Program-made: the position numbers and the translations under genes
Assembly (NCBI RefSeq): GCF_013282745.1
Contig: NZ_CP054044.1
Coordinates: 3,844,001-3,908,000 of the forward strand
DNA length: 64,000 bases
Reading direction: 5' to 3'
Source: Yersinia bercovieri ATCC 43970
GTDB taxonomy: Bacteria > Pseudomonadota > Gammaproteobacteria > Enterobacterales > Enterobacteriaceae
Shown here: positions 1 through 64,000 of the stretch, piece by piece
Position numbering within the stretch: position 1 is the first letter of the stretch
Layout of the letters: the number at the start of each line of letters is the position of its first letter
The notes under the pieces: model-generated
Databases searched by the model: none
The model's input: only the letters and a program-made list of their open reading frames with translations
Told to the model about the DNA's origin: nothing

Positions 1-315
1 ATGAATACCTTAGGTGAACGTATCAGCCAGCTTGATCGCCAACTGGCACATTTTGACCTCGAATCTGAAACTATGATGAGTTCGCTGGCATCTATTTATA
101 CTGATGTTATCAGCCCGCTCGGCCCGCGTATTCAGGTCATAGGTTCACCGGCTATTTTACAAAGCACACTGGTGCAGGCAAAAATTCGTGCCACCCTGCT
201 GGCGGGCATCCGCTCAGCCGTGCTTTGGCAACAAGTTGGCGGAAGCCGCTTGCAGTTAATGTTTTCGCGAAATCGTCTGTTTAAGCAGGCACAGAGTATT
301 CTTGCTCATAATTGA
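1..315 (+). CDS. hflD: HflD, 3' part only (lysogenization regulator / membrane-associated protein)
   Basis: C-terminal half of HflD, cut by the left edge of the window: 104 residues are present against about 208 in the family. The ATG at position 1 is an internal methionine rather than a proven start. HflD is a helical peripheral inner-membrane protein, known from phage lambda work as an antagonist of CII. The stop lies 25 nt before purB, and the hflD-purB pair is conserved in enterobacteria, which supports the call. Confidence 0.88.
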
Positions 316-322
316 AATCTGA

Positions 323-1711
<1,389 letters not shown>

Positions 1712-1723
1712 TCTTTATCACTT

Positions 1724-1750
1724 ACCTGCAACGTGATTGACGTTGCAGGT
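1724..1750 (+). terminator. Hairpin after purB
   Basis: Perfect inverted repeat ACCTGCAACGT / ACGTTGCAGGT with a 5-nt loop, 12 nt after the purB stop. No T-run follows on the plus strand, so it may be an RNA-stabilising or weak terminating hairpin rather than a classical intrinsic terminator. Confidence 0.55.
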
Positions 1751-1878
1751 CATTCACCCGTCAACGCCCCTCAACTCAGCCTGGTGGACTAGTTATAGCT
1801 TAAAATACCAACGAATATACAAAGGGTTAGCGTCATTTTTATCACCCCACGGTCTATTTCGTTACCCTACTCCCTCCC

Positions 1879-1924
1879 TGTTTAGTCCCGGTTTAGTTCC
1901 GGTTTAGTTGTTGTCGCAGATAAT
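1879..1924 (+). promoter_or_regulatory. Triple PhoP box and -10 of the phoPQ promoter
   Basis: Three direct copies of the PhoP hexamer lie at 1879-1884 (TGTTTA), 1890-1895 (GGTTTA) and 1901-1906 (GGTTTA). Each is separated by exactly 5 nt, giving an 11-bp period, one helical turn. A -10-like GATAAT sits at 1919-1924, 12 nt after the last hexamer, the spacing known for PhoP-activated promoters where the box replaces the -35. A standard PhoP box has two hexamers; here there are three. The rest of the 351-nt purB-phoP spacer holds the purB hairpin and nothing else recognised. Confidence 0.85.
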
Positions 1925-2068
1925 GCTAGCAATATCAAAAGGACTGTATACACGTAGGCGCGACTATCACATGCAGTGGGTTTGCGTTATAACTTCTAAA
2001 TAATCAGTTTTAATTATTGACCGGGTAATAGTTAATTATCCGATCAATGAGCTATCGAGGGATTGGAT

Positions 2069-2740
2069 ATGCGGGTTTTGGTTGTGGAAGATAACGCTTT
2101 GTTGCGCCACCATCTTACGGTGCAAATGCGTGAAATGGGTCATCAGGTCGACGCAGCAGAAGATGCTAAAGAGGCGGACTATTTCCTACAAGAGCACGCC
2201 CCAGATATCGCCATTATTGATCTTGGTCTCCCCGGTGAAGATGGATTGAGCCTTATCCGTCGTTGGCGTAGCCACCAAACCAACTTACCCATTTTGGTGC
2301 TGACAGCACGTGAGAGCTGGCAAGATAAAGTTGCGGTGCTGGAAGCTGGTGCCGATGATTATGTGACCAAACCCTTCCATCTGGAGGAGGTCATTGCTCG
2401 AATGCAAGCTTTGATGCGGCGCAATATTGGTCTGGCGTCTCAGGTCATTGAGTTCCCCCCATTTCAGATTGACCTTTCGCGCCGAGAGTTGTGTGTCAAT
2501 CAGCAACAGATTAAACTGACGGCCTTCGAATACACCATTATTGAAACCCTCATTCGTAATTCGGGTAGGGTCGTCAGCAAAGAGACACTGATGCTGCAAC
2601 TGTACCCTGATGCAGAACTACGTGAGAGCCATACCATTGATGTATTAATGGGCCGCTTGCGTAAAAAACTGCAGGCAGAACATGAGGGTGAAGTGATTAC
2701 GACCATCCGTGGTCAGGGCTACCGTTTTGACGCCAGCTAG
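2069..2740 (+). CDS. phoP: Response regulator PhoP
   Basis: 223-residue OmpR/PhoB-type regulator that controls Mg2+, low-pH and antimicrobial-peptide responses with PhoQ. The receiver domain occupies about residues 1-115 (acidic pair in VVEDN, phospho-acceptor Asp in IIDLGLPG, Lys in VTKPF), followed by a winged helix from about residue 125 (TIRGQGYRF near the end). A TTG two codons upstream is in frame, but the ATG at 2069 gives the canonical MRVLVVEDN start and sits 7 nt from GAGGG. It ends 5 nt before phoQ. The triple PhoP box upstream implies autoregulation. Confidence 0.96.
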
Positions 2741-2745
2741 ACACC

Positions 2746-4200
2746 ATGTTCAGGAAAAATAGTAAGCCGTTCTCCCTGCGGGCCCGTTTTCTTATGGCAA
2801 CTGCCGGTGTCATCCTTGCGCTATCACTCTCTTATGGCATGGTGGCGGTGGTGGGCTATATTGTCAGCTTCGATAAGAACACCTTCAAAGCTCACCGTGG
2901 TGAAAGTAACCTATTTTTCAGTCTGGCACAGTGGCACGATAATAAACTCAGTATTTCGATGCCCCCTGAACTTGAGCTGAACATCCCTACGCTGATTTTG
3001 ATTTACGATAAAGATGGCAACATCTTGTGGCGTCAGCGTCATGTCCCTGAACTGGAATCTCGTATCGAAAAAAGCTGGTTACAAAAACCGGGCTTTTACG
3101 AACTGGATACTGGAACGCACATCAGTAGCATGATGCTCGGTGATAACCAGAAAGCCCAAGATCAGCTTAAAAAATATGACGATACCGACAACAGCGCCTT
3201 AACTCACTCAATCTCCGTCAATACTTATCCCCCGACCTCCCACTTGCCACAACTCACTATTGTGGTCGTCGATACTATCCCGCAGGAGCTACAGCGGTCT
3301 GATCTGGTTTGGGACTGGTTTAGCTACGTCTTACTGGCAAATTTACTGTTGGTGATCCCCCTGCTGTGGCTGGCAGCCTATTGGAGTCTACGGCCAATTA
3401 AAGCGCTGGTCAGCCAGATCAATCAGCTTGAAAAAGGTGAGCGCGAACAACTGGATGAGAACCCGCCCCGCGAATTACAAAGTTTGGTTCGTAATCTCAA
3501 TATTTTGCTAACTAATGAACGCCAGCGTTATACCAAATATCGCACCACACTGTCGGATCTCACCCATAGTCTTAAGACCCCACTGGCAGTATTACAGACG
3601 GCATTACGCTCTTTGCGTACCGGTAAACAGGAGAGTATCGAGGAAATTGAGCCGATCATGCTTGAGCAGATCAGTAGAATCTCCCAACAAATTGGTTACT
3701 ACCTGCATCGGGCCAGTATGCGTTCAGAACATAGCGTGCTGGTGCGGGAAATTCACTCTGTTCCTGCCCTGCTAGATAGCCTGTGCAGTGCGCTAAATAA
3801 AGTTTACCAGCGTAAAGGGGTCGTATTGACTCTCGATATCTCGCCGGAAGTTACTTTCCTCGGTGATAAAAATGACTTTATGGAGGTGATGGGTAATGTT
3901 TTGGATAACGCCTGCAAATACTGTTTGGAATTTGTTGAGATTACCGCCCTACACTCTGAAAAACAGCTCACTATCGTCGTCGAGGATGATGGGCCGGGCA
4001 TCCCTGAAAGCAAGCGGCAGTTGATTTTCGAGCGCGGTCTGCGGGTGGATACATTACGCCCAGGGCAAGGGCTGGGGTTATCGGTCGCCGCCGAAATAAT
4101 CGAGCAGTATCAGGGTAAAATTTCCATCACTGAGAGCCCCTTAGGTGGCGCAAAAATGATGGTAACCTTTGGCCAACAAAACGATTATCACGATGATTAA
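2746..4200 (+). CDS. phoQ: Sensor histidine kinase PhoQ
   Basis: 484 residues, normal PhoQ length. An N-terminal membrane segment (about 16-40) is followed by a periplasmic sensor domain with an acidic patch, a second membrane segment near 195-215, then HAMP, the HisKA box [11 protein letters not shown] (phosphorylated His near residue 277) and a HATPase domain with N-, G1- (DDGPGI) and G2-type (GQGLGLSVA) motifs. It senses low Mg2+, acid and cationic peptides and phosphorylates PhoP. It is co-transcribed with phoP, 5 nt apart. Confidence 0.96.
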
Positions 4201-4281
4201 CAAAATTTGCCTATCCCCCCTGATACTGGTGACAGGCATCCGTTATAATCACTGCCAAGCCCCCTCCTATTTGGAATAAAC

Positions 4282-5403
4282 ATGGATTACCAACTCGATC
4301 TCGATTGGCCCGATTTTCTGCAGCGCTACTGGCAGAAACGTCCCGTTATCCTTAAACGTGGCTTTAAAAATTTTATTGACCCGCTCTCGCCAGACGAGCT
4401 TGCCGGATTAGCGATGGAGAATGAGGTCGATAGCCGTCTGGTCAGTCATGAGGATGGTCGCTGGCAAGTGGGTCACGGCCCCTTTGAGAGCTTTGACCAC
4501 TTAGGTGAAACCAACTGGTCACTGCTGGTTCAGGCGGTTGACCACTGGCACGAACCCGCGGCGGCATTAATGCGCCCCTTCCGTGCGCTTTCTGACTGGC
4601 GCATGGATGATTTAATGATCTCCTTCTCAGTACCCGGTGGCGGCGTAGGCCCGCACTTTGACCAATATGACGTCTTTATCATTCAGGGCACCGGTCGGCG
4701 GCGCTGGCGGGTCGGCGAAAAAACTGAAATGAAGCAGCATTGCCCACATCCAGATTTGCTGCAAGTGGCCCCCTTCGACGCCATCATTGATGAAGAGATG
4801 GAGCCAGGTGATATTCTCTATATCCCACCGGGTTTCCCTCATGAAGGCTATGCACTTGAAAATGCATTGAATTACTCTGTCGGTTTCCGCGCACCGAATG
4901 CACGAGAACTGGTCAGTGGCTTTGCTGACTACATACTTTCGCGGGAGTTAGGTAGCTACCGCTACAGTGATCCCGACCTGCCATTGCGCGAACATCCTGC
5001 TGAGGTGTTGCCGCAAGAGGTCGATAAGCTCCGTACCATGATGTTGGATTTAGTCCAGCAACCAGAGCACTTCCAAAATTGGTTCGGTGAGTTTATCTCT
5101 CAATCGCGCCATGAGTTGGATATTGCACCACCGGAGCCGCCTTATCAGGCCGGTGATATCTATGAGTTGCTCCAGCAAGGCGAAGCGCTGCAACGCCTAA
5201 GCGGCCTACGTGTGCTGCGCATTGGTGAGCATTGTTATGCTAACGGTGAGTTGATTGATACACCGCATTTGCAGGCTGCCGACGCATTGTGCCAATATTT
5301 CAGTGTTGATGCCGAGAAACTGGGTGACGCACTGGAAGATCCATCATTCCTGGCGATGCTAAGTGCGATGGTGAACAGCGGGTATTGGTATTTTAACGAC
5401 TAA
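4282..5403 (+). CDS. roxA: Ribosomal protein uL16 arginine 3-hydroxylase (RoxA/YcfD)
   Basis: 373-residue JmjC-fold oxygenase (E. coli YcfD) that hydroxylates an arginine of ribosomal protein L16 using Fe(II), O2 and 2-oxoglutarate. The iron-binding HxD is in GPHFDQYDVF (about residue 125), with the distal His in PPGFPHEGYA (about residue 187). The C-terminal winged-helix/dimerisation region is present. It lies between phoQ and pepT as in E. coli, with its own 81-nt spacer. Confidence 0.93.
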   Translation: MDYQLDLDWPDFLQRYWQKRPVILKRGFKNFIDPLSPDELAGLAMENEVDSRLVSHEDGRWQVGHGPFESFDHLGETNWSLLVQAVDHWHEPAAALMRPFRALSDWRMDDLMISFSVPGGGVGPHFDQYDVFIIQGTGRRRWRVGEKTEMKQHCPHPDLLQVAPFDAIIDEEMEPGDILYIPPGFPHEGYALENALNYSVGFRAPNARELVSGFADYILSRELGSYRYSDPDLPLREHPAEVLPQEVDKLRTMMLDLVQQPEHFQNWFGEFISQSRHELDIAPPEPPYQAGDIYELLQQGEALQRLSGLRVLRIGEHCYANGELIDTPHLQAADALCQYFSVDAEKLGDALEDPSFLAMLSAMVNSGYWYFND

Positions 5404-5427
5404 TTTTGCGGTTTATGACATAAAAAA

Positions 5428-5448
5428 ACGCCCCGAATAGTGGGGCGT
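5428..5448 (-). terminator. Intrinsic terminator, minus strand
   Basis: ACGCCCC / GGGGCGT stem with a 7-nt loop. On the minus strand it is followed by a T7 run (A-tract 5422-5428 on plus), so it can end pepT transcription arriving from the right. On the plus strand no T-run follows, although roxA ends only 25 nt upstream. Confidence 0.7.
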
Positions 5449-5468
5449 GAGGTTATTGACAAAGTATC

Positions 5469-5580
5469 GGTTGCGGAGGGAACAGGTAGATCGTAAAGAC
5501 GCCGTAAATCCTTCCCTGGAGGCTCGATCCGCGCCATCCCTGGCGCGGACGCTTTACTCTTCTACCCGTCCCTCCGTTCC
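5469..5580. repeat. Palindromic intergenic repeat (YPAL-like)
   Basis: A roughly 112-bp imperfect palindrome. The left end GGTTGCGGAGGGA mirrors the right end (TCCCTCCGTTCC, 5569-5580), inner arms CGTAAAGACG / GACGCTTTAC match, and the centre is a perfect hairpin TCCGCGCCA / TGGCGCGGA. It lies in the 254-nt gap between the convergent genes roxA and pepT and would fold into a long hairpin in RNA from either strand. Size and form resemble the Yersinia palindromic (YPAL) elements; the family name is tentative. Confidence 0.6.
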
Positions 5581-5657
5581 AGATCGCGCCATCGGAGTTT
5601 GTCAGCAGTCTGGTGCCCCAAACAACGGGGTGTTTTGCTAAAAAATAGCCAGTAATT

Positions 5658-6893
5658 TTATGCGGCTTTAGCTCGTTTAGCGGTCAACTCCGCAATTCGC
5701 ATAATAACTGAGACCGCTTTCTCCATCCCTTCCAGCGTAATAAACTCATGCTTACCGTGATAGTTATAACCGCCGGTAAAGATATTTGGGCAAGGCAACC
5801 CACGGAAGGATAGCTGAGCGCCATCGGTTCCGCCACGGATCGGCTTCATAATCGGGGTGATATCACAATCGCGCATGGCCTGCTGCGCCAGTTCAATAAT
5901 ATGCGGATGCTTAATAATATGCTCACGCATGTTGTAATAGCTGTCATCCATAATGATTTCGATATAGCAATCACGGTGTAAACCTTTCCCGACCCGCTTG
6001 GCAATATCTACCATATTCTTCTTGCGCGCTTCAAAACCATCGCGATTGAAGTCCCGCACAATATAGTGCATTTCTGCCCGCTCAACAGTGCCTTTGATAC
6101 TTTGCAGATGGTAGAAACCTTCGTAACCCTCTGTACACTCAGGTGTTTCCTCCACAGGAAGTTCCTGATGGAAACGAGTCGCCAGCGACAAAGCATTGAC
6201 CATCACCCCTTTAGCACTGCCGGGATGAACATTATTCCCTACAATTTTGATGGTCACTGATGCCGCATTAAAGTTCTCAAACTCCAGCTCACCGACACCG
6301 CCACCATCTACGGTGTAAGCCCACTGCGCAGCAAACTCCTCCACATTAAAGAAGCGCGCACCTTTGCCCACCTCTTCATCTGGTGTGAATGCAATGCGGA
6401 TATCCCCGTGAGGAACCTGGCTGTGCTTTAAGCGCACTATGGCGGTGACTATCTCGGCAATGCCAGCTTTATCATCTGCGCCTAACAGGGTTTTACCATC
6501 AGTGGTTATCAAGGTGTGCCCAAGTAGCTGATGCAATACCGGGAACATAACCGGAGATAAAACCTCATCACCCATCCCTAGGGCAATATCGCCACCGCGG
6601 TAATTTTCTAAAATCTGTGGATTGACGTTTTTACCTGAGAAATCAGGTGAAGTATCAAGATGGGCAATAAAACCAATGGTGGGGACCGGCCAGGAGACAT
6701 TTGCCGGCAATGTTGCCATGAGACAGCCATGGTCACTCAAGCTAACCTGAGAGAGACCCAGCGCCTGCAACTCCTGTTGCAATGCCTGAGCAAGCTTGCG
6801 CTGCCCTTCAGTGCTCGGCACGGATTTTACATTAGCTTTTGCTTGTGTATCAAAAGAGACATAGTTGAAAAAGCGGTCGAGTAATTTGTCCAT
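5658..6893 (-). CDS. pepT: Peptidase T (tripeptide aminopeptidase)
   Basis: 411-residue M20-family zinc aminopeptidase that removes the N-terminal residue of tripeptides in the cytoplasm. The metal-site motifs are visible: [11 protein letters not shown] (His/Asp, about residues 75-85), LLGADDKAG (bridging Asp), [11 protein letters not shown] (catalytic Glu) and the late KHEF His. The ATG at 6893 gives the family start MDKLLDRFF; an in-frame extension of 10 codons upstream overlaps the Fur-like site and is not favoured. FNR- and Fur-like sites lie just upstream. Confidence 0.96.
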
Positions 6894-6908
6894 GGTTCCC
6901 ACCCTCAT

Positions 6909-6927
6909 AATAGTGATTATCATTATG
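6909..6927 (-). promoter_or_regulatory. Fur-box-like site upstream of pepT
   Basis: 19-bp AT-rich palindrome-like stretch matching 15 of 19 positions of the Fur consensus (GATAATGATAATCATTATC); the right arm ATCATTAT is perfect. It lies 16-34 nt upstream of the pepT ATG. Iron control of pepT is not established, so this is a sequence match only. Confidence 0.5.
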
Positions 6928-6932
6928 GGGAA

Positions 6933-6946
6933 GTGATCGTGATCAA
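6933..6946 (-). promoter_or_regulatory. FNR-like site upstream of pepT
   Basis: Read on the minus strand it is TTGAT-CACG-ATCAC, 9 of 10 conserved positions of the FNR consensus TTGAT-N4-ATCAA. It is centred about 46 nt upstream of the start codon. pepT is known to be anaerobically induced through FNR in Salmonella, which supports a real site. Confidence 0.65.
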
Positions 6947-7001
6947 ATATTGCGTCAGGTCAGTTTTAGACAAACTTAAGCCAGAATAAAAGCCGCGACA
7001 T

Positions 7002-7036
7002 AAAAAACTCGCCGGATGAGTTATTCATCAACCGGC
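7002..7036 (-). terminator. Probable terminator after cobB
   Basis: On the minus strand GCCGG...ATGA / TCAT...CCGGC forms a bulged stem followed by a GAG and a T6 run (plus-strand A-tract 7002-7007). It lies about 50 nt beyond the cobB stop. Confidence 0.55.
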
Positions 7037-7086
7037 AGAGTATTATTGCTGTGCCACAAAAGCAGAGAGAGCATTAGCCGAAATAA

Positions 7087-7923
7087 TTAGTCGCCCTGAC
7101 GATTCTCGCCACGCGTGGTTAAAAATTCGCGCACATATTCTGGTACTACTTTACTCGCCAGACCATAGTGCTTCTCATCAAACTGACTTTCCACCTGACT
7201 AGGTTCCAGATTCAACTCGACGGTATGCGCACCATGTAAGCTTGATTCATGCACAAACCCGGCAGCAGGATAGACATGACCTGAGGTGCCAATTGAGATA
7301 AAGAAATCAGCTTCAGCCAGTGCTTGATAGATCTCATCCATCCCCATCGGCATTTCGCCAAACCACACAATGTGCGGCCGCAGCGGTGAAGGGAATTGGC
7401 AGCAGTGGCAGCGCTCATCAGCAGAGAGATCACCCGGCCAATCCAGCACTTGGCCAGACTGCGTGCAACGGACTTTCAGTAGCTCACCATGCATATGGAT
7501 CACTCGTTTACTGCCCGCTCTTTCATGCAGGTTATCAATATTCTGAGTCACCAAAACAAAGTTATCACCAAGCACCGCTTCCAAATCGGCCAGTGCGAAG
7601 TGAGCGGCATTGGGTGCAATATCTGGCTGCTGCAACTGACGACGGCGCGCATTATAAAAAGCTTGGACTAATTCAGGATCCCGACGATACCCCTCAGGCG
7701 TGGCGACATCCTCCACTTGATGCTCTTCCCATAAGCCATCAGCGGCACGGAAAGTACGAATACCAGATTCAGCCGAGATACCCGCTCCCGTCAGTACCAC
7801 CACCAAGGGTTTCTTCATTTCTGAGATGGCAGCACTGTCCCGATGAAAAATACGGGAGCGAAAACGTTGATGCCGCAAATGCTTATTCTTGCGAAACCGA
7901 CATAGCCGATGGCGAATGCGCAT
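7087..7923 (-). CDS. cobB: NAD-dependent protein deacylase (sirtuin) CobB
   Basis: 278 residues. Sirtuin motifs: [14 protein letters not shown] (NAD binding, about residues 47-60), [12 protein letters not shown] and catalytic His in HMHGE, four Zn-binding Cys region (RCTQSG ... ERCHCCQ), GTSGHVYPA. It removes acetyl and succinyl groups from protein lysines. The basic N-terminal extension ([16 protein letters not shown]...) matches that of the long E. coli CobB form, which supports the upstream ATG at 7923. In E. coli potABCD lies between pepT and cobB; here the two genes are only 193 nt apart. Confidence 0.95.
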
Positions 7924-8029
7924 AACTTTTTGCCTCTTCTATAACCTTGCCACTTGGGGCGACAGGGGCAACATACCGCCCACCTGTAGCATCAATGACA
8001 TTGGGTATTATTATTGATAGTAACGACTA

Positions 8030-8941
8030 TTACTCATTCAAATTCAGAAATGCAGCCCCACGAACACCACCCGCATCGCCATAACGCGCTTTTTCAATGC
8101 GTGGCAAGCGCGCCACCCGCAATAAGTGTTGCGGTAAGCGTTTGGGTAGCTCCTCATAGATCTGCGCGAAATTAGATAATCCGCCGCCAATCACCACTAA
8201 ATGGGGGTCCAGCATGGTCAGTAAGTTGCCCAGACACACGGCGAGCACATCCATAAATCGCTCAATATGAGCCACGGCCTTAGGTTCACCAGCATTATAG
8301 TTGGCGATAATTTCGGTCGCGGGCAAAGATTGTTGAGTGAAGTGCTGATACAGCCATTCAAAACCACGGCCAGAAATATAGTTCTCGATACAACCATTAT
8401 GGCCGCAGCCACAAGGCACCCGAGGAATATCTGCGCCCAAGATATCTAGCGCATCCACCGGTAAGCGGAAGTGACCAAATTCACCCGTGATATGGTTGCG
8501 TCCACTAACAATGCTGCCGTTGACAATCAGACCACCGCCAACCCCTGTGCCAAGAATCAGCCCCAAAACGGTTGGATAGGCACGAAATTCAGGGTCCCAA
8601 GCTTCAGACAGCGCAAAACAGTTGGCATCGTTATCAATGCGAACTTCGCGCTGAATCAATTTTGACAGGTCGCCTTGCAATGATTGGCCCATAGCCGCCG
8701 GAACATTGGCGGTGAAAACAGTGCCATCATCTGCATTAGGCAAACCGGGAATACCAATACCCACACGGCCTTTAACACCACAATGCGCATCTGCTTCCAG
8801 TGTTAAACTCTGTAATGTTTGCAGCAACTGTTGATAGTCTTCACGTGGCGTAGGGACTCGTTTATGCCAGATTCGCTGTAGGTTGGCATCAAAAACGCCC
8901 AACTCAATTTTGGTGCCACCCATATCAAAGCCGTAATACAT
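8030..8941 (-). CDS. nagK: N-acetyl-D-glucosamine kinase
   Basis: 303-residue ROK-family sugar kinase that phosphorylates GlcNAc recovered from cell-wall recycling. Visible are the phosphate-binding start [10 protein letters not shown], the GTGVGGGL loop (about residue 132) and the ROK zinc motif [12 protein letters not shown] (about residues 177-188). It lies between lolE and cobB as in E. coli. A truncated ERIC element occupies its upstream spacer, so the leader of any lolE-nagK transcript contains this repeat. Confidence 0.95.
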
Positions 8942-8954
8942 AAACTTATCCTTA

Positions 8955-9022
8955 TATGCCCTAGATAATTCGAGTTGTAGCCTGCGGCCAACACAGATGC
9001 CGCTGGGAGTATCACGGCAATA
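8955..9022. repeat. Truncated ERIC element
   Basis: About 68 bp. The left 30 bp (TATGCCCTAGATAATTCGAG and following) match one ERIC end, and the right part GGGAGTATCACGGCAATA matches the other, while the central palindromic half of the 127-bp ERIC is missing. It is an internal-deletion remnant filling the lolE-nagK gap. Confidence 0.65.
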
Positions 9023-9023
9023 A

Positions 9024-10271
9024 CTACTGCCCGCTCAATACCCGCGCAGGATCAATACGACTGGCACGACGCGCAGGATACCAGCTGGCAATCAAACTCA
9101 GCACCAGCGCAGTTGCCAGTACGCAGGCCACGTCAAACCAGTGCAGCTCTGACGGCAAGAAATCGATGAAATAGATATCACCCGACAAAAATTGATGCCC
9201 GATCAGCTGTTCCAAACCGCGGATAATGGTGGTTAATTGCAGCGAAATAATCACCCCCGCCACCACACCGCTAATGCTACCGATAAGCCCGGCCAGCAAG
9301 CCATACCAGATGAAGATGGCCCGGATCAGGCCATCTTTAGCGCCTAACGTGCGCAATACGGCGATATCACCACTCTTATCTTTAACCGCCATCACCAACG
9401 TAGACACAATATTAAAACTGGCAACCCCGATCACCAGCACCATAGCTAAGTACATGATAGTGCGGATCATCTGGATATCTCGGTACATATAGCCATAGGT
9501 GCCAATCCAGCTGCTGATATAGACATAGGCGTTACTCATCTCACCGGCGCTGCGCACCAGTTTATTGGCGTTATAAACATCATCTACCTTGATGGCGATA
9601 CCGGTAACACTATCACCCATATCAAGATATTGCTGTGCATCAGCCAATGGCACCAGTGCCAGACTGTGATCCAACTGACCACTTAGCTGAAAGATACCCG
9701 CCACTTGTAGACGAATGCGCTTAGGTTGCAGCAGTTTCATCTCAGGATCGCTATTGGGGATCATCACCGTCAGCCAAGAACCCTGTTTCACCCCCAGGGC
9801 ATCCGCCAGACCCTTGCCTAAGATAATCTGCTGCTGCCCCGCCTTGAAATTATCCCAGGCGTGATCAGCAACAAAACTGGGCAATGCGCTAAGGCGCTGC
9901 TCAGACTCGGGATCAACCCCTTTGACCTGCACCGCCCGCAGCTGCGTGGCGTTTTCAATCAGCCCGGTAAAATTGATATAAGGAGCCGCCGCCAGAATAC
10001 CCGGCACTTTTTCAATGCGTTGTAAGCTTGATGACCAGTCAGCGAATGGCTGATTAACTGCCGCAATCTCGCCATGAGGTACAACCGCCAAAATACGGTT
10101 TTTCAGCTCACGTTCGAAGCCATTCATCGCACTTAGGCCGACGATCAATACGGTAACACCCAAGGCAATACCCAGAGTGGAAATCACCGAAATTAGCGAC
10201 ACCATACCGCCACGACGGCGGCCACGGCTAAAACGCAAACCGATTAAGAGCGAAAGTGGCAAAGCACCCAT
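9024..10271 (-). CDS. lolE: Lipoprotein-releasing ABC transporter permease LolE
   Basis: 415-residue inner-membrane permease of the LolCDE complex, which extracts outer-membrane lipoproteins and hands them to LolA. It has a first membrane helix (about 25-50), a large periplasmic domain, and three C-terminal helices with the coupling sequence [14 protein letters not shown]. The ATG at 10271 overlaps the lolD stop by one base (TGATG); a GTG one codon earlier is also possible. It is the last gene of lolCDE. Confidence 0.96.
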
Positions 10272-10975
10272 CACTGCGCCCCCACCAACGTCAAGTGCTG
10301 TTGTAACTGACCATCACGCATTTCTAACTGGCGACTCATCCGTTTCGCCAACTGTAAATCGTGGGTGACCACTAAAAATGCCGTCCCTTGACGAACATTC
10401 AATTCACCCAGCAAATTGAAGATGCTATCTGCATTGCGTTGGTCAAGATTACCGGTCGGCTCATCGGCTAAAACCAGCGAAGGGTTATTGACCAGCGAGC
10501 GGGCAATCGCCACCCGCTGGCGCTCACCACCGGATAACTCCGAGGGGCGATGCTTACTGCGCTTCTCCAGCCCGACGGCCACTAACATGGCACGGGCTTT
10601 ATCCTGCGCCTGCGCCGGTTTAGCGCCGCCGATTAACAGTGGCATCGCGACATTTTCTAATGCAGTAAAATCAGGCAACAAATGGTGGAATTGATAGATG
10701 AAACCTAACTCACGGTTACGCAGTTCCGCTTTCGCACTGGAGGAGAGCTGATTCAGTGAGCGCCCCTGATAAATCACCTCACCGGAGGTTGGGGTATCTA
10801 AACCCCCCAACAGATGCAGCAAGGTGCTTTTCCCTGAACCGGAGCTACCGACAATTGCCATCAGCTCACCAGACTCAATGGTGAACGACACATTGCTCAG
10901 AACGTCAGTATGCAGTTGCCCTTCCTGATAGCGTTTGCACAAGTTTAAGCACTGTAATAAAGGATGATTACTCAT
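10271..10975 (-). CDS. lolD: Lipoprotein-releasing ABC transporter ATPase LolD
   Basis: 234-residue ATPase that powers LolCDE. Walker [10 protein letters not shown], the LolD/MacB-type Q-loop [17 protein letters not shown], signature [14 protein letters not shown], Walker [13 protein letters not shown] and H-loop VTHD are all present. The open frame extends upstream to 11113, but that part is inside lolC; the ATG at 10975, overlapping the lolC stop, gives the family start MSNHPLLQC. Confidence 0.96.
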
Positions 10976-12170
10976 AGCGTAAAGCCTCGGCAGGTTGTGC
11001 GGCGGCAGCGCGCCAGGAAGGATAAAGCGTGGATAGCAAAGCAATCGCCATCGCCACCAGGGCAATGACCGTGACCTGAAGCGGGTTAATCTCCACCGGT
11101 AATGAGCCGCCATCGATCAGTAAACCGAGAATAGGGATGATGGTGTTCAATTGGCTGGCGAGTAAAATACCCAATCCGGCACCAAGCAGCGCACCAATCA
11201 CGCCAGCGGTCGCGCCCTGCACCATAAATATCAGCATGATTTGGCGGCGGCTCAAGCCTTGCGTCTGCAAAATAGCCACCTCGCCCTGCTTTTCCATCAC
11301 CAACAGGCCCAGCGAGGTGATGATATTAAAGGCCGCCACGGCGATAATCAGGCTCAGCAGCAGCCCCATCATATTTTTTTCCATGCGCACGGCCTGGAAT
11401 AACTCACCTTTGCGATCACGCCAATCCTTCCAAACCATGCCCTCCGGCAAGGTCTGCTGACTCAGGCTATCAACGGAGAGCGGCTGTGAAAGGAATAAAC
11501 GCCAGCCGGTAATATTGCCCGCCGGATAGCGCATTAGGCGCGATGCATCCTGCTGATTAACCAGCATTTGATAGCCATCGACCTCGCTGTCCGCCGCGAA
11601 TGTCCCGATCACATTAAATAGCCGCTGGCTAGGGATGCGCCCCATCGGGGTAAACTGACTGGCACTCGGCACCATCAAACGCAGCGTTTCACCCCGTTTA
11701 ACCCCTAACTGCCCTGCGAGCTTCTCGCCGAGGATCATATTGTAGCTACCGGGCTGTAAATCTTTCAGCTGCACATTAACCAAATAGCTAGCCAATGGCT
11801 CATGCTGAGAGGGATCAACCCCCAACATCACCCCCGCGGAGAGATTGCGCGCGCTTTGCAACACCACGTCCGCGGTGGTCAGCGGCACAATGTCGGTCAC
11901 ACCGGTCAGTGATTTCAGTGCTGAAGCTGGCATCTGCTTCGGGTCGAGTGAACCTTGCGGCGTGGTTATCAGCGCCTGTGGCATCAGCCCCAAAATATTA
12001 TCTTGCAAACCGCGCTCAAAACCATTCATCACAGATAATACTGTAATCAGTGCCATCACACCCAGCGTGATGCCAATGGTCGAAAGCCACGAAACGAACC
12101 GACCGAAACGGTCGGATGCACGGCCGCGCATATAACGCAGGCCAATAAATAGTGCGACAGGTTGATACAT
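10968..12170 (-). CDS. lolC: Lipoprotein-releasing ABC transporter permease LolC
   Basis: 400-residue permease, paralogue of LolE and the subunit that contacts the chaperone LolA. The same layout is seen: helix at about 25-50, periplasmic domain with the hook region near residues 165-185, then three C-terminal helices. It is the first gene of lolCDE and is divergent from mfd across a 196-nt spacer that should hold both promoters. It overlaps lolD by 8 nt. Confidence 0.96.
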
Positions 12171-12366
12171 GAAATCTGTTTAGATCCTGTTGCTAAAGCA
12201 AAGTGATCGAGGATAATAAAGGGTACTACCGCTTTATGGAACCATTAACCGCCTAAATCTCCGGCTTTTATTCCAAAAAAGAGCACCCATCTGTGGCTAT
12301 AGCTGTTCACGTGCTAGGATAGCCGCCGAGATAATTTGTCCTGATAAAGAGACTGTTTAACTGCTT

Positions 12367-15300
12367 ATGTCCCAACAATATCGTTATTCATTACCTGAAC
12401 GACGTGGCGATACCCGTCAGTTAGGTCAGTTGACCGGCTCTGCTTGCGCGGTCGAATGTGCGGAAATCATTGAGCGCCATCATGGCCCGGTAATGTTAAT
12501 TACCCCCGATATGCAGACGGCGCTGCGCCTACGAGATGAGATCCAGCAATTCTCATCATGGCCGGTGAATACCCTCTCCGACTGGGAAACACTGCCGTAT
12601 GACAGTTTTTCACCGCATCAGGATATTATTTCGGCCCGCCTCTCCTGCCTATACCAGCTTCCTGCAATGGAACGCGGCGTTATTATTCTCCCAGTCAATA
12701 CCCTAATGCAACGGGTATGCCCCCATGAGTTCCTGCATGGTCATGCACTGGTGATGAAAAAGGGCCAGCACCTGTCACGGGATAAGTTACGCGCCCAACT
12801 AGAGCAAGCAGGCTACCGCAGTGTTGATCAGGTCATGGAGCACGGTGAGTTTGCCACCCGTGGCGCACTGCTGGATCTCTATCCGATGGGCAGCGAAGAG
12901 CCATATCGCATTGATTTCTTTGACGATGACATTGACAGTTTGCGGGTGTTTGATGTGGATACCCAGCGCACGCTCACTGAAGTTGAGCAGATAAACTTAC
13001 TGCCGGCTCATGAATTCCCCATTGATAAAGCGGCCATTGAGCTATTTCGCAGCCAATGGCGTGAGCAGTTCGACGTCCGCCGTGATGCGGAACATATCTA
13101 TCAGCAAGTGAGCAAAGGCATCTGGCCCGCTGGGATCGAGTACTGGCAGCCGCTGTTCTTCAGCCAGCCATTACCTTCACTGTTCAGCTATTTACCTGAA
13201 AACACCCTATTGATAAACACCGGTTCACTGGAGAACTCAGCTGAGCGTTTTTGGCTCGATGTGAATCAGCGTTTTGAGAGTCGTCGCATTGACCCAATGC
13301 GCCCATTGCTGGCCCCCGAAACCCTCTGGTTGCGGGTAGACTCGCTATTCAGCGAGCTAAAAGAGTGGCCACGGCTCCAGCTTAAAACCGATGAACTGCC
13401 CGCCAAAACAGCCAATACCAACTTGCACTATCAGGCGCTACCTGATTTAGCGGTGCAAGCGCAGCAAAAAGCGCCATTGGATAATCTGCGCCGCTTTATT
13501 GAGGCATTCAGCGGCAGCATTGTGTTCTCCGTAGAGAGTGAGGGGCGACGCGAAACACTGCAAGACCTGCTGGCACGGATAAAAATCAGCCCGACCCTGA
13601 TAACCGAATTATCGCAAGCCCGCGCCCCCGGCCACTATCTGATGATTGGTGCGGCCGAACGAGGCTTCCTTGATGCGGATAAACAGCTCGCGCTGATTTG
13701 TGAAAGCGATTTGTTGGGCGAGCGCGTTAGCCGCCGTCGGCAAGATAACCGCCGCACCATCAATACCGATACTCTGATCCGCAATCTGGCCGAGCTACGC
13801 CCCGGTCAGCCGGTGGTGCATCTGGAACACGGCGTTGGCCGCTATCTGGGCCTGACCACCCTTGAAGCGGGCGGTATCAAAGCTGAATACCTGATATTGA
13901 CCTATGCCGGTGAAGATAAGCTGTATGTGCCGGTCTCATCCTTGCATCTGATTAGCCGCTATTCCGGTGGTGCAGACGAAAATGCGCCGCTGCATAAACT
14001 GGGCGGCGAAGCTTGGGGTCGGGCACGACAGAAGGCCGCAGAAAAAGTGCGGGATGTGGCGGCTGAACTGCTGGATATCTACGCCCAGCGCGCAGCCAAA
14101 TCGGGCTTCAAATTTAAACTCGATCGCGAACAATATCAGCTGTTCTGCCAAAGCTTCCCGTTTGAAACCACCCCGGATCAGGAACAGGCCATCAATGCAG
14201 TTCTCAGTGATATGTGCCAGCCGCTGGCGATGGATCGACTGGTGTGTGGTGATGTCGGCTTCGGTAAAACTGAAGTGGCGATGCGGGCGGCATTCCTCGC
14301 GGTGGCTAATAATAAGCAAGTCGCGGTATTGGTGCCGACCACCCTGCTCGCCCAGCAGCATTTTGACAACTTCCGCGACCGCTTTGCCACCTGGCCGGTG
14401 CGGATTGAGATGATGTCTCGCTTTCGTAGCGCCAAAGAGCAGCAGCTCATTCTGGAGCAAGCCGCGGAAGGGAAAGTTGATATTATTATCGGCACCCACA
14501 AGTTGCTGCAAAGTGATCTGCGCTGGCAAGATCTCGGCCTGCTAATTGTCGATGAAGAGCACCGTTTCGGTGTGCGCCATAAAGAGCGCATTAAAGCCAT
14601 GCGCGCGGATGTGGATATCCTGACGCTAACCGCAACGCCTATTCCGCGCACACTGAATATGGCGATGAGCGGCATGCGCGATTTGTCGATTATTGCCACC
14701 CCGCCAGCGCGTCGGTTGGCGGTGAAAACCTTTGTCCGCGAATATGACAGCCTGGTGATTCGGGAAGCGATTTTGCGTGAGATTCTGCGTGGTGGGCAGG
14801 TTTACTACCTGTACAACGACGTGGAGAACATCGAAAAGGCTACCCAGCGGCTAGCTGAATTAGTGCCAGAGGCACGGATCGCAATTGGTCATGGTCAGAT
14901 GCGTGAACGGGATCTAGAGCGGGTGATGAATGACTTCCATCACCAGCGCTTTAACGTGCTGGTATGCACAACGATTATCGAAACAGGTATCGACATTCCT
15001 AGTGCTAATACCATTATCATTGAACGCGCCGATCATTTTGGTCTGGCACAGCTACACCAATTGCGCGGCCGTGTCGGGCGTTCGCATCATCAAGCTTATG
15101 CCTACCTGTTGACGCCGAACCCAAAAGCCATGACCGCCGATGCCAAAAAGCGGCTGGAGGCGATCGCCTCACTGGAAGATCTCGGTGCGGGCTTCGCGCT
15201 GGCAACCCATGATCTGGAGATTCGTGGGGCGGGTGAATTGTTAGGCGAGGACCAAAGCGGCCAGTTGACCACCATTGGTTTCTCGCTCTACATGGAGCTG

Positions 15301-15813
15301 CTGGAGAACGCCGTTGATGCACTGAAAGAGGGGCGCGAGCCATCACTGGAGGATTTGACCAGTCATCAGACTGAAATTGAGATGCGTATGCCGGTACTGC
15401 TGCCCGATGATTTCATTCCTGATGTGAATGTCCGGCTTTCATTCTATAAACGTATCGCCAGTGCACGTAATGAAACAGAACTTGATGAGTTAAAAGTTGA
15501 GCTAATCGATCGCTTTGGCAAGCTGCCAGATGCTGCCCGCTACCTGTTACAAACCGCTGAATTGCGTCAGCAAGCGCAGAAGTTGGGGATTAAGCGAATT
15601 GAAGGCAATGAACGCGGTGGTTTTGTCGAATTTAGCGAGAAGAACAGGGTCGATCCGGTCTATCTGATTGGGCTGCTGCAACGTCAGCCGAAAATATATC
15701 GACTGGAAGGGCCAACCAAGCTGAAGTTTATGCAGGATTTAACTGACCGGACGCAACGACTGAAATTTATCAGCGAATTGTTAGCGGCATTTGCTCAGCA
15801 TTGCGTAGCTTAA
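12367..15813 (+). CDS. mfd: Transcription-repair coupling factor Mfd
   Basis: 1148 residues, full length. Mfd displaces RNA polymerase stalled at DNA lesions and recruits UvrA. In order: UvrB-homology region (about 1-340), RNA-polymerase-interacting domain around HLEHGVGRYLGL and the LYVPVSSLHLISRY segment (about 475-545), RecG-like translocase with Walker A GDVGFGKTE (about 630), DEEH box (IVDEEHRFG), and motifs IETGIDIPSANT and QLRGRVGRS, then the C-terminal autoinhibitory TRCF domain. It is a single-gene unit followed by a hairpin. Confidence 0.97.
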   Translation: MSQQYRYSLPERRGDTRQLGQLTGSACAVECAEIIERHHGPVMLITPDMQTALRLRDEIQQFSSWPVNTLSDWETLPYDSFSPHQDIISARLSCLYQLPAMERGVIILPVNTLMQRVCPHEFLHGHALVMKKGQHLSRDKLRAQLEQAGYRSVDQVMEHGEFATRGALLDLYPMGSEEPYRIDFFDDDIDSLRVFDVDTQRTLTEVEQINLLPAHEFPIDKAAIELFRSQWREQFDVRRDAEHIYQQVSKGIWPAGIEYWQPLFFSQPLPSLFSYLPENTLLINTGSLENSAERFWLDVNQRFESRRIDPMRPLLAPETLWLRVDSLFSELKEWPRLQLKTDELPAKTANTNLHYQALPDLAVQAQQKAPLDNLRRFIEAFSGSIVFSVESEGRRETLQDLLARIKISPTLITELSQARAPGHYLMIGAAERGFLDADKQLALICESDLLGERVSRRRQDNRRTINTDTLIRNLAELRPGQPVVHLEHGVGRYLGLTTLEAGGIKAEYLILTYAGEDKLYVPVSSLHLISRYSGGADENAPLHKLGGEAWGRARQKAAEKVRDVAAELLDIYAQRAAKSGFKFKLDREQYQLFCQSFPFETTPDQEQAINAVLSDMCQPLAMDRLVCGDVGFGKTEVAMRAAFLAVANNKQVAVLVPTTLLAQQHFDNFRDRFATWPVRIEMMSRFRSAKEQQLILEQAAEGKVDIIIGTHKLLQSDLRWQDLGLLIVDEEHRFGVRHKERIKAMRADVDILTLTATPIPRTLNMAMSGMRDLSIIATPPARRLAVKTFVREYDSLVIREAILREILRGGQVYYLYNDVENIEKATQRLAELVPEARIAIGHGQMRERDLERVMNDFHHQRFNVLVCTTIIETGIDIPSANTIIIERADHFGLAQLHQLRGRVGRSHHQAYAYLLTPNPKAMTADAKKRLEAIASLEDLGAGFALATHDLEIRGAGELLGEDQSGQLTTIGFSLYMELLENAVDALKEGREPSLEDLTSHQTEIEMRMPVLLPDDFIPDVNVRLSFYKRIASARNETELDELKVELIDRFGKLPDAARYLLQTAELRQQAQKLGIKRIEGNERGGFVEFSEKNRVDPVYLIGLLQRQPKIYRLEGPTKLKFMQDLTDRTQRLKFISELLAAFAQHCVA

Positions 15814-15825
15814 TTGGCTAATTAG

Positions 15826-15854
15826 CGCGGGCTCTCAGCAAGGAGAGACCCGCG
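15826..15854 (+). terminator. Hairpin after mfd
   Basis: CGCGGG-CTCTC paired with GAGAG-A-CCCGCG, one bulged base, 6-nt loop. It starts 12 nt after the mfd stop. Only a weak T-containing tail follows (GTTAATGCT), so termination strength is uncertain. Confidence 0.5.
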
Positions 15855-15880
15855 TTAATGCTAATGCCACTCGCTAAACT

Positions 15881-16080
<200 letters not shown>

Positions 16081-16164
16081 ATTGGCTAAAAATTACGTTA
16101 AGCGATCAGAATTAGCACTATATCGCGGGTTCTTGGTACAAGGTCTTGGACAACAGATTTTGTA

Positions 16165-16704
16165 TTATGCTCGGTCGTTCAGTATCAGTTGACCATTTTT
16201 ATCGATTGGGATCTGCGTGCCTGGATCACGATCCATACGAATTTTTCCCTGTTGATCGCCAATTTTGTAGGTTACGTCATATCCCAGCATCTTCTGTGAC
16301 TTGTCGTAAACCGTTTGGCAACGTTGTTGGGTGGTCGTATAAGTATCATTTTCCTGCATGTTATTTTGCACGCGGTTACCGGCATAGCCACCTGCCAAGG
16401 CACCTGCAACAGTGGCGATATCTTTACCACGGCCACCGCCTACCTGATGGCCCAGAACGCCACCCGCAACGGCACCTAACACTGAACCCGCGATTTGGTT
16501 CTCATCCTGCACCGGTTTACGGTGAGTGACAGTCACATCGCGGCACTCTTTACGCGGCGTTTTGATAGTCTCTTTAATCGGCGTTGCGGCAAGAACTTGT
16601 GCATATTGCGGTGCGCCGGAGAATACATTCATACTCGCGACAGCGGCAATTCCCAGAGCGGCCGCAATACCGATACCCACACCTGCTAACATTGATTTGT
16701 TCAC
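16165..16704 (-). CDS. ycfJ: YcfJ, glycine-zipper outer-membrane-type protein
   Basis: 179 residues, same length as E. coli YcfJ. N-terminal hydrophobic segment (about residues 5-25), a glycine-zipper/YMGG-like stretch (GSVLGAVAGGVLGHQVGGG, about 71-90) and a conserved C-terminal domain with YDVTYKIGDQQGKIRMD. The GTG at 16704 is chosen because AGGAGGA lies 8 nt upstream on the minus strand; the open frame continues 35 codons further without a start signal. Function is unknown; a role in the envelope is inferred from the family. Confidence 0.88.
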   Translation of the reverse strand: MNKSMLAGVGIGIAAALGIAAVASMNVFSGAPQYAQVLAATPIKETIKTPRKECRDVTVTHRKPVQDENQIAGSVLGAVAGGVLGHQVGGGRGKDIATVAGALAGGYAGNRVQNNMQENDTYTTTQQRCQTVYDKSQKMLGYDVTYKIGDQQGKIRMDRDPGTQIPIDKNGQLILNDRA

Positions 16705-17036
16705 AGGAAATCCTCCTGAAAGTGTTACCACGCATCTTCTGCCCCAGAATTCCATGTAATAAACAGAAAATCTGGCAGCGTCTGGCTTTGAGGGCTGAAC
16801 CCTGATCACCGGAGTACGGCGTGCGTGACTCGCCGTCTTAACTCAGTAGACCGATGAAGTCTGCACAATGTGCGTAGACCTAGCAATAAGATAAATGGAC
16901 TAAACATCCAGATAATAGGTGTGAATGAATGTGTTTAGGAGGAATCCGACTGATAGGCCATGTTAATGCGAAATTTTATGCTGATGATTTAACATTACCT
17001 GCGCATTTTTTTAGCTTTACGTGCGTTGCTTAAGAT
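16705..17036. other. ycfJ upstream spacer, no gene recognised
   Basis: Together with the ndh terminator this makes a 436-nt gap between ycfJ and the ndh stop. It must contain the ycfJ promoter, but no operator or RNA gene could be recognised. Small open frames here lack credible ribosome sites. Confidence 0.4.
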
Positions 17037-17077
17037 CAAAAAAAACCGCCACCATAATAAAATAGCAGCGGTTTCTA
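17037..17077 (-). terminator. Terminator of ndh
   Basis: On the minus strand AAACCGC...GCGGTTTTTTTT: a stem of at least 7 bp with an AT-rich loop and a long T-run, about 64 nt beyond the ndh stop. Confidence 0.7.
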
Positions 17078-17140
17078 TTGAGCAGAACAGACCTAAAAGC
17101 CATTGGTATTACAGCTAATCCTGCTGCGAGGACAAGGAAT

Positions 17141-18445
17141 TTAGTGGAGCTTAAGGCGCGGTCTAATCACCCGATTAATCCCACCCACCAGCATCATAAG
17201 GCCTGTCTTAGTGTAACCATGCAGTGCCACTTGATGCATACGATAGAGCGAGATGTAGACCACTCGAGCAACACGGCCCTCGACCATCATGGAGCCACGC
17301 ATCAGGTTGCCCATCAAGCTGCCAACGGTGCTGAATTTCGACAGTGAAACCAGTGAGCCGTGGTCTTTGTAGATGTACGGCTTCAGCGGCTGGTCATTGA
17401 GCAGTGCCAGAATGTTGCTGTAACAACGGCTGGCCATCTGATGTGCTGACTGCGCGCGCGGCGGCACAAAACCGCCATTTGGCTGCGGACAAGAGGCACA
17501 GTCGCCGATGGCAAAGATATTCGGATCACGGGTCGTTTGCAGTGTCGGTTCAACCACCAACTGGTTAATGCGGTTGGTCTCCAGCCCGGCGATATCTTTC
17601 ATAAAGTCCGGCGCTTTAATCCCTGCGGCCCAGACCATCAGATCGGCGTTAATGTACTCGCCCTCTTTGGTATTCAGGCCGTTTTCGTCAGCGCTGGTTA
17701 CCATAGTTTTGGTCAATACACGGACACCCAACTTAATCAGCTCTTGATGCGCAGCAGCCGAAATGCGTGGCGGCAGGGCCGGCAGAATACGCTCACCCGC
17801 TTCAACCAGTGTTACATTCAGCGCCTGGTTATCCAAACCTTCAAAACCGTAGCTGTGCAGCTGTTTCACCGCATTATGTAGCTCAGCAGATAGCTCCACA
17901 CCGGTAGCACCACCACCCACAATGGCGATGTTCACTTTGCCCTTCTCACCCGGTTGCGCGGAGTATTTCAGGAACAGGTTGAGCATCTCATTATGGAAAC
18001 GGTGCGCCTGATGCGGGTTATCCAGGAAGATGCAGTTCTCTTTCACCCCCGGCGTGCCGAAATCGTTCGAGGTGCTACCCAGCGCCATCACCAAAATGTC
18101 ATAGGTTAATTCACGTTGCGTCACCAGCACATCGCCGTGTTCGTCGCAAATCTCCGCCAAACTGAGGGTTTTGGTTTCACGGTTGATGTCAGTTAAGGAA
18201 CCCAACTGGAAATTAAAGAAGTGGTTACGGGCATGAGCCAGATAGCTCAGCGCATCGACGCCATCATCCAGAGAGCCGGTTGCCACCTCATGCAACAGCG
18301 GTTTCCACAAATGGCTATGGTTACGATCGACCAAAACTATTTCGGCTTTTTTACTGCGGCCTAGCTTGTGACCCAGACTTGTTGCCAGCTCAAGACCGCC
18401 GGCACCACCACCAATAATAACGATTTTTTTCTTCGGCGTTGTCAA
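17141..18445 (-). CDS. ndh: NADH:quinone oxidoreductase type II
   Basis: 434 residues, identical in length to E. coli Ndh. Single-subunit FAD enzyme on the inner face of the cytoplasmic membrane that passes electrons from NADH to quinone without pumping protons. The FAD motif [15 protein letters not shown] (about 8-22) and the NADH motif [18 protein letters not shown] (about 170-187) are clear; the C-terminal amphipathic/basic tail ([12 protein letters not shown]) is membrane-associating. The start is TTG at 18445, as in E. coli, with AGGGGG 5' of it. A perfect FNR palindrome lies 136 nt upstream. Confidence 0.96.
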
Positions 18446-18580
18446 AATGACCCCCTAAATGTGAACCAATTGTTAGCTAAGGGTAAATGAATAATATCCT
18501 TAGATAACATAGGGTTCGCTGATGCTAAATCAATAATCTGTAGCCAGAATATCATGCAGGGTTATTTGGTCATACCAAAA

Positions 18581-18594
18581 TTGATATATATCAA
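18581..18594. promoter_or_regulatory. Perfect FNR palindrome upstream of ndh
   Basis: TTGATATATATCAA matches the FNR consensus at all ten conserved positions. It lies in the 410-nt ndh-ycfP gap. ndh of E. coli is repressed by FNR under anaerobiosis from upstream sites, so the same control is likely here. The rest of the gap is AT-rich and contains no gene recognised. Confidence 0.8.
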
Positions 18595-18855
18595 CTTTTT
18601 TTGATTAAAGTGGCAGCGGCAGATTTTTTCTGGAATAGGATTCAAATAGTTAGCATTTCGTCACAATTTAGAACTTTGCTAATTGCCAACACGGGAAGAG
18701 CTATTTTGATGTTATTCGCCATAAAAATGGCCTGAAAAAAGCACGTCAGCTACTCTTTCCAAGCCAGCTAATCGTGAGTCATTAGTTCTACAATTAACTC
18801 ATCATTAACATTAAGCGGCATTAACCTGGAGTTTTAGGTCACTCCATCCCTCATA

Positions 18856-19398
18856 CTACCCCAGCGTTTTAAACGCCTTGACGCGCTGAAGGTGCGGCGA
18901 CAGATCCTTAAATTTGTGACTCTGTTTCTCATCCCAGACAATCTCATAATAGGGGTGCAGATCACTGGCCGTCAGCTTGCTATCAAGCATTTCATCATGG
19001 CGAGAGAGCACCACCAGGCAACGATCGCGGTTTTTCTCGCGGAAGTTATTGATGCATTTGCTGGCAATATCGACATACTCTTCCGGGCGGTCAATTTTGC
19101 CACTCATATTATTCTGTGGGTAGAGATTGGGATTGAACACCACCTGACGAACTCCACACAGGAAGCCGATACGCTCAGCCCAAAACCCCCCCAAGCCGAC
19201 GCCGCAAATCAGTGATTTAGCATCGCCGCCCTGCTGGATGGCTTTATCCACCTCTTTCAGTAAATGCTGCATATCATGGCGAGGATGCAAAGTGCTGTAA
19301 CTGATAAAACGCACATCCGGATCAATGAATTGCAGTTGCAGGACTTTCTCGTGATTACCGGGGCTGTTGGAATCAAAACCATGTAGATAGACGATCAT
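18856..19398 (-). CDS. ycfP: YcfP, alpha/beta-hydrolase-like UPF0227 protein
   Basis: 180 residues. Starts [17 protein letters not shown], typical of the YqiA/YcfP esterase-like family; the nucleophile-elbow region reads [11 protein letters not shown] (about residues 65-75), where the usual Ser is replaced by Gly-Leu-Gly spacing, so catalytic activity is uncertain. It is 20 nt downstream of nagZ in the hinT-ycfL-lpoB-thiK-nagZ-ycfP string. Confidence 0.92.
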
Positions 19399-19418
19399 AT
19401 TTATCCTCGCGACTTAAC

Positions 19419-20441
19419 TTAGAAGCTCTTATGTGCATCCCAGCGCTCACTGAGTGCCGTCAACGCCCTATTTGCCTGCTGCCAGCGTGATGACGCCATC
19501 AACGCCTGACGGCTTAACTGCCCAGAATGGTACAATCGCGTCAGTGAATCTGCTTTGACCGGAGAGAGGTTATCTAGCACACTGACTGCCCCCTGACGGT
19601 TATTGCACACCAAAATCATATCGCACCCTGCATCCAAAGATGCCTGTCCGCGCTCGGCGTAACTGCCCATAATCGCCGCCCCCTCCATCGAGAGATCATC
19701 GGAGAAAATGATGCCATTGAAACCTAGCTCTTGGCGCAATATCTGCTGAAGCCAGTAAGGCGAGCCACTTGCCGGGCGGGCATCGGCTTCAGTATAAATC
19801 ACGTGAGCGGGCATGATGGCATCCAGCAACCCGCGCGCGATCAGTTCGCGAAATATAACCATATCATGAGTACGGATTTCTGCCAGTGGTCGATTATCAC
19901 GTGGCGTCTCTTTATGTGAGTCCGCCGTGACCGCGCCGTGACCGGGGAAGTGCTTGCCTGTGGTCTTCATCCCCGCGCTATGCATCCCTCGGATAAAGCA
20001 CTCGGCCATATGCAGAGCTTGCTGCGGATCACTGTGGAACGAGCGCTCACCAATGGCGGCACTGACATGACCAATATCCAACACCGGCGCGAAGCTGATG
20101 TCGATATCCATTGAGGTCATCTCTGCCGCCATTAGCCAGCCCGCTTCTTGCGCCAACTGCGCCGCCGTGACGGGATCATTGATCGCCGCAAACGACTGGG
20201 CCGCAGGCAGGCGGGTAAAGCCATCACGAAAACGCTGCACCCGCCCCCCCTCCTGATCAACCGCCACCACCAGCCGATCATGGGAGGCGGCCCTGATTTG
20301 GCGCACTAACTCACGCAACTGCTCAGCATCATGATAATTACGGCTAAACAAAATCAGGCCACCCACCAGCGGGTGTTTTAAAATCTCACGCTCTTCTGCA
20401 TCCAGCTCATAGCTGGCAACGTCTATCATCACTGGACCCAC
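19419..20441 (-). CDS. nagZ: Beta-N-acetylhexosaminidase NagZ
   Basis: 340-residue cytoplasmic glycoside hydrolase of family 3. It removes GlcNAc from anhydro-muropeptides during wall recycling, producing the AmpR inducer ligand where AmpC is present. Family motifs: [12 protein letters not shown] (about 58-69), the catalytic loop [14 protein letters not shown] (about 160-175) and nucleophile Asp in [11 protein letters not shown] (about 245). The start is GTG, as in E. coli. Its partner nagK is elsewhere in this window. Confidence 0.96.
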
Positions 20442-20468
20442 GATAACCCCATAACTTTAAAGTAAAAA

Positions 20469-21344
20469 TCAAAAAGACAGATTAAATCGCTGACGTAGCG
20501 GCGCGGCCCATTGTAGAAATGCGCTATCCCCCGTCTGCTGCCAGCGAACTTCAAACCACATCAGCATCAGGTAGTCAATCCACGGCAGCCAGCGCTGTAT
20601 CTGACGCGCGAGAGCGGTAATGTCATGGTAGCCACCGCCACCATGTTCACCGCCACAATAGTGCTGCAAAAAAGTCTGCTGCTGTGACTGCGACCAGTTA
20701 TTGCCACGAAACAGGGCCGCAATATCCAGCGCAATATCACCATCAGCGGCATACTCCCAATCAATCAGTTTCAGCCCAGTGGTGGTGATTAAGAGATTGC
20801 CGGGATGAATATCCATATGCAAGGGAGCCAGTTTTATTGGTTGCGGTTGCGCTTTGCGCAGAAAATCTTGTTGGAGCCGCAGCCAACCCGGAGTGCGGCG
20901 GGCGGGATCAATCAGATTGCCATAGCGGATTAACTGGCCGCGCAAATCCAGACGATAACCACTGGCGGGTAGATAATGGAGACGAGCCAACAGCTGCGCC
21001 AACTTACCATTATTCGATAATTCAATGAATTGCGCATCAGTGACAACGTCACCTTGGAGCCAATTGACCACCAGCCAGTGCGGATTTGCGGCAATAGCGA
21101 CCGGAGATAAATCGCTGCCAGCGACATGACGCAACAGCTTGCGCTCTCGCCGCCGATTCACCCCCAGTTGCATTTTCTGCATTGACTGCTCACGCGCCAG
21201 CCAATCAATGTTCGCCGCAGTAATGCGCCAGCTTTCACCGGTCAGACCGGAGACAGGGCTAATCTGATAATCGGCGATTTTCACCGCCGGATTGATGCTC
21301 TCAATCAGTGCATGTAGGGCGGGATCAGCGCTGGACTGGGCCAT
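20469..21344 (-). CDS. thiK: Thiamine kinase
   Basis: 291 residues, choline-kinase/APH fold. It phosphorylates salvaged thiamine to thiamine phosphate. The catalytic loop LHMDIHPGNLLI (about residue 180) and the metal-binding LIDWEYAADGDIALDIA (about 198-215) are intact. Its start overlaps the end of lpoB by 20 nt, indicating translational coupling. Confidence 0.9.
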   Translation of the reverse strand: MAQSSADPALHALIESINPAVKIADYQISPVSGLTGESWRITAANIDWLAREQSMQKMQLGVNRRRERKLLRHVAGSDLSPVAIAANPHWLVVNWLQGDVVTDAQFIELSNNGKLAQLLARLHYLPASGYRLDLRGQLIRYGNLIDPARRTPGWLRLQQDFLRKAQPQPIKLAPLHMDIHPGNLLITTTGLKLIDWEYAADGDIALDIAALFRGNNWSQSQQQTFLQHYCGGEHGGGGYHDITALARQIQRWLPWIDYLMLMWFEVRWQQTGDSAFLQWAAPLRQRFNLSF

Positions 21345-21906
21345 GACCTGACCAGATGATTTCGCCGGTTTGCGCCTGCATCAACTGCATTTCAATGGTC
21401 GGGGACTTCACATCGCCGCTAACATCGCTGTACAACACATACTGTGCACTGACATAACGGGCCAAACCAATCGCTTTGCTGCGCGACCCCAGGCTATCCT
21501 CGTCCGATAAGCCCAGTGTTTGCCTGGCGACAGCTAATTGCTGCGGCGAGATCAACACAAATTTCTTATTTGATGTCAGCACCTGATGCAGTGCGGTGGT
21601 GGCTTTCGCCATCTGCAACGCGCCGTTGGTGTTATTTTTGACGCTATCGAGTAGCAAAATGCTGCCATTCGCCACATCTTTGCTGTTGACCATTTGCGCG
21701 ACTAAAGGTTCTACACTGGCGGCCCAGTCGATAGATTGCTGTACTTTCGGCGGCTGCGGCACGGTGTCGACCGGCGGTGGCGTCTCGATGACAGGTGGTG
21801 TGACCGGCTCAATGGTGACTGGCGGTGTGGTTGGCTCAACAGGTGGCTTAGTAATACACCCCGTCAGCACAAGTGCCGCTAGCGCCACAGATAAATACCT
21901 TTTCAT
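21325..21906 (-). CDS. lpoB: Penicillin-binding protein activator LpoB
   Basis: 193-residue outer-membrane lipoprotein that activates PBP1B from outside the peptidoglycan layer. Lipobox LVLTGC gives Cys17. A Pro/Thr/Val-rich unfolded linker (about 20-55) lets the protein cross the periplasm, followed by the globular LpoB domain ending ...GEIIWSGHGPVQR. It is located between ycfL and thiK as in E. coli. Confidence 0.94.
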   Translation of the reverse strand: MKRYLSVALAALVLTGCITKPPVEPTTPPVTIEPVTPPVIETPPPVDTVPQPPKVQQSIDWAASVEPLVAQMVNSKDVANGSILLLDSVKNNTNGALQMAKATTALHQVLTSNKKFVLISPQQLAVARQTLGLSDEDSLGSRSKAIGLARYVSAQYVLYSDVSGDVKSPTIEMQLMQAQTGEIIWSGHGPVQR

Positions 21907-21956
21907 TGTCCCACTCCAATAGCGGCTGAACTATTATAAAAATAGCTAGAAGCGCG

Positions 21957-22346
21957 TTATAAAAATAAATAGAGGCGCGCATTTTGCGCATTAAAATTAT
22001 TATTCACTGATTGAACCGCCACCTCATCCCCTGGCGCAATCATCAGAATGCGCGGCGCTTCGAGTGGCTCGACCTCCAGGCCCTGCGCATCATACCAATA
22101 AAAGCGATAGTTGATTTTTACCGGCTTATTCTGGCTATTAGAGATAACTGAGCGCACAACATTGTTGCCAGAAGAGGTTGATATTGCAGGTTGAGAAGCC
22201 AAAATGCCCGCCGTCAGTACCGATGAATCCATTACTACGGTTTGCTGTTGATTGACCGCAATCCCCTTCGGGCTGCTGCACCCCAGCAGGGTCGCGATAC
22301 TTGCGCACGCAATCACCGGTAATAAAAACGCCTTCACACGGCGCAT
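21957..22346 (-). CDS. ycfL: YcfL, DUF1425 lipoprotein
   Basis: 129 residues. Signal peptide with lipobox ATLLGC (Cys23), then one DUF1425 domain (conserved RSVISNSQNKPVKINYRFYWYD). Probably an outer-membrane lipoprotein; no function is assigned. It is always next to lpoB in enterobacteria, which hints at an envelope role. Confidence 0.9.
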   Translation of the reverse strand: MRRVKAFLLPVIACASIATLLGCSSPKGIAVNQQQTVVMDSSVLTAGILASQPAISTSSGNNVVRSVISNSQNKPVKINYRFYWYDAQGLEVEPLEAPRILMIAPGDEVAVQSVNNNFNAQNARLYLFL

Positions 22347-22378
22347 AGGCTTACCTCTTATTTAGGGTATAAAGTTAA

Positions 22379-22732
22379 TTACTTATGCGACAGCAACGAA
22401 CCCAAATCACGACCACCGACCAAATGCATGTGGATATGGTAGACAACCTGCCCGGCATGGCGGTTGCAATTGATAATCAGGCGATAGCCATCTTCAGCAA
22501 TGCCCTCCTGCTCTGCAAGTTTAGCAGCTACCGTGATCATGCGACCTAATGTTGCTTCGTGCTCAGCGGTGACATCATTCACGGTAGGAATAAGAATGTT
22601 GGGAATGATTAAGATATGGGTGGGTGCCTGTGGGGCAATATCACGAAACGCGGTCACCAGTTCATCCTGATAAACCACGTCGGCAGGGATTTCACGGCGG
22701 ATAATTTTGCTGAAAATCGTTTCTTCGGCCAT
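22379..22732 (-). CDS. hinT: Purine nucleoside phosphoramidase HinT
   Basis: 117-residue HIT protein that hydrolyses adenosine 5'-phosphoramidates. The histidine triad is HIHMHLVGG (about residues 100-108), with a C-terminal extension [11 protein letters not shown]. It is the first gene of the hinT-ycfP string; 32 nt separate it from ycfL. Confidence 0.95.
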
Positions 22733-22810
22733 AACGCATTTCCTTAATCATGATAAAAATGGGGAATGCGTAGTATGAGCGACAAATTCTATTGATTTCA
22801 ACCTCAATCA

Positions 22811-23629
22811 TCAGCCGCGGGCATAAGCCGCCGCTTTTTCAAACAAAGCCGGATCAGGACGAATGCCGGTATACAGCACAAATTGCTCAACCGCTTGAAT
22901 GGCAAATACTTCAGCACCGGTAATCACCGTTTTTCCTTGCATTTTGGCATAACGGATCAGTGGGGTAATCGCCGGCAGCGCCACCACATCAAAAATGGTA
23001 TCTGCATGGTTAACTTCATTTTCAGTGAAAGCCATGTTGTCCGCCTCTTTGCCCCCAGCCATACCCACTGGCGTAGCATTGATGAGCATATCGGCCTGAA
23101 CCCCTTGCATATCAGGGCGATAGCGGTAGCCCGACTGCTCAGCTAATTGCTTACCGGTTCTTTCATTGGTTGCAATGATAAAGCCCTGCTTAAAACCGGC
23201 ATTTTTGAGGGCAAACGCCACCGCCTTCGCCATCCCCCCACTGCCACGTAGCGCAAAAACTTTATCGCTCGGCACCTGATAGGTCTGTAGCAATTGCGCG
23301 ATGGCGAGATAGTCAGTGTTGTACGCCGTCAAATAGCCATCAGTGTTAACCAAAGTATTAACCGAATTAATTGCTGCGGCTGATGGGGCCATCTCATCCA
23401 CCAGCGGGATAACCGCCTCTTTAAATGGCATTGAAATGGCGCACCCCCGGAACCCAAGCGCCCGCACGCCACCAATGGCCGCAGCCAAATCCGTGGTGGT
23501 GAAGGCCTTATAGAGGTAATCGAGATCGAGCGCATCATACAAAAAGTTATGAAAGCGGGTGCCGAAGTTGCTGGGTCTGGCGGCCAGAGAGATACAGACT
23601 TGGGTATCTTTGTTTAGGTAGCGAGTCAT
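22811..23629 (-). CDS. Shikimate 5-dehydrogenase-like protein (SDH-L / HI0607 type)
   Basis: 272-residue member of the AroE superfamily. The catalytic Lys (MPFKEAV, about residue 68) and Asp (YNTDY, about residue 104) are conserved and a nucleotide-binding turn GSGGMAKAVAFAL is seen at about 129. The AroE substrate motif SxS near the N-terminus is replaced by SLAARPSNFG, as in the HI0607-like group, which has low activity on shikimate; the true substrate is unknown. It is 78 nt upstream of hinT, on the same strand. Confidence 0.82.
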   Translation of the reverse strand: MTRYLNKDTQVCISLAARPSNFGTRFHNFLYDALDLDYLYKAFTTTDLAAAIGGVRALGFRGCAISMPFKEAVIPLVDEMAPSAAAINSVNTLVNTDGYLTAYNTDYLAIAQLLQTYQVPSDKVFALRGSGGMAKAVAFALKNAGFKQGFIIATNERTGKQLAEQSGYRYRPDMQGVQADMLINATPVGMAGGKEADNMAFTENEVNHADTIFDVVALPAITPLIRYAKMQGKTVITGAEVFAIQAVEQFVLYTGIRPDPALFEKAAAYARG

Positions 23630-24253
23630 CTTATTGCCTCAAATATCATCGTCAAAAGGGTTGCGCCTAAATAAAAGCCGCCGAACAGGCGCAGGGCGCG
23701 CACCTAAATAATCTAGGCTGGTTTGATTTCCAAACCACCTGGCTGGAGCCGGAATAGTTGCAACCTACGTAAAGGGGTGCACTAACGTCATTTACTCATT
23801 GAAAGAGTATCGGCTTAGATTGCGGCCTGGTGATAAATATAGGCGGAGTCATCACCGGGCGATAGCGCTTATGGTGCAAAATAGTTATCTTGGTACCGAT
23901 AATTATCAATTTCATCCCACTTAAATATGATAAGTGATTAAATTATATTTATCATACAGAAATAGCCAACTACTTAAATTGAAAGCCTAACATAACGAAT
24001 TCACTTAATTAATATTACCGCGCCATATCGCGATAATAAAAATAGTTATCTCCTTTGACACGACGATATATTCAGTGATAGTTTTAACTCAAGGGAAGTA
24101 GGAGAGCGTGTAATTGCACTGAATTATAGAATTAAGATATACATGTGATATATTCCCATAAGCAAAAATAAAGACTCGCGCAATAATACTTTCCTTAACT
24201 GAAAAGCCCAAGAAATTATCTCTTGGTTTTTATCATCAATGGAGGGATTAATT
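23630..24253. promoter_or_regulatory. AT-rich leader upstream of the peptide cluster
   Basis: 624-nt spacer, strongly AT-rich from about 23900. It contains an inverted repeat TATGATAA (23926-23933) / TTATCATA (23949-23956), a possible regulator site, and a terminator-like hairpin CCAAGA / TCTTGG followed by five T at 24208-24231, directly before the GGAGGG ribosome site of the precursor gene. The hairpin could attenuate readthrough into the cluster. No small ORF with a usable ribosome site was found between. Confidence 0.5.
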
Positions 24254-24409
24254 ATGTCTAGTTTGAAAAAAGAGATCATGGCAACAAAAACTGTCGTTAA
24301 TGTTAGCGAAGCTAAACGGAATCACCCTCAGCGCTTGGCAGAAGATGTCCTTGAGCAGATAGCTGGCGGGTGGATAAATGCTTTTGCTCGGTGGGGAAGA
24401 GCATTCTAA
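24254..24409 (+). CDS. xyeA: XyeA-type ribosomal peptide precursor (triceptide precursor)
   Basis: 51 residues, too short for most gene finders. Leader residues 1-39 are charged and end in the double-glycine motif VLEQIAGG; the predicted core, residues 40-51, is WINAFARWGRAF. It contains three aromatic-X-X motifs, W40-I-N42, F44-A-R46 and W47-G-R49, the kind of site where XyeB-family radical SAM enzymes join the aromatic ring to the beta carbon of the third residue. A GGAGGG ribosome site lies 7 nt before the ATG. The next genes encode the modifying enzyme and an exporter with a Gly-Gly-cleaving peptidase, which fixes the interpretation. Which rings actually form is inference. Confidence 0.88.
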   Translation: MSSLKKEIMATKTVVNVSEAKRNHPQRLAEDVLEQIAGGWINAFARWGRAF

Positions 24410-24424
24410 TTTTTAATCATATGC

Positions 24425-24452
24425 GGGCTGCCATTGGTGGCCCCTATTTTTT
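24425..24452 (+). terminator. Attenuator-like terminator between precursor and enzyme gene
   Basis: GGGCTGCC / GGTGGCCC, an 8-bp stem with two G-U pairs and a 3-nt loop, followed by CTATTTTTT. It begins 15 nt after the precursor stop and 57 nt before the xyeB start. A partial terminator here would give much more precursor mRNA than enzyme mRNA, as is common in peptide gene clusters. Confidence 0.65.
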
Positions 24453-24508
24453 ACTTATTAACTCTACAGCCCAGACATATTTATTAACGCTGGGAGGAGT
24501 GTAGCCTC

Positions 24509-25693
24509 ATGGTCAATATATCAAGTAAAAAAAGCATTCAGCACCTTGAAATTATATTAAAAATAAGTGAGCGCTGTAATATCAACTGTGACTATTGTTA
24601 CGTATTCAATAAGGGAAACTCAATCGCTGATAATAGCCCAGCCAGAATCTCCAATAAAAACATTGAACAATTGGTCTATTTTTTACAGCGAGCTTGTCTG
24701 GAATATGACATTGCCACCCTACAAATTGATTTCCATGGCGGGGAACCGCTATTGATGAAAAAAGAGAATTTTGCCAGCATGTGTGATCAACTCACGACAG
24801 CTGACTATGGCCGTTCGAATATCAGTCTTGCATTACAAACTAATGGAACGCTTATTGATGATGAGTGGATCTCGTTATTTGAACAGTATTTAGTATACGT
24901 CAGTATCTCAATTGACGGCCCTAAACATATTAATGACAGACATCGCTTGGACACCAAAGGGCGCAGTACCTACGAGGGCACGGTACGTGGTTTGCGTATG
25001 CTGCAAAATGCCTATAAGCAGGGACGACTTCAGGCAGAACCGGGCATTTTATGTGTTGCAAATCCTCAGGCGAATGGGGCTGAAATCTATCGGCATTTCG
25101 TGGATGACCTTGGTGTCTATGGTTTTGACATTCTGATACCCGACGACGCATACAACGATACCTACGCAGATCCCGTCAGCATGGGGCGCTTTCTTAACGA
25201 GGCATTAGACGAATGGATGAAAGATGATAACCCCAAGATTTTTGTCCGCCTCTTTCAAACACATATTGCTACTCTTCTCGGCGCAAAAAAAGTTGGTGTT
25301 TTGGGTCACACGCCCGAGGTCACAGGGACCTATGCCTGCACTGTCGGTTCAGATGGTTTGATTCGTGTGGATGATACCTTACGGTCTACATCAGACAGAA
25401 TTTTCAATGCGATTGGTCATGTTTCTGAAATTAACCTCTCTGATGTAATAAATAGTCCGCAATTTCAAGAATATGTATCTATTGGGAAATCCTTACCCAC
25501 CGAATGCACAGGCTGCATTTGGGAAAATGTCTGCGCCGGTGGCCGCATTATGAATCGTTTTTCCCCCGAAGAGCGCTTCAACCGTAAATCTGTTTATTGC
25601 TACTCCATGAGAAGTTTCCTGAGCCGTGCATCTGCTCACTTGCTCAATATGGGCATCAAAGAAGAGCGCATTATGGCAGCCATTAGCCAATAG
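24509..25693 (+). CDS. xyeB: XyeB-type radical SAM/SPASM cyclophane-forming enzyme
   Basis: 394 residues. The radical SAM [4Fe-4S] cluster motif is Cys23-x3-Cys27-x2-Cys30 (CNINCDYC), followed by the SAM-binding DFHGGEPLLM (about residue 75). The C-terminal SPASM domain holds further Cys residues (YACTVGSDG, CTGCIWENVC, YCYSM) for one or two auxiliary clusters. It is expected to act in the cytoplasm on the XyeA core, making C-C bonds between an aromatic ring and a side-chain beta carbon (three-residue cyclophanes). GGGAGGAG lies about 10 nt before the ATG. Assignment to the XyeB family rests on the precursor type and synteny; other SPASM peptide maturases are more distant alternatives. Confidence 0.87.
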   Translation: MVNISSKKSIQHLEIILKISERCNINCDYCYVFNKGNSIADNSPARISNKNIEQLVYFLQRACLEYDIATLQIDFHGGEPLLMKKENFASMCDQLTTADYGRSNISLALQTNGTLIDDEWISLFEQYLVYVSISIDGPKHINDRHRLDTKGRSTYEGTVRGLRMLQNAYKQGRLQAEPGILCVANPQANGAEIYRHFVDDLGVYGFDILIPDDAYNDTYADPVSMGRFLNEALDEWMKDDNPKIFVRLFQTHIATLLGAKKVGVLGHTPEVTGTYACTVGSDGLIRVDDTLRSTSDRIFNAIGHVSEINLSDVINSPQFQEYVSIGKSLPTECTGCIWENVCAGGRIMNRFSPEERFNRKSVYCYSMRSFLSRASAHLLNMGIKEERIMAAISQ

Positions 25694-25743
25694 TTTTTTG
25701 TCACCAACAGATTTTGGCTAAATGCTGAAGGAGCGCCCACAAA

Positions 25744-27048
25744 TTGGTCAATATACACCCTATTTTCAGACAAGAGGCGATAGCGCATCGATCTCACTAT
25801 TGGTTAGGCAGCCCGCAAGTGATGACACCGATGGGTGCCTCTATTTGGGCAATGATAGCGCTGGTGTTTATTGTTAGCCTGGTAACCTTCATGGTGGTGG
25901 GGACTTACACACAGAGAGCGCGCCTTACGGGCACCGTGGTTCACCAACCTGCGGTGGCGCGGATCACCGCTACCCACGATGGCGTGATTGTCCGTAGCTT
26001 TGCTGAAGAAGGAAAAGCGGTTCGTGCCGGTGAGGTAATTTTTATTGTTAACCGGGAGACGCAAACCGAGTATGGCGCGACGAGTCATGAAATGAGTGCC
26101 GCACTAAAGTCGCAGAAAGTCACTATTGAGCGGGAGATCACGCTGAAATCTGCGGCGGCAGATACTGAGCAAAACTTTCTTCGTCAACTGCTGGCAAACA
26201 AAGAGACCGAGCAGCAAAAAATGGACGATTTGATTGCCAAATCCGCACAGCAAACTTCATGGTTATTGGCAAAAGCAGAGCACTTTAAAAAGTTAGTTCG
26301 TCAGGGAATTGCCCTTGAGACAGAGCATATGGCACGCCTATCTGAGTATTATAGCGCCTCGGTTCAACTCAAAACCCTCCGGCGGGAAAAGGTCAAGCTA
26401 CAGGCGGAAGTCGTCAGCATACAAGCACGGTTAGCCGCAATCCATAGCGAACTTGCCGCTACCTTGGAGGGGCTGCATCGACAAACTGCCCAGTTGGATC
26501 AAGATTTAGTCTCTACGGAAGAGCGGCGGGAGTTGTATATCACTGCGCCAATCGATGGTGTATTAACTGGCATCACCGGGCTAACTGGCAACAATATTCG
26601 GGCAACACAAGAGTTAGCCAGTGTGGTGCCAACATCAGGGCGGGCCGAGGTGGAGATTTTTGCTGCCACCGACGCCATTGGCGAGTTACGTGAGGGCCAG
26701 ACAGTAAGGCTGCGCTTCGACGCCTACCCATACCAATGGTTTGGGCAATACGACGGTACTGTTACTTCAATCTCTACCACCGCAATTTCCAGCGCCGCCA
26801 GCGAAAGGGCTTTAGCCGCAAATGGGGTGCAGACTCATCACTCTCCATCTCCATTAAAGTATTTCCAAATACGCATCAGCCCCAAGAGTGATGGGGTATT
26901 ATTAGCCGGAGAAACCTACCCGCTGCAGCCGGGGATTGGTGTTGAAACAGATATTTTCATCAGAAAACGTCCTCTTTACCAATGGCTACTCTCCCCCCTC
27001 AAAAGCACTCTCAGCACGACGAGAAGTGAAGTGGGAGATGCCGTATGA
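25744..27048 (+). CDS. HlyD/CvaA-family periplasmic adaptor of the peptide exporter
   Basis: 434 residues. One N-terminal membrane helix (about 30-54), a biotinyl-lipoyl-like half-motif (ARITATHDGVIVRSF ... GKAVRAGEVIF), a long coiled-coil hairpin (about 115-260) and a beta-barrel ending in IGVETDIFIRKRPLYQWLLSPL. It should link the inner-membrane ABC exporter to TolC. The start is TTG at 25744, with AAGGAG 10 nt upstream; it is read as Met. The stop overlaps the start of the next gene (ATGA), so the pair is translationally coupled. Confidence 0.88.
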   Translation: MVNIHPIFRQEAIAHRSHYWLGSPQVMTPMGASIWAMIALVFIVSLVTFMVVGTYTQRARLTGTVVHQPAVARITATHDGVIVRSFAEEGKAVRAGEVIFIVNRETQTEYGATSHEMSAALKSQKVTIEREITLKSAAADTEQNFLRQLLANKETEQQKMDDLIAKSAQQTSWLLAKAEHFKKLVRQGIALETEHMARLSEYYSASVQLKTLRREKVKLQAEVVSIQARLAAIHSELAATLEGLHRQTAQLDQDLVSTEERRELYITAPIDGVLTGITGLTGNNIRATQELASVVPTSGRAEVEIFAATDAIGELREGQTVRLRFDAYPYQWFGQYDGTVTSISTTAISSAASERALAANGVQTHHSPSPLKYFQIRISPKSDGVLLAGETYPLQPGIGVETDIFIRKRPLYQWLLSPLKSTLSTTRSEVGDAV

Positions 27049-29204
27049 TCGCCAGCACAATGAAGGGCTACTTTGAAGCGCTGCGCCAACGCCTGCCGGT
27101 GGTGATGCAAACAGAAGCCACGGAGTGCGGGCTGGCCTGTATGGCGATGGTTGCGGGCTATTATGGCCTTAACATCGATCTCCAGGCACTGCGCAAACAC
27201 TATCAAGTGTCGCTAAAGGGCATGTCGCTACGGGATCTCATCGTACTGGCTGATCGGCTATCATTGGGGTCACGCCCGGTGCGTGCTGATTTAGACGCCG
27301 TCCCTCAGCTAAAAACCCCCTGTATTTTGCATTGGTCGTTTAACCATTTTGTGGTGCTAAAGAAATTCTCTCGCCACGGGGCCATCATTCATGATCCAGC
27401 AAAAGGTGAGAGACGAATCTCTATTACGGAGTTATCTCAACACTTTACCGGCATCGCCCTTGAGATTTGGCCTAATCAGCGCTTTCAGCGGCGTACTGAA
27501 AAACAGGTCATTCGACTGCTGGACATGTTCAAAAACGTGTCTGGATTGTCGCGGGCACTAGCACATGTATTAGCCCTCTCATTTGCCATTGAACTTCTGA
27601 CCATGGCAGTGCCGATGGCGATTCAATTCACTGTCGATATGGCCTTACGATCTGGCGATATCAATCTGGTCACACTCATCGTCTGGGGGATTGTTGCCCT
27701 ATTAATCTTCCGAGCGTTACTCAGTTTGGTTCGTTCCTGGACGTTGATGTCTGTTAAGTACTCGTTGGGTCTCCAATGGAGCTCAGGGCTTTTTAGCCAT
27801 TTGCTTCGACTACCGGCTTCCTATTTCGAAAAACGGCATATTGGTGATGTGTCGTCGCGCTTTAACTCGCTCTCGGTGGTGCAAGATGCTTTTACTGCGG
27901 AGATGGTTGCATCACTGCTGGATATTGTGGTGGTGATTGGACTGCTCTTTTTAATGTCGGTCTACAATGGCTACCTTACGGCAGCGGTTGTGTCTCTATC
28001 CTGCATCTATGCCACCATAAAATTCTGTCTTTTTCGCGCCTACCGCTCTGCCAACCTTGAAGCTATTGCTCACGAAGCGAAACAACATTCGCACTTCCTT
28101 GAAACAGTACGCGGTATCAATGGCGTTAAAATTTTTAATTTAGCAGAACGTCGGCGTTCCGATTGGCTCAATCTGGTTGTCGATGAAGCCAATGCAAAGA
28201 TCTACCTTTTTAAAATAGATCTGGCGACACAGACGGTAGGGCTGCTGTTAATCGGGATATCTTCCGCAATGGTACTGTGGTTGGGCGCGAAGCTGATTGA
28301 TGTAGGCACCATGACCACCGGTATGCTATTCGCATTCTTAATTTATTCGGATATGTACATCACCCGAACCATTAGCGTGGTTGACTCAATAATCAAACTC
28401 CGTTTGATTGATATGCACAGTGAGCGCCTCTCTGAAGTGGCACTTACCCCACCTGAATCTGATGAGGGTGAGATGAATTTAGTCATGCCCACCCCCCTCG
28501 CTGGCACTATTGACGTAAAAGAGCTGAGCTATCGCTATGGTGATGGCGAACCTGCGGTATTTGAGAATATCTCTCTGTCTATCAAGGCGGGAGAAAGTAT
28601 CGCCATCGTCGGGCCATCGGGTTGTGGTAAATCAACACTGCTTAAAACCATGGGGGGGTTAGCCCCGCAAGAGAGCGGCACCATATTATTGGATGGCATA
28701 GATGTGCGGCGATTGGGCCTCGAGGCCTACCGTAAACATATCGCCTACGTCTTACAAGAAGACCGACTCTTTGCGGGGTCTTTGCTGGATAACATCAGTT
28801 CATTTGATATTCATCCAGATAGCGAATGGGTGTTTGAGTGTGCTCGTCTTGCTTCAATTCATTCTGAGATTGAAGCCATGCCAATGAAATATGAAACCAT
28901 GGTCGGTGATATGGGCAGTGCGTTGTCCGGTGGGCAGCGGCAGCGTATCTCTCTGGCCCGCGCCTTGTACAAACGCCCGCGAATACTATTTCTCGACGAA
29001 GCGACCAGTGATCTGGATATCGATAATGAAGCCCGAATTAATGATTCGATACGCGCGTTAAAAATCACCCGCATTTTTGTTGCCCACCGTCCGTCAATGA
29101 TAGCGATGGCGGACCGGGTATTTGACCTCAGCACCAACACTGAAAAGGAAAAGGAAACTCCTCATGCACTTTTTACTGAAAGAAAACATCATGTCATTGA
29201 ATAA
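27045..29204 (+). CDS. Peptidase-containing ABC transporter (C39) for the modified peptide
   Basis: 719 residues. The N-terminal C39 cysteine peptidase has an intact catalytic set: Gln22, Cys28 (QTEATECG), His101 (FNHFVV) and Asp117 (IIHDP). It should cut after the Gly38-Gly39 of the precursor. Six-helix membrane domain about 165-420, then an ATPase with Walker A GPSGCGKST (about 521), signature LSGGQRQRISLARAL (about 626), Walker B ILFLDEATSDLD (about 646) and switch His (VAHRPS). It overlaps the adaptor gene by 4 nt and the next gene by about 14 nt. This is a CvaB-like bacteriocin exporter. Confidence 0.92.
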   Translation: MIASTMKGYFEALRQRLPVVMQTEATECGLACMAMVAGYYGLNIDLQALRKHYQVSLKGMSLRDLIVLADRLSLGSRPVRADLDAVPQLKTPCILHWSFNHFVVLKKFSRHGAIIHDPAKGERRISITELSQHFTGIALEIWPNQRFQRRTEKQVIRLLDMFKNVSGLSRALAHVLALSFAIELLTMAVPMAIQFTVDMALRSGDINLVTLIVWGIVALLIFRALLSLVRSWTLMSVKYSLGLQWSSGLFSHLLRLPASYFEKRHIGDVSSRFNSLSVVQDAFTAEMVASLLDIVVVIGLLFLMSVYNGYLTAAVVSLSCIYATIKFCLFRAYRSANLEAIAHEAKQHSHFLETVRGINGVKIFNLAERRRSDWLNLVVDEANAKIYLFKIDLATQTVGLLLIGISSAMVLWLGAKLIDVGTMTTGMLFAFLIYSDMYITRTISVVDSIIKLRLIDMHSERLSEVALTPPESDEGEMNLVMPTPLAGTIDVKELSYRYGDGEPAVFENISLSIKAGESIAIVGPSGCGKSTLLKTMGGLAPQESGTILLDGIDVRRLGLEAYRKHIAYVLQEDRLFAGSLLDNISSFDIHPDSEWVFECARLASIHSEIEAMPMKYETMVGDMGSALSGGQRQRISLARALYKRPRILFLDEATSDLDIDNEARINDSIRALKITRIFVAHRPSMIAMADRVFDLSTNTEKEKETPHALFTERKHHVIE

Positions 29205-30102
29205 ACATATTATAGCTATCACAATGACTCTCTTAACCTCTCTCCTCTCACTGGCGGCCCTCAATGCTACCGCAGCAGAGAAAGTCATGCATATGCCCTT
29301 TGAGTGGGATAAAACCTCGAACCCCTTGGTCAAAATTGACATCAACGGCATGCGCCAGACATTTTCAATTGATACAGGCTCCAACACTGGCCTGCATTTA
29401 ACGGAAGAGGTTATGGCTCAACTCCCCGAATTAGTCATTGATGCAGAAAAGCATCGCGCTATCGATCTGGCTGGCAACGTCTCTTTTAATGATAAGTTTC
29501 ACATCCCCCAAGTCTCAATTAATGGCATGACATTTAAGGATGTCAAAGGGGTTTCATTTACCCCTTGGGGGCTAACTCTCACCCCTGACAGCAGCCTCCC
29601 CGACTCAATGGTCATTGGTTTGGGCTTATTTAAAGAAAAGTCAGTGATGTTAGATTACAAAAACCAGCGCATCTCCGTTGCTGATAATACTCAAGAGTTG
29701 GGCATCAATATAGCTGATGGTTGGCTCTCATTACCGCTGCGACTCACCCAAGAAGGGATTAAAATTAAAGTCTCGCAAGATAAAAAACAGTACAACATGG
29801 TGTTGGATACTGGTGCCACCTTCTCGGTTTTTTGGAAAGAGCGGCTTAGTCGCCCTGTGACTGATATTCCCTGCCGCGCCGTGCTGGCAGAAGTACGCAT
29901 TGAAGGAGACATTGAGGGCTGTGTAGCTTCGGCGTTTCAGCTTAGCGAAATGGGTGCCGAGGGGATAAAACTGAATGCAGTATTATTAGACGGATCATTC
30001 AAGCAGATGGATGCCGATGGAGTAATCGGCAATAACTTCCTTCACCAATTCGCCATGGTAATTGATTTCCCTGGTCAGCAGTTGCTTATAAAGCCGTTTT
30101 AG
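29191..30102 (+). CDS. Exported protein with two Asp-Thr-Gly motifs (retropepsin-like aspartic protease)
   Basis: 303 residues from the ATG at 29191, which gives a classical signal peptide (basic start, hydrophobic stretch, NATAA-E cleavage region). An earlier in-frame ATG at 29164 has a better ribosome site (AAGGAAA) and would add 9 residues. Two aspartic-protease active-site motifs are seen: Asp61-Thr-Gly (SIDTGSNTG) and Asp206-Thr-Gly (VLDTGATFS), suggesting two lobes in one chain. The C-terminal part reads DGVIGNNFLHQFAMVIDF, as in retropepsin-like bacterial families. The start lies inside the exporter gene, so it belongs to the same operon. It could trim the exported peptide in the periplasm, degrade it for self-protection, or do neither. 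Confidence 0.75.
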   Translation: MSLNKHIIAITMTLLTSLLSLAALNATAAEKVMHMPFEWDKTSNPLVKIDINGMRQTFSIDTGSNTGLHLTEEVMAQLPELVIDAEKHRAIDLAGNVSFNDKFHIPQVSINGMTFKDVKGVSFTPWGLTLTPDSSLPDSMVIGLGLFKEKSVMLDYKNQRISVADNTQELGINIADGWLSLPLRLTQEGIKIKVSQDKKQYNMVLDTGATFSVFWKERLSRPVTDIPCRAVLAEVRIEGDIEGCVASAFQLSEMGAEGIKLNAVLLDGSFKQMDADGVIGNNFLHQFAMVIDFPGQQLLIKPF

Positions 30103-30117
30103 AACGCGCGTAAAACA

Positions 30118-30147
30118 CAAAAAAAGGGAGGCATAAGCCCCCCTTTT
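30118..30147. terminator. Bidirectional terminator between the peptide cluster and ptsG
   Basis: AAAAAGGGAGGC / GCCCCCCTTTT stem (one A-C mismatch) with a 4-nt loop. The T-run on plus ends the cluster; the A-tract becomes a T-run on minus for ptsG. Confidence 0.75.
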
Positions 30148-30165
30148 GCACTCCCCTAGCCTGAA

Positions 30166-31599
30166 TTAATGGTTACGAATATACTCGTCCATATCTGTTT
30201 TCAGGTTATCAGATTTTGTCCCGAAGATAGCCTGAACACCAGAGCCGGCGACCACAACGCCCGCAGCACCCAGCTTCTTCAGACCAGCCTGGTCAACCTT
30301 AGATATATCCGCCACGCTAACACGCAGACGGGTAATACATGCATCTAGGTTAGTGATGTTCTCTTTACCGCCAAACGCGTTAACCAGTGCCGCTGACATT
30401 TCTGTGCCGCTCTGTGTCGTTTGTTCAGTAGAAGAGTCTTCACGGCCTGGTGTTTTCAGATCCAGTTTGGCAATCAGCACACGGAAGATGGTGTAGTACA
30501 CCAGACCGTAGCAGATACCTACCAGAGGGAACAGCCAGATACGGCTGCTGTTGCCGCTCAGTACGATGAAGTCGATCAAGCCGTGGGAGAAGCTAGTACC
30601 GTCACGCATCCCAAGCAGGATACAGATTGGGAACGCCAGACCGGCCAGAATTGCATGGATAACATACAAAATTGGCGCCACGAACATGAAGGAGAATTCG
30701 ATTGGCTCGGTGATACCGGTCAGGAATGAGGTCAGTGCTGCGGAGATCATAATCCCGCCCACTTTTGCCCGGTTTTCCGGTTTAGCTGAGTGCCAAATCG
30801 CAATCGCTGCCGCTGGCAAACCGTACATTTTGAACAGGAAACCACCAGAGAGTTTACCCGCAGTTGGGTCACCCGCCATATAACGTGGAATGTCACCGTG
30901 GAATACCTGACCCGCAGCATTGGTGTACTCACCAATTTGCATTTGGAATGGTACGTTCCAGATATGGTGCAGACCGAATGGTACTAACGCACGTTCAACC
31001 ACGCCGTAGATACCAAACGCGACAACGGAGTTCTGATAAGCAGCCCACTGGGAGAATGTCTGGATAGCCGTACCGATTGGTGGCCATACGAAAGACAAAA
31101 TCACGCCCACGAAGATCGCGGTGAAACCAGAGATAATCGGAACGAAACGTTTACCCGCAAAGAAGCCCAGATATTCAGGTAACTGAATACGGTAGAAGCG
31201 GTTAAACATGTAGGCGGCTATCGCACCTGCGATGATCCCGCCCAATACCCCGGTATCAGCTAAATGCTTAGCAGCAATCTCTTCTGCTGGCAGATGCAAG
31301 ACCAGTGGTGCTACCACAGCCATGGTTTTCACCATGATGCCGTAAGCAACAACTGCCGCCAACGCGGATACACCGTCGTTATTGGTAAAGCCAAGTGCAA
31401 CGCCAATAGCAAAGATTAATGCCATGTTAGCAAAAACGGAACCGCCCGCTTCTGCCATTACGTGAGAGACTACCGTTGGTAGCCAGCTAAAATTCGCGGA
31501 ACCGACACCCAGCAGAATACCTGCGATGGGTAAGACGGATACCGGTAGCATTAGCGATTTACCTACCTTTTGCAGGTTTGCAAATGCGTTTTTAAACAT
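30166..31599 (-). CDS. ptsG: Glucose PTS permease, enzyme IICB(Glc)
   Basis: 477 residues, same size as E. coli PtsG. IIC membrane domain (about 1-385) that transports glucose, then a linker and the IIB domain with phospho-cysteine in [13 protein letters not shown] (about residue 421). It takes phosphate from IIA(Glc). Leader elements upstream (SgrS-pairing sequence, Mlc-type operator) match those of E. coli. In E. coli fhuE lies between ptsG and hinT; here the peptide cluster occupies that position. Confidence 0.97.
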
Positions 31600-31632
31600 A
31601 GTGAGTGAGCTCCTGAGTAATAGTGCTTTTTT
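31600..31632 (-). promoter_or_regulatory. ptsG leader with SgrS-pairing sequence
   Basis: On the minus strand the leader reads AAAAAAGCAC...ACTCAGGAGC just before the ATG, matching E. coli ptsG (AAAAAAAGCAC...ACTCAGGAGC) where the small RNA SgrS pairs over the ribosome site. AGGAGC is also the Shine-Dalgarno. It implies post-transcriptional repression under sugar-phosphate stress. Confidence 0.72.
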
Positions 31633-31710
31633 CTGCTTTTTCTCGCGTTTATTGGCGTTACAAAGGGGGGAGTAAGCCTTTGCGAATAAGAGTGTCTAAA
31701 GCACCCCTTT

Positions 31711-31735
31711 AATTTTTACGAAGAGTAAAATAAAT
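31711..31735 (-). promoter_or_regulatory. Mlc-type operator in the ptsG promoter region
   Basis: AATTTTTACGAAGAGTAAAA and the following TAAAT resemble the E. coli ptsG Mlc operator, whose reverse complement is ATTTATTACACAGAGTAAAA. It lies about 110-135 nt upstream of the ATG. The rest of the 316-nt ptsG-tatD gap was not resolved further. Confidence 0.6.
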
Positions 31736-31915
31736 AGCCTGCTTAATGTTTGATGGCAGTCACGTTTCTTTCAAGAAAGCGCTGATTTTGCTTAAAACCG
31801 TACATTTTTTGTAAAAAAACGTCAATAATACCTGCCCTCACCCAATAAATCGGGTGAGAACATTACTCGTTTCGGCGATTAATTACGAGCTTAAAAAAAA
31901 GTATTATTAAGGAAG

Positions 31916-32716
31916 TTAGCGCTTTTCACTGGCGAGTCGCGATGGTTCCAGATGAAACAGTCGACAGAAGTTGTCTGTGGTGGCTTCGGCCAGAGATTCA
32001 ATACTCACGCCTTTCAATACCGCCATATACTCTGCGACATCACGGACATAGGCGGGTTGGTTCTCTTTACCACGATGAGGAACCGGTGCCAGATAAGGTG
32101 AATCCGTCTCTACCAACAACCTATCCAGCGGCACATAGCGGGCAACGTCACGCAGCTGTTCTGCATTGCGGAAGGTGAGGATCCCCGAGAAAGAGATATA
32201 AAAACCCAAGTCCAACAGAGTGGCGGCGGTCGCTTTGTCTTCTGTAAAGCAATGTAAAACGCCACCACAATCTTGAGCTTGCTCGTCACGTAAAATGGCG
32301 AGGGTATCTTCGCGCGCATCACGGGTATGCACGATAACCGGTTTGTTCAATTCACGGCCGATACGAATATGCTCACGAAAGGAGGCTTGTTGCAGCGGGA
32401 TATTATCTTGCTGATAAAAGTAATCCAGCCCCGTCTCACCCATGGCGACCACATTGTCTGCCGCCGCCAGCTCTCTCAACTGCTGAAAATCATAGCCACC
32501 GTCAAGATTAAGTGGATGAACACCACATGAGAATGCCACATCTTTGCGTTCGCCAATCAGTGCTGTCATGGCTGAAAAACCCGGTAAAGTGGTGGCAACC
32601 GCCAGCACAAAGCCCACATCCCGCGCATTCGCTTTGGCTAATACATCATCAACGCTGCGGTGCAACGTCTGGTAATCAAGGCTATCAAGATGGCAGTGTG
32701 AATCGACTAACAACAT
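31916..32716 (-). CDS. ycfH: TatD-family metal-dependent hydrolase YcfH
   Basis: 266 residues. TIM-barrel hydrolase with metal ligands in DSHCHLD (residues 5-11), Glu in MGETGLDYFY, His in VIVHTRDA, His in LHCFTE and Asp in VETDSPYLAP. Related to the DNase/D-tyrosyl-editing TatD proteins; the exact substrate is uncertain. It is 14 nt downstream of holB in the pabC-mltG-tmk-holB-ycfH string. Confidence 0.93.
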   Translation of the reverse strand: MLLVDSHCHLDSLDYQTLHRSVDDVLAKANARDVGFVLAVATTLPGFSAMTALIGERKDVAFSCGVHPLNLDGGYDFQQLRELAAADNVVAMGETGLDYFYQQDNIPLQQASFREHIRIGRELNKPVIVHTRDAREDTLAILRDEQAQDCGGVLHCFTEDKATAATLLDLGFYISFSGILTFRNAEQLRDVARYVPLDRLLVETDSPYLAPVPHRGKENQPAYVRDVAEYMAVLKGVSIESLAEATTDNFCRLFHLEPSRLASEKR

Positions 32717-32730
32717 AATATTAAACCCAT

Positions 32731-33738
32731 TTACAACGAAGATAGAGTGGAATAGGTGCCACTGGAGAGTGCGGTTTCCCAGTTGAGCAATTGCTCGGTG
32801 AGTAACAATTCACGGTTGACACCGACCACAGTTAATAATTGATGACGACAATGGGCTAGCTGCTGAGCCGATTGTAGTAATGCCGGCGTGGTAGCCGCCT
32901 GTGCCAGCTGTTGCAGCAGGGGTAATTGATCCCGGTTCACCACAAACTCACTCGCGCCCTGCTGCCACTTCAAGGCGTCCAGTAGCAGCGAAGCGATCCA
33001 CTGTAAGCGCTCAGCCGCATCGTCATGGTTCAATTGCGGTAATAGCGACAGTAGATCCGAATGACTTAATGCGCTACTGAGCGCGTCACATAGGGTGATT
33101 CGGATAGTCCAGCGCTCCGGTTGCAGCAGACGCTCTGCCGCCAGCGGTGCGCCTTCACTCAATTTAAGCGCCGCCAGTGCCGCAACAGGTTCAGCTTGAA
33201 GCTGGCGTTGCAGCCATTGCAGACTGAGTGCCGTCTCCGGGCACGCCAGATACCAGTAAAAACAGCGGCTACGTAAGGTGGCTAGCAAGCTCGCCGGTTG
33301 GTGGCAATCGAGTAGAAAATAGGTTTTCTCTGGCGGCTCTTCCAGTGTTTTCAGCAAGGCATTGGCAGCTGCATCTGTCAGCTGTTCGGCGTGAGGTAAC
33401 CACACCACTTTGGCCCCACCTTGCTGCGCATGAGAGTAAAGCTTCTCGATCTGCTGGCGCACCAGTTCAACCCCGATGCTACTTTTACCTTTTTCCGCTG
33501 CCAGCACATACCAGTCAGGGTGATTACCCGCCAACATCAAACGGCAGCTGTGGCATTCGCCGCAGCTTTTCTCACCCTGGCGTTGCTGACACATCAACCA
33601 ACGGCTGAGGCCATAAATCAGCGCCTCTTCGCCATTACCGGGCAACGCGTGCAGCAGTAACGCATGGTGCCCACGCCCGGCGATGTGCTGCCCTATCAAC
33701 TGACGATAAGGCCCCGTTAACCAAGGATACCATTTCAT
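32731..33738 (-). CDS. holB: DNA polymerase III subunit delta'
   Basis: 335 residues from the ATG at 33738, which gives the family start MKWYPWL; the longer open frame upstream lies in tmk. Clamp-loader AAA+ fold lacking a canonical Walker A (LPGNGEEA), with zinc motif CGECHSC (about 50-60) plus upstream Cys, and SRC motif (LRSRC). It overlaps the tmk stop by one base (TAATG). Confidence 0.94.
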   Translation of the reverse strand: MKWYPWLTGPYRQLIGQHIAGRGHHALLLHALPGNGEEALIYGLSRWLMCQQRQGEKSCGECHSCRLMLAGNHPDWYVLAAEKGKSSIGVELVRQQIEKLYSHAQQGGAKVVWLPHAEQLTDAAANALLKTLEEPPEKTYFLLDCHQPASLLATLRSRCFYWYLACPETALSLQWLQRQLQAEPVAALAALKLSEGAPLAAERLLQPERWTIRITLCDALSSALSHSDLLSLLPQLNHDDAAERLQWIASLLLDALKWQQGASEFVVNRDQLPLLQQLAQAATTPALLQSAQQLAHCRHQLLTVVGVNRELLLTEQLLNWETALSSGTYSTLSSL

Positions 33739-34376
33739 TACAAGGTTTCCTGGCCAGCCAGCCATTGGCTCAGCACCTGGCTGATAGATTCGCTCACCTG
33801 TTCTAGCGGCTGTGAAGCATCAATGGTTTTGATGCTTGAGTCAGCAGCAGCCAGGGCAAGATAGCGCGCACGGGTGCGCTCGAAAAAGGCCAGTGACTCT
33901 TGTTCAATACGATCCAACTCGCCACGAGCACGGGCGCGGGCGAGACCAACTGTCGGCGGTAAATCCAGATATAGCGTCAGATCAGGGCGAAAATCGCCCA
34001 GAACCGTAGCACGCAATGAGGTCATCAGCTGGCTATCAATGCCCCGCCCCCCGCCCTGATAGGCCTGCGACGATAAATCATGGCGATCACCCACCACCCA
34101 ACTGCCACGGGCTAGTGCAGGTTTGATCACGTTTTCAACCAGTTGCACGCGCGCGGCATACAGCATCAACACTTCTGCTTTATCTGTCAAAACTTCGCCA
34201 TCGATGCCTTGCTTAATCAAATCACGCAGCTTCTCTGCCAGCGGCGTCCCTCCCGGCTCGCGGGTAAAGACAATATCGTTAATCCCCTGGGCACGTAGCG
34301 TGGCAACCACAGTCTCTCTGGCGGTGGTTTTCCCTGCCCCTTCAAGCCCCTCAATAACGATAAATTTACTGTTCAT
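33738..34376 (-). CDS. tmk: Thymidylate kinase
   Basis: 212 residues. P-loop [12 protein letters not shown] (8-19), dTMP-binding [12 protein letters not shown] (about 38-49), [16 protein letters not shown] (about 97-112) and lid REL region. It makes dTDP from dTMP. It overlaps mltG by 11 nt upstream and holB by 1 nt downstream. Confidence 0.96.
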
Positions 34377-35391
34377 TTTTATCCTTTAGCGATTGGCGAT
34401 AAACCCGCACCGCTTGGTTATGACTGGCTAAATTGGTGGTAAATGTATGCCCGCCCTTACCATCTGCCACAAAATAGAGGTAGGCAGTGTTGGCCGGATG
34501 GGCAGCAGCAGTCAAGGATGCCAACCCCGGCATCGCAATGGGGGTCGGCGGCAGACCGGAAATAACGTAGGTATTATAAGGCGTCGGGGTTTCTAAGTCT
34601 TTACGACTAATGTTGCCGTTATAATTCTCCCCCATACCATAGATGACCGTCGGGTCGGTTTGCAGCCGCATCCCCATGCGCAGGCGGTTGATAAATACCG
34701 ATGCCACTTTGGTCCGCTCTTCATTTACCGCAGTCTCTTTTTCGATGATAGACGCCATCGTGACCAGTTCGCCCGGCGTCTTATAAGGCAATGATTTATC
34801 GCGCCCTTGCCAGATTTCATCAACCGTGCTCTTCATCTTCACGTGGGCGCGTTTAAGCAATGTAAGATCCGTGGTGCCAGCAGTGTAGGAGTAGGTATCT
34901 GGATAGAGCCAGCCTTCGGGGTGCTCACTCTCTTTCAGCCCCAGCAAGGTCGCGATCTCTGCATCACTCTTGCCCTCCAGCACCTGCTTCACATATTTTG
35001 ATTGTTGCAGCTCATCCATCCAGTCACGCAGCCGTTTGCCTTCAACAAAGCGCACGGTAAATTGTGCCTCTTTGCCGCTGGCCAGCAGTTGCAACATCTC
35101 GCGCACCGTCATTCCGGGGGTAAAGCGGTAAGTCCCCGCTTTGAATTTAGCCAGTTCAGGTTCGATACGCAGTAGCCAAGGAAATAAGCGGGTATTTTTA
35201 ATCAGGTGATCACGTTGCAGCAAATTCTCCAATGCCACCCGCCCGGTACCCGCCGGCAGCTTAAAAATGGTCTCTTGCGTAATCGCCAATGGCTGGTTGG
35301 CAAAATGCTGTACTTTTTGATAACCCAGCAGCAGTAATCCCAAACAGATCACCACCAACAGGATTATCGCTCTGGTGCTTTTTATTTTCAT
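34366..35391 (-). CDS. mltG: Endolytic murein transglycosylase MltG
   Basis: 341 residues. Single N-terminal membrane anchor (about 8-25), then the YceG/MltG domain with catalytic Glu in [13 protein letters not shown] (about residue 218) and the ending [20 protein letters not shown]. It cleaves nascent glycan strands and is thought to set their length. It is located between pabC and tmk as in E. coli. Confidence 0.95.
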
Positions 35392-35442
35392 CGGACGGCC
35401 ATCTTCACATTAAAAGTATTCATGAAAGCTATATTGAGTCAC

Positions 35443-36249
35443 TCATGCATCACAGCAATGTTGACTCAGGAAATCAAACAGTTGCCGCGAATGATAAACC
35501 CAGTTATCGGCGCGATTTACCGGCAGTAGCGGCATCAGCGCATTACAAATAACCACTTCATCTGCATCAGCCAGGACACCCGGCGGTTGTGCCACAATCT
35601 CGACCCGCCGACCATGCGCCTCAAGGCAGGCCATAATCTGTTGACGCATGATGCCATCAACACCGGATTGGCTCAGATTGGGGGTAAATATCACCCCATT
35701 TTTACGCCAAAATATGTTAGCCGCACAGCATTCCACCAGCATACCTTCAGTGTCAAGCACCAGTGCCTCATCGGCTGTTGTGTGCTCAAGATGCGCACGA
35801 ATCAGTACTTGTTCCAGTCTATTGAGATGCTTCAGGCCAGCCAGCAAGGGGTTACGCGCCAAAGGTACAGGGCTAAGTGCCAGTGAGACACCACGTTCAC
35901 GCCAGCTATGGTAGTGGGCCGGATAATCACTGAGGGAAATAATCCGCGTCGGATGCTGACAAGCCGTGCCACTGTAGCCGCGCCCACCACTACCCCGGCT
36001 AATAATCACCTTCAGTACCCCCTCCTCGGTATGGTTTCCCGCTTCGACCATTTCTTGGGTCAATGCGTTCCAATTTACTGCGGGCATCAATAAGCGCTCA
36101 GTCGCCTGCTGCAAGCGCAGTATGTGCTTATCAAGCCACACCACCCGCCCGTGAGAGACCCTTGCAGTGGTAAAACAGCCATCACCAAACTGCACCGAAC
36201 GGTCAGAAGCTGAAATCAAATTTTGCTCTACGCCATTAATCCAGAACAT
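35443..36249 (-). CDS. pabC: Aminodeoxychorismate lyase
   Basis: 268-residue PLP enzyme (class IV aminotransferase fold) that forms p-aminobenzoate for folate. The PLP lysine lies in the LKHLNRLEQVL segment (about residue 140), and GDGCFTTARV (about 22-31) is the N-terminal family motif. It lies downstream of fabF, separated by a strong terminator, so it may have its own promoter. Confidence 0.94.
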   Translation of the reverse strand: MFWINGVEQNLISASDRSVQFGDGCFTTARVSHGRVVWLDKHILRLQQATERLLMPAVNWNALTQEMVEAGNHTEEGVLKVIISRGSGGRGYSGTACQHPTRIISLSDYPAHYHSWRERGVSLALSPVPLARNPLLAGLKHLNRLEQVLIRAHLEHTTADEALVLDTEGMLVECCAANIFWRKNGVIFTPNLSQSGVDGIMRQQIMACLEAHGRRVEIVAQPPGVLADADEVVICNALMPLLPVNRADNWVYHSRQLFDFLSQHCCDA

Positions 36250-36376
36250 TCAGATTCTCTTTAAGTGGGATGCGATTGTTTGTCATCTGACAGTATCAGT
36301 TTTAAGCCAATGGATGTTTTCAGATCTGAGACAATTATTATTGAGGGATGTTATGAGGGTGGGTGGTTTAGCTAAT

Positions 36377-36402
36377 AAAAGACCCGGAAAACCGGGTCTT
36401 TT
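36377..36402. terminator. Bidirectional terminator between fabF and pabC
   Basis: AAAAGACCCGG / CCGGGTCTTTT with an AAAA loop, a perfect 11-bp stem with A/T tracts on both sides. Located 27 nt beyond the fabF stop. Confidence 0.85.
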
Positions 36403-36428
36403 AAGCAGCAGAAGCTTAACAGCCAAGG

Positions 36429-37670
36429 TTATACCTTGCGGAAAACCAAAGAGCCATTTGTGCCGCCGAAGCCGAAGGAGTTACACAGAGTGTACTCCAT
36501 ATCTTTTATCTGACGGGCATCATGGGGAACAAAGTCCAGGTCACAACCTTCATCTGGGTTATCCAGGTTAATGGTCGCGGGGATGGCCTGATCACGCAGA
36601 GCCAGCACAGTGAAGATAGATTCAACTGCACCTGCCGCACCAAGTAAGTGCCCAGTCATAGATTTGGTGGAACTGACCATCACTTTACGGGCATCTTCAC
36701 CAAATACAGACTTAACTGCCTGCGTTTCGGCTTTATCACCAGCAGGAGTTGATGTGCCGTGGGCATTGATATAACCAATTTGAGAGGGGGTTACACCCGC
36801 ATCACGTAAGGCATTCACCATGGCCAATGCTGCTCCAGAGCCGTCTTCCGGTGGAGAGGTCATATGGTAGGCATCGCTGCTCATACCAAACCCAACAACT
36901 TCAGCGTAGATTTTTGCACCACGTCTCTTCGCGTGTTCGTACTCTTCCAGCACCATCATGCCTGCGCCATCACCCAGCACAAAACCGTCACGCTCTTTAT
37001 CCCATGGGCGACTTGCTGCCTGTGGGTTATCGTTGCGAGTAGACAATGCGCGAGCAGCACCAAAACCACCGACACCTAATGGCGTACTGGCTTTTTCAGC
37101 CCCACCCGCCACCATGACATCAGCATCATTGTAAGCAATGATACGTGCCGCGTGACCGATGTTGTGCACACCAGAAGTACATGCCGTCGCAATAGAGATG
37201 CTTGGCCCACGCAGACCATACATAATGGTCAAGTGGCCGGCAATCATGTTAACAATGGTTGAGGGCACGAAGAACGGGCTAATTTTACGTGGCCCACCAT
37301 TCACCAATGAGGCGTGGTTCTCTTCAATCAGACCCAAGCCACCAATCCCCGAGCCAATCGCGGCACCGATACGAGGCGCATTCGCTTCTGTCACTTCAAG
37401 TCCGGAGTCTTGCATGGCTTGCATGCCAGCGGCAACACCGTACTGTATGAAAGCATCCATTTTGCGTGCATCTTTACGCGAAATGTAATCTTCACAATTA
37501 AAATCTTTTACTAAGCCAGCAAATCGCGTTGCATAGGCACTAGTATCGAAATGGTCGATCAGGCTGATGCCACTCTGCCCGGCAAGAACAGCTTTCCATG
37601 TGGATTCGACTGTATTACCGACAGGAGACAACATGCCCAGTCCAGTCACAACAACTCGACGCTTAGACAC
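36429..37670 (-). CDS. fabF: 3-oxoacyl-ACP synthase II
   Basis: 413 residues. Condensing enzyme of fatty-acid elongation, needed for cis-vaccenate formation and thermal control of membrane fluidity. Cys-His-His triad: [14 protein letters not shown] (Cys about 163), [11 protein letters not shown] (His about 304) and [12 protein letters not shown] (His about 341). The start is GTG, as in E. coli, with GGAGG upstream. A strong terminator separates it from acpP. Confidence 0.96.
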
Positions 37671-37706
37671 GGTTGTCCTCCAAGGAGGGAAAATAACGCT
37701 TAGGAC

Positions 37707-37739
37707 AAAAAAAACTTAGGCGGTCGAATGACCGCCTAA
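37707..37739 (-). terminator. Terminator/attenuator between acpP and fabF
   Basis: TTAGGCGGTC / GACCGCCTAA, a perfect 10-bp stem with GAAT loop; on the minus strand it is followed by a G and a T8 run. It lies 26 nt after the acpP stop and would let acpP mRNA exceed fabF mRNA. Confidence 0.88.
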
Positions 37740-37764
37740 CTATCTAAACTAAAAGCATGTTCGC

Positions 37765-38001
37765 TTACTGCTGATTAGCGTTGATAAAATCAATAGCTGC
37801 CTGAACAGTAGTGATTTTTTCTGCTTCTTCGTCTGGAATCTCAGTATCAAATTCTTCTTCCAGAGCCATTACCAGCTCAACGGTGTCCAGAGAATCCGCG
37901 CCAAGATCTTCAACGAAAGAAGCACTGTTCTTCACTTCGTCTTCTTTAACACCCAGTTGTTCAACGATGATTTTCTTAACGCGTTCTTCGATAGTGCTCA
38001 T
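37765..38001 (-). CDS. acpP: Acyl carrier protein
   Basis: 78 residues, from the ATG at 38001; the longer frame upstream is not coding. The acidic four-helix protein carries fatty-acyl chains on a phosphopantetheine attached to Ser37 in [18 protein letters not shown]. Near-identical to E. coli ACP. It lies between fabG (153 nt away) and fabF. Confidence 0.98.
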
Positions 38002-38154
38002 ACTCTTAAATTTCCTATCAAAACTCGCTTTCGCGATGGTTTTCGTAGTGTATAAAATGTTGAAAAAGATGCAACTAAATCTCGGCTGGTCAAACCACGA
38101 TTTTACGCTATTTTGCGGTTTCCACCCCAAATAACGCAAATACTTTCGTGATTT

Positions 38155-38889
38155 TTAAATCATATACATGCCGCCATTGACATGTAATGTTTCACCAGAG
38201 ATGTAGCTGGCCTCGTCAGAGGCTAAAAATGCAACAGCGCTGGCGATTTCTTTAGCTTGCCCAAGCCGGTTAGCTGGTACCTGGGCTAAAATGCCTGCGC
38301 GTTGATCATCTGTCAACGCCGTCGTCATGTCCGTCTCAATAAAGCCAGGTGCCACAACGTTGACAGTAATGCCACGTGAAGCAACCTCACGCGCCAAAGA
38401 CTTGCTAAAACCGATCAGACCCGCTTTAGCTGCCGCGTAGTTAACCTGCCCCGCATTGCCCATTGTCCCAACTACAGACCCGATGGTGATGATACGCCCA
38501 AACCGCTTTTTCATCATAGCGCGCATTACCGCTTTTGACAGACGGAATACGGAAGTCAGATCGGTGTCAATAATATCTTGCCACTCTTCGTCCTTCATAC
38601 GCATCAGCAGGTTATCACGCGTAATACCTGCATTATTCACTAAAATGTCGACTTCGCCAAATTCCGCACGAATCGTTGCCAAAACTGACTCGATTGATGC
38701 TGGATCCACGACATTTAGCATTAAACCTTTGCCACTATCGCCCAAGTAGGCGCTAATCGCTTGTGCACCCTTCTCACTGGTCGCTGTACCAATAACACGG
38801 GCACCACGTTCAGCCAATAGCTCTGCAATCGCCCGGCCGATACCGCGGCTAGCGCCGGTTACCAGCGCAATTTTTCCTTCGAAGCTCAT
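38155..38889 (-). CDS. fabG: 3-oxoacyl-ACP reductase
   Basis: 244 residues from the ATG at 38889 (MSFEGKIALVTGASRGIG). Short-chain dehydrogenase using NADPH: the TGxxxGIG turn at 12-19, NNAG at about 86-89, catalytic Ser and YAAAKAG (Tyr about 151, Lys about 155). One base separates it from the fabD stop. Confidence 0.97.
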   Translation of the reverse strand: MSFEGKIALVTGASRGIGRAIAELLAERGARVIGTATSEKGAQAISAYLGDSGKGLMLNVVDPASIESVLATIRAEFGEVDILVNNAGITRDNLLMRMKDEEWQDIIDTDLTSVFRLSKAVMRAMMKKRFGRIITIGSVVGTMGNAGQVNYAAAKAGLIGFSKSLAREVASRGITVNVVAPGFIETDMTTALTDDQRAGILAQVPANRLGQAKEIASAVAFLASDEASYISGETLHVNGGMYMI

Positions 38890-38890
38890 G

Positions 38891-39832
38891 TTATCCTCTT
38901 TCTTGATTTTCAAGCGCACTCGTTAGCGTGGCAACATCGTTTACCGGCGCTGCGGCTAAAGTATCAACGATACGCTTGGTTAAGCCAGTCAAGACCTTAC
39001 CCGGCCCAACTTCTAACAGCAGCTCAACACCTTCTGCTGCCATAAATTCAACACTCTCAGTCCAACGTACCGGATTATATAACTGGCGCACCAACGCACT
39101 ACGAATAGCTTCTGGCGACACTTCAGTTTTCACGTCTACGTTATTCACGATAGGGAATATCGGTGCCTGGAACTCAATATTTTCCAGTGCTGCTGCCAGC
39201 TTATCCGCCGCAGGTTTCATCAACGCACAATGAGAAGGCACGCTGACCGGCAAAGGTAGAGCACGTTTGGCGCCAGCAGCCTTACACGCAGCACCGGCAC
39301 GCTCTACCGCCTCTTTGTTACCCGCAATAACCACCTGACCCGGTGAGTTAAAGTTGACCGGTGAGACAACCTGCCCTTGCGCGGACTCTTCGCAGGCTTT
39401 GGCAATGGATTCATTATCCAGCCCAATAATTGCGTACATCGCGCCAGTACCTTCGGGTACGGCTTCTTGCATCAGTTTACCGCGCAGTTCAACCAGACTC
39501 ACCGCCTGTTTGAAATCCAGTACGCCAGCACAAACCAGAGCTGAATATTCACCCAGACTATGACCGGCCATCATCGCAGGCAATTGACCACCTTGATGCT
39601 GCCAAACACGCCAGATAGCCACCGAGGCCGTCAGCAATGCAGGCTGTGTTTGCCACGTTTTATTCAGCTCTTCTGCTGGGCCTTGTTGCACCAACTGCCA
39701 CAGGTCGTAACCCAGTACCGATGATGCTTCACTGAAGGTTGCTTCAACTATCGGAAATTGTGCGGCCAAATCGGCCAGCATGCCAAGGGATTGAGAGCCC
39801 TGACCTGGAAAAACACAAGCAAATTTCGACAT
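38891..39832 (-). CDS. fabD: Malonyl-CoA:ACP transacylase
   Basis: 313 residues. Active-site serine in AGHSLGEYSALVCAG (about residue 92), His in VPSHCALM (about 201), and the N-terminal FPGQGSQ. It loads malonyl groups onto ACP. It is between fabH and fabG, co-directional. Confidence 0.97.
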   Translation of the reverse strand: MSKFACVFPGQGSQSLGMLADLAAQFPIVEATFSEASSVLGYDLWQLVQQGPAEELNKTWQTQPALLTASVAIWRVWQHQGGQLPAMMAGHSLGEYSALVCAGVLDFKQAVSLVELRGKLMQEAVPEGTGAMYAIIGLDNESIAKACEESAQGQVVSPVNFNSPGQVVIAGNKEAVERAGAACKAAGAKRALPLPVSVPSHCALMKPAADKLAAALENIEFQAPIFPIVNNVDVKTEVSPEAIRSALVRQLYNPVRWTESVEFMAAEGVELLLEVGPGKVLTGLTKRIVDTLAAAPVNDVATLTSALENQERG

Positions 39833-39869
39833 TCTGCATTCCTGTTAAATCAAAAGAGTCGCTATTAGA

Positions 39870-40823
39870 TCAAAAACGAACCAGCGCAGAGCCCCAGGTA
39901 AAGCCACCGCCAAACGCTTCCAGCAGCACGAGCTGCCCACGTTGAATACGCCCATCGCGTACTGCTTCGTCAAACGCCGCAGGTACTGATGCCGCCGAGG
40001 TGTTGCCATGACGATCAAGCGTGATCACCACTTTATCCATCCCCATGCCTAATTTTTTAGCCGTTGCGCTGATAATACGCAGGTTAGCCTGATGTGGCAC
40101 CAACCAATCCAGCGCTGAGCGATCCAGATTATTGGCCTGCAATGTCTCGTCCACAATGTGGGCAAGCTCGGTCACCGCAACTTTAAAGACTTCATTCCCG
40201 GCCATCGTGACATAGGCGGGTTGGTCTTGCTGTTGGCGATCCTGATACGGCAGTGCGAGCAATTCGCCATAACGGCCATCTGCATGCAGATGAGTCGAAA
40301 TGATACCCGGCTGCTCGGATCTGCCCAGCACGACAGCGCCTGCGCCATCACCAAACAGAATAATTGTGCCTCGGTCTTCAGGGTTCAGTGCACGAGATAG
40401 TACATCTGAACCGATCACGATGGCATGTTTGACCGCGCCGCTTTTAACGTACTGATCAGCAACACTGAGTGCGTAGGTAAAGCCCGCACAGGCCGCAGCC
40501 AAATCGAAAGAGGCGGCATCTTTGATGCCCAACATTTGCTGTACCTGACAGGCCGAGCTTGGGAAAGCATGGCTTGATGAGGTAGTTGCAACGATGATCA
40601 GACCAATTTCGTCTTTATCAATGCCGGCCATTTCCAAGGCTTTTTCTGCCGCCTGGAAACCCATGGTCGCCACGGTTTCATCCAGCCCAGCAATACGTCG
40701 TTCACGAATACCTGTCCGGGTGACAATCCACTCGTCCGATGTATCCACCATTTTTTCTAAATCAGCATTACTGCGCACTTGTACGGGCAGATAACTCCCC
40801 GTACCGAGAATCTTAGTATACAT
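39870..40823 (-). CDS. fabH: 3-oxoacyl-ACP synthase III
   Basis: 317 residues. Starts fatty-acid chains from acetyl-CoA and malonyl-ACP. Triad Cys in [13 protein letters not shown] (about 112), His in [12 protein letters not shown] (about 244), Asn in [12 protein letters not shown] (about 274). Six bases after plsX. Confidence 0.97.
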
Positions 40824-40829
40824 GTACGA

Positions 40830-41864
40830 TCAGTCACTCTTGGGTAGTACCGCTTCAAGGCGCGCGGCAATCCGTTGAGGGACTTGCCGCTGCACCGCCT
40901 GTACAGCCTGTTCGATGGCGACTGCGAATGCTCGTTGATTCGCCGCACCGTGACTCTTGATTACGATGCCCCGTAATCCTAACAGACATGCACCATTATA
41001 CTGGTCGGGGTTCAAATGACCGAACCGCTTTGCCACACGTTTTTGCAGCCAGCGCCCAATGAGTTTAAGCCACCAGGATTGCTTACTGCCTTCGCCCGAT
41101 GATTTGAGCAGTGACAAGAACATTCTTATCACACCTTCCATGGTCTTTAGAGTGACGTTACCCACGAAGCCGTCACAAACCATTACATCAGTCTTGCCCG
41201 TCAGCAAATCATTGCCTTCCAGATAACCAATATAATTGATTGCCGGTGTATTTTTTAATACTGCGGCGGCTTCGCGGATATTATCTAGCCCTTTGCTTTC
41301 CTCTTCGCCAATATTAAGCAAAGCAACACGCGGGTTCGTAATTCCAACAACTTCTTCTGCCATCACCGATCCCATGACAGCAAATTGCACCAACATCGTA
41401 CTATCACACTCAACGTTAGCGCCTAAATCTAATACCACTGTCTTACTGCGCTGTTGATTTGGAATGACACTCATCAACGCCGGACGCGCTATGCCATCCA
41501 GTGGCTTGATCATCATCTTCGCCAACCCCATCAATACCCCAGTGTTCCCTGCGCTAACACAAGCCTGGGCCTCACCGTTTTTGACTAATTCCAATGCTAT
41601 GCGCATAGAAGTACCACGGCTGGCACGAATAGCTTGTGAGAGTTTAGCATCGCTGGCAATAACATGCTCAGCAGGGATGACCTGCAACCTCTCCAGCAAC
41701 AAAGGAGCGGCATTAACAAGTAACGGAGTGAGGGTGTCGGGATCCCCGACCAGCAAGAGTTTTAGCTGTGGGTTAGAGGCCAGTGCCTGCAATGAAGCAG
41801 GCACTGTGACGCAGGGACCGAAGTCCCCACCCATTGCATCTAACGCCAGGGTTAGACAAGTCAA
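40830..41864 (-). CDS. plsX: Phosphate acyltransferase PlsX
   Basis: 344 residues. Converts acyl-ACP to acyl-phosphate for phospholipid synthesis. N-terminal [12 protein letters not shown] and the glycine-rich [12 protein letters not shown] (about 101-112) are family motifs. The start appears to be TTG (41864), with AAGGCG 7 nt upstream. It lies between rpmF and fabH as in E. coli. Confidence 0.95.
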
Positions 41865-41897
41865 GGTATCGCCTTGCTAAAGATTAGCAAGTACTAC

Positions 41898-42077
<180 letters not shown>

Positions 42078-42602
42078 TTAATTACTTTTCTTTAAACTGG
42101 CTAATACGGCAAATGGATTGGGTTTCTCCACCTCTGCAGGCAGTTTACCAAATACCATGTCCGCCTCGGACACTTCACAGTGTTCAGAATCATGTACCGG
42201 AACGACAGGCAGTGAAAGAATAATTTCGTCTTCAATCATTGCCAGCAGATCAACTTCGCCAAATTCGTCGACTTCAATCGGCTCGTACGCTTCCGGTAAT
42301 GCTTCAGCCTGCTCATCATTGACGATCGGGCTAAAACAATACGTTGTATGAACATGGTGTGCAAACGTGTTATTGCAGCGCTGACACATCAATGTTACAT
42401 CGACGTCCGCATGACCTGTAATAACCGCCAGACGCTGATTATCGATATTAAACGATAATGAGGCCACGACATCGCTGTCCACACTTACCACTGAGTCGGC
42501 TACTCGTGTAACCTGCTCAGGCGAATAGATACCTGCGTAATCTAAACGTTTCTGAGCGGTACGAACCGCATCAATGGTCAGGGGTAATTTTACCTTTTGC
42601 AT
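42078..42602 (-). CDS. yceD: YceD, DUF177 protein linked to 23S rRNA/L32
   Basis: 174 residues. One DUF177 domain with a CxxC pair (MCQRCNNTF, about residues 75-83). Bacterial and plant relatives are needed for 23S rRNA accumulation, and the gene is nearly always upstream of rpmF, as here. Divergent from maf across 141 nt. Confidence 0.92.
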
Positions 42603-42743
42603 AGGGCGCGCATATTAACTTTGTAACGACATAGAGTCAAAGAAAAAGGCCGTTTTACTGCACCTTTCACCAATATTCGCTTCCGAAGCGGCAGACAGTT
42701 TAAAATGCCTGATTAAATTACGCTACGGTTTATGGAAAATATT

Positions 42744-43325
42744 ATGCCGCAACTGGTTCTTGCTTCAACCTCATCTTATCGCCGCACCTTGCTCGAAAAG
42801 CTGCAATTACCCTTTATTACCGCCGCGCCAAAGGTCGATGAGACACCACAGCCAGGGGAAGCCGCTGACGCATTGGTGCAACGGCTAGCGCTCGCAAAGG
42901 CACAAGCGCTGGCTGCGCGTTATCCACAACATAGGATTATCGGCTCAGATCAAGTTTGTGTGATTAACGGAGAGATCGTCGGAAAACCCCACAATCATGC
43001 CAATGCAGTGAAACAATTACAGCAAGCCAGCGGGCAATGTGTCACTTTTTATACCGGTTTAGCGCTGCTAAATACAGCAACCAGCACCATTAATTGTCTT
43101 TGCGAAACCTTTGACGTCTATTTCCGCACCTTAAGTGAAGCGGAGATAAATGGCTATTTGATACGAGAACAACCGTGGAATTGTGCGGGTAGTTTTAAAA
43201 GTGAAGGGTTGGGTATTACATTATTTGAGCGTTTGTCAGGCCGTGATCCAAACAGCCTCATCGGCCTGCCACTCATTGCCCTCACCCAAATGTTAATTGA
43301 GCAAGGGGTAAATCCATTACTGTAA
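42744..43325 (+). CDS. yceF: Maf-like 7-methyl-GTP pyrophosphatase YceF
   Basis: 193 residues from the ATG at 42744 ([14 protein letters not shown]); an in-frame ATG four codons earlier is less like the family. Maf motifs: LASTSSYRR (4-12), KVDET (about 31-35), GSDQVC (about 71-76), SFKSEG (about 150). It hydrolyses modified nucleotides, preferring m7GTP. Convergent with rluC, 6 nt apart. Confidence 0.93.
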
Positions 43326-43331
43326 GCGGCT

Positions 43332-44291
43332 TTAAACGGCCGTTTTCTTACGCAGTATCAGCAAGCAATGACGTAACTGGTTATCCAGCGGTGCTTCAAT
43401 GCGCATTGTTTCACCGGTATTCGGATGCTCAAAACGTAATGCCGCAGCATGTAGGAATAGACGATGCAGCCCAGTCCCTTGCAATTGTTGATCAAACTCA
43501 CGGTCACCATAGCGGTCATCAAATGCGATTGGATGGCCTGCATGTAGCGCATGTACGCGAATCTGGTGGGTACGGCCAGTGATTGGGCTGGCTTTAACCA
43601 GAGTCGCGTGCTCAAAGCGCTCTTCTACTTTAAAGCGCGTTTCTGAAGGTTTACCTTCGCTGCTGACTTTCACCACCCGCTCGCCACTTTGCATAATATT
43701 TTTCAGCAACGGTGCCTGCACTGCTTTGCAGTGGGATTGCCACTGACCACGAACTAGCGCCAGATAATCTTTCTGCATCCCTTTCAAGCGCAACTGCTCA
43801 TGCAAAGAGCGCAACGCCGAGCGTTTTTTGGCGACCAGCAAGACACCCGAGGTGTCGCGGTCAAGGCGGTGAACCAACTCCAGGAAGCGGGCTTCGGGGC
43901 GCAGAGCACGTAATGCCTCTATCACGCCGAAACTCAAACCACTGCCGCCATGCACCGCCGTGCCTGAAGGCTTATTCAGCACCAAGAGGTAGTCGTCCTC
44001 AAATAAGATGCAATCGGCCAGCACCGCGACTTTATCAAGTTTAGCTGATATCTGAATCTCTTCACGCTCCGCAACACGCACCGGTGGCACGCGCACTACA
44101 TCACCGTCGGCCAGTTTATATTCTGGCTTAATGCGCCCTTTATTAACCCGAACCTCACCTTTGCGTACGATACGGTAGATCATACTTTTGGGCACACCTT
44201 TCAATTTGGTGAGCAAAAAGTTGTCGATCCGCTGGCCCGCTTCATCGGCAGATATGGTTATTAATTGTACTGCTGGATTATTCGTTTTCAT
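43332..44291 (-). CDS. rluC: 23S rRNA pseudouridine(955/2504/2580) synthase
   Basis: 319 residues from the ATG at 44291 (MKTNNPAVQ), the E. coli length. S4 RNA-binding domain about 20-80 (QRIDNFLLTKLKGVPKSMIYRIVRKGEVRVN) and catalytic Asp in VHRLDRDTSGVLL (about residue 144). The upstream in-frame extension lies in the rne control region and is not favoured. Confidence 0.95.
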   Translation of the reverse strand: MKTNNPAVQLITISADEAGQRIDNFLLTKLKGVPKSMIYRIVRKGEVRVNKGRIKPEYKLADGDVVRVPPVRVAEREEIQISAKLDKVAVLADCILFEDDYLLVLNKPSGTAVHGGSGLSFGVIEALRALRPEARFLELVHRLDRDTSGVLLVAKKRSALRSLHEQLRLKGMQKDYLALVRGQWQSHCKAVQAPLLKNIMQSGERVVKVSSEGKPSETRFKVEERFEHATLVKASPITGRTHQIRVHALHAGHPIAFDDRYGDREFDQQLQGTGLHRLFLHAAALRFEHPNTGETMRIEAPLDNQLRHCLLILRKKTAV

Positions 44292-44864
44292 GGGGCGCGA
44301 TTCTAAATACACCGAGGAATTAGCGCCACCCCTTTTTCTGTGCTTAACTGTCATTCTGACTATTTAAAGATAACGTTTGCGTACATTTATTGTTTAATAA
44401 GACAACGATAGCCGCCAACACTGTGTAAACAGTAAAATAATCTTTATGTAGACAGGTAAAGTCATCTTGCTATATCAGTGTCAGCAATGGAATAATGATA
44501 GTAATTCTGCGTTGATTCTCGTTAGACCAAGAGACTTGTGGAATAAAAAGATTTGCCTGATCACACAAAAACGCAGCAATGGCGTAAGACGTAATGTGAA
44601 ATCAAGCAATTAGCGGGCTGCGGGTTGCAGCTTGGTCGGCAAGTGGGTAAAGCTCTGTTGTCTTATATTCAGAAGCTGCCCTTTATATAAAAGCGCTGTT
44701 TTTCAGAACGAAACACAGGCTTACCGAAATAATGCGCCCCTATGCAGGCGACAACCGTGAGGTTGACGGCTTTGCTAGAAGACTCGGGGTCATCGGTTTA
44801 CCCGACCATGAGGTTAATTTGCCCGCAGTTCTAACGCCAATGTAAAAATAATGAGTAAGTAAAG
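44292..44864 (+). promoter_or_regulatory. rluC-rne intergenic region and long rne leader
   Basis: 573-nt gap between divergent rluC and rne. The last 25 nt (CAATGTAAAAATAATGAGTA, 44838-44857) are identical to the end of the E. coli rne leader, and a CAACC / GGTTG hairpin sits at 44749-44768. In E. coli the long rne 5' UTR lets RNase E degrade its own mRNA; the same autoregulation is likely here. Promoter positions were not resolved. Confidence 0.65.
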
Positions 44865-47800
44865 ATGAAAAGAATGTTGATTAACGCAACTCAGCAAGAA
44901 GAGTTGCGTGTTGCCCTTGTAGATGGACAGCGGCTGTATGATTTGGATATTGAAAGTCCAGGCCATGAACAGAAAAAAGCGAATATTTACAAAGGTAAAA
45001 TCACCCGAATCGAACCCAGTCTGGAAGCCGCTTTTGTTGATTACGGCGCTGAACGACATGGTTTCCTGCCACTAAAAGAAATTTCTCGCGAATATTTCCC
45101 TAGTAATTACTCTTCCCATGGCCGCCCGAACATCAAAGATGTGCTGCGCGAAGGCCAAGAAGTTATTGTTCAGGTTGATAAAGAAGAACGTGGCAATAAA
45201 GGTGCCGCACTAACGACTTTCATCAGCCTGGCTGGCAGCTATTTAGTTCTAATGCCGAACAACCCACGGGCCGGTGGTATCTCTCGCCGCATCGAAGGTG
45301 ATGACCGCACAGAACTGAAAGAGGCCCTATCCTCTCTGCAATTGCCTGATGGCATGGGTCTGATTGTCCGTACTGCCGGTGTTGGCAAATCTGCCGACGC
45401 GCTGCAATGGGACTTGTCATTCCGCCTGAAGCACTGGGATGCGATTAAAAAAGCGGCGGAAGGTCGCCCTGCGCCGTTCCTGATCCATCAGGAAAGTAAC
45501 GTGATTGTCCGTGCTTTCCGTGACTACCTGCGCCCAGACATCGGTGAAATTCTGATCGACAACCCGAAAGTTCTCGAGTTGGCGAAAGAGCATATCGCCG
45601 CGTTAGGTCGCCCGGATTTCAGCAGCAAAATCAAGCTCTATAGTGGCGAAATCCCACTGTTCAGCCACTACCAGATTGAGTCGCAGATTGAATCTGCATT
45701 CCAGCGCGAAGTGCGTCTGCCATCCGGTGGTTCCATCGTTATCGATACTACCGAAGCCCTGACCGCGATTGATATCAACTCCGCACGGGCTACCCGTGGT
45801 GGTGATATCGAGGAGACGGCCTTCAACACCAACCTTGAAGCTGCGGATGAAATTGCTCGTCAGTTACGTTTGCGTGACTTGGGTGGCCTGATTGTTATCG
45901 ACTTTATCGATATGACCCCTGTGCGTCATCAACGTGAAGTGGAAAACCGCTTACGCGATGCCGTCCGTCAGGACCGCGCTCGCATCCAGATTGGTCGCAT
46001 CTCCCGCTTTGGTTTGCTGGAAATGTCCCGTCAGCGTCTCAGCCCATCGCTGGGTGAGTCAAGCCACCATGTCTGCCCACGCTGTAGCGGCACCGGTACC
46101 GTGCGTGATAACGAATCCCTGTCACTCTCTATTTTGCGTTTGATTGAAGAAGAAGCGCTGAAAGAGAACACCCATGAAGTTCACGCCATTGTGCCAGTAC
46201 AGATAGCTTCGTATCTGCTAAATGAAAAACGTGAATCAGTGAACGCCATTGAGAAACGTCAAGGCGGCGTGCGTGCGGTGATCGTGCCAAACGATCAGAT
46301 GCAAACACCGCACTACTCCGTCCTTCGGGTCCGTAAAGGTGAGGAAGTTCCTTCCCTTAGCTACCTGTTGCCACAACTGCATGAAGCAGAAATGGCGCAG
46401 CCGCAGGAAGAGGCCACTATTGAACGTAAGCGCCCAGAACAACCGGCGCTGGCGACCTTCTCTTTACCAACGGAAGTGCCACCGGAATCAACACCTGCTG
46501 CCGCCAGTGCTAAACCCACTGCTGCGCCACAGGTTGCTGCTACTACCACCACTGAACAGCCAGGCTTCTTTAGCCGCCTGTTCACAGGTCTGAAAGGCAT
46601 CTTCGCTACATCAGCAGAAGCCGAAGTTAAGCCGGTTGAAGTTGAAAAAACCGAAGCTAGCGAAACTCGTCGTAATGATCGTCGCAATCCACGCCGCCAA
46701 AACAGTGGCCGTAAAGATCGCGGTGACCGCACACCACGCGAAGGTCGTGATAACGCTAGCCGTGACAATAATGGCCGTGATAATGCTAACCGCGATAACA
46801 GTGCTCGCGACAGCAATAGTCGTGACAACAATAGTCGTGACAATAATGGCCGCGACAATGTCAATCGCGAGGGTCGTGATGATCAACGCCGCAATAATAA
46901 GCGTCCAACTCAACAAACTGCTGTAGCAGCATCAACTGATATTGTTGAAGCCGATAAAGAGCAGCGCGAAGAGCAGCCGCAACGTCGTGGTGATCGCCAG
47001 CGCCGCCGGCAGGATGACAAACGTCAAGCACCGCAGGATGTTAAAGCTAACGTTGATGTTCCCGTCGTCAGTGTCGAAGAAGCGCAACCTGAGCAAGAAG
47101 AACGTCAACAGGTGATGCAACGTCGTCAACGTCGCCAATTGAATCAGAAAGTCCGCATTCAATCAGCCAACGATGAACTGAATGCTCAGGAAAGCAACTC
47201 ACCGGTTGCCCCTGTCAGCGAATCAGTCACGACTTTTGCTACGCCAGTCGTGCAGGAAGAGGTGAAGTTACTGCCGCAAGCAACTGCTCAGGCAGATGAT
47301 GAAGCGACTAATGATCGTAATGGCAACAATGAAAATGGCATGCCACGTCGTTCTCGCCGTTCACCTCGTCACCTGCGCGTGAGCGGTCAACGCCGTCGTC
47401 GCTACCGTGATGAGCGCTACCCGACTCAATCTGCTATGCCTCTGGCGGGTGCTTTCGCCTCACCGGAAATGGCGTCAGGTAAGGTTTGGGTTCGTTATCC
47501 GGTCGCTCAGCCATTTGAACAAGCCGCGTTTGTTGAAAATCCGGTTGAAGAACAATTGCCAGTCGACGTTGCTGCAGTAGAAGCTACGGTAGTTGAAACT
47601 TCCGTAGTCGAAGCTCCGGTGAATGTTCCAGCGGCAATCATTGCAGCGCCAGTGGTTATCGCAGCGGTGACTGAAGCTGTTGCTCCGACACCTGCGCCGC
47701 AACATAAGCCCGGTGGTTCTTCGTCTTCGGCTGCCGCCGTTCCAGGCCGTGCCCCTGTTGTTGTGCCTGAAATTATCGCGGAGCCAATTGCCGAAGTGGT

Positions 47801-48356
47801 AGCAGCAACCGAAACCATTACAGCAATTGAAGCAGCCCCTGTCGTTGAAGAAGCTATCACGCCAGAAACTGCCAGCGAAAACACCATTGAGCCAGAAGCT
47901 GTGGTTGAAGAGCTTCAGGTTGAAGAGACCCAAGCTGAAGAGACTATTGTTGAGGTGCCAGTTGCCGCTGAGACAGCGGCTGTTGAAGAGCTGATTGTTG
48001 TTGAAGAGTCGGCGGTTGTTGAAGAGTCAGTTGAAGAGCCGAACCTGACTGAAGCTAATACTGTCGCGGAAGAGGCTGCCACTGAAGAGGTGCATGTAGC
48101 TGAACCTGTCGTCGATGTAACGCCAGCTGTGACACAGCAACAACCAGCTGTCGCGCATCCGGAAGGCGTGTTATTCAAACACTACGCCTCTGCACCGATG
48201 ACCAAAGCACCGGCACCTGAATATGCGCCGGAGTCGCAAACCAAAGGTCATTGGGAACGCCCAGCCTTTGATTTTGCAGGCAAAGGTTCTGCTGGCGGGC
48301 ATGCAGCCGCCACTCAGGCAACAGCCCCGGCGACCAAACCACAGTCAGTCGAATAA
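44865..48356 (+). CDS. rne: Ribonuclease E
   Basis: 1163 residues. Essential endonuclease and scaffold of the RNA degradosome. S1 domain about 36-120; catalytic Asp residues in [16 protein letters not shown] (about 303) and [11 protein letters not shown] (about 346); Zn-link CPRCSGTG (about 404-411). An amphipathic membrane anchor [13 protein letters not shown] is near 566-578. The disordered C-terminal half has Arg-rich RNA-binding blocks, including [25 protein letters not shown] (split here into the known AR2 region, about 827-851), an acidic Val/Glu-rich stretch, and a PNPase-binding-type end. A run of eight pentapeptides (about 628-667) is unusual. Confidence 0.97.
46746..46865 (+). repeat. 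Eight tandem 15-bp units inside rne
   Basis: In-frame degenerate 15-bp repeat encoding Arg-Asp-Asn-x-x units: [40 protein letters not shown]. It falls in the disordered Arg-rich region after the membrane anchor. E. coli RNase E has a different, non-periodic Arg-rich sequence here, so this is a local expansion that may vary between strains. Confidence 0.85.
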
Positions 48357-48387
48357 ATGCACTATTGCTAAAAGCAACATGCAAAAT

Positions 48388-48409
48388 AAAACCCGCTTCG
48401 GCGGGTTTT
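48388..48409. terminator. Bidirectional terminator after rne
   Basis: AAACCCGC-TTCG-GCGGGTTT with flanking A and T tracts; a UUCG tetraloop terminator shared by convergent rne and the downstream monooxygenase gene. Confidence 0.88.
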
Positions 48410-48421
48410 ATTATATAAAGT

Positions 48422-48709
48422 TTAAGCTATCTGTTTCAGTGTCTTGATTTCAATACTTTCCAGCTTGCCCTCTATCGATTTAACAAAATCGATGAAATGT
48501 TGCGCTTTATTATGTTTTTCCAATGCTTCAGCAGATGCCCAGCGCTCGAAAAACACAAAAGAACCATTTTGGTCGTTCTCAGCATGGAGATCATATTGCA
48601 GATTCCCCTTCTCCTCACGACTTGGTTCTATAATCTGATGAACCGCCTCTCTGACTTCATTAACAAATTCAGGCTTGGCCACTAAACTGGCAATCACACG
48701 AACTTCCAT
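48422..48709 (-). CDS. Antibiotic-biosynthesis-monooxygenase (ABM) domain protein, YgiN-like
   Basis: 95 residues, one dimeric ferredoxin-like ABM domain: MEVRVIASLVAKPEFVNEV, NLQYDLHAEND and FFERWASAEALEKHN are the family pattern. Relatives include quinol monooxygenase YgiN; the real substrate is unknown. A ribosome site GGAGA lies before the ATG. It is not found between rne and pyrC in E. coli, so it is a Yersinia-type addition. Confidence 0.85.
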   Translation of the reverse strand: MEVRVIASLVAKPEFVNEVREAVHQIIEPSREEKGNLQYDLHAENDQNGSFVFFERWASAEALEKHNKAQHFIDFVKSIEGKLESIEIKTLKQIA

Positions 48710-48958
48710 CGTAATTCTCCCATACAGTACATTTAATCCATCTATTTACGGCTAATTAATCACTCATCTTAGCGAGCAATTTCACCTATAGCCCCTCTAT
48801 AAGATGCCCTTTTTAGGTTATTTTCAACTCACCACTTACAATGTTTTCAACTTAAGCCTAACAATCAGATGCATCCTGCGCACTTTCCGCTTATCCTTAC
48901 ACCCCGCCGGAAACAGTATAAAAACCCGAAATCTCATCACCACTGCGGAGCTTGTTGA

Positions 48959-50005
48959 ATGACTGCACAACCCCAAACCCTGAAAATTCGCCGCCCAGAT
49001 GACTGGCATATTCACTTACGTGATGACGAAATGCTCAGTACCGTGCTGCCTTATACCTCCGAGGTGTTTGCCAGAGCTATTGTTATGCCGAATCTGGCCC
49101 CGCCTATTACCACTGTTGCCAGTGCGATTGCGTATCGGGACCGTATTCTGGCGGCCGTGCCGGTTGGGCATAAATTCACGCCGTTGATGACTTGTTATCT
49201 GACTGATTCACTTGATATCAATGAGTTGACCGCCGGTTTTGAGCAAGGCGTATTTACGGCGGCAAAACTCTATCCAGCCAATGCCACTACCAACTCAAAT
49301 CATGGTGTATCCGATATTCCAGCGATTTATCCATTGTTTGAGCAAATGCAAAAAATGGGTATGCCACTGCTTATCCACGGCGAAGTCACCGATGCCGCAG
49401 TCGATATCTTCGATCGTGAAGCGCGTTTTATTGATCAAATCATGGAACCGATCCGCCGCAACTTCCCCGAGCTGAAGATTGTCTTTGAGCATATCACCAC
49501 CAAAGATGCCGCCGACTACGTGCTGGCAGGCAATCGTTTCCTTGGTGCGACCATCACCCCACAACATCTGATGTTTAACCGCAATCATATGCTGGTCGGT
49601 GGCATTCGCCCCCATCTGTTCTGTCTGCCAATACTGAAACGCAGCACGCACCAGGCAGCATTGCGCCAGGCTGTCGCCAGTGGCTCAGACCGTTTCTTCC
49701 TTGGAACCGACTCAGCTCCACATGCCAAACAGCGTAAAGAGTCATCCTGTGGCTGTGCTGGTGTGTTCAATGCCCCCTCAGCACTGCCTGCTTATGCGAC
49801 TGTTTTCGAAGAGATGAACGCACTACAACATTTGGAAGCATTCTGTTCCTTAAATGGTCCACGCTTCTATGGCCTGCCAGTTAACGACGATTTTGTTGAG
49901 TTGGTTCGAACGCCCTGCCAACAACCGGAAGAGATCCCGCTGGGAAGTGAGTCGATCGTCCCTTATCTAGCCGGTCAAAGCATTAACTGGTCAGTTAAAG
50001 GTTAA
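48959..50005 (+). CDS. pyrC: Dihydroorotase
   Basis: 348 residues. Zn enzyme of pyrimidine synthesis that cyclises carbamoyl aspartate. Metal ligands: DWHIHLRDD (His about 17 and 19), carbamylated Lys in [13 protein letters not shown] (about 103), His in LIHGE (about 140) and FEHITT (about 178), Asp in LGTDSAPH (about 251). Upstream 250 nt presumably hold its promoter; no operator was identified. Confidence 0.96.
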
Positions 50006-50083
50006 TAATGATCAGAGGTAGGGAGCCTCACTCCCTACCCTCAAAAATTTTTATCTCAGCCAGTTGCAACCTGAATACTTACA

Positions 50084-50099
50084 CTGTATAAATAACCAG
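50084..50099 (+). promoter_or_regulatory. LexA (SOS) box of dinI
   Basis: CTGTATAAATAACCAG matches CTGT-N8-ACAG at 7 of 8 conserved positions, with an AT-rich centre. It lies 24-39 nt upstream of the dinI ATG; dinI is a known LexA target. Confidence 0.82.
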
Positions 50100-50122
50100 T
50101 ATAAATATTCGGAGGGCCAGAT

Positions 50123-50368
50123 ATGCGTGTTGAAGTCAGTATTGATAAAAAAAACCAGTTACCCGCCGGTGCTATCGAAGCGCTAACCAATGAATTAAGT
50201 AAACGACTGGATTCGAAATTCCCGGACACCAGCACCACAGTGCAAGTGCGTTACGCTGGAGCAAATAACCTTTCTGTTTTGGGCGGAGCTAAAACAGATA
50301 AGGACCTGATCTCTGAGATATTACAAGAAATATGGGAAAGCGCTGACGATTGGTTTGACGCAAAATAA
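50123..50368 (+). CDS. dinI: DNA damage-inducible protein DinI
   Basis: 81 residues. Small acidic protein that binds and stabilises RecA filaments and slows UmuD cleavage. Conserved start MRVEVSIDKK and C-terminal acidic helix DLISEILQEIWESADDWF. GGAGGG precedes the ATG. SOS box upstream and an intrinsic terminator just downstream make it a single-gene unit. Confidence 0.95.
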   Translation: MRVEVSIDKKNQLPAGAIEALTNELSKRLDSKFPDTSTTVQVRYAGANNLSVLGGAKTDKDLISEILQEIWESADDWFDAK

Positions 50369-50388
50369 CCCACTACAATGCTGTTTTT

Positions 50389-50414
50389 GCCGGGGGTCGC
50401 TCCTCGGCTTTTTT
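50389..50414 (+). terminator. Terminator of dinI
   Basis: GCCGGGG / CCTCGGC (one G-U pair), loop of about 6 nt, then T6. Starts 20 nt after the dinI stop. Confidence 0.85.
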
Positions 50415-50623
50415 ATATCAATGGATATATCCCCCCTTTCTCCCAGCACTTTCGTCACTCGCCTGCGATTAATTAATCATCAGAAAATAAATAATTTGTA
50501 AAGATCCGTGGATAATCACCACATTTATTAGCCGTTGCGTATACTGAAAAAGCTCACTTGATAATGAGCCGCATTGATCCTCATTAGTCACTCCAGTCAG
50601 TAACTACTAGATAAGGGGTCTTT

Positions 50624-50878
50624 ATGCACAGAAATGATGAAGTTATTCAGACTCACCCGCTTGTAGGTTGGGATATCAGCACGGTAGATGTATACAACGC
50701 GATGATGATACGTCTTCATTACCTGTCTTCCATGAATCAACCGCCAGAAGATGCACTGGTTGATAGAACACTCTGGTTAACAACCGATGTTGCACGCCAA
50801 TTAATAAATATTTTAGAAGCAGGCATTGCAAAAATTGAGTCATCAGAATATCAAGATCTGGATCACCGTAAGCATTAA
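50624..50878 (+). CDS. bssS: Biofilm formation regulator BssS
   Basis: 84 residues. Close to E. coli BssS/YceP: EVIQTHPLVGWDISTVD, TLWLTTDVARQ and ILEAGIAKIES are shared. Reported in E. coli to affect biofilm and indole/AI-2-related signalling; the mechanism is unknown. It has a strong terminator of its own. Confidence 0.93.
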   Translation: MHRNDEVIQTHPLVGWDISTVDVYNAMMIRLHYLSSMNQPPEDALVDRTLWLTTDVARQLINILEAGIAKIESSEYQDLDHRKH

Positions 50879-50913
50879 TTTTTGTCCACCAGTTAATTGT
50901 TCAATGCTCTCAA

Positions 50914-50949
50914 AAACAGGCACCAGTGAATATCACTTGGTGCCTGTTT
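50914..50949 (+). terminator. Terminator of bssS
   Basis: AAACAGGCACCA-GTGA / TCAC-T-TGGTGCCTGTTT, a very long stem (about 16 bp with one bulge) with a short loop, 35 nt after the bssS stop. Confidence 0.88.
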
Positions 50950-51136
50950 ATTAACCACTCCCACCGCCATAGGGCTAACACCCCTTTTTCTCCCCTCACT
51001 CCCATGCTATTACTATCGTTTTAGTTTTTATTGTTTCTGAATTGAAATCGTTTTGGCAAAAACCACGATAAATACGCGCAGCTAATCCAAAACGTGTTGA
51101 ATTAAGCCCGTAACGATATTCTCCAAGGTGCAAAAT

Positions 51137-52270
51137 ATGGATTACGATTTGATTGTCATTGGTAGTGGTTCTGTTGGCTCTGCCGCGGGCTACTATGCCT
51201 CACAAGCCGGCTTAAACGTGCTAATGATTGATAGTGCGATGCCTCCCCATCAGGCTGGCAGCCACCACGGCGACACCCGAATCATTCGCCATGCATATGG
51301 TGAAGGCGAGAAATATGTGCCCTTAGTATTACGTGCTCAAGCGCTTTGGGATCAACTGTCAGCCGAAACCGGTGAGAGGTTATTTCAGGCCAGTGGCGTG
51401 CTTAATTTGGGGCCAGATGACTCAACTTTCCTGCAAAATGCACAACACAGCGCGCAACAATATCATTTGCCGGTAGAGACGTTAACAGCAGCGCAGGTTC
51501 GTGAAAAATGGCCAGTATTTACTGTACCGGACAATTATATTGGTGTGTTTGAACCGCAGGCTGGTTTTTTGCGTTCAGAATTAGCTATCAAAACATTAAT
51601 TAAGGCGGTCACTGAGGCTGGCTGCGGTATCTTATTCAATTGCCCGGTCACGGCGATTGTCCCTCTGGAGGAGGGGGTAGATGTCGTCACCATTGATGGT
51701 ACTTATAGTGCCAAAAAAGTCGTCGTTACCGCCGGCACATGGGTCAAAGAGTTGTTACCTACATTGCCCGTGACAGCAATACGCAAAGTTTTCTCCTGGC
51801 ATCATGCCGATGGCCGCTACAGCGAAGGTAATCATTTCCCGGCATTTACCGTAGAAACACCGGATAACATCCATTATTACGGTTTTCCCTCACAAAATGA
51901 GGAGCTTAAACTCGGCAAGCATAATGGCGGGCAGCCTATTGAGTCAGCGGCTCAGCGCAAACCTTTTGGCAGCTATGCAGAAGATGGCACGGAAGTTTTT
52001 GGATTTTTACGGAATTTCTTACCCGGTGTTGGCGTCTGCCTGCGTGGCGCCGCATGTAGCTATGATATGAGCCCCGATGAAGACTTCATCATTGATACCC
52101 TGCCTGATAACCAGAATATTATGGTGGTAACGGGTTTAAGTGGCCATGGGTTTAAATTTGCGACAGCATTGGGAGAAGTTGCGGCGCTCTTCGCACAAAA
52201 CAGAGCTTCCCCCATTGATATATCTGCTTTTTCTTTGTCTCGTTTCACTCACTCCGAGCCTGAGAACTGA
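51137..52270 (+). CDS. solA: N-methyl-L-tryptophan oxidase
   Basis: 377 residues from the ATG at 51137 ([18 protein letters not shown]); a GTG three codons earlier is in the ribosome-site region (AAGGTG). FAD-dependent sarcosine-oxidase-like enzyme: FAD fold at 5-20, [23 protein letters not shown] (about 41-63) and covalent-FAD Cys region [17 protein letters not shown] (about 300). It oxidises N-methyl amino acids to formaldehyde, amine and H2O2. Confidence 0.94.
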
Positions 52271-52516
52271 CTCTTAACCCACATATTCTTACCGGCGACT
52301 ATTTTAATAAAAAATAGCTCGCCCGAGTTTTATTTATATTATTTATACCTATTTTTTGGTATAAACAGTCACCCTATTAATGGTAATGGTAATATTTATT
52401 CGTGCATTCCGTCGAAATAAGTCGATAATCCCGAATTGACGTTTAAGGCATCTGAGGACTACCTTATCCTTGTATGCAGCCAGGTATGGTTGCAGTTAGA
52501 CAAGGATGTATGTCTC

Positions 52517-53101
52517 ATGAAAATATTAATTATTGATGAATGTTTTTATACCCGATCAGGGGTAAATACTTATTTTAATAGCTCTGTATCACTTAATTTA
52601 ATGGATTCGCCTACTGTTGAGCAGGCGACATTGACTGTTAATGATTTTGCTCCAGATATAATAATTGTTAATCTTACCAAATATTGCCGTTTCGGCGGCT
52701 ATTGCCCATTACTCGAACAATTTTTAAGTTGTTGTGGCCAAGCTAAAATCTATATTTATTTGGATGCCTCCTATCCATTCAGTGAAACGCCAATTCCCTT
52801 GACTGATTCAGTCTCAATTTTGGCAAAAAGGTATTTGCCGGAGCTGCTGAAAAAGCTTTCTAATATCTCAAATGAGATGCGTAAACCGCACTCACCTTGC
52901 CCATCATCACTGTTTAGCCCACAAGAGCATAAAGTGATGTGCTACTGGATGATGGAGATGCCCAATTACCGTATTGCCAGAAAATTGAATATCAGTGATA
53001 GCACCGTTTATTCACATAAGCGGCATATTACCGAAAAAATCAAAGTCAGAAATCGGCTAGAGCTGTGCTTTATCTATAATGTTTTTAAATATTTATACTA
53101 A
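52517..53101 (+). CDS. RcsA-like LuxR-family transcription regulator
   Basis: 194 residues from the ATG at 52517 (MKILIIDECFYTRSGV). The N-terminal part resembles a receiver without its phosphorylation Asp set, as in RcsA, whose start MSTIIMDLCSYTRLGL is strikingly similar. C-terminal LuxR helix-turn-helix: FSPQEHKVMCYWMMEMPNYRIARKLNISDSTVYSHKRHI (about 134-173, split reading). It may be an RcsB partner or an independent regulator. The coding region is AT-richer than neighbours. An upstream in-frame extension of 27 codons has no ribosome site. Confidence 0.75.
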   Translation: MKILIIDECFYTRSGVNTYFNSSVSLNLMDSPTVEQATLTVNDFAPDIIIVNLTKYCRFGGYCPLLEQFLSCCGQAKIYIYLDASYPFSETPIPLTDSVSILAKRYLPELLKKLSNISNEMRKPHSPCPSSLFSPQEHKVMCYWMMEMPNYRIARKLNISDSTVYSHKRHITEKIKVRNRLELCFIYNVFKYLY

Positions 53102-53378
53102 ATTTATTATTAATTAAGCCGATATATAAGTAATTTTGATAGAAAATGTAGCCGGATTAATATAGCTAACGATAGATTGCAGTTAGAGAAACGGTTACAT
53201 TTGATCTGATAATTCTAATAAGAAGAGATGTCCACAACTGACTATTTTATTACTCTGGCTATCTAACCTCCTCATCCTCTTGCCAGATTCCAGATACCGG
53301 AATTTAATCTGCTAGCTTATTGTTTGCTAAATTAAAAATCCCTATAATGAGCAACGATTTTAACCGCAGGCAGTCAGC

Positions 53379-53492
53379 ATGTTAAATAAATTGCTCTCGA
53401 TGGTTATCAATAATGTCCGAGAGCACCTATTGCTCTATATCTGCCTATGGTTGATTTTGTTGGCGTTAGATATTTATTTCTTTTTCTATTAG
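53379..53492 (+). CDS. yceO: YceO, small membrane protein
   Basis: 37 residues, below usual gene-calling limits. MLNKLLSMVINNVREHLLLY followed by a hydrophobic tail rich in Leu and aromatic residues. It shares INN-REHL-LY-LW with E. coli YceO (46 residues), which also lies near solA/bssS. One predicted membrane helix (about 17-37). Function unknown. The 277-nt stretch before it holds nothing else recognised. Confidence 0.65.
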   Translation: MLNKLLSMVINNVREHLLLYICLWLILLALDIYFFFY

Positions 53493-53581
53493 TTTAATTA
53501 ATACGTCTACGCTACTGTATCTAGTGGGCCTACGGGTATCAATCCACCCGAGGCCCCAAGCCGATAACCACTAATCTGGTG

Positions 53582-54625
53582 TTACTCCGCTTTGCTCGGT
53601 TTACCATCACTCAGTAAAACTGCAAATTTATAGCCCGCAGGGGTGAGTTCAAGTGCAATTTTGGCAATGATGGTTAAAGGGACAGAGAGCAGCATACCAA
53701 TTGGCCCTAATAGCCAACCCCAGAAAATCAATGATAAGAATACCACCAACGTTGATAACCCCAAGCCACGGCCCATCATACGTGGATCAATAATATTACC
53801 GCCAATCAGATTGATTAGAATATAGCCGCCGGTTACCGCAAAAGCATCGGCAAAGCCGTTAAACAGCAGCGCCTGAATAATCGGCGGAATAGCAGCCAAT
53901 ACTGAACCGATATTAGGTATGTAATTCAGGACAAAAGCTAGCAGGCCCCATAGGAAAGCAAATCTGACGCCCATCGCCGCCAGGAATAGCCAAATAACAA
54001 TCCCCGTCGCGATACTAATAACTGTTTTGATGACCAGATAGTGGGTTACACCATTTAGCGCACGTTTGAGGATAGCATTCCCCTGCTCTGGATTATCAAA
54101 CATCAGCTGCATTTTATAAGGCAGACGTTCCACTTCAAATAACATAAACACCACGGTCATCAGCAACAAGAACGTGCTGGCCATGGCACCAGAAAGATGG
54201 CTAAGCAGCCGAGTAACAAAGTTCACCGCAGTGCTAGGATCGACATGTTTCATGATGTCATCCACCGAGAATTCGATATTAAAGCGCATGGCGAACTCTT
54301 GTAGCTCGCGCATTTTTTCCAGCATCATACCGCGATATTGCGGTAATGATCGGGCGAACTCATTTAATGAGGAACCCAGGCGGCTAAAGAGTAGTGCCAT
54401 CAGTAAAATAATGAGGGTGACTAATAGGACAATAGCCAGTGTGCGGGGAATTCTTATTTTCTCGAGTAATTTAACCAGCGGATTCAGTACAATAGCGAGA
54501 AAAATAGCCAGTAAGAATGGCACAACGATGGGTGATGCAGCCTTTATTCCGGCCATAATTACCACCAGCATTGCCAGCATTGCAACTAGCCGTAACCCTT
54601 GATGACTTACCACAGGTGTTGTCAT
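53582..54625 (-). CDS. tqsA: AI-2E-family transporter TqsA
   Basis: 347 residues from the ATG at 54625 (MTTPVVSHQG), with AGGA upstream. Multi-helix inner-membrane protein of the AI-2 exporter (UPF0118) family; the late block GLLAFVLNYIPNIGSVLAAIPP and MGRGLGLSTLVVFLSLIFWGWLLGPIGMLLSVPL (about 280-315) are nearly identical to E. coli TqsA. That protein is reported to export autoinducer-2, so altering quorum sensing and biofilm. Confidence 0.9.
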   Translation of the reverse strand: MTTPVVSHQGLRLVAMLAMLVVIMAGIKAASPIVVPFLLAIFLAIVLNPLVKLLEKIRIPRTLAIVLLVTLIILLMALLFSRLGSSLNEFARSLPQYRGMMLEKMRELQEFAMRFNIEFSVDDIMKHVDPSTAVNFVTRLLSHLSGAMASTFLLLMTVVFMLFEVERLPYKMQLMFDNPEQGNAILKRALNGVTHYLVIKTVISIATGIVIWLFLAAMGVRFAFLWGLLAFVLNYIPNIGSVLAAIPPIIQALLFNGFADAFAVTGGYILINLIGGNIIDPRMMGRGLGLSTLVVFLSLIFWGWLLGPIGMLLSVPLTIIAKIALELTPAGYKFAVLLSDGKPSKAE

Positions 54626-54672
54626 TATCAATCCTTGTATTAGAACCGCCACCGCTCAAAATGGCAAAAAAA

Positions 54673-54705
54673 AGACGCTGTCGAATAAAATAACCGACAA
54701 CGTCT
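54673..54705 (-). terminator. Terminator of trhO
   Basis: AGACGCTGTCG / CGACAACGTCT, one mismatch, 11-nt loop; on the minus strand a T8 run follows. It lies 48 nt beyond the trhO stop and before tqsA. Confidence 0.82.
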
Positions 54706-54752
54706 CTATTTAATAGTATAACCAGCAGGTTAATACTCGGATTAATTGAGTA

Positions 54753-55823
54753 TCACTCTTTATTATCCGTACCCTTTTCTGGCATTGGAATATGCATGGT
54801 TGTTTGCAACAGCCCTTTCGATTTATTAAAAATCTTGACACCGTTTTCGCGCCCAGCCCTGCGGGAACGCTGCTCTTCCTGCGGCAATTTCAGCTCTTCC
54901 TGGCAAATCGGGCTACAGCAGCCTTCAAATTTAGTCGCACAAACCGGACACTGAATAAACAGCAAGTGGCAACCATCATTTTTGCAATTGGTATGCGCAT
55001 CGCAAGCGGCACCGCACTGATGGCAATGCGCGATCACATCGTCAGAGATCCGCTCCCCCATTCGCTCATCAAAAACAAAGTTTTTGCCGATAAATTTCAG
55101 CGGTAAACCTTGCTCTTTCGCTTTGCGGGCATATTCGATGATCCCGCCTTCAACGTGATAAACGTTTTTAAAACCGTTGTGCAACATATAGGCGCTGGCT
55201 TTCTCACAGCGAATCCCACCAGTGCAATACATAACAATATTCTTCTCTTTGTTATGTTGCAGCATATCAACCGCCATTGGCAGTTGCTCACGGAAGGTAT
55301 CGGAGGGCACTTCTATCGCGTTTTCGAAATGGCCCACTTCGTATTCATAGTGGTTACGCATATCGACAAACAAAGTATCCGGGTCATCAATCATTTGATT
55401 GACCTGATCCGCTTGCAGATAGTGCCCCACATTGCTGGGATCAAAGCTATCATCATCAATACCATCGGCCACAATGCGCTCACGAACTTTCAGGCGCAAC
55501 ACCCAAAATGACTTACCGTCATCTTCATGGGCCACATTCAGCCGCACTTGATCCAGTGCGGGGTGTGCGGCGAACAGCGCGACTTTAAAGTCGTCATAGC
55601 GGTTAGCAGGCACACTAATTTGGGCATTAATCCCCTCTTTCGCCACATAAACCCGGCCAAATACCCCGAGTTTAACAAATTGGCTATAGAGGCTATCGCG
55701 GAAGGCTTTGGCATCTTCTAAGGTGAAATATTTATAAAAAGAAACTGTGGTGCGCGGTTCGGTTTCAGCCAACATGCGCGCTTTAAGTTCCTCATTAGAA
55801 ATTCGGTTATGTAACACTGGCAT
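54753..55823 (-). CDS. trhO: tRNA uridine(34) hydroxylase TrhO (YceA)
   Basis: 356 residues. N-terminal UPF0176 acylphosphatase-like domain (about 1-110), a rhodanese domain with active Cys in [13 protein letters not shown] (about residue 197) and a C-terminal Cys-rich region ([30 protein letters not shown]). It performs O2-dependent formation of 5-hydroxyuridine at the tRNA wobble position. Confidence 0.94.
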
Positions 55824-56135
55824 GGTGTACGTTCCTGTCTTTCAAAGAGGTTACTGATAGATATTTAATTACTGCTCAATGGGTTACGTAAGTCATTAGA
55901 CAACTAACCAAGGTAATTCATCGCGCAATAGAACTGATATTTCCGGCACCGGTTGCCCCGTGCGGCGCATATAATACCTGAAACAGCGGGGTGGCACATC
56001 ATTAGCGCGACTGGTGGTGGTGCACTTGACGCCAATGGTATGTGGGTATCGGGTTGGTGATGGTTGGCATGATGGTACATAGCGTCGCCCCATTTATTGG
56101 TCAGCGGGCGGCGTTGAAATCAGCGGCGGCACCCG
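55824..56135. other. trhO upstream region, no gene recognised
   Basis: 312 nt. Contains the trhO promoter and a GC-rich, coding-like stretch (about 55896-56100) with open frames on both strands, none with a ribosome site or a recognisable product. It could be a decayed gene or a fast-evolving short ORF. Confidence 0.35.
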
Positions 56136-56318
56136 CTATTTGCCGCGATGATCCTCACCCGTAAAACTCGCGCGATCAGTAAAACCAGAGACCATGATAC
56201 CGGCCAGCAGGGAGATGCCCGCCGCGATCAGCAACGATTTTGTCTGCCAATAGGCGCCGACATAGCCCAAAAGGCCGCCAACAGCCAATAGACCCGCACT
56301 GAATTTTGCTGCTGACAT
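56136..56318 (-). CDS. Small two-helix membrane protein, unknown function
   Basis: 60 residues, MSAAKFSAGLLAVGGLLGYV start, two hydrophobic segments (about 7-24 and 28-46) and a charged tail (DRASFTGEDHRGK). The ribosome site GGAGAAG precedes the ATG. I do not recognise the family. It is co-directional with ttrBCA but 143 nt beyond ttrA and a hairpin, so operon membership is doubtful. Confidence 0.6.
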   Translation of the reverse strand: MSAAKFSAGLLAVGGLLGYVGAYWQTKSLLIAAGISLLAGIMVSGFTDRASFTGEDHRGK

Positions 56319-56386
56319 TGCCGCTTCTCCGCTAAATACTGATTATGCTGATTTATACATCAAAATTATCATAACCCAGAAATGAT

Positions 56387-56413
56387 AAATCCCTCTCCAG
56401 TGGTGAGGGATTT
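56387..56413 (-). terminator. Hairpin after ttrA
   Basis: AAATCCCTC / GAGGGATTT with a 9-nt loop, 48 nt beyond the ttrA stop. On minus it is followed by ATCATTTC, only a weak T-tract. Confidence 0.55.
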
Positions 56414-56461
56414 ATGCAAAAAATAGTCAGCCGTTAATCGGTAGGTTAAAAATGACGTTTT

Positions 56462-59400
56462 TTAGCTGATCAACGCCAGTTTCGCCGGTAAGCCCTGCCG
56501 GACAGCAGCACCACTCACCCAGTCCAACCAGGTGTTGGGGATCTCCCGCGTCGGATCGGTAAAACCTAACTCATTTAGATTGCTTCCCTGACCAATGCGC
56601 GGGTCTGACGCCATCATTTCGCCATCAAGGAAGTGGGTTCTGGCCCCCATTTCGCGATGCCCATAACCATGCTCAATAGCCACCACACCAGGCATAACGC
56701 CATCCAGTAGGCTGACTTGCACCTCCATCTGCCCTCCTGGTGTCATCAGTTGCACGATATCACCCTGCTGTATGCCATAGCGGCTGGCATCTCCTGGATT
56801 AATGGCAACCAGATTTGTGGGTTTGACCGCCCGCAGCCGCTCAATCATCGCCGTCGAGCTACTCATCAGATGTGACTTAAATGACATCAAGCGCAGCGGC
56901 CACTCCGCCGCCGGATAGTGTTGGAACAGATCCGAACCATCAGCTAAACGTGGTGGATACCAGGTCGGACAACCACTGTAGCGCTCGCCGGTAATGGCAT
57001 GGTGATGTTTCGCCACATTCTCATTCCAGATTTGCAGTGGCTTTTTCCACTGCGGCCCGGTGGCATCACCGCTCCAACTTTTCTCATAGGGGGCAAAACG
57101 GCCACCGCGCGCCAACAGATAGGCGACACGGCGCTGCTCATCCACCTGCAAGCTGCGCTGTAATGCCGGCCACAAGCGATCCACGCCGGTTAATTTTAGC
57201 TCATCATCCGCCGCCGCTGGCAGGGGTTTTTCGCCACCATAGGCAATATTAGCCGCCGCCCGTAAGTAGTAATCCTCTGCCCTTTCTAGCGGCCAATGCT
57301 TGCCCGCACTGTCCTGCATCGCATTGGCCCCAAAACCCGGCAGTTGCAATGTTTTCGCCACCGCAATCAGGAAACTCTCCATCGCCACCGGTTCGCCCTG
57401 TGCGGTGCGGGCAGTGCGCGATTCAACTACCGGCCAACGGGCGGTGCTGGCCTTGACCAACACCCCCGCCCACGGCGCACTGAAGCCCCAACTCTCAAAA
57501 TTGTGGGTATCCGGTACGATATAATCCGCCAGTGCGGTGGTTTCATTCATAAAGGCATCGATGGCGATAAACAGCGGCAGGTGGTGCGGGTCTCGCAGCT
57601 TCTCCTCAATCAGATTGCGTAGACCCGCCACCCCATACAGGGGATTGGTCATGTGGCTGATCCAAGCTTTTAACGGGTATGGGTATCCGGCCAGCGCCGG
57701 AGCCAACTGCTCGGTCAACTGCCCGCCAACAAAGGGATACCACGGGCCGCGAGCCGGATAACCGGAGTGGCCCTGCTGAATTTTTTGCTGATACTCGGCT
57801 GACTGCTCATAGGGCTGTTTGCTGCGCGAGAGCGGCAAACCTTTGGGTTTGACCATGCCATCAAAGGTCGCCAGTTGATAGCGCGGCCCATCGGCAAAGC
57901 CATCAAATTTACCGCCGCCGACCGACACCCCGCCTTTGAGATTCAGGTTGCCAATCAGGGCATTGAGCATCATCACCGCCCAGGTGGTATAGAAGCCATT
58001 GCCGCCCATCATCCCGCCATGGGAGATCACCGCCGCCTGCCGCTGATACGCGGTAAATTCACGCGCCAGACCAATCATCGTGGCCTCTGGCACACCGCAT
58101 TGTTGGCTATATTCTGACAGGGAGAAGCGCGCCGCCGCCTGTTGCAGGCAGCTCATGCCCGATTGCACCTGCACACGCAGCCCATCATGCAAGGTCACTT
58201 CTCGGGTGACGAACAACTCTGCCTGTAGGGTGGACGTGGCGGGTTGCAGTGCCGCGTCTGGTGCCACTTGTACCAACACCTGGCTCTCTTCCCCCTCCGC
58301 TACCGATTCACCACTTAAATGACTCGCACGCAGGAATTGACCGCATAGCGGATGAGTTGGCGTCATAATCACCAGATGGCTGGCATTAGTCCAACTGCGC
58401 TCTGCGGCAGCCTGCATGGCGCTTTCACCGGGCAGTGACAGGTAACCATGATTGAAGCGATTTTGTTCGATAATCCAGCGGATCATCCCCATCGCCAGCG
58501 CCGCATCACTCCCCGGCAACACCGGCACCCAGCGGTTATGCTGATTGGCCAGGGTGGTGGTGAGCGGCAAGGCGGGGGCGACCACCACATAGTTGAAATC
58601 ATCACGCTGGCGCGCATTGGCGAGCTGACGCCCCTGGCGCTTGAATGGATTACCCGATTGCGCCGGCGAGGTGCCGAGGAACAGAGCAAAACGGAGGTGA
58701 TCCCAATCGGGCTTCACGTGGGCATTTTTGTCTAAATCCCCCATCAGCGCACCGGAGCCGGCACGGTAAGCCAGCCCGCAGTACGCACCATGGCTACCGA
58801 GATTTTTAGTCCCGAAGGCCTGGTTGGCAAAGCGCTGGATAAAGGCATCGCGGCCATCATCACCGGCATTGGTCACCAGCAGTTGGTTAGCTTTCGGGCC
58901 AAGGGAGGGTTGTTTGGCATCAATGGGAGTGACCAGATCACGGATCGCCCGCAGCCCCTCAACCGGCCCCTCACCGAAGAGATCACCGCCCTCGGTCACT
59001 TCTGCCACCAGTTGCTCAAAGCTGATGCGCTGCCATTTACCACCGCCCCGTGGGCCGACTCGCTTCATCGGCTCAGTGATGCGGTAAGGGCTATCGACCC
59101 CCTCCAGTAGCGTGGCACCACGAGCACAGGCGGTCGAGCGCCCCTCCATACCCTGTTCACCGCCGAGGCGTTGCAGTGCTTCGCTCAGGGGTAGTTGATA
59201 GGGGAAGTGGTGGTCATGGGATAAGGGATGGTAAGGATTACCGGCGATCCGCAAAATTTTATTTTGCTGGGTATCAACTCGCACCCGCAGGCCACACAGT
59301 GTCCAGCAGCCAAAGCATTGCGTCATTGATACCGCCTGTTGTGGGTTGGCCTGCCACTGCGCCCCGACACGCCCTTCGGGGGGTAGAGCATTGGCGCTGA

Positions 59401-59548
59401 TAGGGTCGAGTGTGAGCTTGCCGGCACTGCCATCCAGCAGTCCGGCCACGGTTTTGCGCGCCACCTCATGGTAACTGGCAGCAAACGCGGCCACGCCACC
59501 CAAAGCTAAGCTGCCTTTTAACCATTGACGCCGTGTAAACTTAGCCAT
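56462..59548 (-). CDS. ttrA: Tetrathionate reductase subunit A (molybdopterin)
   Basis: 1028 residues from the ATG at 59548 (MAKFTRRQWLKG). Twin-arginine signal RRQWLK (6-11) for folded export to the periplasm. [4Fe-4S] site: CFGCWTLC (about 73-80) plus Cys in STACARG (about 138). DMSO-reductase-family bis-MGD catalytic subunit that reduces tetrathionate to thiosulfate. Its start overlaps ttrC by 8 nt (ATGGCTAA). The open frame continues upstream into ttrC without a start of the right type. Confidence 0.94.
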   Translation of the reverse strand: MAKFTRRQWLKGSLALGGVAAFAASYHEVARKTVAGLLDGSAGKLTLDPISANALPPEGRVGAQWQANPQQAVSMTQCFGCWTLCGLRVRVDTQQNKILRIAGNPYHPLSHDHHFPYQLPLSEALQRLGGEQGMEGRSTACARGATLLEGVDSPYRITEPMKRVGPRGGGKWQRISFEQLVAEVTEGGDLFGEGPVEGLRAIRDLVTPIDAKQPSLGPKANQLLVTNAGDDGRDAFIQRFANQAFGTKNLGSHGAYCGLAYRAGSGALMGDLDKNAHVKPDWDHLRFALFLGTSPAQSGNPFKRQGRQLANARQRDDFNYVVVAPALPLTTTLANQHNRWVPVLPGSDAALAMGMIRWIIEQNRFNHGYLSLPGESAMQAAAERSWTNASHLVIMTPTHPLCGQFLRASHLSGESVAEGEESQVLVQVAPDAALQPATSTLQAELFVTREVTLHDGLRVQVQSGMSCLQQAAARFSLSEYSQQCGVPEATMIGLAREFTAYQRQAAVISHGGMMGGNGFYTTWAVMMLNALIGNLNLKGGVSVGGGKFDGFADGPRYQLATFDGMVKPKGLPLSRSKQPYEQSAEYQQKIQQGHSGYPARGPWYPFVGGQLTEQLAPALAGYPYPLKAWISHMTNPLYGVAGLRNLIEEKLRDPHHLPLFIAIDAFMNETTALADYIVPDTHNFESWGFSAPWAGVLVKASTARWPVVESRTARTAQGEPVAMESFLIAVAKTLQLPGFGANAMQDSAGKHWPLERAEDYYLRAAANIAYGGEKPLPAAADDELKLTGVDRLWPALQRSLQVDEQRRVAYLLARGGRFAPYEKSWSGDATGPQWKKPLQIWNENVAKHHHAITGERYSGCPTWYPPRLADGSDLFQHYPAAEWPLRLMSFKSHLMSSSTAMIERLRAVKPTNLVAINPGDASRYGIQQGDIVQLMTPGGQMEVQVSLLDGVMPGVVAIEHGYGHREMGARTHFLDGEMMASDPRIGQGSNLNELGFTDPTREIPNTWLDWVSGAAVRQGLPAKLALIS

Positions 59549-60575
59549 GATGCATTTCCCCTTCAAATGTTTTTCCGCCCGACACTTTTTGTTCCAGCCA
59601 ACTGACACCTTCGCGCACCGCAATAATCACGGCTATCCATAATCCGAATGTGCCGATAATCGCCAGCAATCCCTCACTGCCGAGCGGCAAGGAGTAGGGA
59701 TTGACTAAGATATTGTATTTAGGCAAGGTTTGCGTTTGCATCAGCAGCAACCAGCGCACCGACCAGCAGAGGCTGAGGGCTATTCCCCCCTGTGCCACCA
59801 GCAGCGGGATTGATAATTTTTTTTGTAAATTGGCCCCTGCCAGCCCAAGTAGTAGCAACCACAGCACCATGGGGAGTGCCGCCAACATTGGGGTGTGGGT
59901 GACCCACGCGCGCAGCGCCTGTCCAGACAGGCTATCGCCACTGGCCCACAGCAAGGTTACCGCCGCCAGTGCCACTAAATTGATCAACTGCCAGCGCGCT
60001 AATTTGTGCTGATATTGCCGATTGCGCCATAGCCATGCGGCCAGCCATGACGGAACAGCCTGCCAGGCGCTAAGGAAGATAAACAGCGGCAGCCACAGAC
60101 TAAACCACACTGGCTGAGCGCGTAATATCGACACCTCGCGGCCGGTGTACAGCAAAATGCTGACGGCAGAAAGTGCACAGAGCAGTGCCAACCCCGCCAG
60201 TAGCCGTGGTAGCGCTCGCCCCCACAACCGGCTATAGGTCAGCACCATAAAATAGGCCACTACCAGCAGGCTAAATAGCGGTAAGAACAGTGAGCCCCAT
60301 GACATCCATGACCACGGCGTAAAGTGCGCATAAAAGTGCCAGACACGGGCCGGCTGATGAAGATCGGCATTTAACGCCAGCGGCGCGACCACCACCGCCG
60401 TCACCGCTAATATCAGTGCGGCGAACTCCAGCGGATTAGAGTGCTGGCGCGAGACGACCCGCTGCCAACCGGCAAACAGCACCGCGCTACAGGCCAGCCC
60501 GATAAAGAAGAAGTACTGCACCGCCCAAGGTAGCCAGGCGATATCCTGCGGGCGGGCTAAAATTTCGCGGATCAT
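59541..60575 (-). CDS. ttrC: Tetrathionate reductase subunit C (NrfD-type membrane anchor)
   Basis: 344 residues from the ATG at 60575, which overlaps the ttrB stop (ATGA). NrfD/PsrC-like inner-membrane protein with about eight to nine hydrophobic helices; it oxidises the quinol pool and feeds electrons through TtrB to TtrA. The ribosome site for ttrA lies in its last codons. Confidence 0.93.
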   Translation of the reverse strand: MIREILARPQDIAWLPWAVQYFFFIGLACSAVLFAGWQRVVSRQHSNPLEFAALILAVTAVVVAPLALNADLHQPARVWHFYAHFTPWSWMSWGSLFLPLFSLLVVAYFMVLTYSRLWGRALPRLLAGLALLCALSAVSILLYTGREVSILRAQPVWFSLWLPLFIFLSAWQAVPSWLAAWLWRNRQYQHKLARWQLINLVALAAVTLLWASGDSLSGQALRAWVTHTPMLAALPMVLWLLLLGLAGANLQKKLSIPLLVAQGGIALSLCWSVRWLLLMQTQTLPKYNILVNPYSLPLGSEGLLAIIGTFGLWIAVIIAVREGVSWLEQKVSGGKTFEGEMHHG

Positions 60576-61306
60576 GGATGTATCTCCTGCCACAATGCGG
60601 GCTGGCCCTGTAATGGGCGGGTAAATAGCTCATTTAAGCCAAGGTAAAACACCTGCGGATGAGTGCCCTGTTCTGGCTTCAACACTTTGATATCCGTCGC
60701 ATGTTCCAGCAACATTTGGCGTAATTTGCTATCGCCATCGCGCAGATCGCCAATGATGCGCGCCCCGCCGACACAAGACTCAACACAAGCAGGCAGTAGC
60801 CCGGCGTCCAGTCGATGCACACAAAAAGTACACTTATCGGCGGTTTGGGTGCTGTGATTGATAAATCGGGCCTCGTAGGGGCAAGCCTGCACACAATAGG
60901 CGCAACCGACGCAGCGGGTATTGTCGATAACCACAATGCCATCTTGCCGCTGATAGGTGGCCTGCACCGGGCAAACCGGCACACAGGGTGGGTTATCGCA
61001 GTGGTTACACAGCCGTGGCAACAAGACGTTGGTGACACTCTCCGCCCCCGACAGTGCTATCTGATACTGATTGACCGTGGTGCGAAACTGCCCCTGCGGC
61101 AGTTGGTTTTCGATAGCACAGCTAACAGTGCAAGCTTGGCAGCCGATGCAGCGGCGCAAATCAATCAACATGGCATAGCGCCGTTTGATATCACCCTGTT
61201 TGCGCGCCGGCTCCATCTGCCAGCCCGCCTGCGCCAACGGCACCAGTGCGGCTCCGGCGGTTAGCACCCCCAACCGCTGTAAAAATGCTCTCTTCCCGTG
61301 ATCCAT
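60572..61306 (-). CDS. ttrB: Tetrathionate reductase subunit B (four [4Fe-4S] clusters)
   Basis: 244 residues from the ATG at 61306 (MDHGKRAFLQRLG), close to the Salmonella protein; an ATG four codons earlier is possible. Ferredoxin-like electron-transfer subunit with four Cys groups: CIGCQACTVSC, CNHCDNPPCVPVC, CVGCAYCVQAC and CTFC-x-CVESC. Its Tat signal has Lys-Arg (GKRAFLQ) in place of Arg-Arg, the same rare variant known for Salmonella TtrB. First gene of ttrBCA, divergent from ttrS. Confidence 0.94.
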   Translation of the reverse strand: MDHGKRAFLQRLGVLTAGAALVPLAQAGWQMEPARKQGDIKRRYAMLIDLRRCIGCQACTVSCAIENQLPQGQFRTTVNQYQIALSGAESVTNVLLPRLCNHCDNPPCVPVCPVQATYQRQDGIVVIDNTRCVGCAYCVQACPYEARFINHSTQTADKCTFCVHRLDAGLLPACVESCVGGARIIGDLRDGDSKLRQMLLEHATDIKVLKPEQGTHPQVFYLGLNELFTRPLQGQPALWQEIHP

Positions 61307-61408
61307 TTTTCTGCTCATCTTTTTTGATAAGAATCTTCTTGGTGACAAGCAGTGTAGAAATCTGCCAGCAGAAGCCCTATTGTGGTTTTCCACATTCCCT
61401 TTAGGGAC

Positions 61409-61422
61409 TTGATCCAGGACAA
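61409..61422. promoter_or_regulatory. FNR-like site in the ttrB-ttrS divergent promoter region
   Basis: TTGAT-CCAG-GACAA matches 8 of 10 conserved FNR positions. It lies about 103-116 nt upstream of ttrB and 38-51 nt before ttrS. ttrBCA of Salmonella needs FNR and TtrRS; no separate TtrR site could be recognised. Confidence 0.42.
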
Positions 61423-61459
61423 TTACCCACCGCGATCGGGATCATAAAAAGGACAATGC

Positions 61460-63232
61460 ATGTATTTCAGAGTGCTGGCGATAATGCTCTTTTGCAGCAT
61501 TTCAGCCGCTGATGCCGATGAATGGACCATCGGGGTTTTGGCACTGCGTGGCGATGCGCAGGCGCAGGCCCATTGGCAACCGCTGGCCGAGAGGCTAAAT
61601 CAGCAGTTGCCGGATCACCATTTTCAGTTGTTGCCGCTGGATTTGAATACGATGAAGACCGCCGTGGCGCAAAACCGAATCGATTTTCTGCTCACCAATC
61701 CGGCGCAATATGTGCAGATTGATAGTCACTACCCCTTGCGGTGGTTGGTGTCACTGCGCTCCAGCCACCAGCCGGACAGCACCAGCCGCAATGTGATTGG
61801 TAGTGTGATTCTGGTGCGCGCTGACAGTGATATCCATAGCCCGCAGAGTCTGCGGGGCCTGAGGGTCGGCGCAGTCTCACCCGCTGCGTTTGGCGGTTAT
61901 CTCTTGGGCTACAAAGCGTTGCGCGATGCCGGGCTTCAGCCCGAGCAGGATTTTCAGTTACATTTTTCGGGCTTTCCGGTGGATGCCTTGATCTATCTGC
62001 TGCGCGATCGCGCCATCTCCGCCGCCATTGTCCCCACCTGCTTGCTGGAGGATATGCAAGCCGAGGGATTGGTACAGGCGGCGGATTTCCGGCCACTATT
62101 GGCAAAACAGACCCCGATCCCCTGCCTGACCAGCACCGAGTTGTACCCTAACTGGTCATTTGCCGCGTTATCCCACGTGCCTGATAAGCTGGTGGACAGT
62201 GTCACGCGAACTTTACTCAGCCCCGATAGCAGCAAAAATCCACAGTGGGGCGCGGCCTCCTCCACCAGTCAGGTGGAAAGCTTACTGCGCTCGGTGAATC
62301 AACACCCGCGACAACCGCAGATTTGGCAGCAGATGGTCGATTGGGCGCAGCAGCATCGGCTATTGATCGCCACTATTGGGCTGATTTTGCTGTTACTCGG
62401 TGCCAATCATATCTGGGTGGCTTTTTTGGTGCGCCGCCGCAGTCGCCAGTTGGAGCAGCTACATCAACAGCTGAGAAGCCGAGAGAGCGCATTGGAGCAG
62501 GCGCAGCGCCTGAGTATTCTGGGGGAGATGACCTCTGGGTTTGCCCATGAGTTGAACCAGCCGCTCAGTGCCATTCAGCACTATGCCGAGGGCTGCTCCA
62601 TCCGCTTACAGCGGGAACAAGGGGATCACCCGTTGCTGCCGATCCTCGGGCAGATAGCTCATCAGGCCCAGCGCGGGGCCGATATCATTGCCAACCTGCG
62701 GCTGTGGGTCGGGAAACAGCCCGCGCCTAATTCAGCGGCGAAGCATTCAATAATCAGCCAGCCACTGCATACGTTGCTCAACCATATCTGGCAGTTATTG
62801 GGGGCCGAGCAGCATCAGCCGCCCTGTCAGTTACAGCTGGATATCGACACCACATTGACACTGCATTTGCCGCCCACCTTACTCGATCAAGTTTTATGTA
62901 ACCTGATCACCAATAGCTTGCAGGCTGGTGCGCGTCAGTTAACCTGTCATGCCTATCAGCAAGCTGGCGTGGTCACCCTGATATTGCAAGATGATGCTGG
63001 CGGCTTGACCGCTGAACAACTTCGCCTGCCCTTTATCCCCTTTCGCTCCACTAAAAGTGATGGACTGGGGCTGGGGTTGGTGATTTGCCAGCGATTGATC
63101 AGCAGTCAGGGCGGCCATCTGACGCTACTTAACCAGCGGACTACCAAAGGTAAAATGGGGTTGCAAGTGACCCTAACACTGCCACTTAACCCACACAAGG
63201 AGCTGACTTTTGTCACTGATTCATCTGGTTGA
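61460..63232 (+). CDS. ttrS: Tetrathionate-sensing histidine kinase TtrS
   Basis: 590 residues. Signal peptide (1-20), a PhnD-like periplasmic binding domain (about 22-265) that should sense tetrathionate, one membrane helix (about 299-318), coiled coil, HisKA with phosphorylated His in SGFAHELNQPLSAIQHYAEG (about 368) and HATPase with DDAGGL and GLGLGLVICQRL. Type resembles FixL/TodS short kinases. ATG at 61460 with AAAGGA upstream. Overlaps ttrR by 23 nt. Confidence 0.93.
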   Translation: MYFRVLAIMLFCSISAADADEWTIGVLALRGDAQAQAHWQPLAERLNQQLPDHHFQLLPLDLNTMKTAVAQNRIDFLLTNPAQYVQIDSHYPLRWLVSLRSSHQPDSTSRNVIGSVILVRADSDIHSPQSLRGLRVGAVSPAAFGGYLLGYKALRDAGLQPEQDFQLHFSGFPVDALIYLLRDRAISAAIVPTCLLEDMQAEGLVQAADFRPLLAKQTPIPCLTSTELYPNWSFAALSHVPDKLVDSVTRTLLSPDSSKNPQWGAASSTSQVESLLRSVNQHPRQPQIWQQMVDWAQQHRLLIATIGLILLLLGANHIWVAFLVRRRSRQLEQLHQQLRSRESALEQAQRLSILGEMTSGFAHELNQPLSAIQHYAEGCSIRLQREQGDHPLLPILGQIAHQAQRGADIIANLRLWVGKQPAPNSAAKHSIISQPLHTLLNHIWQLLGAEQHQPPCQLQLDIDTTLTLHLPPTLLDQVLCNLITNSLQAGARQLTCHAYQQAGVVTLILQDDAGGLTAEQLRLPFIPFRSTKSDGLGLGLVICQRLISSQGGHLTLLNQRTTKGKMGLQVTLTLPLNPHKELTFVTDSSG

Positions 63233-63794
63233 TGACGATATTGCCGTCACCGACGCCTGCCGTTTTCTGCTCGACAGCCTGGGCTATAGAGTGAAGGTGT
63301 GGCACGACGGTGCGCGTTTTCTGGCGCAGGCTGATTTGTATCACGCCGGGGTGGTGCTGCTGGATATCCGTATGCCATTGCTCGATGGCACTGAGGTCTA
63401 TGCCCGGATGCGTCAGATAGAGAGCACACTCGCCACTATCTTCCTCACCGCCCATGGCGAGGTGCCGCAAGCGGTTGAGCAGATGAAGCTGGGGGCGGTG
63501 GACTTTTTACAAAAACCGGTGGCGACTGCACCATTGATTGCCGCCTTGCAGCAGGGTTTGCTGCAATCTGAGCAGTGGGTTGCCCGCCGACAGGTCGCGC
63601 TGCGCTATGCTACTCTCACATCACGGGAGCAGATGATTGCACAATGGGTGATGCAGGGTTTGATTAACCGCGATATCGCCGACAGAGCTTGTGTGTCGGT
63701 CAGAACGGTAGAAGTGCATCGGGCTAAAGTCATGGAGAAGATGGCGGTTAACAGCCTCGCGGAGCTAGTCAGCCTGCTGAGTCCGATAAAATAG
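63210..63794 (+). CDS. ttrR: Response regulator TtrR
   Basis: 194 residues, FixJ-type. Receiver about 1-120 (VDDD, phospho-Asp in VLLDIRMP, Lys in LQKPV) and LuxR helix-turn-helix about 133-190 (LTSREQMIAQWVMQG ... VSVRTVEVHRAKVMEKM). The start is TTG at 63210 with AAGGAG 7 nt before it. It is coupled to ttrS and activates ttrBCA with tetrathionate. Confidence 0.93.
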   Translation: MSLIHLVDDDIAVTDACRFLLDSLGYRVKVWHDGARFLAQADLYHAGVVLLDIRMPLLDGTEVYARMRQIESTLATIFLTAHGEVPQAVEQMKLGAVDFLQKPVATAPLIAALQQGLLQSEQWVARRQVALRYATLTSREQMIAQWVMQGLINRDIADRACVSVRTVEVHRAKVMEKMAVNSLAELVSLLSPIK

Positions 63795-63919
63795 CCGGAT
63801 GAAATTTTGCTTATTTTACGTTCAATTTGATGATTTAGCTGTCGGGATCTTCAACAAGGCGGCATAAAAATGGCTTTTTGGTGCGGTCTTTTTTCCCGTA
63901 GCCCACTAAAAATGCCACA

Positions 63920-64000
63920 ATGGTCTATCTTAAACCACTGATGAGACAGCTAAACAGGTTGGCATGGAGTGCCCATCGAGATTCACTAATGCACCACATC
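63920..64000 (+). CDS. Possible start of another gene, cut by window end
   Basis: ATG at 63920 opens a frame of 27 codons (MVYLKPLMRQLNRLAWSAHR...) that runs off the window. No clear ribosome site, no recognised product. It may be chance. Confidence 0.2.
   Translation, partial: MVYLKPLMRQLNRLAWSAHRDSLMHHI

Follow-up and report, generated by a model that had tools for sequence, protein, structure and literature searches.

A Xye-family triceptide operon in Yersinia and a linked aspartic protease that may be its immunity protein

How does a bacterium that makes a cross-linked peptide against BamA survive its own product? A gene cluster on the chromosome of Yersinia bercovieri raises this question, for which we found no answer in the literature searched on BamA-blocking cross-linked peptides. 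The window analysed here, a stretch of 64,000 nucleotides, carries five genes, all on the + strand (24254–30102), for a precursor, a maturase, an adaptor, an exporter and a protein here called AspP. The original prediction had placed an Xye-type system at this position, and its five same-strand genes are all present: open reading frames and profiles matched the 51-residue precursor, the Cys-x3-Cys-x2-Cys enzyme, the HlyD adaptor, the C39 exporter and the aspartic-protease-like protein. Judged from its sequence, the region is a complete Xye-family triceptide operon, that is, another member of an already known family, with its own core, and this five-gene set is found again in Yersinia, Photorhabdus and Xenorhabdus.

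The comparison with the XyeA and XyeB models, named beforehand as the check on this assignment, gave matches well above the curated cut-offs. The precursor XyeA (51 aa, 24254–24409) matched TIGR04495 over residues 2–51 of 51 (104.2 bits, cut-off 33, E 2.8e-30), and the radical SAM/SPASM maturase XyeB (394 aa, 24509–25693), which contains C23-x3-C27-x2-C30, matched TIGR04496 over profile positions 1–385 of 385 (797.2 bits, cut-off 450, E 1.8e-240). A XyeA query against a big protein set returned only the window's own protein, which we took as a limit of such a short query. Darobactin and dynobactin are likewise short peptides cross-linked by radical SAM enzymes, and they target BamA, as is presumed for the window peptide, but their maturases are different, the window enzyme scoring 79.9 bits against DarE and 121.7 against DynA (cut-offs 650 and 450). 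Moreover, the dar operon as described in PMC7616364 has the darBCD transporter and no protease, unlike the window. The HlyD-type membrane-fusion adaptor, with a TTG start (25744–27048), exceeded the cut-off of PF13437 and scored 128.1 bits against TIGR01843, under the cut-off of 208.65. The C39-peptidase ABC exporter (27045–29204) exceeded those of PF03412, PF00664 and PF00005 and carries Cys28 in the motif TECGLAC. AspP starts at 29191 or at an in-frame ATG at 29164 and ends at 30102. As the adaptor and exporter frames overlap, and likewise those of exporter and AspP, we read the genes as one operon.

The cluster had been assigned to a hinT-ptsG junction. The region is correct, but hinT and ptsG are not directly adjacent, since a shikimate 5-dehydrogenase gene (22811–23629; NF009202, 478 bits, cut-off 306) intervenes. 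In other Yersinia, a sgrR gene also sits between hinT and ptsG, and four genomes that lack xye have an open frame of about 600 codons at this position. Here sgrR is reduced to a relic of about its last 29 codons, left of the operon (23668–23754, + strand), with 90% identity to residues 568–596 of the SgrR frame of another Yersinia (NF010149, 566 bits, cut-off 476). In 8 of 9 Yersinia loci, the cluster is flanked by the dehydrogenase gene and ptsG, or the dehydrogenase gene at least is its neighbour; this count includes G004 and L026, the latter with its left flank only. The site is not universal, because none of hinT, the dehydrogenase gene and ptsG appears on the 13.0 kb of the ninth locus, G009. 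Plasmid records held no XyeB at 60% identity or above (191 records had a match, all under 60%), although a Xenorhabdus bovienii megaplasmid carries a xye locus at 53.9%. Given the common site and the lack of plasmid XyeB at that level, we rejected a mobile element as the explanation.

In this genome, the cluster could have an intact sequence and yet be silent or without function. The region holds 11 promoter-like sites where chance predicts 10.5, xyeB is broken or lost in three of the nine Yersinia with xyeA, and a fourth, G023, combines a frame-shifted xyeA with an intact xyeB. Against this, none of the five frames is interrupted here and all are conserved, and pairwise comparison of the AspP genes of the window, G015 and Y. 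aleksiciae gives a dN/dS of about 0.2; we consider silence improbable. Terminator-like sites in the region numbered 10 against 7.0 expected, and the evidence is weak for a possible attenuating terminator in the xyeA-xyeB spacer (24425–24443, + strand), where a hairpin precedes CTATTTTTT. By our own rule, 5 of 7 intact loci have a hairpin and T-rich tail in this spacer, not always the same hairpin. The fold of the spacer gave a z of -0.92, and no Rfam family was found at the locus at gathering scores.

The precursor consists of a 39-residue leader ending in Gly-Gly and the core WINAFARWGRAF, which is particular to the window and contains three aromatic-x-Asn/Arg motifs, WIN, FAR and WGR. After synthesis of XyeA on the ribosome, XyeB would bind the leader and join W1 to N3, F5 to R7 and W8 to R10 of the core by C-C bonds, giving three cyclophanes with a loss of 6 Da; we infer both this ring formation and the ring positions. 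The calculated [M+H]+ of the freed core is 1488.73 with three rings and 1494.78 unmodified. The C39 domain would then cleave behind Gly-Gly to release the 12-mer, which would leave the cell in one step through exporter, HlyD adaptor and host TolC. Use of host TolC had been presumed from the start, and one TolC-type channel above its family cut-off is encoded elsewhere in the genome.

The closest known systems are the Xye triceptides or xenorceptides of the XncA/XncB type, which share the Gly-Gly leader, the W-x-N, F-x-N or R, and W-x-R motifs, the XyeB maturase, the HlyD adaptor, the C39-ABC exporter and an AspP neighbour. XncB makes three-residue Trp-Arg, Trp-Asn and Phe-Asn rings (PMC11002830), and F-x-R rings are absent from the XncB products given there, whereas the predicted middle ring of the window peptide is Phe-Arg. 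A XyeB with 60% identity is recorded under Xenorhabdus nematophila (P0135), and the precursor at locus L209, with the core WINAFGNWERAFH, is probably XncA itself. A search with a tandem of the window core matched nothing of note. Xenorceptide A2 is a strand inserted between b1 and b16 of BamA (PMC12971899, a review); by analogy, the mature peptide is predicted to bind the BamA lateral gate and would thereby block BamA in Gram-negative competitors. We also considered the C-terminus of the peptide as beta-signal-like and dropped this reading, as the Gly is not conserved.

The original prediction saw no obvious immunity gene, which now seems doubtful given that AspP is a candidate. AspP, predicted to be exported, has the active-site Asp motif of clan AA aspartic proteases twice and exceeds the cut-offs of PF13650 and PF13975; against TIGR03698 it scored 19.5 bits, under the cut-off of 57.35. 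Asp61 and Asp206 (numbered from the 29191 start) are invariant in 29 of 29 sequences, and in 30 of 30 in a second alignment, while the first motif of the G012 protein reads DTE instead of DTG. An AlphaFold2 model had a mean pLDDT of 87.1 and a pTM of 0.82; by sequence, AspP matched no solved structure at E 0.1. From its predicted place in the periplasm, AspP would most likely destroy peptide that re-enters the cell; type I export, which does not pass through the periplasm, makes such a role possible. We regard the explanation as a whole, from three-ring peptide and C39/HlyD/TolC export to BamA block and AspP immunity, as probable.

AspP is linked to the maturase. Of the 18 loci fetched whose XyeB is uninterrupted and at least 44% identical, 17 have AspP next to XyeB; the exception, L025, breaks off 2.1 kb downstream, with the exporter missing too. 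Linked copies occur in two gene orders: AspP comes last in the window and lies between XyeB and HlyD in all seven fetched Xenorhabdus loci whose XyeB is 53–60% identical. Across the 17 linked loci, XyeB and AspP identities correlate with r 0.95, a value reached in none of 5000 permutations. No AspP match was present at loci of G129, G050 and G442 (L216), where a weaker relative of XyeB occurs together with an exporter. The linkage and co-divergence would also suit a maturation protease that completes removal of the leader or trims N-terminal residues left over by the C39 domain, with no part in immunity, and some precursors have trimmable residues between Gly-Gly and core, such as GGAGW in G015. 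The window core, however, directly follows Gly-Gly and needs no trimming.

A protease of this kind would also be of no use where no precursor is made. Yet 6 of 30 Xenorhabdus genomes carry a solitary full-length AspP of the Yersinia type, with no XyeA, XyeB, HlyD or C39 neighbour within the 17.0–19.9 kb fetched; we therefore consider a maturation role rather unlikely. The surroundings are the same in five of the six genomes, two of which carry another xye cluster elsewhere, and the 15 pairwise dN/dS values of 0.14–0.34 indicate purifying selection. In a tree, five solitary copies stand beside linked Photorhabdus copies. On this sequence evidence the cluster was probably lost around AspP, but this is short of proof, as support is only 89/84. 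At the four loci G012, G009, G004 and G451, where xyeB is broken or missing, none of the xyeB, HlyD and C39 genes is full-length, although most of the G009 exporter frame (residues 55–712) is still open. G012 and G451 retain a full-length, open AspP frame, and in G009 this frame can be read to about residue 277–279, near the contig end; G004, where AspP is broken in two, is a counter-example to its persistence.

Genome annotation omits pseudogenes. In annotated proteins, an AspP cluster named Y. enterocolitica (P0014) is intact on 734 contigs, and the only Y. enterocolitica cluster among the 120 of 650 XyeB clusters listed is a 305-residue piece on 7 contigs. We set these counts aside as evidence, in view of that omission and because the G012 AspP is nearer to P0024 (2 contigs) than to P0014.

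AspP could instead be a general envelope-stress protease, dealing for instance with outer-membrane proteins that stall at BamA; xye clusters would then have recruited a gene that also exists on its own. Distant relatives are indeed found apart from xye genes, on a plasmid of Paracoccus (32.5% identity), in several f27 genomes and, at 26–30% identity, in further Xenorhabdus without a XyeB over cut-off (such as G428, G429, G430 and G453); a general protease would also explain these unlinked Xenorhabdus genes, and would still aid producer survival under BamA inhibition. Among the 25 Yersinia genomes, the nine with an AspP match are precisely the nine with xyeA, a pattern unlike that of a general gene, and we give this reading a low probability.

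Immunity through the target was rejected for Yersinia BamA. Each of the 25 genomes has a single BamA over cut-off, and no alignment column separates the five with an intact cluster from the 16 without xye. The nisin resistance protein NSR, which inactivates a modified peptide by degradation (PMC7616364), offers a parallel to the role proposed for AspP, although NSR is a serine protease and AspP a predicted two-motif aspartic protease. Against immunity by cleavage, the cross-links may make the peptide rigid enough to withstand proteolysis. A literature search found no aspartic or aspartyl protease in an Xye or triceptide setting, the primary XncB and xenorceptide papers being represented there by reviews.

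Because its relatives stand alone and conserved in some bacteria, AspP is suggested to be protective and may be an immunity protein against Xye peptides. The more specific proposal, a dedicated periplasmic Xye-triceptide immunity protease whose solitary Xenorhabdus copies defend against neighbours' peptides in a genomic arms race, we put forward tentatively. If right, this would to our knowledge be the first self-protection assigned for Xye triceptides. Cross-linked peptides that block BamA are antibiotic leads against Gram-negative bacteria, for which producer survival is an obvious question, and AspP, linked to the cluster and also conserved in solitary copies, provides a concrete candidate gene.

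From its sequence, the operon at 24254–30102 (+) is almost certainly a Xye triceptide system. Its precursor reached 104.2 bits with the XyeA model TIGR04495 (cut-off 33) and its enzyme 797.2 bits with the XyeB model TIGR04496 (cut-off 450), so both passed the HMM check asked for in the original prediction, while the adaptor, the exporter and the aspartic protease (AspP) gave Pfam matches above cut-off; the predicted set of five genes is all present. The final codons of the adaptor frame contain the exporter start and the exporter frame contains the AspP start, and because these frames overlap the three genes are coupled. The window comes from a Yersinia genome, and its XyeB shares 86% identity with the Yersinia aleksiciae enzyme. 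We regard the whole joint account, operon identity plus its later steps, as likely but less secure than operon identity, because the later steps are those that we infer.

The cluster had been placed at a hinT-ptsG junction, which is correct on one side: ptsG adjoins it (NF008301, 989.7 bits), but a shikimate 5-dehydrogenase gene lies between hinT and the cluster. In four Yersinia genomes examined that lack xye, the dehydrogenase-ptsG interval is occupied by an sgrR gene of ~600 codons (one of the four ORFs was scanned and was above the SgrR model cut-off), and in a fifth, G021, the interval is just 205 bases. The window retains a relic of the final ~29 codons of sgrR (23668–23754), and its dehydrogenase-xyeA distance is 625 bases, versus 2281–2417 in seven other Yersinia xye loci. 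These seven loci, which have the dehydrogenase flank, leave space for sgrR. A stretch of sgrR can also be aligned at the locus of G004. The closest other SgrR-like protein in the window's genome is 50% identical over query residues 3–310 and 36% over 357–595, and the sgrR deletion may change glucose-phosphate stress control. In Y. aldovae G009 (locus L121), hinT, the dehydrogenase and ptsG are absent from the 13.0-kb stretch around the xye remnant, and no close relative of the dehydrogenase was found in the genome; bamA lies ~14 kb from this remnant on the same contig. At the Y. thracica locus L022, matches to C4 antisense RNA and isrK, which we take to be phage-type RNAs, lie between the xye cluster and ptsG (16881–17086), where prophage DNA perhaps occupies the same site.

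In the window's precursor the leader has Gly-Gly at its end, followed by the core WINAFARWGRAF. Among the ring types listed for the related maturase XncB are three-residue rings that join Trp with either Arg or Asn, and Phe with Asn (PMC11002830); by analogy the predicted W-I-N and W-G-R rings should close, whereas the predicted F-A-R ring would be a Phe-Arg ring, a type absent from that list. Elsewhere among intact loci of Yersinia and Photorhabdus, the middle motif reads FLR, FAN, FVN, FLN or YAR. Counting the window, seven intact loci of these two genera were read, and Phe is the last core residue in every one; among seven Xenorhabdus loci (XyeB 53–60% identical) the core ends in Phe in two (G319, G434), in Phe-His in one (G445) and in Leu or Ile in three, and in Xenorhabdus G447 the frame continues further. 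A single TolC-type channel above the family cut-off is encoded elsewhere in the window's genome. A second TolC-like frame (G000:C1:597128-598396, locus L288) has one internal TAG and, at 138.9 bits, falls short of the 225.15-bit cut-off.

Xenorceptide A2 is described in a review as a strand inserted between the first and last BamA barrel strands (PMC12971899), and by analogy BamA would be the target of the window's peptide. All 25 Yersinia genomes have exactly one BamA above cut-off, and no alignment column tells the five genomes whose cluster is intact from the 16 lacking any xye match. Should BamA be the target, these producers are probably protected by other means than an altered BamA, and it is possible that export by itself protects them. 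The absence of an obvious immunity gene, as first claimed, is doubtful, since AspP of the same operon is a candidate, judging from its linkage and its persistence without xyeB.

AspP carries an N-terminal hydrophobic, signal-like stretch and two Asp-Thr-Gly motifs, and an AlphaFold2 model built from 30 aligned sequences predicts a mostly beta protein (mean pLDDT 87.1, pTM 0.82), its first 30 residues being at low confidence (~55–60). Both active-site Asp belong to the eight columns invariant across 29 linked, solitary and decayed-locus AspP sequences. Flanks were fetched for 18 loci whose uninterrupted XyeB shares 44% or more identity with the window's, and in 17 of them AspP lies beside other xye genes, the sole exception (L025) being on a 5.9-kb contig. 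It is the last gene in Yersinia and Photorhabdus, while seven Xenorhabdus loci have the order xyeB-AspP-adaptor; an X. bovienii megaplasmid shows this second order too, with AspP carrying the annotation "hypothetical protein". In six of the seven loci with weaker XyeB relatives (all but G400), an AspP match was present in three (G346, weak at 4e-8; G225; G190) and none was found in the other three (G129, G050, G442 L216). Over 17 loci, which were picked for having both genes, the pairwise identities of XyeB track those of AspP (r 0.95, reached by 0 of 5000 permutations); common descent alone would yield some correlation. Tandem pairs of AspP-like genes, 25–31% identical to the window's, occur at L198 (G405, f27), with a distant C39 exporter nearby, and at L200 (G095, f16), where no further xye match was found.

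Among the 25 Yersinia genomes, xyeA occurs in nine, AspP matches in the same nine and uninterrupted xyeB in six. In G012 xyeB is interrupted, a deletion cuts adaptor and exporter, the exporter has an extra stop and the precursor start is altered, with AspP open. In G009 xyeB is shortened, the adaptor absent and the exporter missing residues 1–54 though open beyond them, and AspP is open to about residue 277–279, close to where the contig stops; in a further Y. aldovae record (cluster P0016) AspP has 306 aa. In Xenorhabdus G451 xyeB and adaptor are small relics and AspP is open, and G004 retains pieces only, its AspP split over two frames. In these four loci xyeB, adaptor and exporter are never full-length and AspP is in two and nearly in a third, a comparison of small numbers in which G004 points in the opposite direction. 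In G023 xyeA is interrupted and the remaining four genes are matched along their length.

Of 30 Xenorhabdus genomes, 20 have some AspP match and eight an XyeB above cut-off. Six (G319, G442, G434, G438, G427, G444) carry a full-length solitary AspP, 53–57% identical to the window's and 61–72% to linked Photorhabdus copies; XyeA, XyeB, adaptor and exporter were found at none of these loci (E 0.01; 17.0–19.9 kb fetched around each). Four of the six genomes have no XyeB above cut-off, and G319 and G434 have xye clusters elsewhere, each with its own different AspP. Five solitary copies (L194, L271, L272, L273, L274) lie between dauA and kdsA/prfA and join the linked Photorhabdus copies in the tree (support 89/84), the sixth being left without firm placement. 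Across fifteen pairwise comparisons dN/dS is 0.14–0.34. G451, G211 and G437 have short pieces only of this type (46–55% identity), and therefore the solitary gene also undergoes loss. Distant AspP-like genes (26–30%) occur in other Xenorhabdus, including six without XyeB above cut-off (G428, G429, G430, G435, G443, G453); xyeB was not found in the two surroundings checked (G443, G428).

Type I export carries its substrate from the cytoplasm to the outside in a single step, and because of this a periplasmic protease would encounter re-entering peptide only; AspP in the periplasm would act on peptide that comes back in. That AspP is a dedicated periplasmic immunity protease against Xye triceptides, the solitary Xenorhabdus copies being defence genes, is a tentative reading to which we give somewhat less than an even chance, most of the remaining probability being shared between a role in maturation and one in envelope stress. 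The peptide system itself belongs to the already known Xye kind, and AspP looks like the missing immunity factor; the main interest of the cluster lies in its protease as a candidate immunity factor.
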